From: Oerskovia jenensis
GTDB taxonomy: Bacteria > Actinomycetota > Actinomycetes > Actinomycetales > Cellulomonadaceae
Length of the DNA stretch: 64,000 bases
Assembly (NCBI RefSeq): GCF_016907235.1
Contig: NZ_JAFBBO010000001.1
Span: 744,001-808,000 of the forward strand
Direction: 5' to 3'
Shown one piece after another: positions 1 through 64,000 of the stretch (position 1 is its first letter; each line of letters starts with the position of its first letter). The notes beneath the pieces are model-generated. The model had not been told where the DNA came from and searched no databases. It saw nothing but the letters and a program-made list of their open reading frames with translations. The position numbers were made by a program, and so were the translations under genes.

Positions 1-415
1 CGCCCTCGATCTTGTGCTGGCACAGGTAGTTGTGCCAGCCCTTGAGGAGCGCGATCCGCGGCTCGCGCGGCAACCGGTCCGCGACGGCCTGCGCGACGAG
101 CGGCAGGTCGCGCGTGATGATCTGGCGCTGGAGGGCGAGGGTCGCGGTCGAGACGATGACGCGTTCGTCCTCGCAGACCGCGTGGCGCACGGCGGGCACG
201 AGATATCCCAGCGACTTGCCGGTGCCCGTCCCGGCCTGGACGAGCAGGTGGTCGGGTCCGCCCGAGCCGTCGATCGTCCGCGCGACGTTCACGGCCATCT
301 GGTGCTGCCCGGCGCGACGACCGCCGCCCAGGGCGCCGACGGCGAGGTCGAGCAGCTCCTCGACGTCAGGGGTCGCGGGGCCCGTGGTCAGGGTGGTGGT
401 GGTCTCCTCGGGCAC
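1..415 (-). CDS. dinG: DinG-type ATP-dependent DNA helicase, N-terminal part
   Basis: This gene runs off the left edge, so only the first 138 codons are visible. A P-loop (AGTGTGKS) lies at residues 61-68. A stretch ending in LLKGWHNYLC resembles the region that carries the first iron-sulfur-cluster cysteine of DinG/XPD-like superfamily 2 helicases. Such enzymes unwind DNA, including R-loops and forks, during repair. The GTG start at 415 was chosen because a TAGACT hexamer sits exactly 6 nt upstream, a pattern seen at many genes here. hflX lies upstream on the same strand (91 bp gap), but the promoter suggests separate transcription. The exact subfamily (DinG or YoaA) cannot be fixed from the N-terminus alone. 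Confidence 0.85.
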   Translation of the reverse strand, partial: MPEETTTTLTTGPATPDVEELLDLAVGALGGGRRAGQHQMAVNVARTIDGSGGPDHLLVQAGTGTGKSLGYLVPAVRHAVCEDERVIVSTATLALQRQIITRDLPLVAQAVADRLPREPRIALLKGWHNYLCQHKIEG

Positions 416-421
416 CCCGAG

Positions 422-427
422 AGTCTA
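422..427 (-). promoter_or_regulatory. -10 element for the dinG-like gene
   Basis: TAGACT on the minus strand ends 6 nt before the GTG start at 415, so transcription should begin at or next to the start codon (leaderless mRNA). No clear -35 hexamer is seen. Confidence 0.5.
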
Positions 428-506
428 CGTGGGGCCACCGACACGGCCGGGTGCGCCCCCGTGGTCCCGCCGGGCCGGGCGCGTGCCCGGTCCGCCGGAC
501 GCGACC

Positions 507-2036
507 TCAGGCCCGGACCGCCACCGCGTTGAGCTCGAGCGCCAGACCTTCGTCGACGCGCCCGAGCAGGCGCGTGCCGGTCTCGACGTGCTCCTCGAGG
601 TCGATCTCGCCCGTGAGGTGCACCCGGTTGACCAGGTCGCCACGGTGGTAGGGCACCACGACGTCGATCGAGACGTCGGGGCGCGGCAGCTCGTCGGCGA
701 TGAGCTGGAGCAGGTCGTCGATCCCCTGCCCGGTGTGCGCCGAGACGAGGATCGTGCGGCGCTCGCGCCCGCGGATGCGTGCGACGACGTCGGGGTCGGC
801 GACGTCGACCTTGTTGAGCACGACGACCTCGAGCACCTGGTCGATGCCCGGGATGTCGGCCAGCACGTGGCGCACTGCCGCGATCTGCCCCTCGGGGTCG
901 GGGTGCGACGCGTCGACGACGTGGAGCAGCAGGTCGGCCTGACCGACCTCCTCGAGCGTCGAGCGGAACGCCTCGACGAGCTGGTGCGGCAGGGACCGCA
1001 CGAACCCGACCGTGTCGGCGAGCGTGTAGACGCGCCCGTCCTCGGTCTGGGCGCGACGGACCGTGGGGTCCAGGGTCGCGAACAGCGCGTTCTCGACGAG
1101 CACGCCCGCGCCCGTGAGGGCGTTGAGCAGGCTCGACTTGCCCGCGTTGGTGTAGCCCGCGATCGCGACCGACGGGATCGCGTGCCGCTTGCGCGAGGAC
1201 CGCTTGGTCTCGCGGCCCGGGGCCATCGCGGCGATCTCTCGGCGCAGCTTGGTCATGCGGTCGCGGATGCGGCGACGGTCGAGCTCGATCTTGGTCTCAC
1301 CGGGTCCGCGCGAGCCCATGCCGGCACCTGCGCCACCCACCTGTCCACCGGCCTGCCGGGACATCGACTCGCCCCAGCCGCGCAGGCGCGGCAGGAGGTA
1401 CTCGAGCTGGGCGAGCTCGACCTGGGCCTTGCCCTCCCGTGACTTGGCGTGCTGGGCGAAGATGTCGAGGATCAGCGCGGTCCGGTCGACGACCTTGACC
1501 TTGACGATGTCCTCGAGCGCGCGGCGCTGCGAGGGCGCGAGCTCGCCGTCGATCACGACCGTGTCCGCACCGCTCACGGCCACGACGGACGCGAGCTCCT
1601 CGGCCTTGCCCGAGCCGAGGTAGGTGCCGGGGTCCGGCTTCTGGCGGCGCTGGAGCACGCCGTCGAGCACCTGGGAGCCGGCCGTCTCGGCGAGGGCCGC
1701 GAGCTCGCGCAGCGAGACCTCGGCCTCGGCCGCCGCGGCGTCACCGCTGCCGCTGTACAGCCCGACGAGCACGACCTTCTCGAGCCGCAGCTGCCGGTAC
1801 TCGACCTCGGTGACGTCCTCGAGCTCGGTCGACAGGTTCGCGACCCGTCGCAGCGCGGTGCGCTCGGCCAGCTCGAGCTGGTCGCCGTCGTGGACCGAGT
1901 GCTGGGTGCCTCCCTCGGCGCGCGCGGTACCCGCCCGTGCGAGCACCCGTGCCACGACGTCACCGGCGATGTCGCGCTCGGGGCGCACGGTCTCCGGTTC
2001 GGTCTCAGGGGTGGGGTTCGCGGGGGTCTGGGTCAT
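507..2036 (-). CDS. hflX: GTPase HflX
   Basis: HflX is a ribosome-associated GTPase that splits or rescues stalled ribosomes, and in actinobacteria it can contribute to macrolide tolerance. The 509-residue product has the glycine-rich HflX N-terminal domain (about residues 85-190, with a LGSGK-type loop), a coiled linker, then a GTPase domain: G1 GYTNAGKS near 294-301, G3 DTVGF near 339, and G4 NKVD near 406. The reading frame extends upstream to 2285. ATG at 2036 is preferred because a GAAAGGCGG Shine-Dalgarno precedes it and the upstream residues are low-complexity Arg/Pro. The first 80 residues are a variable acidic extension common in actinobacterial HflX. It is divergent from the methyltransferase gene. 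Confidence 0.95.
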   Translation of the reverse strand: MTQTPANPTPETEPETVRPERDIAGDVVARVLARAGTARAEGGTQHSVHDGDQLELAERTALRRVANLSTELEDVTEVEYRQLRLEKVVLVGLYSGSGDAAAAEAEVSLRELAALAETAGSQVLDGVLQRRQKPDPGTYLGSGKAEELASVVAVSGADTVVIDGELAPSQRRALEDIVKVKVVDRTALILDIFAQHAKSREGKAQVELAQLEYLLPRLRGWGESMSRQAGGQVGGAGAGMGSRGPGETKIELDRRRIRDRMTKLRREIAAMAPGRETKRSSRKRHAIPSVAIAGYTNAGKSSLLNALTGAGVLVENALFATLDPTVRRAQTEDGRVYTLADTVGFVRSLPHQLVEAFRSTLEEVGQADLLLHVVDASHPDPEGQIAAVRHVLADIPGIDQVLEVVVLNKVDVADPDVVARIRGRERRTILVSAHTGQGIDDLLQLIADELPRPDVSIDVVVPYHRGDLVNRVHLTGEIDLEEHVETGTRLLGRVDEGLALELNAVAVRA

Positions 2037-2261
2037 GGGCCGCCTTTCAGCAGAGGGTCCGGGCGCCGGGTCGGTGCGACCCTGGCCGGTCGTGCCGGGC
2101 CGGAGGGGTTCCGGTCGGCATGTCGTACAACAAGCGTGGCATGCCGGATCGTCCCGACGCGAACCAATTCGCCCCGCGGGGCCGTGGTTCATCCCAGGGC
2201 GCAGCGTGGACCGGCCGTCCGCACGCTCCCGGGCCACCGCGGCGGGCGGGGTACCGGCCGA

Positions 2262-2267
2262 TAGGAT
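2262..2267 (+). promoter_or_regulatory. -10 element for the RsmC-like gene
   Basis: TAGGAT ends 8 nt before the GTG at 2276, giving a leaderless or nearly leaderless transcript. In the 239-bp divergent hflX/methyltransferase interval there is also a 7-bp inverted repeat, CGGCATG (2116-2122) and CATGCCG (2140-2146), of unknown role. Confidence 0.45.
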
Positions 2268-2275
2268 CGGTCCTC

Positions 2276-2959
2276 GTGACGCCACCCGATCTGCCTCCGG
2301 ACCTGACCCCCGACGCGACGCCCGACTCCTCCCCCGACCACTACTTCACGGCACGGCCCGCCTCCGCCGAGGAGCGCCGGGAGCTCACGGTCCGGCTCGC
2401 GGGCCGCGAGGTCACGGTCGAGGTCGCGTCGGGCATCTTCTCCCCCGGTCGCCTGGACCTCGGCACGCAGGTCCTCCTGCGCTCGGTCCCGCCCCTCCCG
2501 CCCGTGACGTCCGGGCCCGACGGCGCCGCGCACCTCCTGGACCTCGGCTGCGGCTGGGGTCCGGTCGCCCTGACCATGGCGCTCGGGTCGCCCGGCGCGA
2601 CCGTGTGGGCCGTGGACGTCAACGAGCGCGCGCTCGACCTGGTGCGGCGCAACGCCGCACGACTGGAGCTGGAGAACGTCCGCGCGGCGCGCCCCGAGGA
2701 CGTCCCGGACGACGTCCGGTTCGCCGCGATCTGGTCCAACCCGCCCATCCGGGTCGGCAAGGACGTGCTGCACGACATGCTGCTGCACTGGTTGCCGCGC
2801 CTGGAGCCCGGCACCGAGGCCCACCTCGTGGTGCAGCGCAACCTGGGCGCGGACTCGCTCATGGCCTGGCTGAACGAGCACCTCGACGACGACCTGACGG
2901 TCAGCAAGCTCGCGAGCGCCAAGGGGTTCCGCGTGCTCGAGGTCGCGCGCGCGGGCTGA
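2276..2959 (+). CDS. Class I SAM-dependent methyltransferase, RsmC-like
   Basis: A 227-residue methyltransferase of the 'small' (MTS) domain type. Motif I is DLGCGWGP at residues 89-96, and the catalytic NPPI motif is at 155-158. An N-P-P motif at this place is typical of enzymes that methylate exocyclic amino groups of guanine, such as RsmC (16S rRNA m2G1207), but the protein is shorter than the two-domain E. coli RsmC and lacks its pseudo-catalytic N-terminal half. The target base is therefore uncertain. The GTG at 2276 was chosen from the -10 spacing; upstream codons in the same frame read through the hflX promoter region. The first 20 residues are Pro/Asp-rich. Confidence 0.8.
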   Translation: MTPPDLPPDLTPDATPDSSPDHYFTARPASAEERRELTVRLAGREVTVEVASGIFSPGRLDLGTQVLLRSVPPLPPVTSGPDGAAHLLDLGCGWGPVALTMALGSPGATVWAVDVNERALDLVRRNAARLELENVRAARPEDVPDDVRFAAIWSNPPIRVGKDVLHDMLLHWLPRLEPGTEAHLVVQRNLGADSLMAWLNEHLDDDLTVSKLASAKGFRVLEVARAG

Positions 2960-2978
2960 GCGCCCGCCGCGCCGACCC

Positions 2979-2998
2979 GTCGCCTCGCGCGAGGCGAC
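2979..2998. terminator. Stem-loop between convergent genes
   Basis: A perfect 20-nt palindrome (10-nt arms) lies between the convergent methyltransferase and dapF genes. There is no U tract. It may serve as a bidirectional terminator. Confidence 0.5.
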
Positions 2999-3071
2999 CA
3001 CGGACGTCGCGCGCCGAGCGCGCCGGTGCGCGACACCGTCGGGCCACGTGACGGTGCCCGAGGTGCCGTGG

Positions 3072-4049
3072 TCAGCGCGTGAGGGCAGCCAGGTCGATCT
3101 CCGCCCCGAACACGATCTCCGCGGGTCCGGCGAGCTCGACGCGGCCGCCCTCCAGGGCGGTCACGCGCACCGTGCCGCCCGGCACGTCGACGAGCCACAC
3201 GTCGGGCGAGGCCGGGCCGCCCCAGGCACGGACCGCGAGCGCCGCGGCGCAGGCCCCCGTGCCGCAGGACTCGGTCTCGCCCACGCCGCGCTCGTGCACG
3301 CGCATCCGCAGGCGTCCGACGACGGTCCCGTCGACCGAGACCTCCTCGCCGAGCGGGACGACCAGCTCGACGTTGGTGCCGTGCGGGGGCAGCGGCGAGA
3401 CGACCGGTGCCTGCGTGAGGTCGGCCGCCGCGAGCTCGTCCTCCTGCGGCAGCGCGAGGACCGTGTGGGGGTTGCCCAGGTCGACGCTCAGCGCGGGGCG
3501 CGGGACCTCCCAGCCCGAGATCGCGACCGCGGCGTCGAAGCCCTCGTCGAGGGCCGTGCGACCGCCCGGCAGGAACCACGGGCCCATGTCCACGGCGTAC
3601 CAGCCGTTCGCCTCCTTGCGCACGTACTTGACGCCCGCGCGCGTGCCCACCGCGAGCACGCGGGGAGCGGCGGCCTCCGTCGCGTCGTCGCCGGGGGCGG
3701 CGTCGGTCGCGTCGAGGTCCACGAGGCCGAGCCGCTCGGCGAAGGCCGCGAAGACGCGCACCCCGTTGCCGCACATCTCGGCGATCGAACCGTCCGCGTT
3801 GCGGTAGTCCATGAACCAGATCGCGTCGGGGTCCTCGGCGAGGACCTGCGCGGACTCGGGCACGTAGGCGGTGGGCACGAGCCGGATGACGCCGTCGCCG
3901 CCGATCCCGGACCGGCGGTCCGCGAGCGCCCGGACCTGCTCGGCGTCGAGGTCACGGCTTCCCTCGAGGTCCGCGATGAGGACGAAGTCGTTGCGGGTCC
4001 CGTGGCCCTTGGCGAAACGGGTCGTGGGACGGGGCGGCGGCTGGCTCAT
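3072..4049 (-). CDS. dapF: Diaminopimelate epimerase
   Basis: DapF interconverts LL- and meso-diaminopimelate in the cytoplasm, the last step before meso-DAP is used for lysine or peptidoglycan. The 325-residue protein has both catalytic cysteine motifs: EMCGNG (Cys93) and ESCGTGA (Cys262), with the usual internal duplication of the fold. An alanine-rich loop at about 115-130 is a family-variable insertion. The ATG overlaps the miaA stop codon (ATGA), so miaA-dapF is one transcription unit with coupled translation. This pairing is common in actinobacteria. Other lysine-pathway genes, dapA and dapB, are elsewhere in the window. Confidence 0.97.
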   Translation of the reverse strand: MSQPPPRPTTRFAKGHGTRNDFVLIADLEGSRDLDAEQVRALADRRSGIGGDGVIRLVPTAYVPESAQVLAEDPDAIWFMDYRNADGSIAEMCGNGVRVFAAFAERLGLVDLDATDAAPGDDATEAAAPRVLAVGTRAGVKYVRKEANGWYAVDMGPWFLPGGRTALDEGFDAAVAISGWEVPRPALSVDLGNPHTVLALPQEDELAAADLTQAPVVSPLPPHGTNVELVVPLGEEVSVDGTVVGRLRMRVHERGVGETESCGTGACAAALAVRAWGGPASPDVWLVDVPGGTVRVTALEGGRVELAGPAEIVFGAEIDLAALTR

Positions 4050-4999
4050 GAGCCCAGACTACGGCGCGTCGGACGGTCGTCGGTGCGCGCGTCCAGGGTG
4101 CCCTCGTCCGCCGCCCGGACGATCTCGAGCGCGTCGGTCAGGAGCGTCGGCGACTGTGCGTCGAGCCAGTGGACGCGCGGGTCGCGGCCGAACCAGCCCA
4201 TCTGCTTGCGGGCCAGGCGGCGCGTGTTGGCGGTGATCTGCTCGCGTGCCTCGTCGGCCGTGATCTCCCCGCGCAGGTGCGCCAGGACCTCGGCGTACCC
4301 GACCGCTCGCGCCGCGGTCCGTCCGAGGCTCGGCGCGAGCGCGCGGACCTCGTCGAGGAGCCCGTGCTCCCACATCCGCTCGACGCGGCCCGCGACGCGC
4401 GCGTCGAGCGTCTCCCGGTCGCAGTCGAGGCCGATCTGCACGGCCGGGCGCACGTACTCCTGGCGCGGCAGGTTCGCGGTGAAGGGTTCGCCCGTGATCG
4501 CGATGACCTCGAGCGCCCGGACGACGCGCCGGGTGTTCGCGGGACCGATCGACGTGGCCGCCGCGGGGTCGCGCCGGGCGAGCTCGGCGTGCAGCGCCCT
4601 GGTCCCCTCGCGCTCGGCGCGCTCCTCGAGGCGGGCGCGGACGTCCGGGTCCGTGCCGGGGAAGTTCATCTCGTCGAGCAGCGCACGCACGTAGAGCCCC
4701 GAGCCCCCCACCACGACCGGCCGCCCGCCACGGGACGAGATCGCGTCGAGGTCGGCGCGCGCCGCGGTCTGGTAGTCGGCGACCGACGCGTCGTCGGCGG
4801 GGTCGAGCACGTCGAGCTCGTGGTGGACGATGCCTCGGCGCTCGGCGACCGGCACCTTGGCGGTCCCCACGTCCATGCCGCGGTAGAGCTGGTAGGCGTC
4901 GGCGTTGACGATCTCGGCAGGGGCGAGGGCCTGTGCGAGGTCGAGGGCGAGGTCCGACTTCCCGGTCGCGGTGGGGCCGACGACGGCGACGATGAGCAT
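4046..4999 (-). CDS. miaA: tRNA dimethylallyltransferase
   Basis: MiaA adds a dimethylallyl group to N6 of A37 in tRNAs reading UNN codons; MiaB (12524-14233) then methylthiolates it. The P-loop GPTATGKS is at residues 8-15. Other conserved elements are DAYQLYRGMDVGTAK, GGSGLY and the NTRRV motif. The frame is open upstream to 5203, but ATG at 4999 (317 residues) matches the family length and has TACGGT exactly 6 nt before it. Its stop overlaps the dapF start. Confidence 0.96.
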   Translation of the reverse strand: MLIVAVVGPTATGKSDLALDLAQALAPAEIVNADAYQLYRGMDVGTAKVPVAERRGIVHHELDVLDPADDASVADYQTAARADLDAISSRGGRPVVVGGSGLYVRALLDEMNFPGTDPDVRARLEERAEREGTRALHAELARRDPAAATSIGPANTRRVVRALEVIAITGEPFTANLPRQEYVRPAVQIGLDCDRETLDARVAGRVERMWEHGLLDEVRALAPSLGRTAARAVGYAEVLAHLRGEITADEAREQITANTRRLARKQMGWFGRDPRVHWLDAQSPTLLTDALEIVRAADEGTLDARTDDRPTRRSLGS

Positions 5000-5005
5000 C
5001 CGAGA

Positions 5006-5011
5006 ACCGTA
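5006..5011 (-). promoter_or_regulatory. -10 element for miaA-dapF
   Basis: TACGGT on the minus strand lies 6 nt before the miaA ATG, predicting a leaderless miaA-dapF transcript. Confidence 0.5.
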
Positions 5012-5080
5012 CCCGGCGTTCGGGCCCGGTCCCCGAACGCCGGTCGGGCGTCGCCGGCGGGCCGGAGTCCCGTCGGACAA

Positions 5081-5118
5081 GTCCACCCTGTCCTGGTGTG
5101 GGTGGACGTGCGTAGGCT
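5081..5118 (+). promoter_or_regulatory. Inverted repeat and -10 upstream of the YbjN-Hsp90-TPR operon
   Basis: GTCCACCC (5081-5088) and GGGTGGAC (5100-5107) form a perfect 8-bp inverted repeat with an 11-nt spacer. It is followed by a TAGGCT -10 candidate at 5113-5118. The repeat would overlap the -35 region, so it is a good repressor or activator site. It does not match the HspR (HAIR) consensus as I remember it. The operon has a leader of about 80 nt with a Shine-Dalgarno, unlike most genes here. Confidence 0.4.
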
Positions 5119-5201
5119 CACCGGGGGGCTGACGGGCGAGAGCGCGCCCGGACGGCCTCCGCCGCCGCACCGCAGCGACGACCGACGACGAGGAACGAGA
5201 C

Positions 5202-5702
5202 ATGAGCTACTTCACCAAGCCCGGCGACACCCTCCAGGCCCCCAACGCCCCGCTGACGCGTGACCGGATCGAGGCCTTCCTGGCGGGCAAGGGGTGGACC
5301 TACGGGATCGACGACGACGGCGACCTCGGCGGCGGGTGGGACGGGAACGTCTTCTACTTCTTCGTGATGGGGAGCAAGGACGAGATCCTGCAGGTCCGCG
5401 GACGGTGGCACCGCACGCTGAGCACCTCCGACGAGGCCCAGGTGACCCGGGTCGCCAACGAGTTCAACCAGAGCAGGATCTGGCCCAAGGTGTACACGCG
5501 CGTCGAGGGCGAGCACGTGGCCGTCTACACCGAGGTGTCGACGGACCTGGAGCACGGGGTGGCGGACGACCAGCTCGGCCAGCTGATCGAGTGCGGGCTG
5601 TACTCGGGGCTGCAGTTCTTCGAGCAGCTCGGCGCACGCTTCCCCGACCCGGACGCCGGCGCGGCCGGCACGAACGTCTTCGTCGAGGACCTGCCGCTGT
5701 GA
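5202..5702 (+). CDS. YbjN domain protein, first of three paralogs
   Basis: A 166-residue soluble protein of the YbjN family, whose fold resembles type III secretion chaperones (CesT-like). Family landmarks are GIDDDGDLGGGWDG, FYFFVMGSKDEILQVRG and the RIWPKVYT block, followed by DLEHGVADDQL. The molecular role of YbjN proteins is not settled. A GAGGAACGAG Shine-Dalgarno precedes the ATG. The stop codon overlaps the GTG of the Hsp90-family gene (GTGA), so the two are translationally coupled. This suggests that it acts with the chaperone, perhaps as a substrate adaptor. It is closely related to the YbjN proteins at 11246 and 11884. Confidence 0.85.
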   Translation: MSYFTKPGDTLQAPNAPLTRDRIEAFLAGKGWTYGIDDDGDLGGGWDGNVFYFFVMGSKDEILQVRGRWHRTLSTSDEAQVTRVANEFNQSRIWPKVYTRVEGEHVAVYTEVSTDLEHGVADDQLGQLIECGLYSGLQFFEQLGARFPDPDAGAAGTNVFVEDLPL

Positions 5703-7654
5703 CGAGCACGTTCCAGGTCGACCTGCACGGCGTCGTCGACCTGCTCGCCCGTCACCTGTACTCGAGCCCGCGCGTCTACCTGCGCGAGCTCCTGCAGAAC
5801 GGCGTGGACGCCATCACCGCGCGCCGGGACGTCGCCGGTGAGGACGCCCCTGCCGCGATCCGGCTGCGGCCCCTGCCCGACGGTTCGCTCGAGGTCACCG
5901 ACACGGGCATCGGGCTGACGCTCGCCGAGGCGGGCGACCTGCTGGCCACGATCGGGCGCAGCTCCAAGCGCGACGTCGAGCTCGGCACGGGCCGCGAGGA
6001 GTTCCTGGGCCAGTTCGGCATCGGTCTGCTGTCCGCGTTCATGGTCGCCGACGAGATCGAGCTCACGTCCCGCTCGGCACGCCTCCTGCCCGACGGCGCA
6101 GCTCCCGCCCCGGTGCGCTGGCGCGGGTTCGCGGACGGCAGCTACGAGCTGACCGAGGTCGCGGGCGACGACCCCACGGTGCCCGCCGAGCCGGGCAGCG
6201 TCGTCCGCCTGCGCCCGCGCCGCGACATGGAGCACTGGCTCGCTCCCGAGACCGTCACGGCTCTCGCGCAGGACTTCGGGTCGCTGCTGCCGGTCGACCT
6301 CCAGGTCGAGGTCCGCCTCGACCTGGGCACGACCGACGAGGTTCACGGGGCCGGCGGGGGCGGCACGGCCGACCACGCCGTCGACGGGTCCCTCGCGGCC
6401 GCCGTCGGCGAGACGTCGCCCACGGTCTGGCGTCGGCTGAGCGGCAAGGAGCTTCCGTGGAGGGAGCAGCACGCGACGCCCGCCGAGCGCGACGCGGCAC
6501 TGACGCGGTACGCCGAGCAGACGCTCGGCTTCACGCCGCTGGCCCGCATCGACCTCGACCTCCCGCTCGCGGGCCTGACGGGCGTCGCGTACGTGCTGCC
6601 CGCGGCGGTCTCCCCCACGACGCCGTCGAGCCACCGCGTGTACCTCAAGCGCATGCTCCTGGGGACCCGGGTCGACGACCTCCTGCCGCCGTGGGCGTTC
6701 TTCGTCCGCTGCGTCCTGGACGCCTCCGCGCTGCGCCCCACCGCGTCGCGCGAGGGGCTCTACGAGGACGAGGTCCTGCTCGCGACGCGCGAGGCCCTCG
6801 GCGCCCAGGTCCGGGAGTGGGCGCTGGCCACGCTGGCCGAGAACTCCCCCGCGAGCCGCGCGTTCCTGCGCGTGCACCACCTCGCCGTGCGGGCTCTCGC
6901 CCTCCAGGACGACGACATGCTCGACCTCGCGGCCCGGGTCCTGCCGTTCGAGACCACCGAGGGGACGGGCACGCTCACTGACCTGGCCGCCACCCTGCCG
7001 GAGGGGGCCCGCCTCCTGTGGACCCCCAGCGTCGAGGAGTTCCGCCGCGTCGCGCCCGTCGCCGCGGCCCAGGGGCTCGGGCTCGTCAACGGCGGGTACG
7101 TCTACGACGCGGACCTGCTCGAACGCGTCTCACGACGCTTCCCGCAGTGGCGGTTGTCCCCCGTGACGGCGCACGACGTCTCGCAGGCGCTCCTGGAGGT
7201 GGACCCGCTGCGCGAGCTCGAGGTCGCCGACGCCGTCCGGGCCGTCGACGGCGCGCTCGCGCCGCAGGACTGCGAGGCGATCGTGCGCGCGTTCGAGCCC
7301 TCGGCGCTGCCCGCGATGCTCCTGCACGACCGCGACGGGGACCACCAGCGCGAGGCGCAGGTCACCGCGGAGGCCGCCGACGACGTCTGGGGTCAGGTGC
7401 TCGCGGGACTCGCGGGTCCTGCCCGTTCCCGGCAGCTCGTGCTCAACGACACCAACGAGACCGTCCGGTCGCTCCTCGCGACGACCGACCCGCAGGTGCT
7501 CGAGGCCGGCGCCCAGTCCCTGTACGTCACCGCGCTGCTGCTCTCCGGCCGGCCCCTGCGGGCCTCGGAGGCCACCCTCATGAACGGCTCGCTCGGGGTC
7601 CTGCTCGACCGCGCGCTGCGCCCCGGCACGACCCCCCTGGAGGAGAACCGATGA
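5699..7654 (+). CDS. Hsp90-family chaperone, divergent HtpG relative
   Basis: A 651-residue ATP-dependent chaperone with all three HtpG parts. The N-terminal GHKL ATPase shows RELLQNGVDAI (Glu30, Asn34, Asp37), DTGIGL at 68-73 and the lid-proximal GQFGIGLLSAF at 104-114. The middle domain has HRVYLKRML and the SREGLYED block equivalent to HtpG's SREIL. The C-terminal dimerisation region keeps LVLNDTNETVRSLL. There is no eukaryotic-style MEEVD tail; the protein ends in EENR. It is much more divergent than a housekeeping HtpG, so it is probably a second, specialised Hsp90. The GTG start overlaps the YbjN stop, and its own stop overlaps the TPR gene's ATG. Reading upstream of 5699 only enters the YbjN gene in another frame. 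Confidence 0.88.
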   Translation: MTSTFQVDLHGVVDLLARHLYSSPRVYLRELLQNGVDAITARRDVAGEDAPAAIRLRPLPDGSLEVTDTGIGLTLAEAGDLLATIGRSSKRDVELGTGREEFLGQFGIGLLSAFMVADEIELTSRSARLLPDGAAPAPVRWRGFADGSYELTEVAGDDPTVPAEPGSVVRLRPRRDMEHWLAPETVTALAQDFGSLLPVDLQVEVRLDLGTTDEVHGAGGGGTADHAVDGSLAAAVGETSPTVWRRLSGKELPWREQHATPAERDAALTRYAEQTLGFTPLARIDLDLPLAGLTGVAYVLPAAVSPTTPSSHRVYLKRMLLGTRVDDLLPPWAFFVRCVLDASALRPTASREGLYEDEVLLATREALGAQVREWALATLAENSPASRAFLRVHHLAVRALALQDDDMLDLAARVLPFETTEGTGTLTDLAATLPEGARLLWTPSVEEFRRVAPVAAAQGLGLVNGGYVYDADLLERVSRRFPQWRLSPVTAHDVSQALLEVDPLRELEVADAVRAVDGALAPQDCEAIVRAFEPSALPAMLLHDRDGDHQREAQVTAEAADDVWGQVLAGLAGPARSRQLVLNDTNETVRSLLATTDPQVLEAGAQSLYVTALLLSGRPLRASEATLMNGSLGVLLDRALRPGTTPLEENR

Positions 7655-9723
7655 CCCGCACGGTCCACGAGGCCAACGAAGCGCTGTCCCACGTCCGCGA
7701 GATGCCGTACGGCGTGGCCCGGAGCACCGCCGCCGAGGCGGAGCTCGCACGGATCACGGCCGACGGCCCGGTCGAGGCACGGGCGTACGCGCTGTTCGTG
7801 CTCGTCGAGTCGTACGTCTGGGGCAACGAGGTCACCAAGGCCTACCTGCCCTTCACCCAGCTCCTGCGGTGGTGGGACGAGCACCCCGAGCACTTCGACG
7901 AGCAGGACACGCACTCGCTGTTCTGGTCGTTCAAGTGGATGGTCGGCAACCTCATGGACTTCCCCGCGGTCCCGGCCGCGCAGATCGAGCGGACACTCGA
8001 CGACATGGAACGTCGGTACGCGGTCGCCGGCAACGGGATGAACGCCGTGACCATGTCCCGGTTCCAGTGGGCTCGTGCCCGGGGGACACAGGACACGGCG
8101 ACGGCGTACGAGTCCTGGGTCGCGACGCCCCGGGACGACTTCTCGCAGTGCGAGGCGTGCGAACCGGGCGACCGTGCCGCCTACCTGTTCGACGCCGGGC
8201 GCCTGGACGAGGGCATCCGTCTCCTGGAGCAGGTCCTCGCGGGCTCCCCCGAGTGCGCGACCGAGCCGGGCGACATGCTCTCCCGGCTCCAGCTCGCCTA
8301 CCTCGAGACGGGGGACGCGGACAAGGCGGCGGCGACCCACCGCAGGGGCCTGCGGCACCTCGACAACGGGGTCTCGATGGAGGGGCCGCAGGGCCGCCAC
8401 ATCGAGTTCCTCGCGCGGACGGGCAACGTCGAGCGTGCGCTGACCCGGATCGTGGAGCACCAGGACCACCTCGTGACCGCGGACTCCCCTCGCGACCGTT
8501 GGGCGTTCCTCCTCAGCGTCGGGACGGCGACGTCGCTGCTCGTGGCGGAGCACGGTGAGCGTCCTGTCGCTCTGCGCGAGGTCCCGGCGTCCACGGTCGC
8601 CGAGCTCGACGCCTGGGTGCGCCGTGAGGCCAGGGAGATCGCCGCCGCGTTCGACGCGCGCAACGGCACCGACGCGACGGCCCGGCGCACCGAAGAGGTG
8701 TGGGCGAGCGTCCCGACGCTCCTGCCCGTGAGCCTGAGCGTGCTCGGGACCGTGAGGGCCGACGCGCCCGTCCCGGCGACGAGCCGGTCCGCCACGGCCG
8801 CGGCCGGAACCACCGAGACCGCCCCGGCGACGGGCGGACCCGCCGACATCTCGGCGTTCACCGCGGGCAGCGCGGTCACGTCCGAGGACCGCGTCGCGCG
8901 AGCCGGGGACGCGCCGTCTCTCGTGGCCAGGGCCGAGGACGTCCGGTCCGACGACCCCGCGGGGTCCGCGGGCCTGTACCAGCGGGCCGCCGCACTGCTC
9001 GAGGCCGAGGGCGCCCTCGACGAGGCGGGCTTCGCGCTGGCAGAGGCTGCACAGCTCGCGGTGGACGAGCAGGACGTCGAGGGCGCCCTCGCGGCCTTCC
9101 CCCGGGCCCTGGCGCTCCTGCGCGCGGGTGGCGTCGCCCCCGCGTACCGGGGGCCGGTCGTGCGGGCCTACGCCCGGCTCACCGCGAGAGCAGGTGACGC
9201 GGGCGCAGGGCTCGTGGCCGTCGACAAGGCTCTGGCGGAGGCCGGCGACACGGTCGTCGACGGGACCTCGGGCACCTCGGGTTCAGCGGGTACAGCGGGT
9301 ACAGCGGGCACAGCGGGCACAGCGGGCACCGTCGGCACTGCGGGTACGGGGATCGCCGCGGCGCAGGAGGAGCGCGCTGCCCGCGAGCGCCGCGAGCTCC
9401 TCGACACGCGCGCCCGGCTCCTGGCCACGCTCGGCGAGCACGAGCGAGCGTCCTCGGCCGCCGAGGCCGTCGCCGAGGAGTACGCCCGCGCGGGCGACCT
9501 GGGCGGCGCGGCGCACGCGTTCTGGCTCGCCGGGACCACGCGCTCCGACGCGGGCGACCTCGAGAGCGGGGTCCTCGCGCTCGAGTCGGCTCTCGACGGT
9601 TTCGGGCTCGCGCAGGACCATGCCTCCCGGGCGCTCGTGGGCAACGAGCTCGTCTCCGTCCTGCGCCGTCTGGGCCGGCACGACGAGGCCGGACAGGTGG
9701 CGGAAGCGGTCAGCCACCGCTGA
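7651..9723 (+). CDS. Tetratricopeptide-repeat protein partnered with the Hsp90 relative
   Basis: A 690-residue, probably cytoplasmic protein with no signal peptide or membrane segment. Helical TPR-like repeats occupy roughly residues 15-310 (including AYLFDAGRLDEGIRLLEQVL and LAYLETGDADKAAATHRRGL) and again about 415-690, with an acidic and alanine-rich second half. They are split by a Thr/Ala linker near 370-410 and a Ser/Gly/Thr/Ala tract near 537-566 encoded by a 9-bp tandem repeat. A QCEAC motif near residue 168 could bind metal, but this is a guess. The ATG overlaps the Hsp90-family stop (ATGA). TPR proteins are the classic Hsp90 co-chaperones in eukaryotes, which makes a functional pairing plausible here. 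It is the last gene of the operon. Confidence 0.82.
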   Translation: MTRTVHEANEALSHVREMPYGVARSTAAEAELARITADGPVEARAYALFVLVESYVWGNEVTKAYLPFTQLLRWWDEHPEHFDEQDTHSLFWSFKWMVGNLMDFPAVPAAQIERTLDDMERRYAVAGNGMNAVTMSRFQWARARGTQDTATAYESWVATPRDDFSQCEACEPGDRAAYLFDAGRLDEGIRLLEQVLAGSPECATEPGDMLSRLQLAYLETGDADKAAATHRRGLRHLDNGVSMEGPQGRHIEFLARTGNVERALTRIVEHQDHLVTADSPRDRWAFLLSVGTATSLLVAEHGERPVALREVPASTVAELDAWVRREAREIAAAFDARNGTDATARRTEEVWASVPTLLPVSLSVLGTVRADAPVPATSRSATAAAGTTETAPATGGPADISAFTAGSAVTSEDRVARAGDAPSLVARAEDVRSDDPAGSAGLYQRAAALLEAEGALDEAGFALAEAAQLAVDEQDVEGALAAFPRALALLRAGGVAPAYRGPVVRAYARLTARAGDAGAGLVAVDKALAEAGDTVVDGTSGTSGSAGTAGTAGTAGTAGTVGTAGTGIAAAQEERAARERRELLDTRARLLATLGEHERASSAAEAVAEEYARAGDLGGAAHAFWLAGTTRSDAGDLESGVLALESALDGFGLAQDHASRALVGNELVSVLRRLGRHDEAGQVAEAVSHR
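9282..9326 (+). repeat. Tandem 9-bp coding repeat, five copies
   Basis: Five copies of a YACAGCGGG-type unit encode repeated Ser/Thr-Ala-Gly triplets in the TPR protein linker. Such tracts vary in copy number by slippage without breaking the frame. Confidence 0.8.
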
Positions 9724-9735
9724 CCGCGCGTGCTC

Positions 9736-9778
9736 GGTGCGCCGACCGGTCCGGGCGACCTGGCCCGGTCGGCGCACC
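9736..9778 (+). terminator. Terminator hairpin after the YbjN-Hsp90-TPR operon
   Basis: Perfect 14-nt arms (9736-9749 and 9765-9778) enclose a 15-nt loop, 12 nt after the TPR stop. There is no U tract, as usual in this window. It faces the convergent DJ-1 gene and may work in both directions. Confidence 0.7.
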
Positions 9779-9779
9779 G

Positions 9780-9812
9780 GTGCGCCCCGCGTGCGCCCCG
9801 CGTGCGCCCCGC
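9780..9812. repeat. Three tandem 11-bp repeats
   Basis: GTGCGCCCCGC occurs three times in tandem in the 114-bp gap between the convergent TPR and DJ-1-family genes, directly after the terminator hairpin. No role is evident. Confidence 0.7.
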
Positions 9813-9837
9813 GTGGATCCCGGCCCCACGGATCCGG

Positions 9838-10518
9838 TCAGGTCACCCGGCGCGCTGCCGCACGCTGCACACGTCCCAGCCGTGCGTCCCGCATCGCGGC
9901 ACGGATCGCGGCCACCTCGGCGGGATCGGCCGTGGCGGGCGACCCCGCGTCGAACGGCGGCTGCGGGTCGTACTCCAGCATGAGCTGCAGTCGGCGGGCG
10001 ACGTCCTCACCGAGCTCCTCGGCCGCGAGGACCAGGGCGAAGTCGATCCCGGACGTGATCCCGGCCCCCGTCATGCGGTCCCGGTCGACGACGACCCGTT
10101 CGGCGACCGGGAGCGCTCCGAGCTCTGCGAGCAGCGGCAAGGACGCCCAGTGGGTCGTGGCCCGGTAGCCGTCGAGCAGACCGGCGGCGGCCAGCAGGAA
10201 CGACCCGGTGCACACCGAGGTCACCCACCGGGCACCGGCCGCCTGCCGGCGCAGGAACGCGAGCACGTCCTCGTCCCCGAGCAGCTCGAACGTCCCGTCC
10301 CCACCGGGCACGAAGAGCACGTCGGCCGGGGGTGCGTCGGCGAGCGTCGTGGTCGGGACGATCGACCATCCGCAGTCCGTGGCGACCGGCTCGGTGTCGC
10401 GCCACGCCAGGTCCACCTGCGCGCCGGGGAAGCGCGCGAAGACCTGGGCGGGACCCGTCAGGTCGAGCTGGGTGCAGCCGGGGAAGAGCAGGGCGACGAC
10501 GCGCAGAGGTGGGCTCAC
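9838..10518 (-). CDS. DJ-1/PfpI family protein, isonitrile hydratase-like
   Basis: A 226-residue class I glutamine-amidotransferase-like protein. The nucleophile elbow SVCTGSFLLAAAGLL carries the catalytic cysteine. LLFPGCTQLDLTGPAQVF near the start and ATTHW after the elbow closely resemble what I remember of Pseudomonas isonitrile hydratase InhA, which converts isonitriles to N-formamides. There is no AraC-type DNA-binding tail, so it is an enzyme-type rather than a regulator-type member. The substrate here is unknown. The GTG start overlaps the stop of the upstream gene (GTGA), giving a two-gene operon. Alternative function: generic DJ-1 stress or deglycase-like protein. Confidence 0.75.
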   Translation of the reverse strand: MSPPLRVVALLFPGCTQLDLTGPAQVFARFPGAQVDLAWRDTEPVATDCGWSIVPTTTLADAPPADVLFVPGGDGTFELLGDEDVLAFLRRQAAGARWVTSVCTGSFLLAAAGLLDGYRATTHWASLPLLAELGALPVAERVVVDRDRMTGAGITSGIDFALVLAAEELGEDVARRLQLMLEYDPQPPFDAGSPATADPAEVAAIRAAMRDARLGRVQRAAARRVT

Positions 10519-11186
10519 CGGGGCACGGTAGCAACCCGCCCGTGCGCCGGGACCCGGAATCTCACGACCTCGTAGGGGCGTTCCTCGTACTCCCCCGTCG
10601 CCTGCCGAGCGTCGCGGTCCCAGGCTTCGCCGAGCGCGTGGAGCACCGCGTCCTCGGCTGTGCGGGCCGCCACACCCTCGCCGCCCGCCCTGCCGCCTTC
10701 CGCACCCGTGACCGCAGCGCGAGCGGCGCCGTCGGGCCGCGGGGCGCTTCCGCCGGTGACCACGACGAGTCCCGCGCCCGGCTCGGCCAGGACCTCTCGC
10801 ACGATCCCGACCCCCGCTTCCGGGACCGTCGCGGTCCCGAGCTCGACGACCTCGACGGGACCCTCCCAGCCCGCCGCGTCGAGGGCGAGGAGCGCGACCG
10901 ACGCGGGGACACCTGCGACGGGCAGCCCCGTGGCCGCCGCCCGCGGAACCCAGCCCCACCAGCGCGGGTCCACGCCTGCCGCCTCCAGGCCCGGACGCAT
11001 CTCGCCCCGCCGGTCCCCCGCCCGGGGTGCCCCGCAGTCCACGACGACGACGCGCCGGGCATCCCGGACGAGCTCACCGAGCGCGTCGAGAGCCTGGGCG
11101 CGGGACTCCACGAGAACCGTGGAGCGGCCCGCGACGCCCGGGACGAGCAGCGGGGTACCGGGCAGGGCGACGGCGCGAACGATCAC
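10515..11186 (-). CDS. Putative LigB-like (class III extradiol dioxygenase B-like) protein
   Basis: A 223-residue protein beginning RAVALPGTPLLVPGVAG. This opening, the VVVVDCGAP strand and a later VVTGGSAPRP segment resemble proteins annotated as class III extradiol dioxygenase subunit B-like, which sit near the miaA-miaB-dapF genes in other actinobacteria. The metal-binding histidines of true LigB enzymes are not evident, so enzymatic activity is doubtful. The GTG at 11186 was chosen over 11195 because TAGCGT ends 7 nt before it. It is co-transcribed with the DJ-1 gene and divergent from a YbjN gene. The family assignment is from memory of short motifs. Confidence 0.5.
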   Translation of the reverse strand: MIVRAVALPGTPLLVPGVAGRSTVLVESRAQALDALGELVRDARRVVVVDCGAPRAGDRRGEMRPGLEAAGVDPRWWGWVPRAAATGLPVAGVPASVALLALDAAGWEGPVEVVELGTATVPEAGVGIVREVLAEPGAGLVVVTGGSAPRPDGAARAAVTGAEGGRAGGEGVAARTAEDAVLHALGEAWDRDARQATGEYEERPYEVVRFRVPAHGRVATVPR

Positions 11187-11193
11187 GCGCGCC

Positions 11194-11199
11194 ACGCTA
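11194..11199 (-). promoter_or_regulatory. -10 element for the LigB-like/DJ-1 operon
   Basis: TAGCGT on the minus strand is 7 nt before the GTG at 11186, predicting leaderless transcription of the two-gene operon. Confidence 0.45.
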
Positions 11200-11233
11200 C
11201 CCCGCGAGCAGGGCGATCCCCAGCGGGCGCAGG

Positions 11234-11239
11234 TAGGGT
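11234..11239 (+). promoter_or_regulatory. -10 element for the second YbjN gene
   Basis: TAGGGT ends 6 nt before the ATG at 11246, predicting leaderless transcription of the YbjN pair. The divergent -10 elements are only about 35 bp apart. Confidence 0.55.
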
Positions 11240-11245
11240 GGACCC

Positions 11246-11887
11246 ATGAGGTTCTTCGGCGGCAGACGGGGACACCAGGCAGGAGACGAGTCGGGCGACC
11301 AGAGCAGGCAGGACGCTCCGGACGAGAGCGCCTGGAGCGAGGCGGACGGTCGCTCGGACTCCTCGCTCGACGACGCCGCGCTGCACGCCTCGGTCGAGAG
11401 CCTGCTGCTCCGCGAGCTCGGCGGCACCATGATCGCCGACATCGAGCACGACAAGATCCCCACCCCGTTGCACCGCGCACGCGTCCTGGAGTGGATCGCC
11501 GACGCCGGGTACAGCTACTTCGTCGACGCCGAGGGTGATGCCGGCGGGCTGTGGCACGGGCGGCTCTTCTACTTCCTGCTGTTCGGCTCCCGGCACGAGA
11601 TCCTGCAGGTCCGGGGCCAGTGGAACCGGGACATCACGATCGAGCGGCTCGAGGAGATCCTCGAGTTCTGCAACGAGTGGAACGCCGACCGCATCTGGCC
11701 CAAGGCCTACACGCGTGTGCGCGACAACGGCATGGTCCACGTGTTCACGGAGGTCACGGTCGACCTCGAGCACGGCGTGAACGACGACCAGCTCGACCAG
11801 CTCCTGCAGTGCGGGCTGTCCACCGGATCGATGTTCTTCGACGCCCTCGACGAGTTCTACCCGGACCCCGCGAGGTCGGCACCGTGA
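11246..11887 (+). CDS. YbjN domain protein, second paralog
   Basis: A 213-residue protein: about 65 residues of acidic, Ser/Asp-rich, probably disordered N-terminus, then a YbjN domain with RLFYFLLFGSRHEILQVRG, DRIWPKAYT and DLEHGVNDDQL. It differs from the first paralog by this long extension. The GTG of the third YbjN gene overlaps its stop. Paired YbjN genes near miaB are a common actinobacterial arrangement as I remember it. The function is unknown; a chaperone-like fold is known for the family. Confidence 0.82.
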   Translation: MRFFGGRRGHQAGDESGDQSRQDAPDESAWSEADGRSDSSLDDAALHASVESLLLRELGGTMIADIEHDKIPTPLHRARVLEWIADAGYSYFVDAEGDAGGLWHGRLFYFLLFGSRHEILQVRGQWNRDITIERLEEILEFCNEWNADRIWPKAYTRVRDNGMVHVFTEVTVDLEHGVNDDQLDQLLQCGLSTGSMFFDALDEFYPDPARSAP

Positions 11888-12387
11888 GCCCCGCCCCCCG
11901 GACGAGCTGGCTCGCGCGCCTGTTCGGCAACCACCGGCCCAAGCCCGTCGAGGACGTCCCCGTCGACGTCGAGCTCCCGTCGCCGCTCTCGACCCGGCGC
12001 ATCGGCGACTACCTCTCGCGGCGGGGCTACCACTTCCGCATCGACGACGACGGCGACGTCACGGGCACCTGGGACGGGAACCGGTTCTGGTTCCTGCTCC
12101 TGGGCGACCACCAGGAGATCGTGCAGGTCCGCGGGCGCTGGTCGACGACCGTGCCCGTCGCGGGCCGGCTCGCGCTCCTGCAGGCGGTCAACGACTGGAA
12201 CCGTGAACGCATCTGGCCCAAGGTCTACGTCCGCGAGGAGAGCCAGGGGCTCGCCGTGTACGCCGAGGTGTCGGTCGACCTCGAGCAGGGCGTGACCGAC
12301 GACCAGCTCGGCCAGATCGTGTCGTGCGGGCTGGGCACGGCCGTGCAGCTCTTCAGCACGATCGGTGGGCAGCTCCCGCCCACCTGA
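11884..12387 (+). CDS. YbjN domain protein, third paralog
   Basis: A 167-residue YbjN protein with a short basic N-terminus (RLFGNHRPKP), then RIDDDGDVTGTWDGNRFW, EIVQVRGRW, RIWPKVYV and DLEQGVTDDQLGQ. Its middle is closer to the first paralog (5202) than to its immediate neighbour. The GTGA overlap with the upstream YbjN gene implies coupled translation at equal levels, which would suit a heterodimer. Function is unknown. Confidence 0.82.
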   Translation: MSPAPRTSWLARLFGNHRPKPVEDVPVDVELPSPLSTRRIGDYLSRRGYHFRIDDDGDVTGTWDGNRFWFLLLGDHQEIVQVRGRWSTTVPVAGRLALLQAVNDWNRERIWPKVYVREESQGLAVYAEVSVDLEQGVTDDQLGQIVSCGLGTAVQLFSTIGGQLPPT

Positions 12388-12495
12388 CCCCGGTCGGTCC
12401 CCCGCCTGGCCCCGGTCGCGGCCGAGCGTCACCGAGGCACGCAGTGGCATGCCGTGGCATGCCGTGGCCGAGTCCGCCTGCCCGGCGGCACCCCC

Positions 12496-12524
12496 GACGG
12501 TCAGGCGGCCTCGAGGCCGGCCGT
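12496..12524. terminator. Weak stem-loop between convergent YbjN and miaB genes
   Basis: GGCCTCGAGGCC (12507-12518) is a perfect palindrome flanked by partly complementary GACGG and CCGTC, just past the miaB stop. A direct repeat GTGGCATGCC x2 lies upstream in the same gap. Termination is plausible but unproven. Confidence 0.35.
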
Positions 12525-14233
12525 CAGGGGCGGCGCAGGCTCGGCAGCCCGAGGCTCACGGGTCCACCCGTCGCGGGTGCACCGTGCGAGTGGCCGTGGT
12601 CGTCGCCGCCGTCCAGACGCGTCTTCTCGCGCGCGACCCAGGCGTCGCCCGAGCGCGTGCGGCGCACCGCGTAGGCGCCGCCGTCGAGCACCGAGTCCGC
12701 GACGAGGTGGTACGGCGCGGAGCGGGTGACCTCGACCGTGACCATGTCGCCGGGGCGGGGCAGCCGCGGGTCCAGGTCGTCGGCGAGGCGCGGGTCGTCG
12801 GCCGTGACGTCGGCGTCGGAGCGCCCGGCCATGAGCGCGACGACCTCGTCCGGCACCGCGAGGTGGACCAGGCGGTTGTCCGCGGCGCGGCCCGTCAGGC
12901 GGTGCGTCGCGCCGTCCTTGCGGCCCGAGCCCTCGGTCACGAGGACCTCGACCGTGCGGCCGACCTGCCGAGCCGACTCCTCCGCGCTCACGCGGTCCTG
13001 GAGCGCCTGGAGACGCTCGTAGCGCTCCTGGACGACCTCCTTGGACAGCTGGTCGGGAAGCGAGGCCGCGGGGGTCCCCGGGCGCTGCGAGTACTGGAAC
13101 GTGAAGGCCGAGGAGAAGCGCGAGGCCTCGACGACCCGCAGCGTCTCCGCGAAGTCCTCCTCGGTCTCCCCGGGGAAGCCCACGATGAGGTCCGTGGTGA
13201 TCGACGCGTCGGGCATGGCCGCCCGCACCCGGTCGAGGATCCCGAGGAACTTCTCCGAGCGGTAGGAGCGTCGCATGGCCCGCAGGACGCGGTCCGACCC
13301 GGCCTGGAGCGGCATGTGGAGCTGGGGCATGACGTTGGGCGTCTCGGCCATGGCGGCGATCACGTCGTCGGTGAAGGCGGCCGGGTGCGGGGACGTGAAG
13401 CGCACACGCTCGAGCCCCTCGATCTCACCGCACGCGCGCAGGAGCTTGGCGAACGCGCCGCGGTCACCGAACTCGACGCCGTAGCTGTTGACGTTCTGCC
13501 CGAGCAGGGTCACCTCGATCGCGCCCTGGTCGACGAGCGCCTGGACCTCGGCGAGGACCTGGCCCGGTCGCCGGTCGCGCTCCTTGCCGCGCAGGTGCGG
13601 CACGATGCAGAACGTGCACGTGTTGTTGCAGCCCACGCTGATCGACACCCAGCCCGCGTACACGGACTCGCGCTTGGTCGGCAGGGTCGACGGGAAGACC
13701 TGGAGCGACTCGGCGATCTCGACCTGTGCGGCCTCGTTGTGCCGGGCGCGCTCGAGGAGCACGGGCAGCGCGTCCAGGTTGTGCGTGCCGAACACGACGT
13801 CGACCCACGGTGCCTTCTCGACGATGCCCGAGCGGTCCTTCTGCGCGAGGCAGCCACCGACCGCGATCTGCATGCCCGGGCGCTTGGCCTTGATCGACGC
13901 GAGCTGGCCGAGGTTCCCGTACAGGCGCGTGGCAGCGTTCTCCCGGACGGCGCACGTGTTGATGACCACGACGTCGGCACGGTGCGCGGCCTCGTCCGCC
14001 GCCTCGGCCCGCGTGTACCCGGCCTGCTCGAGCATGCCCGCCATGTGCTCGGAGTCGTGGACGTTCATCTGGCAGCCGAGCGTGCGCACCATGTAGGTCC
14101 GCCGCGCCGCAGCGGGCACCTCGCCGCCGGGAACCGCGGCTGCGGGCTCGACGTCCCCCGGCGGGTCGACCGCGAGCACGTCGGCGGGACCCGCGGTGGG
14201 GCTGTCTTCGGGGCGGAGGGCGGTGGAGAACAT
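12524..14233 (-). CDS. miaB: tRNA-2-methylthio-N6-dimethylallyladenosine synthase
   Basis: MiaB is a radical-SAM methylthiotransferase that converts i6A37 to ms2i6A37 in tRNA, after MiaA. The 569-residue product has the N-terminal UPF0004 domain with three cluster cysteines (Cys54, Cys94, Cys128), the radical-SAM CxxxCxxC at Cys202/206/209 (CNNTCTFC), and a C-terminal TRAM domain. It ends in a His/Gly/Asp-rich tail (DDHGHSHG), an extension I would call typical of actinobacterial MiaB. The frame is open to 14437, but ATG at 14233 has TACCCT 8 nt upstream and gives a sensible length. It is divergent from gluA. Confidence 0.96.
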
Positions 14234-14241
14234 CACCGTCA

Positions 14242-14247
14242 AGGGTA
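14242..14247 (-). promoter_or_regulatory. -10 element for miaB
   Basis: TACCCT on the minus strand ends 8 nt before the miaB ATG, consistent with a leaderless or nearly leaderless mRNA. Confidence 0.4.
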
Positions 14248-14299
14248 CGGCGCGCCGGGCGCCGGACCGAAACGCTCTTTCGCCGCCAGCCGGGCATCT

Positions 14300-14327
14300 G
14301 TTGCCCGTCCGTTGCCGAACTGTTGCC
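14300..14327 (+). promoter_or_regulatory. Three helically phased GTTGCC repeats upstream of gluA
   Basis: GTTGCC occurs at 14300, 14311 and 14322, exactly 11 bp apart, with an inverted GCAAC at 14344-14348. They lie just upstream of where the gluA -35 should be, and no good -35 hexamer is present. One-turn spacing puts the sites on one face of the helix, as for an activator or a cooperative repressor of the glutamate transporter. Confidence 0.5.
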
Positions 14328-14358
14328 GGAAACGGTGGCGTGCGCAACAAAACCCCCC

Positions 14359-14364
14359 TAGGTT
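14359..14364 (+). promoter_or_regulatory. -10 element for gluA
   Basis: TAGGTT ends 6 nt before the gluA ATG at 14371, predicting a leaderless transcript. Confidence 0.55.
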
Positions 14365-14370
14365 CATGAA

Positions 14371-15204
14371 ATGGACGCGCAACCCACCACCCCGAGCGAC
14401 GCTCACGACGCGTCGCCCACCGCACCCTCGCCACCACCCGACGCGCCCTCGCGTGACGACGAGCTCGGACCTCCGCTCGTCGAGCTCCACGGGGTCAACA
14501 AGCACTTCGGGGACCTCCACGTCCTGCAGGACATCGACCTCACGGTCCGGCGCGGCGAGGTGCTCGTCGTGATCGGCCCCTCGGGCTCGGGGAAGTCCAC
14601 GCTGTGCCGTGCCATCAACCGGCTCGAGACCATCGACTCCGGCACGATCGTGATCGACGGCGAGCCGTTGCCGGAGGAGGGCAAGGAGCTCGCCCGGCTG
14701 CGCGCGGACGTCGGCATGGTGTTCCAGTCCTTCAACCTCTTCGCCCACAAGACCATCCTCGACAACGTCACGCTCGGCCCCCTCAAGGTCCGCAGGACGA
14801 AGCCCGCGGAGGCCAAGAAGGAGGCTCTGGCCCTGCTCGACCGCGTCGGGATCGGGAACCAGGCCGACAAGATGCCGGCCCAGCTCTCGGGCGGGCAGCA
14901 GCAACGCGTCGCCATCGCCCGGGCGCTGGCCATGCACCCCAAGGTCATGCTCTTCGACGAACCGACCTCGGCGCTCGACCCGGAGATGATCAACGAGGTC
15001 CTCGACGTCATGGTCGCCCTCGCCAAGGAGGGCATGACCATGATCGTCGTGACGCACGAGATGGGCTTCGCCCGCAAGGCGGCCCACCGCGTGGTCTTCA
15101 TGGCCGACGGCCAGATCGTCGAGGAGGCCCCGCCCGAGGAGTTCTTCACGAACCCGAAGAGCCACCGCGCCCAGGACTTCCTGTCCAAGATCCTGACCCA
15201 CTGA
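14371..15204 (+). CDS. gluA: Glutamate ABC transporter ATP-binding protein
   Basis: The ATPase of a polar-amino-acid importer. After a Pro/Ser/Asp-rich N-terminus of about 34 residues, the domain shows Walker A GPSGSGKS (69-76), Q-loop FQSFNLF, signature LSGGQQQR, Walker B VMLFDEPT and the switch histidine in VVTHEM. Order with the following genes (ATPase, binding protein, two permeases) matches the GluABCD glutamate uptake system of Corynebacterium. The N-terminal extension is longer than usual; the ATG is supported by the -10 spacing. The stop codon lies inside a CTGACCCA tandem repeat. Confidence 0.92.
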
Positions 15205-15224
15205 CCCACTGACCCACTGACCCA
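15193..15224 (+). repeat. Four tandem CTGACCCA repeats across the gluA stop
   Basis: The 8-bp unit CTGACCCA is repeated four times, covering the last gluA codons and the stop. As 8 is not a multiple of 3, successive TGA triplets fall in all three frames, giving stops in every frame. Confidence 0.85.
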
Positions 15225-15450
15225 CTCGACCCGCCGACGCACCGACGCGTCCGCGGCGACCACCCCCACGACCCAGTCTCGCGACCAGCAGTCCCCACAG
15301 CACAAGGCACGCCCCACGGTCCTCGGGCTCACCGACGAGCCCGGACCCACCTGTAGCAACCGAACAGCTCGACCGGCAACGACCGCCGGGCGCAGCGGGT
15401 GACCACCAGGACTCCCGTGACGGCTCGGCACCGACGAAGGGGAAGACACC

Positions 15451-16311
15451 ATGCGCACACGCACCCGTACCGGAGGACTCGTCGCGCTCGCCGCGACCGC
15501 CGCACTCGCCCTGAGCGCGTGCGGGGGCAGCGACGACGGCGGCGGATCGACCGACGGCTCGTCCGCGAGCGCCGGCGGAGAGAAGATCACGATCGGCATC
15601 AAGTTCGACCAGCCCGGCCTCGGCTTCAAGGAGGGCGACACCTACACGGGGTTCGACACCGACGTCGCCCGCTACGTCGCCGAGAAGCTCGGCTACTCCG
15701 AGGACCAGATCGAGTGGAAGGAAGCGCCGTCGGCCCAGCGCGAGACGCTCCTGAGCACCGACCAGGTCGACATGATCTTCGCGACCTACTCGATCACCGA
15801 CAAGCGCAAGGAGACCGTCGCGTTCGCCGGTCCGTACTTCGTCGCCGGGCAGGACCTGCTCGTCGCCGAGGACAACACCGACATCAAGGGACCCGAGGAC
15901 CTCGAGGGCAAGAACCTGTGCTCGGTCACGGGCTCGACCTCGGCCCAGCGCATCAAGGACGAGTACGCCGCGGGCGTCCAGCTCCTCGAGCAGCCGGGCT
16001 ACGCAGAGTGTGTCACGGCCCTGCTCTCGGGCCAGGTCGACGCGGTCACCACCGACGACATCATCCTGGCCGGCCTCGCGGCCCAGCCCGCGAACAAGGG
16101 CAAGGTCAAGGTCGTCGGTGCACCGTTCTCGACCGAGCTCTACGGCGTCGGGATCCCGCAGAGCAGCGACAAGTGCGAGGACATCAACGCCGCGATCACC
16201 GAGATGATCGAGGACGGCTCCTGGGAGGAGGCCATCACGGCCAACACCGAGGGCACGGGCTACACGCCCAACGCCTCGGAGAACCCGCCGACGCCGGACG
16301 CCTGCGCCTGA
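15451..16311 (+). CDS. gluB: Glutamate ABC transporter substrate-binding lipoprotein
   Basis: A 286-residue extracytoplasmic solute-binding protein of family 3. A lipoprotein signal peptide ends at LSAC with Cys24 as the lipidation site, followed by a Gly/Ser/Asp linker. Binding-domain landmarks are GFDTDVARYVAEKLG and VDMIFATYSIT. The 246-bp gap after gluA holds a small GGGCTC/GAGCCC hairpin (15325-15342), and an AAGGGGAAG-like Shine-Dalgarno precedes the ATG. The binding protein probably has its own promoter in that gap, though I could not pick one out. Confidence 0.93.
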   Translation: MRTRTRTGGLVALAATAALALSACGGSDDGGGSTDGSSASAGGEKITIGIKFDQPGLGFKEGDTYTGFDTDVARYVAEKLGYSEDQIEWKEAPSAQRETLLSTDQVDMIFATYSITDKRKETVAFAGPYFVAGQDLLVAEDNTDIKGPEDLEGKNLCSVTGSTSAQRIKDEYAAGVQLLEQPGYAECVTALLSGQVDAVTTDDIILAGLAAQPANKGKVKVVGAPFSTELYGVGIPQSSDKCEDINAAITEMIEDGSWEEAITANTEGTGYTPNASENPPTPDACA

Positions 16312-16320
16312 CAGGTCCGC

Positions 16321-16366
16321 TGCCGGGCCGGGCTCGTGTCCTCACGGACGCGGGTCCGGCCCGGCA
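16321..16366 (+). terminator. Intra-operon stem-loop between gluB and gluC
   Basis: Perfect 11-nt arms (16321-16331, TGCCGGGCCGG; 16356-16366) flank a 24-nt loop directly after the gluB stop. Such structures after binding-protein genes usually protect the 3' end or attenuate transcription, so that binding protein is made in excess over permeases. Confidence 0.6.
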
Positions 16367-16425
16367 CCCGTCCCTGTCCGGTCCCGTGCGGCGTCCGCGC
16401 CGCACCTCGCGAAGGGTGACCCGTA

Positions 16426-17115
16426 GTGGGTGACTACCTCTCTCAGTTCCTGCGACTCTTCGAGTCCTACGACGTGCTGGGCGCGTTCTGGGTCAACATC
16501 CAGCTCACGTTCTGGGCCGCGATCCTCGCGCTCGTCCTCGGCACGGCGCTCGCGCTCATGAGGATCTCCCCGATCCCGAGCCTGCAGTGGGCGGGCGCCA
16601 CGTACGTCACGCTGTTCCGCAACACGCCCCTGACGATCATCATGGTCTTCCTGACCCTCGGGGTCTGGGGCCAGCTCAAGATCCAGCTCGCCGACGACTT
16701 CCCGTCGAACTTCTTCCGGTTCGCGGTCCTCGGGCTCGCGGTCTACCACGCGGCGTTCGTGTGCGAGGCGATCCGCTCGGGGGTCAACACGGTCCCGATC
16801 GGTCAGGCCGAGGCCGCGCGCGCGATCGGCCTGTCGTTCCTGCCCGCTGCGCGCATCATCATCCTGCCGCAGGCGTTCCGCGGGTCGGTCGCCCCGCTCG
16901 GCAACGTGCTCATCGCCCTCATCAAGAACTCGACCGTGGCCGCCGCGGCCGGTGTCGCGACGGAGACCTCAAGCCTCATGAAGACCATGATCGAGTTCGA
17001 CTCCGACGTCATCATCGCGATCTTCCTGACCTTCGCGATCGGCTACGTGATCCTCGTGATCCCGGTGGGCCTCGCGACGACGGCACTGTCCCGCCGCCTG
17101 GCGGTGAAGCGATGA
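16426..17115 (+). CDS. gluC: Glutamate ABC transporter permease
   Basis: A 229-residue inner-membrane permease of the HisM type with about five membrane segments and the EAA loop (GQAEAARAIGLSFLPAAR) that contacts the ATPase. The GTG start is preceded by GAAGGGTGACC. Its stop overlaps the gluD ATG (ATGA). Confidence 0.92.
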   Translation: MGDYLSQFLRLFESYDVLGAFWVNIQLTFWAAILALVLGTALALMRISPIPSLQWAGATYVTLFRNTPLTIIMVFLTLGVWGQLKIQLADDFPSNFFRFAVLGLAVYHAAFVCEAIRSGVNTVPIGQAEAARAIGLSFLPAARIIILPQAFRGSVAPLGNVLIALIKNSTVAAAAGVATETSSLMKTMIEFDSDVIIAIFLTFAIGYVILVIPVGLATTALSRRLAVKR

Positions 17116-18020
17116 CCGCGCAGCAGCAGACGGTCCTGTTCGACGCACCGGGACCCCGAGGGCGCCGCACCATCGTGGTCGGCAACGTCGTGGGCGCGAT
17201 CGTGGTCGCGGGGGTCGCGGCGTACGCCCTGGTCCTGCTGGGCCGCGAGGGGCAGCTCACCGCGGAGAAGTGGCAACCGATCTTCACGGCCGACGCCTGG
17301 GAGAACTTCTACCTGCCCGGGCTGCTCGACACCCTGCGGGCCGCGGGCGTGGCGATCGTCGGGGCGCTCGTCTTCGGGCTGCTCTTCGGCATCGGGCGGC
17401 TCTCGCAGATCCGGCTCGTCCGCTGGCTCGCGGGGCTGGTCGTCGAGTTCTTCCGGGCGGTCCCGGTGCTGCTCATGATGATCTTCTTCTGGCTCTTCCT
17501 GGCCCAGCTCAAGGTGCCCGACGCCCCGTTCTGGGCCGTCGTGATCGCCCTGATCCTCTACAACGGGTCGGTCGTCGCGGAGCTGGTCCGCTCGGGGGTC
17601 TACGGGCTGCCCACGGGCCAGCACGAGGCCGCTCTCGCGGTCGGTCTGACACCGGCACAGTCGCTCCGGTCGGTCGAGGTGCCGCAGGCCCTGATCGCGA
17701 TGCTCCCGGCCCTGGTCTCCCAGCTCGTCGTGGTCCTCAAGGACACGGCGCTCGGCTACATCATCACGTACACCGAGCTCCTGCAGGAGTCGCGGCGCCT
17801 CGGGTCGGCCTACGGCAACATCCTCCAGTCGCTGCTCGTCGCGGCGATCCTGTTCATCACGATCAACTACGTGCTGTCGAAGGTCGCCGAGATCCTCGCC
17901 CGGCGCCTCAAGGGACGGACTGCGGGGCCCGTCCGGGCTGCGACGCCGGGCCTCGCGGTCGGGGCTCGTGGTGCGGCTCCGGTGGGCACGGCTCCTGTCG
18001 CACCGCCCGCGCCGAAGTAG
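17112..18020 (+). CDS. gluD: Glutamate ABC transporter permease
   Basis: A 302-residue HisM-type permease. It has an extra N-terminal membrane segment (about residues 20-42), then the core with FFRAVPVLLMMIFFW and the EAA loop GQHEAALAVGLTPAQSLR. The last 35 residues are an Ala/Pro/Gly-rich cytoplasmic tail. It is translationally coupled to gluC and pairs with it to form the channel. Confidence 0.92.
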   Translation: MTAQQQTVLFDAPGPRGRRTIVVGNVVGAIVVAGVAAYALVLLGREGQLTAEKWQPIFTADAWENFYLPGLLDTLRAAGVAIVGALVFGLLFGIGRLSQIRLVRWLAGLVVEFFRAVPVLLMMIFFWLFLAQLKVPDAPFWAVVIALILYNGSVVAELVRSGVYGLPTGQHEAALAVGLTPAQSLRSVEVPQALIAMLPALVSQLVVVLKDTALGYIITYTELLQESRRLGSAYGNILQSLLVAAILFITINYVLSKVAEILARRLKGRTAGPVRAATPGLAVGARGAAPVGTAPVAPPAPK

Positions 18021-18045
18021 GCGCCCACCGCGGTGCGAGCACGGC

Positions 18046-18082
18046 ACGGCCGTCCCGGTCCACCACGGACCGGGACGGCCGT
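18046..18082. terminator. Bidirectional terminator between gluD and recX
   Basis: Perfect 16-nt arms (18046-18061 and 18067-18082) with a 5-nt loop sit between two convergent operons. There is no U tract in either direction. Confidence 0.8.
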
Positions 18083-18147
18083 CTCGTGCCCGAGCATGCC
18101 CGCACGGCCGGAGCGCTCGGGGCGCGGCCCGACGGCGTCGCTCGCCC

Positions 18148-19131
18148 TCAGAGGTCGTCGAACCCGCCGAAGGGCTCGTCGTCGTCCGCCGGCTCCCCCT
18201 CGCGGGCCAGCTCCTCGCGGACCAGGCCGAGCGCGAGCGAGGGGCTGTACCCCTTGCGGGCGAGCATCCCGACGATGCGTCGGGTACGGACCTCGCGGTC
18301 GAGCCCGGTCGTGCGGGCGAGGCGCCGCTGGACCAGGTCGCGGGCCGCCGCTGCCTCGTCGTCGTCGTCGACCTGGTCGAGGGCCCCGGTCGCGGTGTCG
18401 TCGTCGATACCCTTGCGCCGCAGCTCCTGCGCGATGGCGCGGCGCGAGAGCCCGCGCTCGCCGTGGCGGGTGCGGACGATCATCCCCGCGTACTCGGCGT
18501 CGTCGACGAGGCCGACCTCCTCGAAGCGCTCGAGGATCGGTTCGAGGACCTCGGGCGGGTAGCCCTTGCGGGTCATGGCGTCCATGAGCTGACGCCTGCT
18601 CTTGGGGGCTGCCGTGAGCGTCCGCAGGATCGCCTCGCGGGCGTGCTCGGTGAGCTCGGGCCCGGCGAGCGCTCCCGACTCGACGCGGTCGGCGACCGTG
18701 GGGCGGGGCTTGCGCTCCTTGCGCTCCCCCGAGTACTCCTTGCGGCGCGACCCACCGGCGCCCCGTTGCGAGGACGTGGAGCCGAAGCCGCCGCCCAGCC
18801 CGCTGCTGCCGAACCCCGAGGAGCTGCGCTCGCCGAACCCGCCACGGCCGGACGCGCCGCTGCCGCCCTCGCGTGAGCGCGCCGACCCGCCGGCACCGCG
18901 CCGGCCGGAGCCGAACCCGCCGGAACCGAACCCGGCTCCGCTCCCCCGACCGGCGGTCCGGGGACCCGTCGCCGAGCGCCCCCCGGTGGCCCCGCCCTGC
19001 GGGCCGTCTTCCGGCCCGTCCGTCGCGGGGCGGGAGGCGCGCGCCGGCTTCGCTGCGCCCGGAGACCGCCCGGAAGCGCCGACGGGCGCGTCCCCCTCCT
19101 CACCGGGAAGGGGACGCGCCCACTCGGGCAT
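18148..19131 (-). CDS. recX: Regulatory protein RecX with long Gly/Ser/Arg-rich N-terminus
   Basis: RecX binds RecA filaments and inhibits recombinase activity. The C-terminal part (about residues 150-310) is a standard RecX: triple-helix repeats with SRRQLMDAMTRKGYP, EVGLVDDAEYA and LSRRAIAQELRRKGI. The first 140 residues are unusual: low-complexity, rich in Gly, Ser, Arg and Phe with repeated FGS and RGG-like elements. RecX elsewhere is commonly 150-260 residues, so at 327 this is long. It lies 23 bp downstream of recA and is presumably co-transcribed, so RecA and its inhibitor are made together in the SOS response. Confidence 0.93.
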   Translation of the reverse strand: MPEWARPLPGEEGDAPVGASGRSPGAAKPARASRPATDGPEDGPQGGATGGRSATGPRTAGRGSGAGFGSGGFGSGRRGAGGSARSREGGSGASGRGGFGERSSSGFGSSGLGGGFGSTSSQRGAGGSRRKEYSGERKERKPRPTVADRVESGALAGPELTEHAREAILRTLTAAPKSRRQLMDAMTRKGYPPEVLEPILERFEEVGLVDDAEYAGMIVRTRHGERGLSRRAIAQELRRKGIDDDTATGALDQVDDDDEAAAARDLVQRRLARTTGLDREVRTRRIVGMLARKGYSPSLALGLVREELAREGEPADDDEPFGGFDDL

Positions 19132-19154
19132 GCGGTCCAGCGGGTCGTCGACGA

Positions 19155-20252
19155 TCAGAGGACGGCCTTCTTGCCCTTACCGGCCGGGGCCGCCGCGGGG
19201 GCTGCGGGCACGACCGGCGCACCGGCCGCAGCCGGGTCCGCGGGAGCGTCGAGCTTGGCGCCGACGCCGAGCTTCTCCTTGATGCGCTTCTCGAGCTCGT
19301 TGGCGAGGTCCGGGTTGTCGCGCAGGAACGAGCGCGCGTTCTCCTTGCCCTGGCCGAGCTGGTCGCCACCGTAGGTGAACCAGGACCCGGACTTGCGCAC
19401 GAAGCCGTGCTCGACACCCATGTCGATGAGACCGCCCTCGCGGGAGATGCCCACGCCGTACAGGATGTCGAACTCGGCCTGCTTGAAGGGCGGGGCCATC
19501 TTGTTCTTGACGACCTTGACGCGCGTGCGGTTGCCGACCGCGTCGGTGCCTTCCTTGAGCGTCTCGATGCGACGGATGTCGAGGCGGATCGACGCGTAGA
19601 ACTTGAGCGCCTTGCCACCGGTCGTGGTCTCGGGCGTCCCGAAGAAGACGCCGATCTTCTCGCGGAGCTGGTTGATGAAGATCGCCGTGGTGCCGGACTG
19701 GCTGAGGGCACCCGTGAGCTTGCGCAGCGCCTGCGACATGAGACGGGCCTGGAGGCCCACGTGGCTGTCGCCCATCTCGCCCTCGATCTCGGCCTTGGGC
19801 ACGAGGGCCGCGACCGAGTCGATGACGATGATGTCGATGGCTCCCGAGCGGATCAGCATGTCGGTGATCTCGAGTGCCTGCTCCCCCGTGTCCGGCTGCG
19901 AGACGAGCAGCGCGTCGGTGTCGACGCCCAGCTTCTTCGCGTACTCGGGGTCCAGGGCGTGCTCGGCGTCGATGAACGCCGCGATACCGCCCGCGCGCTG
20001 GGCGCTCGCGACGGCGTGCAGGGCGACGGTCGTCTTGCCGCTGGACTCGGGGCCGTAGATCTCCACGACGCGACCGCGCGGGAGGCCACCGATGCCGAGC
20101 GCGATGTCCAGGGCGATCGACCCCGTGGGGATCACCTCGACGGGCGCACGCCCCTCCTCGCCGAGGCGCATCACCGAGCCCTTGCCGAAGTTGCGGTCGA
20201 TCTGGGCGAGGGCGGCTTCGAGCGCCTTCTCGCGGTCTGCGGGTGCGGGCAT
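19155..20252 (-). CDS. recA: Recombinase RecA
   Basis: RecA forms filaments on single-stranded DNA, catalyses strand exchange and triggers LexA self-cleavage. The core shows Walker A GPESSGKT, the [13 protein letters not shown] Walker B strand, MRKLTGALS-type loops and the [18 protein letters not shown] region. The C-terminal tail is Ala/Pro-rich and ends in GKGKKAVL. I start it at ATG 20252 (365 residues) because AAAGGTGAG is correctly spaced from it; a GTG nine bases earlier lies within that Shine-Dalgarno. A LexA box overlaps the promoter about 150 bp upstream. recX follows. Confidence 0.98.
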
Positions 20253-20403
20253 GTCGCTCACCTTTGCGTGCGGGGCACGGAACCGTGCCGAGAGGATGTT
20301 CAGGAAGCCTGTGTGGTGTCTCGACGGTACGTGCCGCCACTGACACTCGCCGTCCCCCTGGTCCTGCCTGTGGACGACGGACGGTCAGCTCGTGCTGTGC
20401 ACA

Positions 20404-20426
20404 ACTCTACCCGAACACCTGTTCGA
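20404..20426 (-). promoter_or_regulatory. LexA (SOS) box overlapping the recA -10
   Basis: CGAACACCTGTTCG (20412-20425) is a near-perfect palindrome fitting the actinobacterial/Gram-positive SOS box. Read on the minus strand it is followed at once by TAGAGT (20404-20409), a -10 hexamer. LexA bound here would block the recA-recX promoter, leaving an mRNA leader of roughly 145 nt. Confidence 0.85.
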
Positions 20427-20507
20427 GAGAACCTCCGCCGTGCGGCGTGTCGGTCGCCTCTCCCCGGCCGCCTCTGCGCCCCCTCGTCTCGCACCGCGCC
20501 GCCGCCG

Positions 20508-21383
20508 CTACCCCTCCCACGACTCCCCCGGCGCCAGCACGACCGGCCGTGTCCCGGGCGACCACCGACGCACCGCCGCGGCGAACGCGAGGCCCGCGTG
20601 GTCCATCCAGCCGCGCGGCAGGTTCTGTCCGCCCGGCGTGTGCAGCGTCCCCCAGTGGACCGGGATCGCGACCCGCGCCCCGACGCTCGCGCACACGCGC
20701 GCGGCCTCGACCGGCCCCAGGTGCCCGCCCGACAGACGGGGCCCCCAGCCCGCCACGGGCACCAGCACCACGTCGATCGGCCCGCCCGCGAGCGCCGGCA
20801 GGTGCGCCATGCCCGGGTACGCCTCGGTGTCCCCCACGGCCCACACGGTCCGACCGTCCGACTGCACCAGATGCCCCACGGCCGCGTTGGGTCGGTGCGG
20901 CATGGGCCGGTGACCGTGCACCGCGGGGGTGAGGTGGACGCGCACGTGCGCTCCGACGTCGTGCCAGGCACCGTGCTCCTCGCGCACGGGACCAGGCGGC
21001 GGGACACGCGGGCGACCCGGCACGGGGCCGGCGAGCGGCCGGTCGTCGTGCTCGGGCCCTGCGCCCAGCCCCACCCCGGCGAGCCCCTTGGACCGCAGCC
21101 AGCGCGCGTTCGCGGGGGCCGTGAGGATGGGGACGTCGCCCAGGAGGCGCAGCGAGCCGAGCTCGGCGTGGTCGTGGTGCAGGTGGGAGAGCAGGACGGC
21201 GTCGGCGCCGCGCCACACCTCGGCGGGCCGGACGCCGCGCCGGCGCAGCAGCCCGGCGTGGCGCCTGAGCAGGGGGTCGGTCACGATCCGCACGTGCCCG
21301 CCCGGGGTCCGGACGTCGAGCACGACGCTCGAGTGCCCGAGCCACGTCACCCGCCACCCGGGCGCCACCTGCTCGTCCGTCAC
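20508..21383 (-). CDS. Metallo-beta-lactamase-fold hydrolase, UlaG-like
   Basis: A 291-residue MBL-fold enzyme. LGHSSVVLDV at the start and the metal motif HLHHDHAELGSL are typical of the UlaG/YhfI-type metal-dependent hydrolases, and the C-terminal VHWGTL supplies a late histidine. The substrate is unknown. A Pro/Arg-rich segment at about 120-145 (PVPGRPRVPPPGPVREEHG) is a loop insertion. The GTG start overlaps the stop of the upstream membrane phosphatase gene, so the two are co-expressed and may act on related substrates. Confidence 0.8.
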   Translation of the reverse strand: MTDEQVAPGWRVTWLGHSSVVLDVRTPGGHVRIVTDPLLRRHAGLLRRRGVRPAEVWRGADAVLLSHLHHDHAELGSLRLLGDVPILTAPANARWLRSKGLAGVGLGAGPEHDDRPLAGPVPGRPRVPPPGPVREEHGAWHDVGAHVRVHLTPAVHGHRPMPHRPNAAVGHLVQSDGRTVWAVGDTEAYPGMAHLPALAGGPIDVVLVPVAGWGPRLSGGHLGPVEAARVCASVGARVAIPVHWGTLHTPGGQNLPRGWMDHAGLAFAAAVRRWSPGTRPVVLAPGESWEG

Positions 21384-23533
21384 GTCCGCACCCCCAGCTC
21401 GCGCAGCCACCCCACGAGCTCGCGGTGCACGGCCTCTGCCCCCACGAGCATGCGGACCCCGCCCACGTCCTCGCGCGCGCCGTCCGTGACGCGCAGGCTC
21501 GCCGGATACAGCAGCATGGCCTCGTTCTGCGCCCCGCCCAGGCCGCCGTGCGACCCGACGAGACCCTCGAACGCGTGCACCAGCCCCGCGTCGTCGACGC
21601 TCGAGACCAGCAGCAGGTCACCCGTGTGCTCGAGCGAGGCAGCGCGCAACAGGTCGGGCGCGGCCCGTGGCCCGTACCGGGCGAGCGGGTCCTGCCCGAG
21701 GACCTCACCCGTGACCAGGTGGCGGCTGCCCTCCGGGCCGTACGCGACGACGTCGGGCACCTGGCCTTGGACGGGACCGCTCTCCTGCACGACGACGACC
21801 CCCACGGCCGGGTTCGCGACCAGTCCCGGCACGAGCGCGGGCCAGCGTGCCCGGATCTCGTCGCCCACGAGCCGGACCGGGGAGCGCGGGAACCACACGA
21901 GGCCCAGGTTCCCCGAGCCGACGACCACGACCTCGGGCAGGTCGTGGGGACCGGCGGGCTCGGGCTCACGGTCGGGGCCGACCATCACGCGACCGCCCCT
22001 GCCCTCCTCGGTGCCACCGCGCCCGAGCGCGTTGAGCGCGGTGTTGACCGCGCCCCACGTCTCGGAGTCCGCCGACGCGGGCGACCGCACCCCGGACGCC
22101 CGACGGCGCCGCTCACCCGCGGTGGGCCGGGTCGCCATGAGCCGGCGCACCTCGTCGAGGAACGAGCGCCCCACGACCTGCTCGAACGTCGCGCCGAGCG
22201 ACTGACCGTGGTCCGACAGCACGACGATCTCGTAGCGGCGCGGTGCGGCGTGCGCCACCTGCTCCCACAGGCCCACGACCCGGTCGAGTCCCTCGAGCGC
22301 GCGCATCGCCTCGGGGCGCAAGGGGCCCGCATGGTGCGCGATCTCGTCGTAGTCGACGAGGTCCACGAACACCACGGGCGCCCCCCGCACGAGCTGCTCC
22401 GCGACGAGCGACGTGTTGAGGTCTCGCAGGACGACGTTCGAGACGGCACGCAGGACGGGGTAGGCGCCCAGGCGCGAGACCCGCGGCACGACGTCCCGCA
22501 CGGCCTGCTGCCACCCCTGGTAGAGCTCCTTGAAGAACTCCCCCACGGTCGCCACGAGCGCCCGGACCAGGACGAACGGGCTCGAGAAGAAGTGCACGAA
22601 GAGCTGCCCCGGCCCCAGGCCCGCCCCCGCCCGGCTCATGACGAGGAGGTTCGTCGTGGCGTCGCCCGAGAACATGGTCGAGACCGCGACCCCGTCGTCC
22701 GCGAGCAGGCCCCGCCCGTCGCTCGAGAGGGCCTCGACCTGGGCCGCGTCGGCCGGCCGGTTCGTCACGACCAGGCGCCCCTGCGCTCGGTCCCACCACC
22801 GGAACGCCGGCACGTGCTCGCTCGTCCCGTGCAGGAGCCCCGCCTGGCTCGCCGGGGTGGTCGACGGGACGCGTGCCCACCACGACTCGAGCTGGTGCGA
22901 GCCCGAGCCGAGCCAGCGCGCGAGGTTCGGAGCCAGCCCCGCCTGGACCGCGTGGTCGAAGGTCTCGCGCGCGACGCCGTCGAGCTGGACGACCAGGAGG
23001 CCGGCAGGCGGCGCGCCCTCCTCTGCGCGCACGGCGCCGTGCTCGGTGGCCCCCGGTCCGTCGGGCGATCCGTCCGGCCGCGGCCGGGCGTGCCGGGCTG
23101 CGGCGCGCTGTGCCCGGCGTGCGCGCCGCAGCAGATGGTCGATCACGTACTCGTTGTCGCTCGCGCCGATCGCCCACCGGCCGATCGCCATGAAGAACGC
23201 CGCCAGGACCAGCACCGCCACGACGCTGCCCCAGTCGTCGGTCTCGAAGCCCGGCAGGTACGTCAGGGCGAGCCACGCCACCAGGACCTGTCCCGCGAGC
23301 CCCGAGACCAGCGCCCCCAGTACCCCCGCCCGACCCGCGACGACGCGCCACAGCGGCCGCAGGAGCACGTCACCGACGCCGACGACGAGCGCGGCGAGGA
23401 ACACCGACCACCACGACGTGATCCGCACCCCGGGCACGAACCAGATCGCGAGGCCCAGGCCCGCGGTCGTCGACACCAAGGACCAGAGGGCTCCCGTCAG
23501 GTCGTGCACGGAGAACGGGAGACGGGAGCTCAT
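21380..23533 (-). CDS. Membrane-anchored alkaline-phosphatase-superfamily protein with holin-like N-terminus
   Basis: A 717-residue protein. The first 130 residues contain four membrane segments resembling the phage-holin-4-2-like family. They are followed by a variable linker (about 135-175) and a type I phosphodiesterase/nucleotide pyrophosphatase domain. The metal-site landmarks are LLVVQLDGVARETF (about 178-191), a threonine in STTPASQ at the expected nucleophile position, and VVLSDHGQSLG. I would expect the catalytic domain to act at the membrane on a phosphate or sulfate ester, perhaps lipid- or polymer-linked; the substrate is unknown. Proteins with this architecture are widespread in actinobacteria as I recall. 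Confidence 0.75.
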   Translation of the reverse strand: MSSRLPFSVHDLTGALWSLVSTTAGLGLAIWFVPGVRITSWWSVFLAALVVGVGDVLLRPLWRVVAGRAGVLGALVSGLAGQVLVAWLALTYLPGFETDDWGSVVAVLVLAAFFMAIGRWAIGASDNEYVIDHLLRRARRAQRAAARHARPRPDGSPDGPGATEHGAVRAEEGAPPAGLLVVQLDGVARETFDHAVQAGLAPNLARWLGSGSHQLESWWARVPSTTPASQAGLLHGTSEHVPAFRWWDRAQGRLVVTNRPADAAQVEALSSDGRGLLADDGVAVSTMFSGDATTNLLVMSRAGAGLGPGQLFVHFFSSPFVLVRALVATVGEFFKELYQGWQQAVRDVVPRVSRLGAYPVLRAVSNVVLRDLNTSLVAEQLVRGAPVVFVDLVDYDEIAHHAGPLRPEAMRALEGLDRVVGLWEQVAHAAPRRYEIVVLSDHGQSLGATFEQVVGRSFLDEVRRLMATRPTAGERRRRASGVRSPASADSETWGAVNTALNALGRGGTEEGRGGRVMVGPDREPEPAGPHDLPEVVVVGSGNLGLVWFPRSPVRLVGDEIRARWPALVPGLVANPAVGVVVVQESGPVQGQVPDVVAYGPEGSRHLVTGEVLGQDPLARYGPRAAPDLLRAASLEHTGDLLLVSSVDDAGLVHAFEGLVGSHGGLGGAQNEAMLLYPASLRVTDGAREDVGGVRMLVGAEAVHRELVGWLRELGVRT

Positions 23534-23611
23534 GCGGCCATGATGCCGCGAGGAGGCTCGTGCTGCGCGGGCACCTGGCGCGTGGGCGTCGGGCAGGCTC
23601 GCCCGGACGAC

Positions 23612-25102
23612 TCAGCGCAGCTGCCGGATCCTCAGCGCGACCGCCAGGCTCAACCGGTACCGAGGGTCCCGCAGGTCCACCGAGAGGATCTCCTCGATGC
23701 GGGCGATGCGGTGCTTCATGGTGTTGTAGTGGATGAAGAGCCCCCGGGCGGCCTCGGCGGCGTTGCCGGTCGCGAGGTACGCCTCGAGCGTCTCGCACAG
23801 TCGCGCGCCGCCCGCGCGGTCCGCCTCGACGAGCGGACCGAGCTCGGACACCACGAAGGAGTCCAGCCGGTCGCCCGGGGCAGCGAGAAGCAGTCGCTCG
23901 AGCCGGACCATGTGCTGCGTGACGACGGTCCTGCCGGTCGCGCGGGCGATGGACAAGGACTCCCGGGCGGCACCGTGGCTCGACGCGAGCTCGTGCGCGG
24001 AGCGTGCGACGGTGCCGCACGCCACGGCCGTCTCGGACTTCCAGGCGGCCGCGAGCGCGCTCTGCCAGCCCTCCGCCGTCGACTCCAGGTCGAGCCCGTC
24101 GGACCAGGCCACGAGCGCGACGAGCTCGCGACCCCGGCTCCAGACGATCGACCCGGCAGGCAGCGGCGGCGTCGAGCAGGTCGCGGCCAGGTCCCCCGAC
24201 TCGCCGGGGTCCGTCCCGGCGTCGGCGATCGCGACGACGTACGACCGCGCGGCGTCCCACCCGAACAGGCGCCCCCGGTCGCGCAGCAGCGACTGGTTCG
24301 CGGCCGTGCCGGACACGAGCTCCTCGAGGAACAGGGCGCGCATGCGACGGTCGAGCTCGGCCGAGGCGACGGCCTGCGCCATGTGCATGCCCGCGGCGAA
24401 GCACGCCTGCCGGATGAGGCGGCGCTGCCCGAGCGTCGGCTCCTCCGCGCCGCCGACGAGCACCTGCCCACGGCGGCGGCCCGCGATGGTGACGGGGAAG
24501 CGCCACCAGGCGTCGGCCTCGGAGTCGTCGAGGGCGGGGTGCGTGCTCGCAGCGAGCCCGGACGCACCCAGGATCCGATGTTCCGTGTCGGAGACGGCCA
24601 CGGGCCGGGCCAGGGCGCCCGCGAGCGTGCGAGCGATCTCGTCGAGGCCGCCGCCCGCGAGCGCGACGCCCGTCAGACGCTCCCGGATGGCCTCCGCGCG
24701 GGCCGGGTCGGCGCCGTACTCGGCGAGCACGACGGCCAGGACCGCACCGATGACCTCGTTGAACGCGGTCGACTCCGGCAGGACCAGGATCGGGAACCCG
24801 AGCTCGTCGGCTCGTGCGAGGACGCCCGGCGGGAGCTCCGCGAGGTATCGGCCCGTCTTGACGGCGAGCGCCGCCAGCCCCCTGCGGTGCAGCGCGGTGA
24901 CGAGGTCGGGCAGGTCCTCGATCCGGTCGCGCAGCGGATAGGTCGTGGTCAGGAGCAGCTCGTCGGGGCGCACGAACTCCTCGATGTCCGGCACCTCCAT
25001 GACGTTCACGGCGCGGATCGCGCGGTCGAGGCCGGCCTCGCCCGCGACCGTGCGCGCGGCGGCCAGGACCGGCAGGGTCCGGAGGTCTCGGACGGTCAGC
25101 AT
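23612..25102 (-). CDS. PucR/CdaR-type transcriptional regulator
   Basis: A 496-residue regulator. The N-terminal PucR domain (about 1-120, beginning MLTVRDLRTLPVL) senses a purine or ureide catabolite in known members. A GGDEF-like/CdaR central region follows, and the C-terminal PucR HTH (about 445-495) contains HYNTMKHRIARIEEIL. PucR of Bacillus controls purine-degradation genes in response to allantoin-type compounds. Here it is divergent from the DUF2877-FdrA cluster and almost certainly controls it. ATG 25102 was chosen by homology of the first residues. The reading frame extends far upstream, but that part lies antisense to the catabolic genes. A 15-bp palindrome lies 19 bp upstream. Confidence 0.9.
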   Translation of the reverse strand: MLTVRDLRTLPVLAAARTVAGEAGLDRAIRAVNVMEVPDIEEFVRPDELLLTTTYPLRDRIEDLPDLVTALHRRGLAALAVKTGRYLAELPPGVLARADELGFPILVLPESTAFNEVIGAVLAVVLAEYGADPARAEAIRERLTGVALAGGGLDEIARTLAGALARPVAVSDTEHRILGASGLAASTHPALDDSEADAWWRFPVTIAGRRRGQVLVGGAEEPTLGQRRLIRQACFAAGMHMAQAVASAELDRRMRALFLEELVSGTAANQSLLRDRGRLFGWDAARSYVVAIADAGTDPGESGDLAATCSTPPLPAGSIVWSRGRELVALVAWSDGLDLESTAEGWQSALAAAWKSETAVACGTVARSAHELASSHGAARESLSIARATGRTVVTQHMVRLERLLLAAPGDRLDSFVVSELGPLVEADRAGGARLCETLEAYLATGNAAEAARGLFIHYNTMKHRIARIEEILSVDLRDPRYRLSLAVALRIRQLR

Positions 25103-25121
25103 GGGGGCGACATCGCCTGGT

Positions 25122-25136
25122 TGTCCATAGTGGACA
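25122..25136. promoter_or_regulatory. Palindromic operator candidate in the pucR/catabolic intergenic region
   Basis: TGTCCA (25122-25127) and TGGACA (25131-25136) form a perfect inverted repeat with a 3-nt spacer between pucR and the divergent cluster. It is the only clear symmetric site in the 103-bp gap and is the likely PucR operator. Two related TGTC-type motifs occur just inside the first catabolic gene. Confidence 0.55.
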
Positions 25137-25192
25137 CCATCCCACGAGAACGATGTCCTTTCCGCACGCTGCACCGTCGCCACCCGCGTACC

Positions 25193-25198
25193 TAAGGT
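25193..25198 (+). promoter_or_regulatory. -10 element of the ureido catabolic operon
   Basis: TAAGGT ends 7 nt before the ATG at 25206, predicting a leaderless transcript for the six-gene cluster. Confidence 0.5.
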
Positions 25199-25205
25199 CG
25201 GTGAC

Positions 25206-26099
25206 ATGTCCGATGATGTCGCGCTCCCAGCTCCCCTCGGGCTGCGACGCGACGCCACGTTGTCGCGCGCCGAGCACCTGTCCGCGTTGCAGGTCGTCCA
25301 TGTCGGACACTCCGCGATCGTCCTGGGCGCACCGGGTCGGCTGGTACCCGTCACCGGTCCGGACCGGTGGCTCGTCCCCGGCGGGCTGCACGTCACCTCC
25401 GAGCGCGAGTGGGTCGGCCTGCTGGCCCTGGCCCGGCGCACCGGCGCGACCTGCTCGACCGTCTCGTGCGACACGTGGCTCGACGCCGCGACCCGCTGCG
25501 ACCTGACGCTCCCCGCTCGCCCGTCCCTGCCGTCCCCCGCTGCCGCCGAGGCCGCCTCGGCGGGCGCGCGCGCGGACGCGCTCGCCGCCTGGTCCGCGTC
25601 GTCGCCCCCGCACGCCCCCGCGTCGCTCGACCGGGCCCGCCGTCCCGTGCTCGCGCTCGCCGCAGCAGCCGTCGCCGACCCGTACGAGCCCGACGCCGTC
25701 CGCCGGCTCGTCGGGGCGGGCCCCGGCACGACGCCGACGGGCGACGACCTCCTCGTGGGAATGCTCGCCGGCCTCCTCGCCGGCGCGGACCGGTCACGCG
25801 CGCACCGCCTCGGCGCGACTGTCCTGGGCCTCCTGCACCGCACCACGCGGGCCTCCCGGCACGAGCTCGCGGCAGCCGTCGACGGGCGGTTCGGCGAGGC
25901 GCTCCGCGACGTCGTGACCACCCTCACCGAGCCGGGCGCCACCCCCGACGCCGTGCTTCGCCCCGCCGCACGCCTCGCGACCTGGGGTGCCTCCTCGGGC
26001 CGGGACCAGGCGCACGGTGCGGCGCTCGCCGTGAGCGCGCTCCTCGCGACGAGCGGTCCCTCGAGGCTCGCCGACCACCCCCCGCAGACCACCACGTGA
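25206..26099 (+). CDS. DUF2877 protein, AllH-like subunit
   Basis: A 297-residue soluble protein with the DUF2877 signature GPGTTPTGDDLLVGMLAGL near residues 176-195, a short conserved VPGGLHV region and an Ala-rich middle. In E. coli a DUF2877 protein (AllH/YlbF) is one of three proteins needed for oxamate carbamoyltransferase activity together with FdrA and YlbE. Its place as first gene before fdrA and a DUF1116 gene supports the same complex here. The biochemical role of the subunit is not known to me. It is followed at 23 bp by fdrA. Confidence 0.8.
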   Translation: MSDDVALPAPLGLRRDATLSRAEHLSALQVVHVGHSAIVLGAPGRLVPVTGPDRWLVPGGLHVTSEREWVGLLALARRTGATCSTVSCDTWLDAATRCDLTLPARPSLPSPAAAEAASAGARADALAAWSASSPPHAPASLDRARRPVLALAAAAVADPYEPDAVRRLVGAGPGTTPTGDDLLVGMLAGLLAGADRSRAHRLGATVLGLLHRTTRASRHELAAAVDGRFGEALRDVVTTLTEPGATPDAVLRPAARLATWGASSGRDQAHGAALAVSALLATSGPSRLADHPPQTTT

Positions 26100-26122
26100 A
26101 GCACGAGGAACAGGAACCACAG

Positions 26123-27649
26123 ATGACGCAGACAGCAACCCCCGCAGGCACGGAGGTGCTCGCCACGAGAGTCTTCCCGCGGTTCTACCGCGACTCGGTC
26201 GCGCTCATGGCGCTGGCCTCCGCGCTCGAGAAGCGCGAGGGCATCGTCCGGGTCGGCGCGGTCATGGCGACCCCGGCCAACCTCACGATCCTCGAGGCCT
26301 CGCAGATGCTCCCCGCCGACCTCACCGCAGCCGCCGACGACCTGGTCGTCGTCGCACGCGGGATCGACGAGCCGACCGCGCAGGCCGCGCTCGACGCCGC
26401 GGAGGAGGGCCTCGTCACCGTCGAGACCACGGGCGGTGCACGCGTCGAGCGAGCCCCGCAGACGATCGCGGAAGGGATCGCGGCCGCGACCGCGGCCGAC
26501 CGCCCGGCCACCCTGGCGACGGTCTCGGTGCCCGGGACGTACGCCCCGATCGTCGTCGAGCAGGCGCTCGACGCGGGCCTGCACGTGTTCTGCTTCTCCG
26601 ACAACGTCTCGGTCGCCGACGAGCGCCGCCTCAAGGAGAAGGCCGTGGCCGCCGGCCTGCTCCTCATGGGCCCCGACTGCGGGACGGCCGTCCTCGACGG
26701 GACGCCCCTCGGCTTCGCGAACGCGGTCCGCCCGGGCACGATCGGCATCGTCGCCGCGTCGGGCACGGGCGCGCAGGAGGTCTCGTGCCTCGTCGACCGG
26801 GCCGGGGCCGGGGTGTCCCAGCTCATCGGCGTGGGAGGTCGCGACCTGACCGAGGAGATCGGCGGGCTCATGACCCACCTCGCGCTCGACCGGCTCGAGG
26901 CCGACGAGGCGACGCGCGCCGTCGTCGTCGTGTCCAAGCCGCCGGCGCCCGCCGTCGCCGCCGCCCTGCTCGCGCGCCTCGAGCGCGTCGCCGCGGGCGG
27001 GACCCCCGTCGTCGCGTGCCTCCTGGGTCTCGACGACCGCGGCGAGCCGGGCTCCGACGCCCTCGTCGTGCGGGGCACGCTCGAAGGCGGCGCCCTCGCG
27101 GCCGCCGAGCTCGCCGGGCACCCGCTCGTGATCGACGACCCGCTCCTTCCGGCCCCCCGCGCCGGCGCGGGTCGTGTGCTCGGGCTCTACGCGGGCGGGA
27201 CGCTCGCCTCCGAGGCCACGATCCTCCTCGGCCGGGCGGGGGTCGTCGCCGAGGTGCTCGACCTGGGCGACGACCAGTTCACCGCAGGTCGCCCGCACCC
27301 CATGATCGACCCCCAGGCCCGGGCCGAACGGATCGCCGCCGCAGGCTCCGACCCCACGGTCGCGATCGTGCTGTGCGACGTCGTCCTCGGCTTCGGGTCC
27401 GCCGCCGACCCCGCCACGCCCGTGGCCGAGGCCGTGCGCACGGCGCGCGAGGCCGCCCGGGCCGACGGGCGCGAGCTCGTCGTCATCGCGTCCGTGTGCG
27501 GCGTCGTCGGCGACCACCAAGGACTCGACGCCCAACGGAGCATCCTGCGCGCGGCGGGCATCGTCGTCGCTGACTCCAACGCGGCCGCGGCCCGGGCGGC
27601 CATCGCCCTCACGACCACCGACCCCTCGACCACGGAGGTGACCGCGTGA
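26123..27649 (+). CDS. fdrA: FdrA-family carbamoyltransferase subunit, succinyl-CoA synthetase-like
   Basis: A 508-residue FdrA protein. It resembles the succinyl-CoA synthetase alpha fold: a CoA-binding-like half with LMGPDCGTAVLDG (about 182-194) and GIVAASGTGAQEV, then a ligase-like second half. In E. coli FdrA (AllF) with AllG and AllH catalyses oxalurate + phosphate to oxamate + carbamoyl phosphate. The substrate in this organism could differ. ATG 26123 has an AGGAA Shine-Dalgarno. Its stop overlaps the GTG of the DUF1116 gene. Confidence 0.88.
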   Translation: MTQTATPAGTEVLATRVFPRFYRDSVALMALASALEKREGIVRVGAVMATPANLTILEASQMLPADLTAAADDLVVVARGIDEPTAQAALDAAEEGLVTVETTGGARVERAPQTIAEGIAAATAADRPATLATVSVPGTYAPIVVEQALDAGLHVFCFSDNVSVADERRLKEKAVAAGLLLMGPDCGTAVLDGTPLGFANAVRPGTIGIVAASGTGAQEVSCLVDRAGAGVSQLIGVGGRDLTEEIGGLMTHLALDRLEADEATRAVVVVSKPPAPAVAAALLARLERVAAGGTPVVACLLGLDDRGEPGSDALVVRGTLEGGALAAAELAGHPLVIDDPLLPAPRAGAGRVLGLYAGGTLASEATILLGRAGVVAEVLDLGDDQFTAGRPHPMIDPQARAERIAAAGSDPTVAIVLCDVVLGFGSAADPATPVAEAVRTAREAARADGRELVVIASVCGVVGDHQGLDAQRSILRAAGIVVADSNAAAARAAIALTTTDPSTTEVTA

Positions 27650-29082
27650 CCCCCCACGCCCTCTCAGTACTCAACGTCGGCCTGCCCCTGATCACCGAGG
27701 GCGTCGCCCCGGACCGGGTCACCCAGCTCGACTGGCGTCCGCCCGCCTTCGGCGACGTCGAGGCCGGCCAGCTCATGGTTCTGCTGTCCGACGGCGCCAC
27801 GCGCGAGGCCAACGAGCGCGCCATCGCGGCCGTGCACGCCGTGCGCCCCCAGCTCGTCGGCGTGCGCCCCGCACGCGAGGCGGTCCCGGCGCTCGCCGCG
27901 GGCCACCTCCTGCTGCACGCCGGCCCGCCCCTCGAGATGGCCCGCATGAGCGGACCCGTACGAGGCGCGCTCGTCGGCGCGACCCTGTTCGAAGGATGGG
28001 CGACCGACCCCGAGGAGGCGGCCCGCCTGCTCGACGACGGGACCGTCCGCGTCGAACCCTGCCACCACCACGGCGCGGTCGGTCCGATGGCAGGCGTGCT
28101 GTCCCCCTCGATGCCCGTCCTGGTCGTCACGGACTCGGCCACCGGCACCGACCCCGGAGCGGTGCCGCGAGCCGCCTTCGCGTCGCTCAACGAGGGGCTC
28201 GGCAAGGTCCTGCGGTTCGGCGCCTACGACGACGAGGTCCTGACCCGCCTCGCCTGGATGCGCGACGTCCTCGGCCCCGTGCTGGACCAGGCCGTGCGCC
28301 TCGCCGGCCCCGTCGACGTCACCGCACTCCTCGGACAAGCACTGTCGATGGGCGACGAGGGCCACAACCGCAACGTCGCCGCGACCAGTCTCCTGGCTCG
28401 GCGCTTCGCGCCGACCCTCGCGACCATCGACGGCGGAGTGGAGGTGCTCGCGTTCCTCGCGGGCAACGACCACTTCGCGCTCAACCTCTCGATGGCCGGG
28501 GCGAAGCTCTCGATGGACGCCGCGAGCGGCATCGAGAACTCGACCCTCGTGACCGCCATGGCCCGCAACGGCGTCGAGTTCGGGCTGCGCGTCGCGGGCA
28601 CCGGTGATCGGTGGTTCACCACGCCCGTCGGCCCCGCGGACGGGCTCTTCTTCCCCGGCTACGGCCCCGAGGACGCCAACCCGGACCTGGGCGACTCCGC
28701 GATCACCGAGACCCTCGGCATCGGCGGCTTCGCGATGGCAGCCTCACCCGCCATCACCCGGTTCGTCGGCGGGACGCCCGAGGACGCGCTCGACGCGACC
28801 CGCTCGATGCGCCGCATCACCCTCGCACCGCATCCCGCCTTCCCGCTGCCACCGCTGAACTTCGCGGGCAGCCCGTCCGGCATCGACGTGCTCAAGGTGC
28901 TCGACACCGGCGAGCTCCCCCTCATCAACACCGGCATCGCGCACCGCGAGGCGGGAGTGGGCCAGATCGGTGCGGGCATCGTCACCGCGCCGCCCGGGGT
29001 GTTCCTCGCCGCCGTGCGGGGCCTCGCGCAGGCGCGCGGGCTCGCGCCGGTCGATGCCGTCGATGCCACGGTGCCCTCATGA
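27646..29082 (+). CDS. DUF1116 protein, AllG/YlbE-like subunit
   Basis: A 478-residue DUF1116 protein with conserved HHHGAVGPMAGV (about 143-154), GDEGHNRN (about 236-243) and the NTGIAHREAGVGQIGAG stretch near the C-terminus. DUF1116 proteins are the AllG/YlbE partner of FdrA in oxamate carbamoyltransferase and probably carry part of the active site, given the histidine-rich motif (inference). The GTG start overlaps the fdrA stop and its stop overlaps the carbamate kinase ATG, so stoichiometric production is expected. Confidence 0.85.
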   Translation: MTPHALSVLNVGLPLITEGVAPDRVTQLDWRPPAFGDVEAGQLMVLLSDGATREANERAIAAVHAVRPQLVGVRPAREAVPALAAGHLLLHAGPPLEMARMSGPVRGALVGATLFEGWATDPEEAARLLDDGTVRVEPCHHHGAVGPMAGVLSPSMPVLVVTDSATGTDPGAVPRAAFASLNEGLGKVLRFGAYDDEVLTRLAWMRDVLGPVLDQAVRLAGPVDVTALLGQALSMGDEGHNRNVAATSLLARRFAPTLATIDGGVEVLAFLAGNDHFALNLSMAGAKLSMDAASGIENSTLVTAMARNGVEFGLRVAGTGDRWFTTPVGPADGLFFPGYGPEDANPDLGDSAITETLGIGGFAMAASPAITRFVGGTPEDALDATRSMRRITLAPHPAFPLPPLNFAGSPSGIDVLKVLDTGELPLINTGIAHREAGVGQIGAGIVTAPPGVFLAAVRGLAQARGLAPVDAVDATVPS

Positions 29083-30086
29083 CCGCCACCCAGGAGCGGG
29101 CGCCCCGGCACCCGATCCCGCGCTCGGTCCTCGTGGCGATCGGCGGCAACGCGCTCGTGATCGACGGTGAAGCCGGCTCCGTGCCTCGCCAGCAGGAACG
29201 GGCGCGCGACCTCGCCGCGCTCGTCGCCGACCTCGCCCTGGACGGCTGGACCGTCGTCGTGACCCACGGCAACGGCCCGCAGGTCGGCTACATCGTGCGC
29301 CGCGGAGAGCTCGTCGCCCCCGACGCCGCGATCGAAGGTCTGCCCGAGCTGCCCCTGTGGCTCGCGGTCGCCGACTCCCAGGGCGGGATCGGGCACATGC
29401 TCACGCTCGCGATCGACTCCGCGCTCGCGGCGCGAGGCGCCACCACCCGGGCGGCGGCCGTCCTCACGCACGCCGTCGTCGAACGCGACGACCCGGCGTT
29501 CGCGCGCCCCACCAAGCCCATCGGCGGACAGCTCACGCCCGACGTGGCCAGGGTCCGCGCCGCACAGGAAGGGTGGACCGTCACGGAGATCAGCGCCGGC
29601 GTCTTCCGCCGTGTCGTCCCGAGCCCCGTCCCGCGAGAGATCCTCGAGGCCGACAGCCTGCGGACCCTGATCCACGACGGCGCGATCGTCGTCGCCGCCG
29701 GTGGCGGCGGTATCCCCGTGGTCCAGGCCGACGGTGGCTACGAAGCCGTCGACGCCGTCATCGACAAGGACCGTGCCTCGGCGCTTCTCGCCGAGCAGAT
29801 CGGCATAGAGACCCTGGTCCTCGTCACCGGCGTGGACCAGGTCTACGTGGACTACGGGACTCCCGGCCAGCGCGCGCTCGGGACCGTCACGTCGCACGAG
29901 ATGCGCGAGCACGCGGCCGCGGGGCAGTTCCCGGCGGGATCCATGGGCCCCAAGGTCGAGTCGTCGGTCGAGTTCGTCGATCGCACCGGCGGCCGAGCCG
30001 TCATCACGTCGCTGCCCGGAGTCCGGGAGGCGCTCACCGAGTTCTCGGGAACACACATCGTTCCCACATCATCGAAGGAGATCTGA
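29079..30086 (+). CDS. Carbamate kinase
   Basis: A 335-residue amino-acid-kinase-fold enzyme that in the catabolic direction makes ATP and carbamate from carbamoyl phosphate and ADP; carbamate then falls apart to ammonia and CO2. Motifs: AIGGNAL near residue 24, THGNGPQVG near 65, GGGGIPV near 209, VIDKDRASALLA near 227 and GSMGPKVE near the end. It follows the transcarbamoylase-like genes directly and would harvest their product. The 20-residue N-terminal extension (ATQERAPRHPIPRS) is not part of the fold. It is equivalent to E. coli AllK rather than to an arginine-deiminase-linked ArcC, since no arc genes are nearby. Confidence 0.93.
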   Translation: MTATQERAPRHPIPRSVLVAIGGNALVIDGEAGSVPRQQERARDLAALVADLALDGWTVVVTHGNGPQVGYIVRRGELVAPDAAIEGLPELPLWLAVADSQGGIGHMLTLAIDSALAARGATTRAAAVLTHAVVERDDPAFARPTKPIGGQLTPDVARVRAAQEGWTVTEISAGVFRRVVPSPVPREILEADSLRTLIHDGAIVVAAGGGGIPVVQADGGYEAVDAVIDKDRASALLAEQIGIETLVLVTGVDQVYVDYGTPGQRALGTVTSHEMREHAAAGQFPAGSMGPKVESSVEFVDRTGGRAVITSLPGVREALTEFSGTHIVPTSSKEI

Positions 30087-30775
30087 TGTTCACGATCGAG
30101 GCCGAGCCGTACCCGTTCGACCTGCCACCGACCCGGACGGCACTGCTGTGCATCGACTTCCAGCGCGACTTCGTCGAGGCCGGCGGATTCGGCGAGTCCC
30201 TGGGCAACGACGTCTCGACGCTGCGCGGCACGATCGCCCCCACGCGCACCGTCCTCGACGCCTTCCGCGCCAAGGGCTGGCCCGTCATCCACACCCGCGA
30301 GGGACACCGGGCCGACCTCACGGACCTCTTCGCCTCCAAGCGCGACCGCGGCAACCCGACGCTGCGCATCGGCGACGAGGGCCCCATGGGGCGCATCCTC
30401 ACCCGCGGCTCCGCCGGGCACGACATCGTCCCCGAGCTCGCCCCGATCGACGGCGAGGTCGTCCTCGACAAGCCGGGCAAGGGAGCGTTCTACGGCACCG
30501 ACCTCGAGGTCGTCCTGCGCGCCCAGGGCATCACCCACCTCGTGCTCACGGGCGTCACGACCGAGGTGTGCGTGCAGTCCACCGCACGGGAGGCCAACGA
30601 CCGCGGCTTCGACTGCCTCGTCCTGTCGGACTGCACGGGCTCCTACTTCCCCGAGTTCCACGAGGTCTCGCTGAAGATGTTCTCGGCCCAGGGCGGCATC
30701 GTCGGCTGGGTCACGGCCTCGGCCGACCTGCTGGCCGGCGTGGCCGAACCCGTCCTCGCGGAGGTCTCCCGGTGA
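30086..30775 (+). CDS. Isochorismatase-fold cysteine hydrolase, biuret-hydrolase-like
   Basis: A 229-residue amidohydrolase of the isochorismatase superfamily. The Asp-Lys-Cys triad is visible: Asp24 in CIDFQRDF, a lysine in DKPGKGAF (about 129) and Cys162 in TTEVCVQST. Segments such as VIHTREGHRADL, GRILTRG, DIVPEL and DKPGKG closely match what I remember of Rhizobium biuret hydrolase (BiuH), which turns biuret into allophanate and ammonia. Other ureido or amide substrates (for example oxamate) remain possible. A strong AAGGAGAT Shine-Dalgarno precedes the ATG, which overlaps the carbamate kinase stop (TGATG). Confidence 0.85.
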   Translation: MFTIEAEPYPFDLPPTRTALLCIDFQRDFVEAGGFGESLGNDVSTLRGTIAPTRTVLDAFRAKGWPVIHTREGHRADLTDLFASKRDRGNPTLRIGDEGPMGRILTRGSAGHDIVPELAPIDGEVVLDKPGKGAFYGTDLEVVLRAQGITHLVLTGVTTEVCVQSTAREANDRGFDCLVLSDCTGSYFPEFHEVSLKMFSAQGGIVGWVTASADLLAGVAEPVLAEVSR

Positions 30776-32748
30776 GCGTCCACCTCGCGCCGCGCACCGC
30801 GCCCGGTGCCGCCCCCGTCAAGGTCCGCTGGTGGGTGCCCGGGGACTGGAACGGCCTGTTCGGGCTCGGCACCAACGTCCTGCTGAACGTCATCGTCCTC
30901 ACGGGGCTGTCCCTGACCGTCGTGCACATCCCCGAGGACATCGTGTTCGGGCGCCTGCTGCCCGCCCTCGGCATCGCCCTGCCGCTCGGCAACATCTGGT
31001 ACGCGTTCCTGGCCCGCCAGCTCGCACGCCGTGAGAACCGCACCGACGTCACAGCGCTGCCCTACGGACCGTCCGTGCCGCACACGTTCATCGTGGTCCT
31101 CGTCGTCATGCTGCCCGTGTACCTGCAGTCGGGCGACCCCCTCAAGGCCTGGCGAGCCGGGCTCGCCTGGGCCCTGATCATCGGCCTCATCGTCTGCCTC
31201 GGTGCCCTCGTGGGGCCCTGGATCCGCAGGTGGACGCCGCGTGCGGCCCTCCTCGGCGCCCTCGCCGGCATCTCGATCACCTTCATCGCGATGCGTCCTG
31301 CCGCCCAGATGTGGCAGGCGCCGTGGATCGGGCTCTGCGCGTTCGCGTTCATCCTCGTCGGGTGGATGGCCAACCGGAAGATGCCGTTCAACGCACCGGT
31401 CGGCCTCGTCGCCGTCCTCGTCTCGACCGCGCTCGCCTGGTTCGCCGTCGCACTCGGATGGTCCGACATCCTGCAGCCCACCGCAGTCTCCGAGTCGCTG
31501 TCGAACCTCTCGCTCAGCCTCCCGATGCCCGGCGGCGAGGTCCTCGAAGGACTCACCGACATCGCCCCGCTGCTCGCGTCCGCGATCCCGCTCGGCATCT
31601 ACAACTTCACCGAGGGCATGACGAACGTCGAGTCCGCCGCCGCCGCGGGTGACCGCTACTCGATGCGCCAGGTGCTCATGGCCGACGGTCTCGGCGCCGT
31701 CGTCGGCTCCTTCCTCGGCTCACCCTTCCCGCCGGCCGTGTACATCGGCCACCCGGGCTGGAAGAAGGTCGGAGGCCGCATCGGATACTCGCTCGTCACC
31801 GGCATCGTCGTCGCGATCGTGTGCTTCACCGGACTCGTCGGCACCTTCCTCGTGATCTTCCCCATGCAGGCCCTCGTCCCGGTCCTGCTGTTCATCGGGC
31901 TCGTCATGGGAGCGCAGGCCACGAGTGTCTCGGCCCTTCGCTACGCGCCCGCGATCGTCCTGGCGTTCCTGCCCAGCATCGCCGAGTGGGCCACCGGCCA
32001 GGTCGACTCCGCGCTCGGCGCGGCCGGGACCAGCGCGGGCGAGGTCGGGCTCGACGCGCTCGTGAGCAACGGCGTGATCTACGACGGCATGAAGCTGCTC
32101 GGCCAGGGCGCGGTGCTCGTCGGCGTGCTCCTCGGGGCCATCGCGTGCTTCGTCATCGACCGGCGCATGTACGCCGCCGCGACCACGGCGCTGATCGCCG
32201 CGGGCCTGTCGTTCGTGGGTCTCGTCAACGCCTACGAGATCGGGTGGAACGCCTCCCCCGGCGTCACGATCGGCTACGTGATCCTCGCGGCGATCCTCGC
32301 GGGCTTCGGCTGGCACGCCCGCGACGTGAAGGACGACGAGCTCGACGACGGCCTCCTGTTCGTCAACGGGACCCTCATGCGCGGACTCGAGCTGCACGGC
32401 AACCTGTCCGGTGCCGAGCTCCTCGAAGAGACCTCCACCGCCCCGATCTACCGCGTCCACACCATCGGGGACGTCCACCCCGGCATGTACCCCGTCGACG
32501 AGGAGACCGGCGAGAAGGGCGCCTCGATCTCCGGCGAGCTGTACGCCATCCCGCTCGACGTCCTGCTCAAGGTCATCGAAGGAGAGCCGGCGGGCCTGTT
32601 CCGCGGCCCGGTCCGGCTCGCCGACGGTCGCGTCGTGCCAGGCATCCGCTACGACCGCGAGATGGCCCAGGCGCACCCCGAGATCACCGATCACGGCGGT
32701 TGGCGCGAGTACGTCGCGGCCCGCGACGGGGCCGCCGCGAGCACCTGA
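30772..32748 (+). CDS. NCS2/AzgA-like permease fused to an allophanate-hydrolase C-terminal-like domain
   Basis: A 658-residue protein with two parts. Residues about 25-525 are a polytopic permease of the xanthine/uracil (NCS2/AzgA) type, with ALPYGPSVPH early and the conserved NFTEGMTNVESAAAAGDRY block. Residues about 528-658 are soluble and resemble the C-terminal domain of allophanate hydrolase (AtzF/DUR1 type): LFVNGTLMRG, STAPIYRVHTIGDVHPGMYP, SGELYAIPLDVLLKVI and GRVVPGIRYD. In allophanate hydrolases this domain acts on the N-carboxycarbamate intermediate or in assembly. I do not know of a described transporter with this tail. The GTG start overlaps the hydrolase stop. It is the last gene of the operon and is followed by a strong hairpin. 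Confidence 0.85.
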   Translation: MSVHLAPRTAPGAAPVKVRWWVPGDWNGLFGLGTNVLLNVIVLTGLSLTVVHIPEDIVFGRLLPALGIALPLGNIWYAFLARQLARRENRTDVTALPYGPSVPHTFIVVLVVMLPVYLQSGDPLKAWRAGLAWALIIGLIVCLGALVGPWIRRWTPRAALLGALAGISITFIAMRPAAQMWQAPWIGLCAFAFILVGWMANRKMPFNAPVGLVAVLVSTALAWFAVALGWSDILQPTAVSESLSNLSLSLPMPGGEVLEGLTDIAPLLASAIPLGIYNFTEGMTNVESAAAAGDRYSMRQVLMADGLGAVVGSFLGSPFPPAVYIGHPGWKKVGGRIGYSLVTGIVVAIVCFTGLVGTFLVIFPMQALVPVLLFIGLVMGAQATSVSALRYAPAIVLAFLPSIAEWATGQVDSALGAAGTSAGEVGLDALVSNGVIYDGMKLLGQGAVLVGVLLGAIACFVIDRRMYAAATTALIAAGLSFVGLVNAYEIGWNASPGVTIGYVILAAILAGFGWHARDVKDDELDDGLLFVNGTLMRGLELHGNLSGAELLEETSTAPIYRVHTIGDVHPGMYPVDEETGEKGASISGELYAIPLDVLLKVIEGEPAGLFRGPVRLADGRVVPGIRYDREMAQAHPEITDHGGWREYVAARDGAAAST

Positions 32749-32762
32749 CCCCACCCGAGGAG

Positions 32763-32808
32763 CCCGGCCCCCCGTCGACCACCTCTCCACGGACGGCGGG
32801 GGGCCGGG
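32763..32808 (+). terminator. Terminator of the ureido catabolic operon
   Basis: CCCGGCCCCCC (32763-32773) pairs perfectly with 32798-32808 around a 24-nt loop that can pair further (GTC/GAC), 14 nt after the permease stop. There is no U tract. Confidence 0.7.
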
Positions 32809-32822
32809 CCACGCCCGCGCGC

Positions 32823-33000
32823 ACCTACGGTGCGGGCGGCGCCCGCCGGTGCTCGACAGCCCACCACCCCACCACAGCGGTGAAGACCTACCGCGCGGGC
32901 GGCGCCTGCCGGTGCTCGACAGCCCACCACCCCACCACAGCGGTGGAGACCTACCGCGCGGGCGGCGCCTGCCGGTGCTTGTCGGTACCCCACCGCTGTG
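32823..33000. repeat. 63-bp tandem repeat, about 2.8 copies, at the DUF3046 3' end
   Basis: Units start with ACCTA at 32823, 32886 and 32949, exactly 63 bp apart. The third copy includes the last codons and stop of the DUF3046 gene (minus strand), so the gene's 3' tail has been duplicated twice downstream. Within it, CACAGCGGTGG (32936-32946) and CCACCGCTGTG (32990-33000) are an 11-bp inverted repeat. It sits at the edge of the accessory catabolic cluster. Confidence 0.9.
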
Positions 33001-33184
33001 AGTCCGGCACCTCCAGCGCATCGCAGAGCGCGTGCCACACGTAGCGTGGCTCCACGCCGTCCTCGAGAGCCTGGACCGCGGTGCGGTCGCCGAGGGCGTT
33101 CAGCACCTGGTCCCGGGTCAGGGCGCGACCGTATGCCGATCCGAAGACCTCGTCCACCAGCTGCCAGAACTCTCGTAAGCGCAC
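32951..33184 (-). CDS. DUF3046 family protein
   Basis: A 77-residue protein starting MRLREFWQLVDEVFG, with the DUF3046 pattern DQVLNALGDRTAVQALEDG and VWHALCDALEVP. DUF3046 genes lie near recA in actinobacteria; the function is unknown. The last ten residues (DKHRQAPPAR) are encoded by the 63-bp repeat and are probably a recent extension or replacement of the natural C-terminus. The GTG start has CAGGCT 6 nt upstream. Confidence 0.88.
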   Translation of the reverse strand: MRLREFWQLVDEVFGSAYGRALTRDQVLNALGDRTAVQALEDGVEPRYVWHALCDALEVPDSQRWGTDKHRQAPPAR

Positions 33185-33190
33185 GGGGAC

Positions 33191-33196
33191 AGCCTG
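33191..33196 (-). promoter_or_regulatory. -10 element for the DUF3046 gene
   Basis: CAGGCT on the minus strand is 6 nt before the GTG at 33184. It matches the TANNNT pattern only at A2 and T6, so it is weak. Confidence 0.3.
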
Positions 33197-33221
33197 CCAC
33201 GTCGGAGCTCCTCACCTGGAC

Positions 33222-33401
33222 GTGCGCGGGCTTCCCGTGCTCGACGCCTGGCTCACCAAGCTCGAGGACGGCGACCTCGTCGTGCACTACGCCCCGGACA
33301 CGGAGGCAGGGTTCTTCTACGTCCCGCGCCGCGTGCCGGAGGACCGCGACCTGATCCGTGAACCGGTGCTCAAGACCACGCGGCAGCGGAGCGTCGACTG
33401 A
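33222..33401 (+). CDS. Small hypothetical protein
   Basis: A possible 59-residue protein (starting VRGLPVLDAWLTKLEDGD) with good actinobacterial codon use and a plausible folded composition (DLVVHYAPDTEAGFFYVP). It ends in a basic tail. GTG 33222 is the first start codon I could support; the frame is open further upstream but overlaps the divergent DUF3046 gene. No family is recognised and the Shine-Dalgarno is poorly spaced, so it could be a remnant of a longer gene. Confidence 0.4.
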   Translation: MRGLPVLDAWLTKLEDGDLVVHYAPDTEAGFFYVPRRVPEDRDLIREPVLKTTRQRSVD

Positions 33402-33528
33402 CGACCGCCCGGCCGAGCGTGCCGTCTGCGTGGCCGGTCGGGCGGCGTTCGTCGACCTGAGAGACCGGCCTCGACCTCGGATCCGTGCCCTGAGCGACCG
33501 GTGGAGCGCAGCTGTGGGTGGTAGAGAC

Positions 33529-33534
33529 CACAAT
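33529..33534 (+). promoter_or_regulatory. -10 element for lhr
   Basis: CACAAT ends 6 nt before the GTG at 33541. It is a weak match, but the position fits the leaderless pattern. Confidence 0.3.
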
Positions 33535-33540
33535 GGCGGG

Positions 33541-38616
<5,076 letters not shown>

Positions 38617-38652
38617 TGAGCGTCTCGGGTACGCACGTGACGGGGGTCCGTC

Positions 38653-39498
38653 GTGCCTGAGGGCGACGTCGTCCGGGTCACCGCGCAGCGTCTCGACGCC
38701 GCACTGAGCGGGCGCGTCCTGGAACGCGCCGAGCTGCGCTGGGCCGACGCGGGCGGGACCGACCTGACCGGCCGGACCGTGACCCAGGTGCTGGCATACG
38801 CCAAGCACCTCCTGACGCGCCTCGACGACGGCACGACCCTGCACACGCACCTGCGGATGGAAGGGCAGTGGCGGGTCGCCCGCACGGGCTCCCCTGCGGC
38901 GTCCGCTCGGGGGAGCGACGTGCGGGCGGTGCTCGCGAACGAGATCTGGACGTGCGTGGGCGAGCGGCTCGGGATGCTCGACGTGCTCCGCACGCGGGAC
39001 GAGCACGTGCTCCTGGGGCATCTGGGCCCCGACATCCTCGCGGACGACTTCCTCACGAACCCCGAGGACGGCGTCCGGCTCGCGCTGTGCAGGCTGCGCG
39101 CGGCCGCCGCCGAGGGCGGCTTCCCAGCGCAGGCCACGGTGGGTGGCGGCACGTCGCGGACCCCGCGACCGTGGCCGCTCGCCGACGCCCTGCTCGACCA
39201 GCGCGGAGTCTCCGGCCTCGGCACCATCTACACCGCCGAGGGCCTGTTCGCGCAAGGGCTCTGGCCATGGACCCCGGTCGACGACGTCTCCGACCACGAC
39301 CTGGAGGCCCTGCTGCGCACGACCCGCGGTCTGATGCTCCGCAGCGTCGCGGAGGGCGTGGGCACGGTGCGTCGGCACGTCCACGGCAGAGCACGACGGG
39401 CGTGCCACCGCTGTGGCACGCCCGTCGCTGTCGCTCGGGCGAACGAGGCGCCCTTCGAGCGACCGATCTTCTGGTGTCCGAGCTGTCAGAAGCCCTGA
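38653..39498 (+). CDS. nei: Endonuclease VIII-type DNA glycosylase (Fpg/Nei family)
   Basis: A 281-residue base-excision-repair glycosylase/AP lyase. The mature N-terminus PEGD supplies the catalytic proline and glutamate after Met removal (GTG start at 38653). YAKHLLTRL gives the catalytic lysine region. GVSGLGTIYTAEGLF is the helix-two-turn-helix, and the zinc finger has Cys251, Cys254, Cys275 and Cys278. It removes oxidised bases. Directly downstream of lhr; Lhr and Nei-type glycosylases are often neighbours in actinobacteria, suggesting joint action on oxidised or alkylated DNA. Confidence 0.95.
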   Translation: MPEGDVVRVTAQRLDAALSGRVLERAELRWADAGGTDLTGRTVTQVLAYAKHLLTRLDDGTTLHTHLRMEGQWRVARTGSPAASARGSDVRAVLANEIWTCVGERLGMLDVLRTRDEHVLLGHLGPDILADDFLTNPEDGVRLALCRLRAAAAEGGFPAQATVGGGTSRTPRPWPLADALLDQRGVSGLGTIYTAEGLFAQGLWPWTPVDDVSDHDLEALLRTTRGLMLRSVAEGVGTVRRHVHGRARRACHRCGTPVAVARANEAPFERPIFWCPSCQKP

Positions 39499-39505
39499 GG
39501 CACTG

Positions 39506-39853
39506 TCAGCCGACCGGCTGGAGGTCTTCCCGCATGCGTCGTGCGCTCTCCGCCGCAGCACCGCGGCCCATGAGGCTCGTGGCGAAGTCCGCGGGGATCG
39601 TGTCGGGGATCATCAGACCCTCGGCCACGGCGACCCGGTCGCTGACCTCGCGGAGCACGATCGACATGGGGATGTCGAGCGCCTCGCAGATCGAACCCAG
39701 GAGCTCGGACGACGCTTCCTTCTGGCCGCGCTCGACCTCACTGAGGTACCCCAGGGAGACGCGTGCGGCCGAGGACACCTCTCGCAGGGTGCGGCCCTGT
39801 CGCTGGCGAGCGTCTCGCAGCACGTCCCCGATCTCTCGTCGAAGAACAATCAT
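39506..39853 (-). CDS. clgR: XRE-family regulator ClgR
   Basis: A 115-residue helix-turn-helix regulator. The domain [31 protein letters not shown]-like core (residues about 20-52) matches ClgR, which activates clp protease and other stress genes in Streptomyces and Corynebacterium and is itself degraded by Clp. The C-terminal half ([14 protein letters not shown]) is the variable part. ATG 39853 is preceded by GGAAGGGGG. It lies in the conserved order pgsA-cinA-clgR, but with an untypically long 324-bp gap after cinA that holds its own promoter. It is convergent with nei, only 7 bp apart. Confidence 0.92.
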
Positions 39854-40177
39854 CTGGCGGCCCCCTTCCGTGTCCTGTGCGACCGTCGGAGCCTGCCTGG
39901 CCCCGGTGGTGGTTCGCTGTCCTGTCGTTCCCCGCGCCCCTCGCGCGGGGATCGTCCTACCGTACCCCGCACCCGGGGTTGTCTCATGCGCTGATCTGTT
40001 GAATGGCCTCTTGGCGATCACGTGCTGTTCAACGCGCTTCCTGCCAGGGTTGTTCCCGCACCACGGAGTCGTCCACGACCGTGCCGGGAGTTCACGAACT
40101 CTCCACGCACTCCCCAGCGCTTGCCCTCGTCCCGGCCACCCGCGGGCAGGCCCGCCGCGCGCTGGTACGCGCAGAGA
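39854..40177 (-). promoter_or_regulatory. clgR upstream region with promoter and hairpin
   Basis: This 324-bp gap has no convincing gene. On the minus strand TGAGAC (39981-39986) and TACGGT (39959-39964), 16 bp apart, form a -35/-10 candidate for clgR. Downstream in the leader, CCCCGCG (39930-39936) and CGCGGGG (39944-39950) form a 7-bp hairpin. GTTGAA and TTCAAC near 40003-40033 are a loose inverted repeat. I found no clear ClgR operator. Confidence 0.4.
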
Positions 40178-40672
40178 TCACCCGGCGACGACGCGCCGGG
40201 CCAGCTCGAGAACCCGGCTGACCGCGGCCTCGCGGACCTCGGCCCGGTCACCCGCGAGGTGCAGCTCTCCCACCTCGGTGCGCTCGGGCGACGACACGGC
40301 CACGTACACCAGCCCCGGCTCCTTGCCGTCCTGGGAGTCGGGCCCGGCGACGCCGGTGGTCGCGAGGCCGACGTCGGCGCCCAGGAGGCGCCGTACGCCG
40401 CGGGCCATCTGCTGCGCGACCTCCGGGTCGACGGCGCCGCGTTCGGCGAGCAGGTCGGCCTCGACTCCCAGGAGGCTCGCCTTGAGGTCGGTCGCGTACG
40501 CCGTGACGCCACCTCGCACCACGGCGGAAGCCCCCGGGACGGCGACCAGGCGGGCCGCGACGAGCCCTCCGGTCAACGACTCGGCGACCGCGAGGGTCCA
40601 GTCCCGCGACGCGAGCAACGCCAGGAGGTCGGCGGCGTCGGCGGGCGGCGCGTCAGCGCTCGCCATGCTCAC
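40178..40672 (-). CDS. cinA: CinA C-terminal-domain protein (NMN deamidase-like)
   Basis: A 164-residue stand-alone CinA domain with LAVAESLTGGLVAARL and GLATTGVAGPDSQDG. In E. coli the equivalent PncC deamidates nicotinamide mononucleotide for NAD recycling; in Gram-positives full-length CinA is linked to competence and RecA. The N-terminal MoCF-like domain is absent. The start is GTG 40672 or ATG 40666; both lie inside the 3' end of pgsA, so the genes overlap by 14-20 bp and are co-transcribed. Confidence 0.9.
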   Translation of the reverse strand: MSMASADAPPADAADLLALLASRDWTLAVAESLTGGLVAARLVAVPGASAVVRGGVTAYATDLKASLLGVEADLLAERGAVDPEVAQQMARGVRRLLGADVGLATTGVAGPDSQDGKEPGLVYVAVSSPERTEVGELHLAGDRAEVREAAVSRVLELARRVVAG

Positions 40673-41276
40673 CGGGTCGGTCCTGACCCGCCGTCCTGGC
40701 CGCGCGCAGCGCGTCGCGCCTCAGACGCCAGCCCTGGTAGGCGTACTCGACGCCGGTGACCACGGTGACGACCAGGGCGACCAGGAGCACCACCCAGCCG
40801 ACGACCGAGATCCACCCGGGCATCTGGTCGAGCGGCAGCAGGAAGATCGAGATCGCGACCGACTGCAGCACGGTCTTGAGCTTGCCGCCGCGCGACGCCG
40901 GCATGACGGTGTACTTGAGCACCGCGAAGCGCATGAGCGTGATGCCCAGCTCGCGCGCGAGGATGACGATCGTGACCCACCAGGGCAGGTCTCCGAGCGC
41001 CGAGAGCAGGACCAGCGCGGCGCCGATCAGCAGCTTGTCCGCAATGGGGTCGAGGAGCTTGCCGAGGTCCGTGACCAGGTCGTACTTCCGGGCCAGGTAA
41101 CCGTCCACGCGATCCGTGGCGGCCGCGAGGACGAACAGCGCCGTCGCGACCAGTCGCCAGGTCACCGTGTGCCCGCCGTCGGCGAGCAGGGCCCACGCGA
41201 AGAAGGGGACCACGGCGATCCGGGCGATAGTGACCGCGTTCGCGGAGTTCCAGGGGGACGGGACGGCTGTGACCAC
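40653..41276 (-). CDS. pgsA: CDP-diacylglycerol--glycerol-3-phosphate 3-phosphatidyltransferase
   Basis: A 207-residue membrane enzyme making phosphatidylglycerophosphate, the precursor of phosphatidylglycerol and cardiolipin. The CDP-alcohol phosphotransferase signature is DGYLARKYDLVTDLGKLLD, with the final metal-site aspartate in PIADK. About five membrane segments are seen. The GTG at 41276 has TACGCT exactly 6 nt upstream. The tail is short and charged. It overlaps cinA. Confidence 0.95.
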   Translation of the reverse strand: MVTAVPSPWNSANAVTIARIAVVPFFAWALLADGGHTVTWRLVATALFVLAAATDRVDGYLARKYDLVTDLGKLLDPIADKLLIGAALVLLSALGDLPWWVTIVILARELGITLMRFAVLKYTVMPASRGGKLKTVLQSVAISIFLLPLDQMPGWISVVGWVVLLVALVVTVVTGVEYAYQGWRLRRDALRAARTAGQDRPGEHGER

Positions 41277-41282
41277 ACGACA

Positions 41283-41288
41283 AGCGTA
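41283..41288 (-). promoter_or_regulatory. -10 element for pgsA-cinA
   Basis: TACGCT on the minus strand ends 6 nt before the pgsA GTG, predicting a leaderless transcript. Confidence 0.5.
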
Positions 41289-41399
41289 GGCGCTGCACGG
41301 GCGCTCGCCCGACCACGTCCAGATCGCGACCGAACGGACAAGCCGGGGCACAACGGTCGTCGGGGCGCGAGCGATGTCCTGCGCCGTGATCCGAGACGA

Positions 41400-41405
41400 T
41401 AGTCT
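41400..41405 (+). promoter_or_regulatory. -10 element for the CapA-like gene
   Basis: TAGTCT ends 7 nt before the GTG at 41413; overlapping GATAGT is an alternative register. A leaderless mRNA is predicted. Confidence 0.45.
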
Positions 41406-41412
41406 CTGCGCC

Positions 41413-42747
41413 GTGACACGCCATGCGCGGGGCTCCGGCAGCCACCGCCAACTCGTCCCTCTGCTCGCGGTCGGCGTCGCCGCCTCCGCGCTCGCGGTGA
41501 TCGGAGCCCTCGCGTTCGACGACGGCACCTCGCCGACGGCCGGCCCGTCCGCGCCCCCGGCCCCCTCGGCGTCCGCGCCGGTGGAGGTCACCCCCGAGCC
41601 CGAGCCGGACGCGGTCTTCACCGTGGTCGCGGGCGGCGACGTCCTACCCCATCTCCCGGTCCACACGTCCGCCCGCACGGACGGCGGCTACGACTTCAGC
41701 GCCGTGCTCGCAGGGACCGATGCGTGGGTCGGTGGAGCCGATCTCGCCCTGTGCCACCTCGAGGTCCCCCTCACCGCGGCCGGTGAGCGGCCGCGCGGCT
41801 ACCCCGTGTTCGCGGCCGACGCCCACCTCGCGACCGACCTGCGCGAACAGGGCTGGGACGGCTGCTCGACCGCCTCCAACCACTCCGTCGACCAGGGCGA
41901 GGGAGGCGTGGTCGCGACGCTCGACGCCCTGGACTCCGCAGGCCTGGGGCACGTCGGCACCGCACGCAGCGCCGCGGAGGCCGCAGCCCCCGCCCTGTAC
42001 ACGCTCGAACGGGCCGGGCGGACGATCGTCGTGGCTCACATCGCGGGCACCTACGGCACCAACGGCATGCCGATCCCGGCGTCCGCCCCGTGGTCGGTCA
42101 CGCTGCTCGACGGCGCCGACCTGGTCGGTCGCGCGCAGGCGGCCCGCGCAGCGGGAGCCGACCTGGTGATCGTGAGCATGCACGCCGGCGTCGAGTACTC
42201 GACCCCGCCGACCGATCAACAGGTCGAGCTCGCGTCCCTGCTTGCGACCTCGGGCCAGGTCGACCTGCTGATCGGGCACCACGCCCACGTCCCGCAACCG
42301 ACGGCGCTGCTCCCCGGCGGCCCCGACGGTCAGGGAATGTGGGTGGCCTACGGTCTCGGCAACTACGTGTCCAACCAGGACGCCGACTGCTGCGACGCGC
42401 GGACCGACTCGGGGCTGCTCGTCACCGCGACGATCACCCAGCCCGCGGGGGCCCCGGCCCGAGTGACCGGGTTCGAGTGGACCGCGATCACGGTCGACCG
42501 GCTCGGCAAGCATGCGGTGCGGGCACTGCCCGACATCACGACGGGAACCGGGAGCCTGACACCGGCGGCCGTCGCCGACCGCTACGACCGCGTCCGGACA
42601 GCGGTGGGCGCCGCAGCACCCGAACGACTGTCGCCCCCTGTCCCCACCGGTGGTCCCCCGACGGTCGCGCCGCGGGTGATCGACGCCGCTCCGTCCGCGT
42701 CCTTCCCGGGCTCCGGGTCGGCGAGCGGGAGCGTGGACCAGAGCTGA
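41413..42747 (+). CDS. CapA family protein (poly-gamma-glutamate/capsule synthesis-type phosphoesterase fold)
   Basis: A 444-residue protein with one N-terminal membrane segment (about 14-36), a Pro/Ala/Ser linker, then a CapA (PGA_cap) domain of the calcineurin-like phosphoesterase fold. Metal-site landmarks are VVAGGDVLPH (about 76-85), ASNHSVDQGEGG (about 155-166), VSMHAGVEY and LLIGHHAHVPQP. It should face the cell exterior, anchored by the N-terminus. No capsule or poly-glutamate genes are nearby, so the function here is unknown. The last 40 residues are low-complexity Pro/Ser/Gly. It interrupts the common ftsK-pgsA neighbourhood on the opposite strand. Confidence 0.85.
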   Translation: MTRHARGSGSHRQLVPLLAVGVAASALAVIGALAFDDGTSPTAGPSAPPAPSASAPVEVTPEPEPDAVFTVVAGGDVLPHLPVHTSARTDGGYDFSAVLAGTDAWVGGADLALCHLEVPLTAAGERPRGYPVFAADAHLATDLREQGWDGCSTASNHSVDQGEGGVVATLDALDSAGLGHVGTARSAAEAAAPALYTLERAGRTIVVAHIAGTYGTNGMPIPASAPWSVTLLDGADLVGRAQAARAAGADLVIVSMHAGVEYSTPPTDQQVELASLLATSGQVDLLIGHHAHVPQPTALLPGGPDGQGMWVAYGLGNYVSNQDADCCDARTDSGLLVTATITQPAGAPARVTGFEWTAITVDRLGKHAVRALPDITTGTGSLTPAAVADRYDRVRTAVGAAAPERLSPPVPTGGPPTVAPRVIDAAPSASFPGSGSASGSVDQS

Positions 42748-42847
42748 CCGGGTCGGACGGGTCGTCGCGCGCGACTGCCTCCCCGGGGCCGGTCGACCGA
42801 TCCCGGCGAGCCGCACGAGATGCCGCCGGCCGCGACGCGGACCGGAC

Positions 42848-45643
42848 TCAGCGCTCGCGCCAGTCCGCCTCGTCGCCCGCGTCGTCGTGGTACTCCTGCG
42901 CGACCGGGGGCATGTGCCCGTCCGCGCCGTCGGAGTAGTCGCGGCCGTTCCCGGACGCAGGCTCGCCGCCCGCGGACTCGCCGTCGTAGACGTCGGGCCC
43001 GGGTTCGCCGCGCAGCATCGCGAGGGTCGCAGGGAGGTCCTCGGCCGTGAGCATGACCTCGCGCGCCTTGGAGCCCTCGGAGGGGCCGACGATCTCCCGC
43101 GACTCGAGGAGGTCCATGAGACGCCCGGCCTTGGCGAAACCGACGCGCAGCTTGCGCTGGAGCATCGAGGTCGAGCCGAACTGCGTCGTGATGACGAGCT
43201 CCGCAGCCTGCAGGAGCAGGTCGAGGTCGTCCCCGATGTCCTCGTCGACCTGCTTCTTGGTCGCGGCCGAGGCCGCGACGTCGGTCCGGTACGACGGCTT
43301 GAGCTGGGCCTTGACGTGCTCGACGACCGCGTGGACCTCGCTCTCGCCGACCCACGCCCCCTGCACTCGCATGGGCTTGGCGGCGCCCATGGGCAGGAAG
43401 AGCGCGTCGCCCTGACCGATGAGCTTCTCCGCGCCGGGCTGGTCGAGCACGACGCGCGAGTCGGCGAGCGACGACGTCGCGAACGCGAGCCGTGAGGGCA
43501 CGTTGGCCTTGATGAGTCCCGTGACGACGTCGACCGACGGACGCTGCGTCGCGAGCACCAGGTGGATGCCCGCGGCTCGCGCGAGCTGCGTGATGCGCTG
43601 GATCGAGGCCTCGACGTCGCGCGGGGCGACCATCATGAGGTCGGCGAGCTCGTCGACGACCACGAGCAGGTACGGGTAGGTCGCGATCTTGCGCTCCGAG
43701 CCCGGCAGCGGCTTGACCTTGCCCGCCCGGACCGCGGCGTTGAAGTCGTCGACGTGCTTGTACCCGAACATCGCGAGGTCGTCGTAGCGCGCGTCCATCT
43801 CCCGCACGACCCACTCGAGGGCCTCGGCGGCCTTCTTGGGGCTCGTGATGATGGGGGTGATGAGGTGCGGGATGCCCTCGTAGATCGTGAGCTCGACGCG
43901 CTTGGGGTCCACGAGCACCATGCGCACCTCTTCGGGCGTGGCCCGCATGAGGATCGAGACGATCATCGAGTTGATGAAGCTCGACTTGCCGGCGCCCGTG
44001 GCTCCTGCGACGAGGATGTGAGGCATCTTCGCGAGGTTGGCGACGACGTACCCGCCCTCGACGTCCTTGCCGACCCCCATGACCATGGGGTGCTCGGTGC
44101 GTCGGGCCACGGACGAGCGCAGCACGTCGCCCAGGACCACGGTCTCGCGGTCGGTGTTGGGGATCTCGATGCCGATCGCGGACTTGCCCGGGATGGGCGA
44201 GAGGATGCGCACGTCGGCCGACGCCACGGCGTAGGCGATGTTCTTGGACAGGTTCGTGATGCGCTCGACCTTGACGGCCGGGCCGACCTCGACCTCGTAG
44301 CGGGTCACGGTCGGTCCGCGCGTGAAGCCCGTGACCTTGGCGTCGATCTCGAACTGCTCGAAGACACGGGTGAGCGACTCGACCACGCGGTCGTTCGCCG
44401 CGGAACGCACCTTGTGGGGTGCGCCCTTGACGAGGTCGTCCTCGGAGGGCAGCACGTAGACCGTGTCGCCCTCGAGCATGGGTTGGACGCCACGCGGTAC
44501 GGGGTTGTTGGGCGGCGGCGGGGGCGCGCCGGGCGAGGGGGACGTGCGACCGGCCGACGGGATCACCTGGGTGGGCAGGTCGGCGGCGTCGTCGTGCGCC
44601 TCGGGCGGCGGGGGCGGGACGGCTGCCGAGGCGCGGCGGCTGCGGGCGCTCTTGCGGGCAGCCTCCTCCTCGGCCTCGAGCATCGCGGCCCGCTCGAACG
44701 CCTCGTCGCCCACGTAGCCGCCGTCGAGGCGCTCGCGCTCGGCTGCGTCGGCCTCGCGCTCCGCCTTGGTCTTGCGGGTCCGCCCGACGCGGCGCTTGCG
44801 CGGCGCCTCGTCGGTGCCGTCGTGGCGCGAGACACCGTCGGCGAGCTGCAGGCCGTCGTCGTCCTGGGGCCCGCGGCCGTCCTCGCCCTCGCGGTGGTTG
44901 CCCGTGAGGCGGTCGTAGATGCCGCGCAGGCGGCTCGGGATCGCGTGCACGGGCGTCGCGGTGACCACGAGGATCCCGAAGAAGCCCAGCAGCAGGAAGA
45001 GGGGCACGGCGAACCACTCGGTGAGCCCCGTGTGGACCGGGGTCGCGAACAGGTACCCGATCACCCCGCCCGCGTCCTGGACGGCCTCGAAGCCGTCCCG
45101 CGGGGCCGGCAGGTCCTCGGCGATGTGCACCAGGGAGCAGACCGAGACGACGATGAACGAGAGCCCGATCGTGACGCGCGAGTTCGCCTGGGTGCGCTCG
45201 GGGTGTCGCATGATCCGGACCGCGAGCCAGATGAGCAGGACGGGCAGGGCGACCGCGGCGACGCCGAAGACGCCCGCCGAGACCGCATGGACGGCGGTGC
45301 CGAACGCGCCCGCGATCCCCCACCACTCGCGCGCCGCGACGATCACGGCGAGTGCCAGGAGGAGGAACGCGACGCCGTCGCGCCGATGTGAGGGGTCCAG
45401 CTCTCTTGCTCCCTTGCCGATGCTGCGGGTGACCGCGCCGATCGCGTGCGCGCACCCCAGCCACAGACCGCGCACCGCGCGGACGGGCCACGGTGCAGGC
45501 CGAGCGACCGGTCTGCGTGCCGACGAGCCCCGCGGAGCGCGGGACGCGCTCGAAGATCCCCCCGATCTGCCCGTCGTACCACGCGAGGTGGTCTTGCGGG
45601 AGGTCGCGGGCCGTTTCGTCGAGGTGGACGTCCGGGTCGCCAT
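42848..45643 (-). CDS. ftsK: DNA translocase FtsK
   Basis: A 931-residue septal DNA pump that clears chromosome termini during division. After a basic Ser/Thr/Arg-rich N-terminus (about 1-75) come four membrane segments (about 90-265), a charged/proline linker (about 280-420), the alpha-beta motor with Walker A GATGAGKS at 547-554 and Walker B YLLVVVDELADLMM, and a C-terminal gamma winged-helix domain (about 845-900) that reads polar KOPS-type sequences. The frame is open further upstream, but only ATG 45643 fits; TACGGT lies 10 nt before it. Confidence 0.96.
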   Translation of the reverse strand: MATRTSTSTKRPATSRKTTSRGTTGRSGGSSSASRAPRGSSARRPVARPAPWPVRAVRGLWLGCAHAIGAVTRSIGKGARELDPSHRRDGVAFLLLALAVIVAAREWWGIAGAFGTAVHAVSAGVFGVAAVALPVLLIWLAVRIMRHPERTQANSRVTIGLSFIVVSVCSLVHIAEDLPAPRDGFEAVQDAGGVIGYLFATPVHTGLTEWFAVPLFLLLGFFGILVVTATPVHAIPSRLRGIYDRLTGNHREGEDGRGPQDDDGLQLADGVSRHDGTDEAPRKRRVGRTRKTKAEREADAAERERLDGGYVGDEAFERAAMLEAEEEAARKSARSRRASAAVPPPPPEAHDDAADLPTQVIPSAGRTSPSPGAPPPPPNNPVPRGVQPMLEGDTVYVLPSEDDLVKGAPHKVRSAANDRVVESLTRVFEQFEIDAKVTGFTRGPTVTRYEVEVGPAVKVERITNLSKNIAYAVASADVRILSPIPGKSAIGIEIPNTDRETVVLGDVLRSSVARRTEHPMVMGVGKDVEGGYVVANLAKMPHILVAGATGAGKSSFINSMIVSILMRATPEEVRMVLVDPKRVELTIYEGIPHLITPIITSPKKAAEALEWVVREMDARYDDLAMFGYKHVDDFNAAVRAGKVKPLPGSERKIATYPYLLVVVDELADLMMVAPRDVEASIQRITQLARAAGIHLVLATQRPSVDVVTGLIKANVPSRLAFATSSLADSRVVLDQPGAEKLIGQGDALFLPMGAAKPMRVQGAWVGESEVHAVVEHVKAQLKPSYRTDVAASAATKKQVDEDIGDDLDLLLQAAELVITTQFGSTSMLQRKLRVGFAKAGRLMDLLESREIVGPSEGSKAREVMLTAEDLPATLAMLRGEPGPDVYDGESAGGEPASGNGRDYSDGADGHMPPVAQEYHDDAGDEADWRER

Positions 45644-45653
45644 AGTACGCACC

Positions 45654-45659
45654 ACCGTA
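45654..45659 (-). promoter_or_regulatory. -10 element for ftsK
   Basis: TACGGT on the minus strand ends 10 nt before the ftsK ATG, so the mRNA would have a leader of only a few bases. Confidence 0.35.
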
Positions 45660-45796
45660 CCTGTGCACGCCAGGCCGGACCCGCACCTCGAGGGTGCGTG
45701 TCCTGTGACGAATCCGGCAACGTTCCCGGCCCGCGCCGTGCCGCGACGCCCGGGCACGTCCGGCGGGAGCGGTCGCGACGGGTGGCCTGACCGGGG

Positions 45797-45802
45797 CAGG
45801 AT
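45797..45802 (+). promoter_or_regulatory. -10 element for the MBL-fold gene
   Basis: CAGGAT ends 6 nt before the ATG at 45809, which matches the window-wide leaderless pattern. Confidence 0.4.
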
Positions 45803-45808
45803 CGGGAC

Positions 45809-46738
45809 ATGGACACCACTCCCCCGCTGCGCGAGCTGCACGAGATCGCCGACGGCGTGCACGTCGCGACGGCCGAGATCTGGACGAGCCTCACGACCAT
45901 CGTCGTGGCCGCGGACGGACGAGCCCTGGTCGTGGACCCCGGCATCACGGTCGCCGAGGTCGAGTCCCTCGCGGCCGCGATCGCCCACCGTGGCTGGCAC
46001 GTCACGGCCGGGTTCTCGACGCACCCGCACTGGGACCACGTCCTGTGGTCGCGGTCGCTGGGCGACGTCCCGCGCTGGGCCTGCCCGACGGCGGTGCGCG
46101 CCCAGGAGCGGAGCCTCGCCGAGGACCTCGTGAAGGTCGAGCGCGAGGCCCCGGGGCACGACCTCACGCTGTTCGGTCTCCTCACCCCCGTTCCCCCGAC
46201 GCAGACGGGTACCTCCCCAGGGGCCGGACGACCGGACGGGCCGCACCTGCCGTGGCCCGACGGACCCGGGCACGCCACGCCGTCGGGCACCGTGGCGGTT
46301 CCCGGCGTGACTCCCGGCGCAGCCGAGCCCGTCGTGCTCGTGGTCGAGCACCAGGCGCACGCGCCGGGCCACGGCGCGCTCGTCCTGCCGGGAGCCGGGG
46401 TGATCGTGGTGGGGGACATGCTCTCGGACATCGAGGTGCCGCTCCTGGACCTCGAGTCCCCCGACCCCGTGGGCGCGTACCGCGCGGGCCTCGACGTGCT
46501 CGAACGCGCGGTCTCCGAGCACGGTGTGCACACCCTCGTCCCGGGACACGGGCACGTCGCCACGGGCAGCGACGCGATCTGGGAGCGCTTCGGCGCAGAC
46601 CGTGCCTACCTCGACGCACTGGAGACGGCGGCGAGCGGCGACGCGGACGGCGCCGACGGCTCGGACGACCCCCGCGTCACGGGCGAGTGGGTCGTGGGCG
46701 AGCACCGCAAGCAGCTCGACCACCTGCGCGGCGCGTAG
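45809..46738 (+). CDS. Metallo-beta-lactamase-fold hydrolase
   Basis: A 309-residue MBL-fold protein with the zinc motif in STHPHWDHVLW (about 70-80), GALVLPGAGVIVVGDML with the bridging aspartate (about 190-206) and VPGHGHV near 245. A Pro/Gly/Asp-rich insertion at about 130-170 separates the two halves. Architecture is that of glyoxalase II-like or SoxH-like hydrolases; the substrate is unknown. It is divergent from ftsK and convergent with the immunity-like pair. Confidence 0.82.
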   Translation: MDTTPPLRELHEIADGVHVATAEIWTSLTTIVVAADGRALVVDPGITVAEVESLAAAIAHRGWHVTAGFSTHPHWDHVLWSRSLGDVPRWACPTAVRAQERSLAEDLVKVEREAPGHDLTLFGLLTPVPPTQTGTSPGAGRPDGPHLPWPDGPGHATPSGTVAVPGVTPGAAEPVVLVVEHQAHAPGHGALVLPGAGVIVVGDMLSDIEVPLLDLESPDPVGAYRAGLDVLERAVSEHGVHTLVPGHGHVATGSDAIWERFGADRAYLDALETAASGDADGADGSDDPRVTGEWVVGEHRKQLDHLRGA

Positions 46739-46788
46739 CCCCTCGGCCCGGTCCGGGCGGGTACCAGCTCGACGCCGCGCCCTCCCCG

Positions 46789-47325
46789 CTACCCGGCGCG
46801 GGCGGGCACCAGGCACTCGACGTCGGCGACCGCCCGCGCCGCGAACGGCTCGCTCAGCGCGCGCAACCGAGGCAGCGCGAGCGACAACGACGCCCCCAGA
46901 AGGGTGAGCCCGTCCAGACCGGTGCTGCACCAGACCGCGAGCTCGCCGTCCCTCCGGGTCGAGGGGTCCCAGAGCAGCGCGTCGCCGTTCTCGCTGAACG
47001 CGAAGACGACGAGCCGCCGGGCGGTCGACCAGTCCCCGTCGGGCTCGACCATCCAGTCGAACCCTTCGGCCTGGCCGTCCTCGTAGGTCGCGCGGAAGCG
47101 GTCGGTGAGGTGGGCGGCCCGGTGCTGCCAACCGTCCGCGAACCCGTCTCGGGCCGGCGGGTACACGAGCCAGAGCCCGAACAGGCGGCAGAACCCGGCC
47201 CGTCCGACGAGCCGCCGGTACGACGACGGGAAGCCCTCTCCGTCGTCGAACCGGAAGCCCTCCAGCAGCTCGGTCGCGACGGCCCCGAGCGCGGGGGTGC
47301 CGGTGAGCGTGAGCGCGTCGGTCAT
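46789..47325 (-). CDS. SMI1/KNR4 (SUKH) family immunity-like protein
   Basis: A 178-residue protein with SUKH-like features: FPSSYRRLVGRAGFCRLFGLWL near residues 32-52 and RLVVFAFSENGDALLWDP near 104-121. SUKH proteins are the commonest immunity proteins of bacterial polymorphic toxins and contact-dependent systems. It follows the Imm51-like gene by 8 bp in the same operon. No toxin gene is present in the window. The assignment rests on short motifs. Confidence 0.65.
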   Translation of the reverse strand: MTDALTLTGTPALGAVATELLEGFRFDDGEGFPSSYRRLVGRAGFCRLFGLWLVYPPARDGFADGWQHRAAHLTDRFRATYEDGQAEGFDWMVEPDGDWSTARRLVVFAFSENGDALLWDPSTRRDGELAVWCSTGLDGLTLLGASLSLALPRLRALSEPFAARAVADVECLVPARAG

Positions 47326-47333
47326 TCGAGGCG

Positions 47334-47699
47334 TCAGTCGTCGAGACCGAGCTCGACCGACCGCGCGAGGGCTGCGTCCAGGGCCGCGTCGTCGGCGATG
47401 ATCCGCGACAGGTGCCGGGCTGCGACCAGGAGCGCGTCGAGGTCCGTGCCGTAGACGCTCAGCATCCCGCCCTCGGGGTCGAACCCGACGGTGTCGAGCG
47501 TCGCGGGCGACTCGTCGGTCAGCACCGCTCGGAGGGCTCCCGCGAAGTCGTAGCCCGACCCCTCGACGCCGTGACGCTCGAGCGCTCCCTTGTGCACGAG
47601 GTACTCGGGCCCGCCCGGCGAGTAGATGATGCTCGAGCTCGCGTCGTGGGTCACCAGGAGGACGGGCGCGAGGCCGGAGAAGTCTGCTGAGGTTGCCAT
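47334..47699 (-). CDS. Imm51-like immunity protein
   Basis: A 121-residue acidic protein with the Imm51 pattern: HGVEGSGYDFAGALRAVL, then FDPEGGMLSVYGTDLDALL and a C-terminal run DDAALDAALARSVELG. Imm51 proteins neutralise nuclease-type polymorphic toxins according to family descriptions. ATG 47699 is preferred to the in-frame start at 47735 because TAGCAT lies 7 nt before it. Operon with the SUKH-like gene. Confidence 0.7.
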   Translation of the reverse strand: MATSADFSGLAPVLLVTHDASSSIIYSPGGPEYLVHKGALERHGVEGSGYDFAGALRAVLTDESPATLDTVGFDPEGGMLSVYGTDLDALLVAARHLSRIIADDAALDAALARSVELGLDD

Positions 47700-47706
47700 G
47701 GCCGCG

Positions 47707-47712
47707 ATGCTA
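47707..47712 (-). promoter_or_regulatory. -10 element for the immunity-gene pair
   Basis: TAGCAT on the minus strand ends 7 nt before the ATG at 47699, predicting leaderless transcription. Confidence 0.45.
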
Positions 47713-47747
47713 GCGACACGCACCCACACGAGCACGGACCCGAGGAC

Positions 47748-48158
47748 CTACGCGACCAGCAGACCCACCCCGAGCGTCACGACCCCTGCGGCGACGCACC
47801 CGGCGCCGACCGGCAGCAGCACGACCCACCGGTTGGGCGCCTCACGCCCCACACCGGTCGCGGACAGGAAGAACCCGCCGGGCAGCAGGATCGCCCCGAC
47901 GAGGACACCCACCCCCGCGAGCCAGCCCCAGAAGCCCGTGAGCCCGGTCGCCTGGCTCAGCACGAGGCACAGCAGCCCCAGGATCACGAGCACCCCGGCG
48001 TGCGCGTGCCCGGCCCGGAAGAAGGACGTCTGGAACGACGTGGCCGGGACCTTGCCGGTCACGACCCTGACGAGGAAGAACCCGCCGGACTCGATCCCGA
48101 CGATCGTCAGGAGCACGATCCCGGCGGTGATGCGGACGGCGTCGGTGAGCTCGAGCAC
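47748..48158 (-). CDS. Small four-helix membrane protein
   Basis: A 136-residue protein with four predicted membrane segments (about 8-30, 50-72, 76-98, 112-134). The loop FQTSFFRAGHAHAGVL contains a conserved-looking HAHAG motif, seen in small membrane proteins with possible haem or metal ligands (not established). The start is GTG 48158, with GGGGAGG-type bases upstream. It is divergent from a TetR regulator across a repeat-rich operator and is probably its main target. Confidence 0.7.
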   Translation of the reverse strand: MLELTDAVRITAGIVLLTIVGIESGGFFLVRVVTGKVPATSFQTSFFRAGHAHAGVLVILGLLCLVLSQATGLTGFWGWLAGVGVLVGAILLPGGFFLSATGVGREAPNRWVVLLPVGAGCVAAGVVTLGVGLLVA

Positions 48159-48201
48159 GAGGGCCTCCCCTGGTCGGCCGAGCGGTCTCGGCAGAATTTA
48201 C

Positions 48202-48224
48202 GAACACCGTTATAGAACACCGTT
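48202..48224. promoter_or_regulatory. Direct-repeat operator between the membrane gene and tetR
   Basis: GAACACCGTT occurs at 48202-48211 and 48215-48224 (13-bp period), inside an AT-richer island in the 101-bp divergent gap. The repeats overlap TATAAC and TAAATT-like -10 candidates for the membrane gene and the presumed -35 of tetR, so one bound repressor could shut both promoters. Confidence 0.55.
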
Positions 48225-48246
48225 CGCAAACCTGCGTCAAGAGATC

Positions 48247-48252
48247 TAGACT
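48247..48252 (+). promoter_or_regulatory. -10 element for tetR
   Basis: TAGACT ends 7 nt before the GTG at 48260, predicting a leaderless transcript. TTCGCA at 48223-48228 is an 18-bp-spaced -35 candidate. Confidence 0.5.
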
Positions 48253-48259
48253 CCTGTCC

Positions 48260-48901
48260 GTGGCCAGACCCCGACTGCACGACGACTCCCTGCGCGCGTC
48301 CCTGCTCGACGTCGCCTCCCGGCAGATCTCCGAGCACGGCGAGTCGGCGGTCACGGTCCGTGGGGTCGCGCAGGCTGCGGGGACCAGCGCCTCCGCGGTC
48401 TACGCGCTCTTCGGCAGCCGCGAGGAGCTGGTCGCCGCGGTGAGCGTCGAGGGCTTCCGGCGCTTCGCGGTGCACCTGGGTTCCGCACCGACGACCGGCT
48501 CGCCCACCGAGGACCTCCTGCACCTGGGCCTCGCCTACCGGACCAGCGCGCTGGCCGACCCCCACTTCTACCGCGTGATGTTCGAGGGTCCCGCACCCGC
48601 CGGCAGCGCGATCCCGGCCGTCGCCGAGCCGACGTTCGACGTCCTGCGGCAGGCGGTGGCGCGGGTGCTCGAGGCCGCCTCACGAGAGGGCAGCAGCACC
48701 CCGCTGCCCCGGCGTGCCCTGCAGGCTGCCGCCGAGGAGGCCTCGTTGGTCCTGTGGGGCCTCGTCCACGGACTCGTGAGCCTCGAGCTCGGTGGGCTCC
48801 TGCCCGGGGGCCCAGAGACGTCGGCGAGACGCTACGAGCAGGCGATCCTCGCCGTCGGGCCGCCGCTGCTGCGGGCGGCCCCTTCTCTCGCCGCCCCCTG
48901 A
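48260..48901 (+). CDS. TetR/AcrR family transcriptional regulator
   Basis: A 213-residue regulator. The N-terminal HTH (about 10-56) shows LLDVASRQISEHGESAVTVRGVAQAAGTSASAVYALFGSREEL in typical TetR order; the C-terminal ligand domain belongs to the TetR_C_13/33-like group (LADPHFYRVMFEG). It probably represses itself and the divergent membrane protein gene through the GAACACCGTT repeats. The inducer is unknown. Confidence 0.9.
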   Translation: MARPRLHDDSLRASLLDVASRQISEHGESAVTVRGVAQAAGTSASAVYALFGSREELVAAVSVEGFRRFAVHLGSAPTTGSPTEDLLHLGLAYRTSALADPHFYRVMFEGPAPAGSAIPAVAEPTFDVLRQAVARVLEAASREGSSTPLPRRALQAAAEEASLVLWGLVHGLVSLELGGLLPGGPETSARRYEQAILAVGPPLLRAAPSLAAP

Positions 48902-48905
48902 CGAC

Positions 48906-48946
48906 GAAGGGCCCTTCCTCCCGCAGAGCGGGAAGAAGGGCCCTTC
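48906..48946. terminator. Bidirectional terminator between tetR and rnj
   Basis: Arms of 19 nt (48906-48924 and 48928-48946) pair with one mismatch around a 3-nt loop. Each arm holds GAAGGGCCCTTC, itself a palindrome. It lies exactly between the stops of convergent tetR and rnj. Confidence 0.85.
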
Positions 48947-48960
48947 GGACGATCCGTCGA

Positions 48961-50646
48961 CTACGCCTCGACGACGACCGGGACGATCATCGGGCGACGA
49001 CGCAGGCGGTTCGACACCCAGCGCCCGACCACGCGGCGCATGACCTGCTGGAGCTGGTGCACGTCCGTCGCGCCGCCCGAGATGGCGTCCTCGAGGGCCT
49101 GCACGACCTGCGGGCGGACGTCCTCGAACACGGCGTCGTCCTCGGCGAAACCACGCGCGAGGATGTGCGGGCCCGCGATGACCTTGCCCGTCGCGGAGTC
49201 GACCACGGCGAACAGGGAGATGAAGCCCTCCTCGCCGAGGATCTGGCGGTCCTTGAGCTCGGCGTCCGTGAGCTCGCCGACGCTCGACCCGTCCACGTAG
49301 ACGTAGCCGCACGGGACGGCGCCGACGACCGAGGCCTTGCCGTCGACGAGGTCGACGACCACGCCGTCCTCGGCGAGGATCACGCGGTCCGCGGGCACAC
49401 CCGTCTTGACCGCGAGCGCACCGTTGGCCACGAGGTGACGGACCTCGCCGTGCACCGGCATGACGTTCTTGGGCCGCAGGATGTTGTAGCAGTAGATGAG
49501 CTCGCCCGCGCTCGCGTGACCCGAGACGTGCACCTTGGCGTTGCCGCCGTGCACGACGCGTGCGCCGAGGCGCGTGAGGCCGTTGATGATGCGGAAGACC
49601 GCGTTCTCGTTGCCCGGGATGAGCGAGGACGCGAGGATCACGGTGTCGCCGTGGCTGACCGAGACCTTGTGGTCGCCGTTGGCCATGCGCGACAGCGCGG
49701 CCATGGGCTCGCCCTGCGAGCCCGTGCACATGAGGACGATCTCGTCGTCACGCAGCGAGTCGACCTTCTTGAGGTCGATCAGGACGCCGTCCGGCACCTT
49801 GAGGTAGCCGAGCTCGGCCGCGATGCCCATGTTGCGGACCATCGACCGCCCCACGAGAGCGACACGGCGCCCGTGGTTGTGCGCGGCGTTGAGGACCTGC
49901 TGGACACGGTGCACGTGCGAGGAGAACGACGCGACGATGATCCGCTTGTCCGAGGCGCCGAAGACGCTGTCCAGGACCGGGCCGATCTCGACCTCGGGGG
50001 TCACGAAGCCCGGGACCTCGGCGTTGGTCGAGTCGACCATGAACAGGTCGACGCCCTTCTCGCCCAGGCGCGCGAACGCGCGCAGGTCCGTGACGCGTCC
50101 GTCGAGCGGCAGCTGGTCCATCTTGAAGTCGCCCGTGTGCAGGACCGTGCCGGCCCCCGTGGTGACCGCGACCGCGAGCGCGTCCGGGATCGAGTGGTTG
50201 ACCGCGACGAACTCGCAGCTGAAGGGGCCGAACTCGACCGTCTCGTCCTCCTTGACCACGCGGGTCACGGGGGCGATGCGGTGCTCCTTGAGCTTGGCCG
50301 AGATGAACGCGAGCGTGAGCTGCGAGCCCACGAGGGGGATGTCGCGGCGCAGGCGCAGCAGGTACGGCACGGCACCGATGTGGTCCTCGTGGCCGTGCGT
50401 CAGGATGATCGCCTCGATGTCGTCGAGACGGTCCTTGATGTAGTCGAAGTCCGGCAGGATCAGGTCCACGCCGGGCTGGTTGTCCTCGGGGAAGAGGACG
50501 CCGCAGTCGATGACGAGCAGACGCCCGTCGTACTCGAGGACGGCCATGTTGCGTCCGACCTCGCCCAGTCCGCCGAGGGCGACGATGCGCAGGGCACCGG
50601 CCGGCAGCGCGGGGGGCAGGGACAGTTCGGGGTGAGGGTGGCTCAC
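48961..50646 (-). CDS. rnj: Ribonuclease J
   Basis: A 561-residue metallo-beta-lactamase/beta-CASP ribonuclease with endo- and 5'-to-3' exonuclease activity in mRNA decay and rRNA maturation. The zinc motif HGHEDH is at 84-89, followed by beta-CASP motifs (SSHVHR, CTGSQGEP, HVSGHAS) and a C-terminal domain. It is 29 bp downstream of dapA and co-transcribed with it, a conserved actinobacterial pair. GTG start. Confidence 0.96.
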   Translation of the reverse strand: MSHPHPELSLPPALPAGALRIVALGGLGEVGRNMAVLEYDGRLLVIDCGVLFPEDNQPGVDLILPDFDYIKDRLDDIEAIILTHGHEDHIGAVPYLLRLRRDIPLVGSQLTLAFISAKLKEHRIAPVTRVVKEDETVEFGPFSCEFVAVNHSIPDALAVAVTTGAGTVLHTGDFKMDQLPLDGRVTDLRAFARLGEKGVDLFMVDSTNAEVPGFVTPEVEIGPVLDSVFGASDKRIIVASFSSHVHRVQQVLNAAHNHGRRVALVGRSMVRNMGIAAELGYLKVPDGVLIDLKKVDSLRDDEIVLMCTGSQGEPMAALSRMANGDHKVSVSHGDTVILASSLIPGNENAVFRIINGLTRLGARVVHGGNAKVHVSGHASAGELIYCYNILRPKNVMPVHGEVRHLVANGALAVKTGVPADRVILAEDGVVVDLVDGKASVVGAVPCGYVYVDGSSVGELTDAELKDRQILGEEGFISLFAVVDSATGKVIAGPHILARGFAEDDAVFEDVRPQVVQALEDAISGGATDVHQLQQVMRRVVGRWVSNRLRRRPMIVPVVVEA

Positions 50647-50675
50647 GGGGCCTCCTGGCCTGTAGTTCAGCTTGT

Positions 50676-51602
50676 TCAGCGTGGCCGCGGGGTCACCGGA
50701 TCCAGCAGGCCGGAGGCCTCCAGACCGGCGCGGACGACGGCGACCTCGTCGTCCGTGGCTGCGACGTACGGCAGCCTGAGGTATCGGTTCTCGGTGACTC
50801 CGAGGAGCTGGAGCGCGGCCTTGGCCATGACGGCCTGGAAGCCCGCTCCGTTGATGGCGTCGATCGTGGGGGTGACGGAGCGGAAGGCCGCGAGGGCCGC
50901 CGCGTTGTCACCGGCGTCGAACGCCGCGACGACCTGGGCGAAGCGCGCGCCGACCACGTGCGCGGACACGGACACGATGCCGGACGCGCCGTGCGCGAGG
51001 AACGGCAGCAGCACGGCGTCGTCCCCGGAGTACCAGGCGAGGCCGGTCGACTCGATGAGCTTGGCCGCGGTGTAGACGTCGCCCGTCGCGTCCTTGTTCG
51101 CGACGATGCGCTCGTGCGCCGCGAGGCGCTCGATCGTGGCCGGGGCGATGCGGACGCCCGAGCGGCCCGGGACGTCGTAGATCATCACGGGCAGCGGCGT
51201 CGCGTCCGCGACAGCCGTGATGTGGCGGTACAGCCCTTCCTGGGAGGGGCGGGAGTAGTAGGGGCTCACGACGAGGAGCCCGTGCGCACCGGCCTCCGCG
51301 GCCTGCTCGGCCATGCGGACGGCGTGCTGGGTGTCGTTCGAGCCGGCCCCGGCCAGGACGTGCGCGCGGTCCCCGACCGCGTCGACGACCGCGCGGATGA
51401 GCTCGGCCTTCTCGGGTGCGTGCGTCGTGGGCGACTCCCCCGTGGTCCCGCTCAGGACGATCCCGTCGTTCCCGTTGTCCACGAGGTGCTTCGCGACCTT
51501 GGCCGCTGCGTCGAGGTCGATCTCTCCGGCGAGGGTCATCGGGGTGACCATCGCGGTCAGGACGGCGCCGAACGGTCGGGACGTGGTGGGGGGAAGTGCC
51601 AT
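50676..51602 (-). CDS. dapA: 4-hydroxy-tetrahydrodipicolinate synthase
   Basis: DapA condenses pyruvate with aspartate semialdehyde, the first committed step to DAP and lysine. The 308-residue enzyme has GTTGE (52-56), the catalytic tyrosine in YDVPGR (Tyr142) and the Schiff-base lysine in NKDATGD (Lys170). ATG 51602 is chosen over a GTG two codons earlier because TAGTTT lies exactly 6 nt before it. It leads the dapA-rnj operon. Confidence 0.96.
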   Translation of the reverse strand: MALPPTTSRPFGAVLTAMVTPMTLAGEIDLDAAAKVAKHLVDNGNDGIVLSGTTGESPTTHAPEKAELIRAVVDAVGDRAHVLAGAGSNDTQHAVRMAEQAAEAGAHGLLVVSPYYSRPSQEGLYRHITAVADATPLPVMIYDVPGRSGVRIAPATIERLAAHERIVANKDATGDVYTAAKLIESTGLAWYSGDDAVLLPFLAHGASGIVSVSAHVVGARFAQVVAAFDAGDNAAALAAFRSVTPTIDAINGAGFQAVMAKAALQLLGVTENRYLRLPYVAATDDEVAVVRAGLEASGLLDPVTPRPR

Positions 51603-51608
51603 GTGCAC

Positions 51609-51614
51609 AAACTA
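51609..51614 (-). promoter_or_regulatory. -10 element for dapA-rnj
   Basis: TAGTTT on the minus strand ends 6 nt before the dapA ATG, predicting a leaderless transcript. Confidence 0.5.
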
Positions 51615-51756
51615 CCGCGCGCGCGACCGAAACGGCGTGTCGGTCCACGGGGCGTGCGGGTCCCGGGCGGCGACGACGGGGGCGTCCGTGGCCTGGGTCG
51701 CCTCGGCGAGTCGGCGCGGACGCGGACCAGTCGGTGCAATCTCCCGCCGGTCGCGT

Positions 51757-51762
51757 GATACT
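51757..51762 (+). promoter_or_regulatory. -10 element for gabD
   Basis: GATACT ends 6 nt before the ATG at 51769, which fits the leaderless arrangement. Confidence 0.4.
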
Positions 51763-51768
51763 CGAACC

Positions 51769-53247
51769 ATGTCGCCCGCCACGAACGCCCTGTCCCCCGC
51801 CCTGGTCTCGCACCTGCCGACCGGGCTGCTGATCGGTGGCCAGTGGGGCCCGGCCGAGGACGGTCGGACGTTCGAGGTCGCCGACCCGGCGACCGAGGAG
51901 GTCCTGTTCGACGTCTCGGACGCGAGCCCCGCAGACGGCCTGCGCGCGCTCGAGGCCGCGCACGCCGCAGCCCCGGCCTGGCGTGCCGTCGCGCCGCGCG
52001 AACGCTCCGAGCTCTTGCGCGCGGTCTTCGCGACGCTGACGGCCCGCGCCGACGACATCTCCGCGCTCATCACGGCCGAGTGCGGCAAGCCGCTTGCCGA
52101 GGCGCGTGCCGAGGTCGTGTACGGCGCGGAGTTCCTGCGCTGGTACGCCGAGCAGGCAGTGCGCACCGACGGCCTGGTCCGCACGGCCCCGGGCGGCGCG
52201 AACCGGCAGCTCGTATCGCGCCGCCCGGTGGGTCCGGCGCTGCTCATCACGCCCTGGAACTTCCCGATCGCGATGGCGACGCGCAAGATCGGCCCGGCTC
52301 TCGCGGCGGGCTGCACGGTCGTGATCAAGCCCGCGCACCTGACCCCCCTCACGACCTCGCTGGTCGCCGAGATCATCCGTGGGCACCTCGAGGACCGCGG
52401 CCTGCCGACGGGCGTGGTCAACGTCGTGCCGACGTCGTCGGCAGGAGAGGTGACGACGCCCCTGCTCGCGGACCCGCGTCTGCGCAAGCTCTCCTTCACG
52501 GGGTCCACGGGCGTGGGCCGCACGCTCCTCAAGGGGGCAGCGGACCAGGTCCTGCGGACCTCGATGGAGCTCGGCGGCAACGCGCCGTTCCTCGTCTTCG
52601 CGGACGCCGACCTCGACGCCGCGGTCGAGGGTGCGCTCGTGGCCAAGCTCCGCAACACGGGTCAGAGCTGCGTCGCGGCCAACCGCTTCCTGGTGCACGA
52701 CGCCGTCGCGCGCGACTTCGGCCAGCGCCTCGCGCGGGCGTTCTCGGAGCTGCGCGTCGGGCCGGGCAGCGAGGAGGGCGTGCAGGTGGGCCCGCTCATC
52801 GAGGCCAAGGCCGTGGACAAGGTCGACGAGCTCGTCGCGGTCGCGTCCGACGAGGGCGCGCAGGTCCTCACGGGCGGCGACCGGCCGCGGTCCCCCGGCC
52901 ACTTCTACTCCCCCACGGTCCTGACCGGGGTCGACGCGGGCTCGCGCGTGGTGACCGAGGAGATCTTCGGCCCGGTCGCCCCGATCGTCGCGTTCGCCGA
53001 CGACGACGAGGGCATCGCCCTGGCCAACGACACCGAGTACGGCCTCGCGGCCTACGCCTACACCCGGGACCTCGCGCGCGCGGTGCGCGTGGGCGAGGAG
53101 GTCGACGCCGGGATGATCGGGATCAACCGTGGCCTGGTGTCCGACGCGAGCGCCCCCTTCGGCGGCATGAAGCAGTCCGGGCTCGGGCGCGAGGGTGGCG
53201 AGGCGGGGCTCGAGGAATACCTCGAGACCGTGTACGTCGCGCTCTGA
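51769..53247 (+). CDS. gabD: Succinate-semialdehyde dehydrogenase
   Basis: A 492-residue NAD(P)-dependent aldehyde dehydrogenase. ELGGNAPF holds the general-base glutamate (Glu267) and NTGQSC the catalytic cysteine (Cys301). ITPWNFPIAM and SFTGSTGVG mark the cofactor site. The EGALVAKLRNTGQSCVAANR stretch is typical of GabD, which oxidises succinate semialdehyde to succinate in GABA or 2-oxoglutarate-shunt metabolism. No GABA transaminase is adjacent, so the pathway context is open. It is divergent from dapA. Confidence 0.9.
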   Translation: MSPATNALSPALVSHLPTGLLIGGQWGPAEDGRTFEVADPATEEVLFDVSDASPADGLRALEAAHAAAPAWRAVAPRERSELLRAVFATLTARADDISALITAECGKPLAEARAEVVYGAEFLRWYAEQAVRTDGLVRTAPGGANRQLVSRRPVGPALLITPWNFPIAMATRKIGPALAAGCTVVIKPAHLTPLTTSLVAEIIRGHLEDRGLPTGVVNVVPTSSAGEVTTPLLADPRLRKLSFTGSTGVGRTLLKGAADQVLRTSMELGGNAPFLVFADADLDAAVEGALVAKLRNTGQSCVAANRFLVHDAVARDFGQRLARAFSELRVGPGSEEGVQVGPLIEAKAVDKVDELVAVASDEGAQVLTGGDRPRSPGHFYSPTVLTGVDAGSRVVTEEIFGPVAPIVAFADDDEGIALANDTEYGLAAYAYTRDLARAVRVGEEVDAGMIGINRGLVSDASAPFGGMKQSGLGREGGEAGLEEYLETVYVAL

Positions 53248-53255
53248 CCCCACCC

Positions 53256-54170
53256 GTGACGACCTCCCCCGGGGCCGACTCGCCCCTGCCCGCCGAGTCC
53301 CCGGCCGACCCCGACGAGCGCACCGAGGTGCGTGCCGCCGTCCGGCAGGCCGTGTCCGTCTCGATCGCGACGGGCCTGTACGGCATCTCGTTCGGTGCGC
53401 TGTCCGTGGTCGCCGGGCTGACCCTGCCGCAGACCATGGTCCTGAGCCTGCTCATGTTCTCGGGCGGGTCGCAGTTCGCGCTGCTGGGCGTCGTGGCCTC
53501 GGGCGGGACGTCGGCCGCCGCGGTCACGACCGCCGGCCTGCTCGGCCTGCGCAACACCCTGTACGGCGCCCAGCTCTCGCCGCTGCTCGCCCTGCACGGG
53601 TGGCGGCGCGTGCTCGCGGCCCATGTCACGATCGACGAGTCGACGGCCGTCGCGACCGCGCAGCGCAGCAAGGCGGCCTTCCGGGCCGGCTTCTGGTGGA
53701 CCGGGATCGGGATCTTCGTCGTGTGGAACCTGCTCACGCTCGTCGGCGCGCTCGCCGGCGACGCCATGGGCGACCCCAAGGCGTGGGGCCTCGACGCCGC
53801 CGCGGGCGCGGCCTTCCTCGCGCTCCTGTGGCCGCGCCTCGCGAGCCGGGTCATGCAGCTCACCGCGGCGCTCGCGGTCGTGGTCGCGGTCGTCCTGCTC
53901 CCCTTCGTGCCGCCCGGGGTCCCGGTCCTCGCGGCCGCGGCCGCGGCCATCGTCATCGGCCAGGTCGCCCGGCAGCCCCGCCAGCCGATCACCGTCACGC
54001 AGTACGTGCCCGACGGCGCCGCGCACCCCTCGCCCACGGCCTCCCCCGAGGCGCCGCCCGCCACGGCGGGCCCGACCGACCCGGCCGCTCCGGTGGACCC
54101 GGCCAACCCACCCGACCCGGCTGCCCCGCCCGACCCGACCACGACGACCGACCGCACCGAGGAGTCCTGA
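53256..54170 (+). CDS. azlC: AzlC family branched-chain amino acid exporter subunit
   Basis: A 304-residue membrane protein, the large subunit of an AzlCD-type (BrnFE-like) exporter for branched-chain amino acids and methionine. GISFGALSVVAGLTLPQ and MFSGGSQFALLGV are family-typical, with about seven membrane segments up to residue 235. The last 60 residues form a soluble tail of repeated Asp-Pro-Ala/Pro units, not part of the family. It starts 8 bp after gabD with a poor Shine-Dalgarno, and its stop overlaps the azlD ATG. Confidence 0.88.
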   Translation: MTTSPGADSPLPAESPADPDERTEVRAAVRQAVSVSIATGLYGISFGALSVVAGLTLPQTMVLSLLMFSGGSQFALLGVVASGGTSAAAVTTAGLLGLRNTLYGAQLSPLLALHGWRRVLAAHVTIDESTAVATAQRSKAAFRAGFWWTGIGIFVVWNLLTLVGALAGDAMGDPKAWGLDAAAGAAFLALLWPRLASRVMQLTAALAVVVAVVLLPFVPPGVPVLAAAAAAIVIGQVARQPRQPITVTQYVPDGAAHPSPTASPEAPPATAGPTDPAAPVDPANPPDPAAPPDPTTTTDRTEES

Positions 54171-54490
54171 TGTCCGACACCGCCCTGTGGGCCACCGTGG
54201 TCGCGGCCTCGCTCGTGTGCCTCGGGCTCAAGCTCGCGGGGCACCTGATCCCCGAGCACTGGCTCGCGTCCGACCGCGTCGCGCGCACCGCGGCCCTCGT
54301 CACGGCCTCGCTGCTCGCGGCCCTCGTCGCGGTCCAGACCGTGGGCGACGGGCAGGGCATCGCGATCGACGCGAGGCTGCCGGCCCTCGCCGTCGCCGCG
54401 GTCGCGCTCGTCCTCCGGGCGCCCTTCCTCGTCGTCGTGGTCCTGGCCGCCGCGACGGCCGCGGGGCTGCGCGCGCTCGGGCTTCCCTGA
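54170..54490 (+). CDS. azlD: AzlD family small exporter subunit
   Basis: A 106-residue protein with three or four membrane segments, the small partner of AzlC in branched-chain amino acid export. The ATG shares one base with the azlC stop (TGATG). LLAALVAVQTV and the Leu/Val/Ala-rich helices are typical. Confidence 0.88.
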   Translation: MSDTALWATVVAASLVCLGLKLAGHLIPEHWLASDRVARTAALVTASLLAALVAVQTVGDGQGIAIDARLPALAVAAVALVLRAPFLVVVVLAAATAAGLRALGLP

Positions 54491-54517
54491 CCGCACGGAG
54501 CGGCGTCCAGGCTCGGG

Positions 54518-54523
54518 TAGGGT
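54518..54523 (+). promoter_or_regulatory. -10 element for the GNAT gene
   Basis: TAGGGT ends 6 nt before the ATG at 54530, which fits a leaderless transcript. Confidence 0.55.
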
Positions 54524-54529
54524 CGGCGG

Positions 54530-55039
54530 ATGGCCCTCTTCAGCGAGTCCGCGGACGTCTCGGTCCGCCCGGCGATCCCCGGCGACGAGGTCGCGGTCAC
54601 CGCGATCCAGGTCGAGTCCTGGCGCTCGGCGCACGCCGAGGTCCTGGGAGAGGCCGTGCTCGACGCGCTCGACGTGCCCCGCATGCAGGAGCAGTGGGCC
54701 GGGGCCGTGTCGTCCCCGCCAGGACCAGGCTTCGCGGTGCTCGTGGCCCTGGCGGCGGACCGTGTCGTGGGCTTCGCGGCCGTGGCCCCGGGCCAGCTCG
54801 TCGCGCTCGAGGTGCTCCCGACCCACCAGCGCGGGGGGCACGGCTCCCGGCTGCTGTCCGCGGCCGTCGACCGGCTGCGCCAGGACGGGTCCGAGGAGGT
54901 CGTGGCCTGGATCCTGGACGGCGACACCGCGCGTGAGCAGTTCCTCGGTGGCGCCGGGCTGGGCCCCGACCAGCGCACCCGGACGCTGGCGACCGGGGTG
55001 CGCGACGTCGTCGAGCACCGGTGGAGCGCGTCGATCTGA
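54530..55039 (+). CDS. GNAT family N-acetyltransferase
   Basis: A 169-residue acetyltransferase with VSVRPAIPGDEVAVTAI at the start and an acetyl-CoA-binding motif with VALEVLPTHQRGGHGSRLL (about 90-108). The acceptor substrate is not predictable from sequence; small-molecule or protein N-acetylation are both possible. It is a single gene, convergent with the dapB operon, whose last gene ends 17 bp away. Confidence 0.85.
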   Translation: MALFSESADVSVRPAIPGDEVAVTAIQVESWRSAHAEVLGEAVLDALDVPRMQEQWAGAVSSPPGPGFAVLVALAADRVVGFAAVAPGQLVALEVLPTHQRGGHGSRLLSAAVDRLRQDGSEEVVAWILDGDTAREQFLGGAGLGPDQRTRTLATGVRDVVEHRWSASI

Positions 55040-55056
55040 CGCGTGCTCGTCCCGTC

Positions 55057-56354
<1,298 letters not shown>

Positions 56355-56363
56355 GCCGCAACG

Positions 56364-56404
56364 CGAGGAGGGCCGGTGCGCGTGATGCGCACCGGCCCTC
56401 CTCG
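56364..56404 (-). terminator. Terminator of the pnp-M16 peptidase operon
   Basis: A perfect 18-bp stem (56364-56381 with 56387-56404) and 5-nt loop begins 15 nt after the M16 peptidase stop. There is no U tract. It separates this operon from dapB. Confidence 0.85.
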
Positions 56405-56419
56405 TTCACGCTGTGAGAC

Positions 56420-57745
56420 TCAGTCCCCGAAAGGCCCCACGCGCACGGTCGAGCGCGGACGGGAGGCGAGCTCCTCCGCGAGCTTGCGCACGTCGTCGGA
56501 GGTCACCGAACGGATCCGTTCGAGCGACTCCGCGACGCTCAGCAGCTCACCGAACACGAGCTCCGACTTGCCCAGGCGGCTCATGCGCGAACCCGAGTCC
56601 TCCAGGCCCAGCACCAGCCCGCCCGAGAGCTGACCGATGCTCCGGTCCAGCTCGGCCTGCGTGATGCCCGACTCGGCGAGCTTCTCGAGCTCGCTCGTCA
56701 TGAGCTCGGTCACCTGGTCGACCTTCGAGGGCGCACACCCTGCGTACAGGCCGAACGTCCCGATGCCGCCGTGGCCCGACGCGAACGAGTACGTCGAGTA
56801 CGCCAGGCCCCGCTTCTCACGGATCTCCTGGAAGAGCCGCGAGCTCATGCCGCCGCCGAGGACGGCGCTGAGCACCGAGAGCGTGAAGCGGCGCTCGTCC
56901 GTCGCGGACAGGCCCGTGCCACCGATGATGACGTTGGCCTGCTCGACGGTGCGGCGGATCGTGAGCTCGACGCCCTCGATCCCCACGCCCTGCACGTCCG
57001 CGTTGTCGCGGCGCGCGCGGGGCGTGCCCGCAGGGTCGAGGTCCCAGCCACCGGTCGTGAGCGCGGTCGCGACCTGCTCGCACAGCGTGTCGTGGTCGAC
57101 CCCACCGGCCGCGGCGACGACGAGCGTCTCCGGGCGGTAGTGCCACTGGTAGTGCTCCCAGACGGCGCTGCGCGGCACGGCGTTGATGGTGTCCGGCGTC
57201 CCGCCGATCGGGCGTCCCAGGGGGTGCCCGGCCAGCACGGCCTGCGCGAACTCCTCGTGCACGACGTCCGACGGGTCGTCGTCGTTCATGGCGAGCTCTT
57301 CGAGGATCACGCCCCGCTCGGTCTCGAGCTCGTCCTCGTCGAGACGGGCCGAGGTGACCATGTCGGTGATGACGTCGACCGCCATGGGCAGGTCGGAGTC
57401 GAGCACGCGAGCGTAGTAGCAGGTGTGCTCCTTGCCGGTCGCGGCGTTGGCCTCACCGCCGACGGCGTCGAACGCCTCGGCGATGTCCATCGCGGACCGG
57501 CGGGCAGTTCCCTTGAAGAGCAGGTGCTCCAGGAAGTGCGTGGAGCCGAAGTGACCGTCTGTCTCGTCGCGCGAGCCGACGCCGACCCATGCTCCGACGG
57601 TCGCCGAGCGCAGGCCCGGCATCGACTCGGTGAGGACCCGAACCCCGCCGGGCAGGACCGAGCGACGAATCGTCGCCCCGTCCTGCCCGGCGGTCAGCTC
57701 ACCCTCGGGCGAACCCGAGGGGACGAGCGGAAGGTTCCAGGGCAC
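56420..57745 (-). CDS. M16 family zinc peptidase
   Basis: A 441-residue pitrilysin/mitochondrial-processing-peptidase-like protein. The inverted zinc motif HFLEH is at 70-74, with the downstream glutamate in ELETERGVILEE. The C-terminal half has the usual R/Y motif (EKRGLAYSTYSF). The GTG start lies one base after the pnp stop, and pnp-M16 adjacency is common in bacteria. The substrate is unknown. Confidence 0.92.
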   Translation of the reverse strand: MPWNLPLVPSGSPEGELTAGQDGATIRRSVLPGGVRVLTESMPGLRSATVGAWVGVGSRDETDGHFGSTHFLEHLLFKGTARRSAMDIAEAFDAVGGEANAATGKEHTCYYARVLDSDLPMAVDVITDMVTSARLDEDELETERGVILEELAMNDDDPSDVVHEEFAQAVLAGHPLGRPIGGTPDTINAVPRSAVWEHYQWHYRPETLVVAAAGGVDHDTLCEQVATALTTGGWDLDPAGTPRARRDNADVQGVGIEGVELTIRRTVEQANVIIGGTGLSATDERRFTLSVLSAVLGGGMSSRLFQEIREKRGLAYSTYSFASGHGGIGTFGLYAGCAPSKVDQVTELMTSELEKLAESGITQAELDRSIGQLSGGLVLGLEDSGSRMSRLGKSELVFGELLSVAESLERIRSVTSDDVRKLAEELASRPRSTVRVGPFGD

Positions 57746-57746
57746 G

Positions 57747-59990
57747 TCAGGCGTCGTCCCCGGCAGGTGCCTCGGCGTCGGCCGGAGCGTCGTCCGAGCC
57801 CTCGACGACCGCGTGCAGCGACAGCTTGCCGCGCGGGTCGATCTCGCCGATCTCGACCTGGACCTTCTGGCCGATCGACAGGACGTCCTCGACGTTCTCG
57901 ACGCGCTTGCCACCGACGAGCTTGCGGATCTGGCTGATGTGCAGCAGACCGTCCTTGCCCGGGGACAGCGAGACGAAGGCGCCGAACGACGTGGTCTTGA
58001 CGACCGTGCCGACGAAGCGCTCGCCGATCTCGGGGACGTGCGGGTTGGCGATCGCGTTGATCGCCGCGCGGGCGGCCTCTGCGGAGGGGCCGTCGGTGGC
58101 ACCGATGTACACGGTGCCGTCGTCCTCGATGGAGATGTCCGCGCCCGTCTCCTCCTGGATCTGGTTGATCATCTTGCCCTTCGGGCCGATGACCTCGCCG
58201 ATCTTGTCCACGGGGACCTTGACCGCGATGACGCGAGGAGCGTTGGGGCTCATCTCGTCGGGCACGTCGATGGCCTCGTTGAGGACGTCCAGGATGGTCA
58301 GGCGCGCGTCGCGGGCCTGGGTCAGCGCGCCGGCCAGGACCGAGGCGGGGATGCCGTCGAGCTTGGTGTCGAGCTGGATGGCCGTGATGAACTCACGCGT
58401 ACCGGCGACCTTGAAGTCCATGTCGCCGAAGGCGTCCTCGGCACCGAGGATGTCGGTCAGCGCTGCATAACGAACCTCCTCGCCGTCGGCCGTGCTCACA
58501 GTGTCGGAGACGAGGCCCATCGCGATGCCCGCGACCGCTGCGCGCAGCGGCACACCGGCGTTGAGGAGCGAGAGGGTCGAGGCGCACACGGAGCCCATCG
58601 AGGTCGAGCCGTTGGACCCGAGGGCCTCGGAGACCTGACGGATCGCGTAGGGGAACTCCTCGCGACTCGGCAGCACCGGCACGATCGCGCGCTCGGCGAG
58701 GGCGCCGTGCCCGATCTCGCGACGCTTCGGGCTACCCACGCGGCCGGTCTCACCGGTCGAGTAGGGCGGGAAGTTGTAGTTGTGCATGTAGCGCTTGCGC
58801 GTCTCCGGGGAGAGCGTGTCGAGCTGCTGCTCCATGCGGAGCATGTTCAGCGTGGTGACACCCAGGATCTGGGTCTCGCCGCGCTCGAAGATCGCCGAGC
58901 CGTGGACGCGGGGCAGGACCTCGACCTCGGCCGACAGGGTGCGGATGTCCGCGAGCCCACGGCCGTCGATGCGGAAGCCGTCCGTGAGGATGCGCGCGCG
59001 GATGAGCTTCTTCTGCACCGAGCGGTACGCGGCGGAGATCTCCTTCTCGCGGCCCGCGAAGTCACCGGCGAGCTCGGCCTGGATCTCGGCCTTGATCTCG
59101 TCGAGACGGTTCTCGCGGTCCTGCTTGTCGGCGATGCTCAGGGCCTCGCCCAGGCGGGCCGTCGCAGCGGCCTCGACCGCGGCGTAGACGTCGTCCTGGT
59201 AGTCCGGGAACGTCGGGAAGTCCTGCACGGGCTTGGCGGCCTTGGCCGCGAGCTCCTGCTGCGCCTCGACGAGCACGCGGATGAAGGGCTTGGCGGCCTC
59301 GAGGCCGCCTGCGACGACCTCTTCGGTCGGGGCGCCGACGCCCTCGTTCTTGATGAGGTTCCAGGAACCCTCGGTGGCCTCGGCCTCGACCATGGTGATC
59401 GCGACGTCGTCACCCACGACACGCCCCGCCACGACCATGTCGAAGACGGCGCGCTCCTTGTCGGAGTACTTGGGGAACGCGACCCACTGGCCGTCGATCA
59501 GGGCGACGCGGACGGCGCCGATCGGGCCGGAGAACGGCAGGCCGGAGAGCTGCGTCGAGATCGACGCCGCGTTGATGGCCAGGGTGTCGTACGCGTCGTC
59601 CGGGTGGATGGCGAGCACGGTGATGACGACCTGGACCTCGTTGCGCAGACCCTTGACGAACAGGGGGCGCAGCGGGCGGTCGATCAGACGGCAGGCCAGG
59701 ATCGCCTCGGTCGAGGGGCGACCCTCACGACGGAAGAACGAACCGGGGATCTTGCCGGCGGCGTACTGCCGCTCCTCGACGTCCACCGTCAGGGGGAAGA
59801 AGTCGAACTGTTCCTTGGGGTGCTTGCCGGCCGTCGTGGTCGACAGCAGCATGGTCTCGCCGTCCAGGTAGGCGGCTGCGGAGCCACCGGCCTGACGCGC
59901 GAGGCGTCCGGTCTCGAACCGGACGGTACGGGTTCCGAAGCGACCGTTGTCGATCGTTGCTTCGGTGAATTCGATCTCGGGACCCTCCAC
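57747..59990 (-). CDS. pnp: Polyribonucleotide nucleotidyltransferase
   Basis: PNPase degrades RNA 3'-to-5' by phosphorolysis and can add tails. The 747-residue protein has two RNase PH domains (the second with [22 protein letters not shown]), an alpha-helical linker, a KH domain with [16 protein letters not shown] and an S1 domain with [15 protein letters not shown]. Although the frame is open to 60113, GTG 59990 is preceded by a strong GAGGAGG. The leader (59991-60173) contains a CCCGC/GCGGG hairpin (60086-60100) and CGGTCTTC twice, of possible use in autoregulation. Confidence 0.97.
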
Positions 59991-60173
59991 GGGTGCCCTC
60001 CTCACTCTCGAAGTGCCGCCTTCGGTGCCTGTCGAGGGTGCATCCACTCGACGCTCGGCGGTCTTCGATCGAGGCCCACGGTCTTCCCGCTCGAGGCGGG
60101 TTCCGGGAGCCACTACCGAGGACCGAACGAAAGGCTGGCGGCGTGGGTTTCTTACGGGTACTTCACACCGGAC

Positions 60174-60201
60174 CAGCCCGGCCCCGTGCGGGGCCGGGCT
60201 G
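60174..60201 (-). terminator. Terminator/attenuator between rpsO and pnp
   Basis: A perfect 13-bp stem (60174-60186 with 60189-60201), closing to a short loop, lies 12 nt past the rpsO stop. It should end or attenuate rpsO transcription, with some read-through into pnp. Confidence 0.8.
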
Positions 60202-60213
60202 AGTCAGGGGGTG

Positions 60214-60483
60214 TCAGCGACGCAGACCGAGGCGCTCGATGAGGCTGCGGTAGCGGTTGATGTCGACCTTCTGCAGGTAGCCGAGGAGACGGCGACGCTG
60301 GCCGACGAGGAGCAGCAGGCCACGACGGCTGTGGTGGTCGTGCTTGTGCTCCTTGAGGTGCTCGGTGAGGTCCTTGATGCGCTGCGTCAGCATCGCGACC
60401 TGGACCTCGGGCGAACCGGTGTCGCCCTCGCTCGTGGCGTACTCGGTCATGATGCGCTGCTTGGTGGCAGTGTCGAGGGGCAC
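60214..60483 (-). CDS. rpsO: Small ribosomal subunit protein uS15
   Basis: Exactly 89 residues, the standard S15 length, from a GTG start preceded by AAGGAGAG. Landmarks: [33 protein letters not shown] and the C-terminal [13 protein letters not shown]15 binds 16S rRNA early in 30S assembly. It precedes pnp, as in many bacteria. Confidence 0.97.
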
Positions 60484-60588
60484 GGCTCTCCTTGTGGTGT
60501 TCGTTGCGCGGCGCGCCAGGGCTAGATCCCTGGGCTCTTCGGCAGGCTTGCCAGCCTCCGCGGCCGTTCTGACGGCGCCCATAGTCTA
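60484..60588 (-). promoter_or_regulatory. rpsO promoter and structured leader
   Basis: TAGACT on the minus strand (60583-60588) is the -10; the leader is then about 95 nt. It contains CCAGGG (60516-60521) and CCCTGG (60528-60533), a 6-bp hairpin with a 6-nt loop, upstream of the Shine-Dalgarno. rpsO leaders bind S15 for autoregulation in many phyla, so this is a candidate site. Confidence 0.45.
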
Positions 60589-60680
60589 GCAGGGTTGCCC
60601 GGGGCACGACCCTGACCTCGCGGGACGGCGAGCTTGGTACCTGCACGAGCGTACCGGGATGCTCCCCGGGCCGTCGGGCC

Positions 60681-61322
60681 TCACTCCCCCAGCAACCCCC
60701 GCCGGCGCGCCTCGGCGACCGCGGCCGTGCGCGAGTCGACCCCGAGCTTCTCGTAGACGTGCACCAGGTGGGACTTCACGGTCGCCTTCGACAGGAACAG
60801 CCGGCGCGCGACCTCGTCGTTCGAGCAGCCCTGCGCCACGAGCCCGAGCACCTCGAGCTCGCGCAGGGACAGCGAGACGCCGGGGGCCCGCATGCGCCCG
60901 AGCAGCCTGCGCTGGACGCTGGGCCCGAGCGCGACCTGTCCGTCGGCCGCCGCCCGGATCGCGGCGGTCAGCTCGTCGGTCGGCGCGTCCTTGAGCAGGT
61001 AGCCCGTGGCACCGGCCTCGATCGCGGCGAGGATCTCCTGGTCGGAGTCGTAGGTCGTGAGGATCAGGACGGGCGGCCCGCCCAGGCGCGTGACCTCGCG
61101 CGCGGCCTGCGCGCCGCCCATGCGGCCCTCGCCGAAGCGCAGGTCGAGCAGCACGACGTCGGCCTCGAGCCCGGCCCCTACCCGACGGACGAGCTCCTCG
61201 GCCGTGGCCAGCTCGTCCACGACCTCCATGTCGGCCTCGGCATCGACGACGGCGCGCAGGCCCGCGCGGACCACGGGGTGGTCGTCGGTCAGCACGACGC
61301 GGATGGTCCCGTCGAGGGTCAT
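60681..61322 (-). CDS. NarL/LuxR-type response regulator
   Basis: A 213-residue response regulator: receiver domain (about 7-125) with the acidic pair Asp13/Asp14, phosphoacceptor Asp60 in VVLLDLRF, and a C-terminal LuxR HTH (about 148-205; SLRELEVLGLVAQGCSNDEVARRL). It lies 24 bp downstream of the histidine kinase gene and forms a two-component pair with it. The divergent FtsX-like permease gene is the probable target. Confidence 0.93.
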   Translation of the reverse strand: MTLDGTIRVVLTDDHPVVRAGLRAVVDAEADMEVVDELATAEELVRRVGAGLEADVVLLDLRFGEGRMGGAQAAREVTRLGGPPVLILTTYDSDQEILAAIEAGATGYLLKDAPTDELTAAIRAAADGQVALGPSVQRRLLGRMRAPGVSLSLRELEVLGLVAQGCSNDEVARRLFLSKATVKSHLVHVYEKLGVDSRTAAVAEARRRGLLGE

Positions 61323-61346
61323 GGCGGCTCCTGGGGTGGCGGGTGG

Positions 61347-62801
61347 TCAGCGTGGTTCGACGGCGCCGGAGGCGTCGGCGGGGTCGGCGGGGTCGAGCGG
61401 CAGGTGGACCGCGAGCGCCGTGCCCTCGCCGGGCGCGCTCTCGAGGGAGAAGGTCCCGCCGAGCTCGGCGACGCGCGAACGCATCGCGGTCAGCCCGAAC
61501 CCTGAGCGGGGTGGAGGCGCCGCCCCTGCTGCCGCGCTGTCGCCGCCGTCCTCCGGCCCGACGGCGGAGGGGGCGTCCCGGAGCGGGTCCGGTGCGGCGT
61601 GGGTCCGGTCGGCAGCGGTCCGGTCGGCAGGGGCCCGGCCAGCCGCCACGGCGCGCCCGGTCGCCGCGACCAGCCGTGGGTCGAACCCGCGACCGTCGTC
61701 GACCACGTCGAGCGCGACGGCGTCCCCGAGGAAGCTGAGCGTGACCGCGGCTCGCGTGGCGGCGGCGTGCTGGACGACGTTGGCGAGCGCGGACTGGGCG
61801 ATGCGCAGCAGCGCGGTCTCGACGGTCACCGGCAGCGGGCGTGGCTGCCCCGAGGCCTCGACCGTCACGGTCAGAACTCCCCCGGCCGCGAGCGTCGTGC
61901 GGTCGGCAACCCGTTCGAGCGCACCCACGAGCGTCGCGGACTCGAGGTCGGCCGGAGACAGGTCGCGCACGAAGCGGCGGGCCTCGGCCAGGTTCTGCTG
62001 CGCGGCGAGCCGTGACTGGGTGACGTAGCCGCGCGCGGCGCGTGCCGCCGTCGGGCCGGGGGCTCCCTCCGTGAACGCTCCCGGCGCCTCGACCTCCTCG
62101 AGCGCAGCGTCCGCCGCGCGCAGCAGCAGCTCGATCGACGAGAAGCCCTGCGCGAGCGTGTCGTGGATCTCGCGTGCGAGGCGTTCGCGCTCGGTCGCGA
62201 CCGCGGCCTCGCGCTCGGAGGCCGCGAGGTCCGCGCGGGTGCGGACGAGGTCGTCGATGAGCTCCTGGCGGCCCTGCGACTCGCGCACGATCGTCTCGAA
62301 GCCGAGGACGACGGCGATGGCGACGAGGCCGCCGAACGTCGGGCCCAGGATCGAGCCCACGAGCTGCTGGCCGCCCAAGATCGCGCCGCCGATCGCGCAC
62401 GCCGTGGTCGCCGCCACGGCCACGATCCCGCGGCGGGGTCCGAGCACGTGCATCTCGAGGAACATGAGCGGGAACGCGATCCACAGCGCGACCGGGGTCA
62501 GGAGCAGCAGCAGCGCCCACCCCACGATCAGCGCCGAGACCCACGCTCCCGTGGGCCACCAGGCGCCACGCGGGGCGTCGACCGCGGTGTCGCGCACGTT
62601 GATCCGCGAGCGCCCCACGCCGTAGACGGCCAGGAGCGCCAGGCCGCACGCGAGCGCGCCCCATGCCCCGGCGTCCAGGCCACCGGCGCTCAGGGCCTCG
62701 GCCCAGCGGGAGCCGACCGCGAGCCCGACGAGGGCGACGAGGAGCACGTCGAGCGCGATCTGGAGCCCGAGGGCTGCGGAGATCACGGCGCGAGGCTTCA
62801 C
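61347..62801 (-). CDS. NarX/DesK-type sensor histidine kinase
   Basis: A 484-residue kinase with about five N-terminal membrane segments (about 8-165) and no large external domain, a coiled coil, then a HisKA_3 domain with the phosphorylated His213 in REIHDTLAQGFSSIELL. The ATPase domain has N-box NVVQHA (about 341-346), DDGRGFD and GFGLTAMR. Between these last two is a 50-residue Ala/Pro/Asp-rich insertion (about 378-431), unusual for the ATP lid. The GTG start has TAGGGT 6 nt upstream. The signal is unknown; an intramembrane signal such as envelope stress is likely from the architecture. Confidence 0.92.
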   Translation of the reverse strand: MKPRAVISAALGLQIALDVLLVALVGLAVGSRWAEALSAGGLDAGAWGALACGLALLAVYGVGRSRINVRDTAVDAPRGAWWPTGAWVSALIVGWALLLLLTPVALWIAFPLMFLEMHVLGPRRGIVAVAATTACAIGGAILGGQQLVGSILGPTFGGLVAIAVVLGFETIVRESQGRQELIDDLVRTRADLAASEREAAVATERERLAREIHDTLAQGFSSIELLLRAADAALEEVEAPGAFTEGAPGPTAARAARGYVTQSRLAAQQNLAEARRFVRDLSPADLESATLVGALERVADRTTLAAGGVLTVTVEASGQPRPLPVTVETALLRIAQSALANVVQHAAATRAAVTLSFLGDAVALDVVDDGRGFDPRLVAATGRAVAAGRAPADRTAADRTHAAPDPLRDAPSAVGPEDGGDSAAAGAAPPPRSGFGLTAMRSRVAELGGTFSLESAPGEGTALAVHLPLDPADPADASGAVEPR

Positions 62802-62807
62802 ATCGCC

Positions 62808-62813
62808 ACCCTA
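62808..62813 (-). promoter_or_regulatory. -10 element for the two-component operon
   Basis: TAGGGT on the minus strand ends 6 nt before the GTG at 62801, predicting a leaderless transcript. Confidence 0.55.
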
Positions 62814-62975
62814 GCCACGCGGCGGGCGCGACGTGCCGCGCGCGATCCATCGAAAGGTTGATCCTCGGCCCCACCTCCTGGCCGGGCAGGAGCATCCACG
62901 GGCCCGATCCGCGCGAGCCCCTCCAGCGGGAGGCTGGACGCAGATCGATTCCACGCCAACCACCGGAGGCTCTTG

Positions 62976-64000
62976 ATGTTCGTCGCGCTGCGTGACCTGC
63001 GCTTCGCCCGGGGACGCTTCGTCCTCATGTCCACCGTCATCGTCCTCATCACGTTCCTCGTGGGCTTCCTGGCCTCGCTGACCGCGGGCCTGGCCCGCGC
63101 GAGCACGTCAGGCATCACCGACCTCCCGGTCGACAGCCTCGCGTTCACCGTCACCGGGGACGCCAAGCCGTCCTTCACCGAGTCCCAGGTCGACGCCACG
63201 CAGTGGGAGGCGTTCGCCGGCGTGGACGGTGTCTCCTCGGCCGAACCTCTCGGGATCGCGACGACGCGCGCCTCGGTCACCGCGGGCGCCGACGGCGAGG
63301 CCGGGACCACCGCGGCCGTCACCGCGTTCGGCTCACGGCCGGGCTCGGGTCTCGTGCCCGACGGCGCCGAGGCCGCCCCCGGCAGCGTGCTGCTGTCGAG
63401 CGGCGCGGCCGACGACCTGGGCGCCCAGAAGGGCGACGAGGTCGCCCTGGGCTCGCTGACCCTGACCGTCGCGGGCGTGCTCGACACCCAGGCCGACTTC
63501 TCGCACACGCCCGTCGTCTGGATGGACCTGACCGACTGGCAGACCGTCGGAGCCCGTGGGGGCGGCGCGTCCGGTGACGAGGTCGCGACCGTCGTCGCCC
63601 TCACCGGCGACCCCAGCGACTCCGCGCTCGCCGCGGCCGAGTCCGAGACCGGCACCACGACCCTGACCCCGATGGGCGCACGCGCCGCCGTCAGCTCGTT
63701 CTCGGCCGAGAACATGTCGCTCACCATGATGCAGGGCTTCCTCCTCGCGATCTCGGCCCTCGTCGTGGGCGCGTTCTTCACCGTGTGGACCATCAACCGG
63801 GCCGGCGACATCGCCGTCCTCAAGGCGCTCGGCGCCTCGACCTCCTACCTGCTGCGCGACGCGATCGGCCAGGCGCTCGTCCTGCTCGTGCTCGGCGTCG
63901 GCGTCGGGACCGCGCTCGCGGCCGGGGCCGGGGCCCTCGCGGCCCAGGTCATGCCCGTCGTCGTCTCCCCCGCCACGACGCTCCTGCCCGCGCTCATCCT
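62976..64000 (+). CDS. FtsX-like ABC transporter permease, N-terminal part
   Basis: This gene is cut by the right edge after 341 codons. The first residues FVALRDLRFARGRF and a membrane segment (about 17-40) are followed by a large extracytoplasmic domain (about 45-240). Three further segments (about 253-275, 290-325 and the final visible part) have the FtsX-type motif AVLKALGASTSYLLRD. This is the topology of MacB/DevC-type permeases that move lipids or peptides out of the cell, often with a separate ATPase encoded next. GGAGG lies 6 nt before the ATG. It is divergent from the two-component genes. Confidence 0.88.
   Translation, partial: MFVALRDLRFARGRFVLMSTVIVLITFLVGFLASLTAGLARASTSGITDLPVDSLAFTVTGDAKPSFTESQVDATQWEAFAGVDGVSSAEPLGIATTRASVTAGADGEAGTTAAVTAFGSRPGSGLVPDGAEAAPGSVLLSSGAADDLGAQKGDEVALGSLTLTVAGVLDTQADFSHTPVVWMDLTDWQTVGARGGGASGDEVATVVALTGDPSDSALAAAESETGTTTLTPMGARAAVSSFSAENMSLTMMQGFLLAISALVVGAFFTVWTINRAGDIAVLKALGASTSYLLRDAIGQALVLLVLGVGVGTALAAGAGALAAQVMPVVVSPATTLLPALI

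Follow-up and report, generated by a model that had tools for sequence, protein, structure and literature searches.

The window analysed was a stretch of 64,000 nucleotides from Oerskovia jenensis, and the part studied was an operon region with a divergent pucR gene. Gene order and coordinates agreed with those reported in an earlier note on this DNA. The pucR-type regulator (23612..25102, minus strand) comprised a PucR N-domain, a GGDEF-like domain and HTH_30. Divergent from it on the plus strand were the genes for the AllH subunit (DUF2877; 25206..26099), the AllF subunit (FdrA; 26123..27649), the AllG subunit (DUF1116; 27646..29082), a carbamate kinase (29079..30086), an isochorismatase-like hydrolase (30086..30775) and a permease (30772..32748). 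The same note had described overlaps of 1-4 bp between almost all of the genes. These were present at four of the five operon junctions, whereas allH and allF were separated by a 23-bp gap. The Pfam families represented in the cluster were PucR, AllH, Ligase_CoA (FdrA), AllG, AA_kinase and Isochorismatase.

The 103-bp gap between pucR and allH held the palindrome TTGTCCATAGTGGACA (25121..25136), a candidate operator through which PucR probably regulates the operon. Similar motifs of the form YGTCC-N5-GGAC were also recognised by eye in the pucR-allH gaps of the related loci L045, L046 and L047, and none was seen in that of L049. The loose pattern YGTCC-N5-GGACR alone was not significant, with 5 matches in the window against 1.9 expected. 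A second match to this pattern was located within allH (25295-25309).

All three subunit families of oxamate carbamoyltransferase were present. AllH matched PF11392, AllF matched PF00549 and PDB 3dmy, and AllG matched PF06545 with 295.6 bits and PDB 3clq. The FdrA model PRK06091 fell slightly short, with 417 bits against a cut-off of 433. The allG gene was a single copy in the genome. The kinase was assigned to PF00696 and passed the carbamate kinase model PRK12352 (307 bits, cut-off 266), while its 309 bits for TIGR00746 were below the cut-off of 358.

The hydrolase had been called BiuH-like, an assignment that had to be revised. Its catalytic triad (D24, K129, C162) and Q202 were all present. 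At the six positions that discriminate TrtA from BiuH it carried the TrtA consensus throughout (F35, N41, A134, E160, Y187, I205; consensus taken from PMC7948467) and none of the BiuH residues Y, Y, S, D, T and V. Identity was 58% to the Herbaspirillum TrtA versus 54% to the Rhodococcus BiuH, and the best PDB match was 6xix, which is TrtA. With 273.5 bits, the protein missed the cut-off of 370 of the BiuH equivalog NF050097 (NCBIfam), and a BiuH identity was rejected on this score and the six residues. The enzyme is therefore a predicted triuret hydrolase of the TrtA type rather than the BiuH type. Single residues varied among related hydrolases, with V at position 35 in L046 and E72 and Q202 both missing in L119. 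A second TrtA/BiuH enzyme elsewhere was considered and discarded; the two other isochorismatases (L126, L127) did not match the hydrolase profile.

The AlphaFold model of the permease (pLDDT 77.9, pTM 0.69) showed a UraA/SLC23-SLC26 fold, with Foldseek matches to 5c5z (E 1e-8) and UraA (E 7e-7, TM by target 0.55). Its C-terminus (residues 529-649; 32356..32718) was formed by AH_C, the allophanate-hydrolase C domain (PF21986, 97.4 bits), which the earlier note had overlooked. It was the sole AH_C match in the 4.45-Mb genome. The domain carried NGTLMRGL, a motif of its own subfamily, as against GAHxSGx or similar in the aligned AtzF sequences. Among the 26 AH_C listed, five were fused to a permease and formed one clade, and 18 were stand-alone and at most 190 bp from a permease. 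Two were fused to the kinase (L089, L119; one lineage) and for one, in L092, no permease was found. On this count, the idea that AH_C is tied solely to the permease was rejected. A relative of AH_C in the allophanate hydrolase of K. lactis is reportedly a decarboxylating domain, and AH_C in the modules described here may act as a carboxybiuret decarboxylase.

The absence of an allophanate hydrolase amidase domain, noted earlier for the locus, held for the whole genome. The sole PF01425 protein was GatA, so that no allophanate hydrolase was found elsewhere. Of the allantoin genes, also noted earlier as absent from the locus, AllD gave no match in the genome and the best allantoinase score was 261 bits against a cut-off of 358. 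Neither urease nor BiuH exceeded its cut-off in this genome. BiuH, AtzF and urease were searched in 39 genomes, namely the window genome and 38 chosen ones. The latter represented every hydrolase-linked locus of sample A described below except L068 (30 of 31), L073, L089 and L106, three of five loci of sample B (L147 and L151 left out) and the cyanurate-type loci L082 and L070. All three enzymes were lacking over cut-off in 14 of the 39 genomes, where the absence of AtzF from the window genome was taken from the PF01425 amidase search. Urease was present in 22 of the 39, and missing from 16 of the 38 chosen genomes as well as from that of the window. Allophanate hydrolase was found in 11 of the 38 chosen genomes.

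The linkage of AllF, AllG, AllH, kinase and hydrolase recurred in Actinomycetota, Chloroflexota and Pseudomonadota, in the last case also on an Escherichia coli ColV plasmid. Two samples were compared. Sample A comprised the best 80 of at least 559 confirmed AllG loci and, being drawn from the loci nearest to the query, was biased to near relatives. Sample B was drawn from the same phylum and consisted of 50 regions in 48 genomes other than that of the window (52 matches minus that of the window itself, with two matches in G231 counted as one region). All-against-all clustering of the neighbouring open reading frames was too coarse for use. Among the 80 loci of sample A, 31 held a TrtA/BiuH-type hydrolase. 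AllF was present at all 31, AllH at 26 (it was not found at the other five) and carbamate kinase at 28 (missing at L066, L071 and L091). The hydrolase was of the TrtA type at 30 of these 31 loci and of the BiuH type at three, all Nitrospiraceae (L068, L072, L092). A separate or fused AH_C occurred at 22 of the 31 and AtzF at two, versus one and two, respectively, of the 49 loci without hydrolase. Seven of the 31 had neither (L050, L053, L066, L071 and the short contigs L068, L091 and L095), and a separate AH_C together with AtzF was found at none of the best 80 loci. In sample B, hydrolase and permease adjoined a distant AllG in L147 and L151, with no AllF or kinase found there.

A sister module of 7.6 kb was present on 49 plasmid records, with a cyanuric acid hydrolase in place of the TrtA/BiuH-type hydrolase. 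It was near-identical and mobile across nine gammaproteobacterial genera. In the tree, AllF, AllG and carbamate kinase of this module nested inside the TrtA-linked clade. For groups chosen after the tree was seen, the AU test rejected holding 13 TrtA-linked sequences together without the cyanurate module (p-AU 0.0025), and a narrower group of 11 gave p 0.074. AllF and AllG of the window lay outside the group of the allantoin-linked AllFG of E. coli and Enterococcus (L039 and L043, both long branches). The cyanurate module lacked AH_C, so the role of AH_C does not follow from AllFGH. One atzF operon was found on 26 plasmid records, of which 24 also held the cyanurate module; this fits allophanate as a co-product, or may reflect hitchhiking on near-identical plasmids. 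In L069, L073 and L106, atzF was divergent beside allF, allG and the kinase, and BiuH was not found over cut-off in the genome.

Taken together, we consider it fairly probable that the operon encodes a phosphorolytic, ATP-conserving pathway of triuret breakdown, a reading that rests on residues, gene context and phylogeny. The permease would import triuret, a urea relative rich in nitrogen. The TrtA-type hydrolase, judged by its residues, would remove one ammonia and release carboxybiuret. Since TrtA and cyanuric acid hydrolase both produce carboxybiuret (PMC7948467), AllFGH here most likely splits this compound. Phosphate would attack the terminal carbamoyl group of the acylurea, as with oxalurate in E. 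coli, yielding carbamoyl phosphate and allophanate. Carbamate kinase would then transfer the phosphate to ADP, forming ATP, and the resulting carbamate would fall apart to ammonia and CO2. Allophanate may then be removed with AH_C, as a domain or a separate protein, taking part. This could happen through another phosphorolysis, giving carbamoyl phosphate and carbamate, or through decarboxylation to urea; in some related systems AtzF occupies this node. Within this scheme, confidence is lowest for the AH_C step. Of the joint ureide pathway suggested earlier, AllFGH-type phosphorolysis downstream of the hydrolase and ATP formation by the kinase are thus supported by context, while its biuret and oxamate versions are not favoured.

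Carboxybiuret has a half-life of about 20 min and decarboxylates spontaneously to biuret (PMC7948467), which raises the possibility that AllFGH in fact acts on biuret. Decarboxylation, by AH_C or spontaneous, would then be followed by phosphorolysis of biuret to carbamoyl phosphate and urea, which would be excreted or hydrolysed by urease. The association of AH_C with TrtA modules, the decarboxylating role reported for its K. lactis relative and the urease genes in over half of the genomes are in line with this route. However, atzF co-occurs with the modules and would have no obvious substrate, many of the genomes including that of the window lack urease, and oxalurate, the known substrate, has a carboxylate that biuret does not. 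We regard this route as unlikely, although it deserves some weight. In the biuret version of the earlier note, the hydrolase would convert biuret to allophanate and AllFGH would phosphorolyse the latter to carbamoyl phosphate and carbamate. The hydrolase does belong to the BiuH/TrtA family, and allophanate phosphorolysis would chemically resemble that of oxalurate. This version is nevertheless quite improbable given the TrtA residues, the equivalog score and an activity of TrtA on biuret that is four to five orders lower (PMC7948467), and cyanuric acid hydrolase gives no allophanate directly.

Two further readings involve oxalurate, which AllFGH of E. coli interconverts with oxamate (PMC11326118). 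In the oxamate version of the earlier note, oxalurate is phosphorolysed and the hydrolase deamidates the resulting oxamate. An oxamate amidohydrolase, HpxW, exists in Klebsiella. The missing AllD, an allantoinase score below cut-off and the position of the window AllG outside the allantoin-linked pair all argue against this version, and under it there would be no reason for a nested sister lineage to have cyanuric acid hydrolase instead; we judge it highly improbable. Alternatively, two pathways may share one operon, with TrtA serving triuret and AllFGHK imported oxalurate, as the available text of PMC12625717 proposes for nitrifiers. AllFGH activity has been shown solely with oxalurate and oxamate (PMC11326118), and BiuH is likewise present at comammox-type loci, joined by AtzF in L072. 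Yet the TrtA-AllFGHK linkage spans several phyla, kinase and AH_C are fused in one lineage (L089, L119), and in the 14 of 39 genomes without BiuH, AtzF and urease over cut-off the TrtA product would lead nowhere known. A side-by-side arrangement therefore appears improbable.

The preferred reading, carboxybiuret phosphorolysis, shares elements with several known systems. AllFGH and AllK of E. coli (oxamate transcarbamylase of the allantoin pathway; PMC11326118) have the same three subunits, a carbamate kinase and the same predicted reaction, R-CO-NH-CO-NH2 with phosphate. In contrast, the window set belongs to a different clade, in a genome without AllD and with no allantoinase over cut-off. 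Its partners are a TrtA-type hydrolase, AH_C and a different permease, and its predicted substrate is carboxybiuret. The TrtA-TrtB-BiuH-AtzF pathway of Herbaspirillum and Rhizobium (PMC7948467) likewise starts with TrtA and carboxybiuret, but BiuH and AtzF were lacking over cut-off in the window genome, and ATP-recovering phosphorolysis is predicted to replace hydrolysis. The AtzD-AtzEG-AtzH-AtzF pathway of Pseudomonas sp. ADP, as described in the accessible part of PMC6219798, also proceeds via 1-carboxybiuret and allophanate. Here, phosphorolysis would replace the deamination by AtzE, and cyanuric acid hydrolase occurs only in the plasmid sister module.

The pathway had been proposed as undescribed, which has to be narrowed, as the gene adjacency was already published. 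In the portion of PMC12625717 at hand, trtA/biuH are reported beside allFGHK in comammox bacteria and ammonia-oxidising archaea and interpreted as two parallel capacities, degradation of triuret/biuret and of oxalurate; that portion does not mention AH_C. The available sections of PMC12928451 describe the same cluster in the E. coli genomic region GR 29 (RutB-like, FdrA, DUF1116, YqeA-like kinase, CodB-like), assigned to pyrimidine/nitrogen metabolism through homology to RutB, CodB and FdrA. A joint triuret/AllFGH pathway was not found in the literature searched. If correct, the proposal would give a function to a cluster of several phyla and of E. coli ColV plasmids, with a cyanurate form on a mobile module. 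Where allFGHK adjoins trtA or cyanuric acid hydrolase, its usual annotation as oxalurate degradation would need correcting. The proposal would also add an ATP-conserving step to triuret and cyanuric acid breakdown, versus the purely hydrolytic routes in the cited papers as far as their available text goes.

More broadly, and with slightly less than even confidence, AllFGH are proposed to be general acylurea phosphorylases (R-CO-NH-CO-NH2 + Pi to R-CO-NH2 + carbamoyl phosphate) fed by no fewer than four different enzymes: ureidoglycolate dehydrogenase (oxalurate), TrtA and cyanuric acid hydrolase (both carboxybiuret) and barbiturase (ureidomalonate). Each combination would let bacteria gain ATP from degrading allantoin, triuret, cyanurate or barbiturate, and at the allophanate node stand-alone AH_C would represent a new enzyme. 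A search for cyanuric acid hydrolase gave no match in the window genome and none in the control genomes either. The NCBIfam model for this enzyme fails to separate barbiturase, as the barbiturase-like L113 passes too. Three actinobacterial ring-opening enzymes were compared with the PDB, leaving aside L085, L098, L101, L102, L108, L109, L121 and 11 of the 12 in sample B; L113 and L132 were nearest to barbiturase and L070 was nearest to cyanuric acid hydrolase.

The operon of the window comprised allH (25206-26099), allF (26123-27649), allG (27646-29082) and genes for a carbamate kinase (29079-30086), an isochorismatase-family hydrolase (30086-30775) and a permease (30772-32748) carrying a C-terminal fusion to AH_C, the C-terminal domain of allophanate hydrolase. 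Divergent from allH, across a 103-bp gap, was pucR (23612-25102, minus strand). Four of the five operon junctions were overlaps of 1-4 bp. All genes were intact and lay where the earlier note had placed them, and its observation is confirmed and extended here. The hydrolase had been labelled BiuH-like, i.e. related to biuret hydrolase, but it is no plain BiuH. It scored 273.5 bits against the BiuH model (cut-off 370), and its nearest PDB entry was the triuret hydrolase TrtA 6xix. The hydrolase shared 58% identity with TrtA of Herbaspirillum and 54% with BiuH of Rhodococcus. The TrtA residue was present at 6/6 of the positions that, in the available part of PMC7948467, discriminate TrtA from BiuH (F35, N41, A134, E160, Y187 and I205), and the catalytic triad and Q202 were kept.

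Accordance with the earlier interpretation was partial: the joined pathway was supported by context, with triuret, by way of carboxybiuret, as its predicted substrate in place of biuret or oxalurate. Triuret would be imported and converted to carboxybiuret and NH3. AllFGH would then cleave carboxybiuret with Pi into carbamoyl phosphate and allophanate, and carbamoyl phosphate with ADP would give ATP and carbamate. By stoichiometry, each triuret would yield one ATP, and a second if allophanate were also phosphorolysed. The bond type is the same as in the E. coli AllFGH reaction, oxamate + carbamoyl phosphate <-> oxalurate + Pi (PMC11326118, excerpt). The basis observed here was gene content, fusions, residues, phylogeny and linkage. 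Excerpts of earlier papers describe biuH/trtA adjoining allFGHK in nitrifiers, with allFGHK taken as oxalurate degradation (PMC12625717), and an E. coli cluster interpreted via RutB, CodB and FdrA homology (PMC12928451). In the accessible text of the open-licence literature, no proposal was found of a joint pathway linking triuret or cyanuric acid with carbamate kinase, carbamoyl phosphate or the DUF/FdrA set.

The window genome, one 4.45-Mb contig with 99.92% completeness, held one copy each of AllG and AH_C. Neither urease nor BiuH over the cut-off was found in it. The absence of allantoin genes and of an allophanate hydrolase amidase, both noted earlier, held genome-wide: AllD had no match, no allantoinase exceeded the cut-off and the one amidase was GatA. 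The search for cyanuric acid hydrolase gave no match in this genome, nor in any control genome. BiuH over the cut-off was present in 6/39 genomes, urease in 22/39 and allophanate hydrolase (AtzF) in 11/38, the window genome being covered separately by the amidase search. All three were missing from 14/39 genomes, several of them drafts or MAGs where absence is weak: the window genome and those of loci L045, L047, L049, L050, L052, L053, L055, L060, L070, L074, L089, L095 and L097.

A genome scan for AllG, with profile annotation of neighbours, covered the best 80 of at least 559 loci. Among these 80, a TrtA/BiuH-type hydrolase was present in 31, accompanied by AllF (31), AllH (26), carbamate kinase (28), AH_C (22) and AtzF (2), and in none of the 31 by a cyanuric acid hydrolase-family (AtzD-family) gene. 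The 49 loci of this sample without the hydrolase held AtzD-family genes in ten, AtzF in two and AH_C in one, L089, whose contig begins at allG. A separate AH_C together with AtzF occurred in 0/80, AtzF's own AH_C being uncounted. TrtA-type enzymes were found in 30 of the 31 hydrolase-bearing loci and BiuH-type enzymes in three, all Nitrospiraceae. In 26 of the 30, all six positions were readable and 4-6 were TrtA-like; in L058, L072, L091 and L095 the call came from partial sequence. The L119 hydrolase (L119:6933-7661) kept the triad and lost E72 and Q202; its genome held four family members in all, one being BiuH over the cut-off. A single row on E. coli plasmid p1ColV5155 held the hydrolase, allH, allF, allG and kinase genes together with a 129-aa free-standing AH_C, a gene for a CodB-like permease and one for LysR. 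Phylum-wide, AllG was present in 49/396 genomes, and 50 AllG regions contained the hydrolase in 5, an AtzD-family gene in 12 and AllD in 2.

AH_C, absent from the earlier note, was detected with Pfam within the final 130 residues of the window permease. In the AlphaFold model (pLDDT 77.9, pTM 0.69), the predicted membrane part resembled UraA/SLC23 and SLC26 transporters and the predicted C-terminal part PDB 5c5z and K. lactis allophanate hydrolase. PDB 5c5z is the crystal structure of a free-standing AH_C, titled 'c4763, a uropathogenic E. coli-specific protein'; the literature search returned no paper on c4763 by title. Of 26 AH_C tabulated, five were permease-fused (window, L045-L048), two kinase-fused (L089, L119) and 18 free-standing at most 190 bp from a permease; no permease was found for that of L092. 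Modules L050, L066 and L071 had paired adjacent window-type permeases, and AH_C was not found there. In two Nitrospira loci, the gene 3' of the TrtA-type hydrolase was atzF (L072, hydrolase in two pieces) or AH_C (L092). Because they occupy the same place, AH_C and AtzF may act at the same node.

On Citrobacter plasmid pNFYY361-1, cyanuric acid hydrolase and an NCS2 permease preceded the same allHFG-kinase set, flanked by IS26 copies; neither a TrtA/BiuH-type hydrolase nor AH_C was in the cluster. The nearest PDB sequences to its ring-opening enzyme were cyanuric acid hydrolase (582 bits) and barbiturase (327). This 7.6-kb cyanurate module (L005:3722-11363) matched 49 plasmid records from nine genera at 97.6-100% identity, with at least 80% of its length covered in 47. 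Among the sources given are showers, water and clinical samples from humans; speculatively, selection could come from the cyanuric acid that chlorinated isocyanurate disinfectants leave behind. Trees of AllG (88 rows) and of AllF+AllG+CK (CK, carbamate kinase; 41 rows) both placed the module inside the TrtA-linked clade. With both constraint groups chosen after the tree was seen, forcing 13 TrtA-linked rows together without the module was rejected (p-AU 0.0025), and under a narrower 11-row constraint, the module still among TrtA-linked rows, p was 0.074. Since carboxybiuret is the product of both TrtA and cyanuric acid hydrolase (PMC7948467, in part), this nesting is most simply read as a swap of the upstream enzyme with the AllFGH substrate retained. 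Rubneribacter L070, from a different AllG clade and with no kinase in the stretch, provided a second link to cyanuric acid hydrolase.

Neither AtzE nor BiuH was in the cyanurate module. An atzF operon (L178:3913-9624; GntR, NrtA-type ABC transporter, atzF) matched 26 plasmid records, of which 24, compiled by eye from two listings, also carried the module (24/49 module records). A serious alternative is that this co-occurrence reflects hitchhiking on related plasmids. In L069, L073 and L106, atzF was divergent and adjoined allF-allG-kinase (L106 atzF in two pieces), and none of these genomes had BiuH over the cut-off. L073 and L106 lacked TrtA in the stretch, and their genomes held a sub-cut-off family member (286-290 bits). 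These atzF-bearing systems need a supply of allophanate, which AllFGH acting on carboxybiuret would provide.

Degradation of atrazine yields cyanuric acid through atzC. Directly 5' of atzC on Arthrobacter sp. D5-1 pAD51 were an allG fragment and carbamate kinase (L006:10007-12694), which look like a remnant of such a module. Ring-opening amidohydrolases lay near allF-allG in actinobacterial loci L113, L132, L134, L139, L149, L150, L164, L167-L169, L172, L173 and L175, often also with allH, kinase and an NCS2-type permease. For the two compared with PDB, L113 and L132, barbiturase was nearest, and the sequences suggest a putative ureidomalonate variant of the pathway in barbiturase-like loci. 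In E. coli K-12 yahE-yahJ (L040:5926-12508), YahJ is an amidohydrolase, and the YahF/YahG/YahI set and the AllF/AllG of L070, which are linked to cyanuric acid hydrolase, grouped together, both on long branches; an acylurea pathway is possible for this operon.
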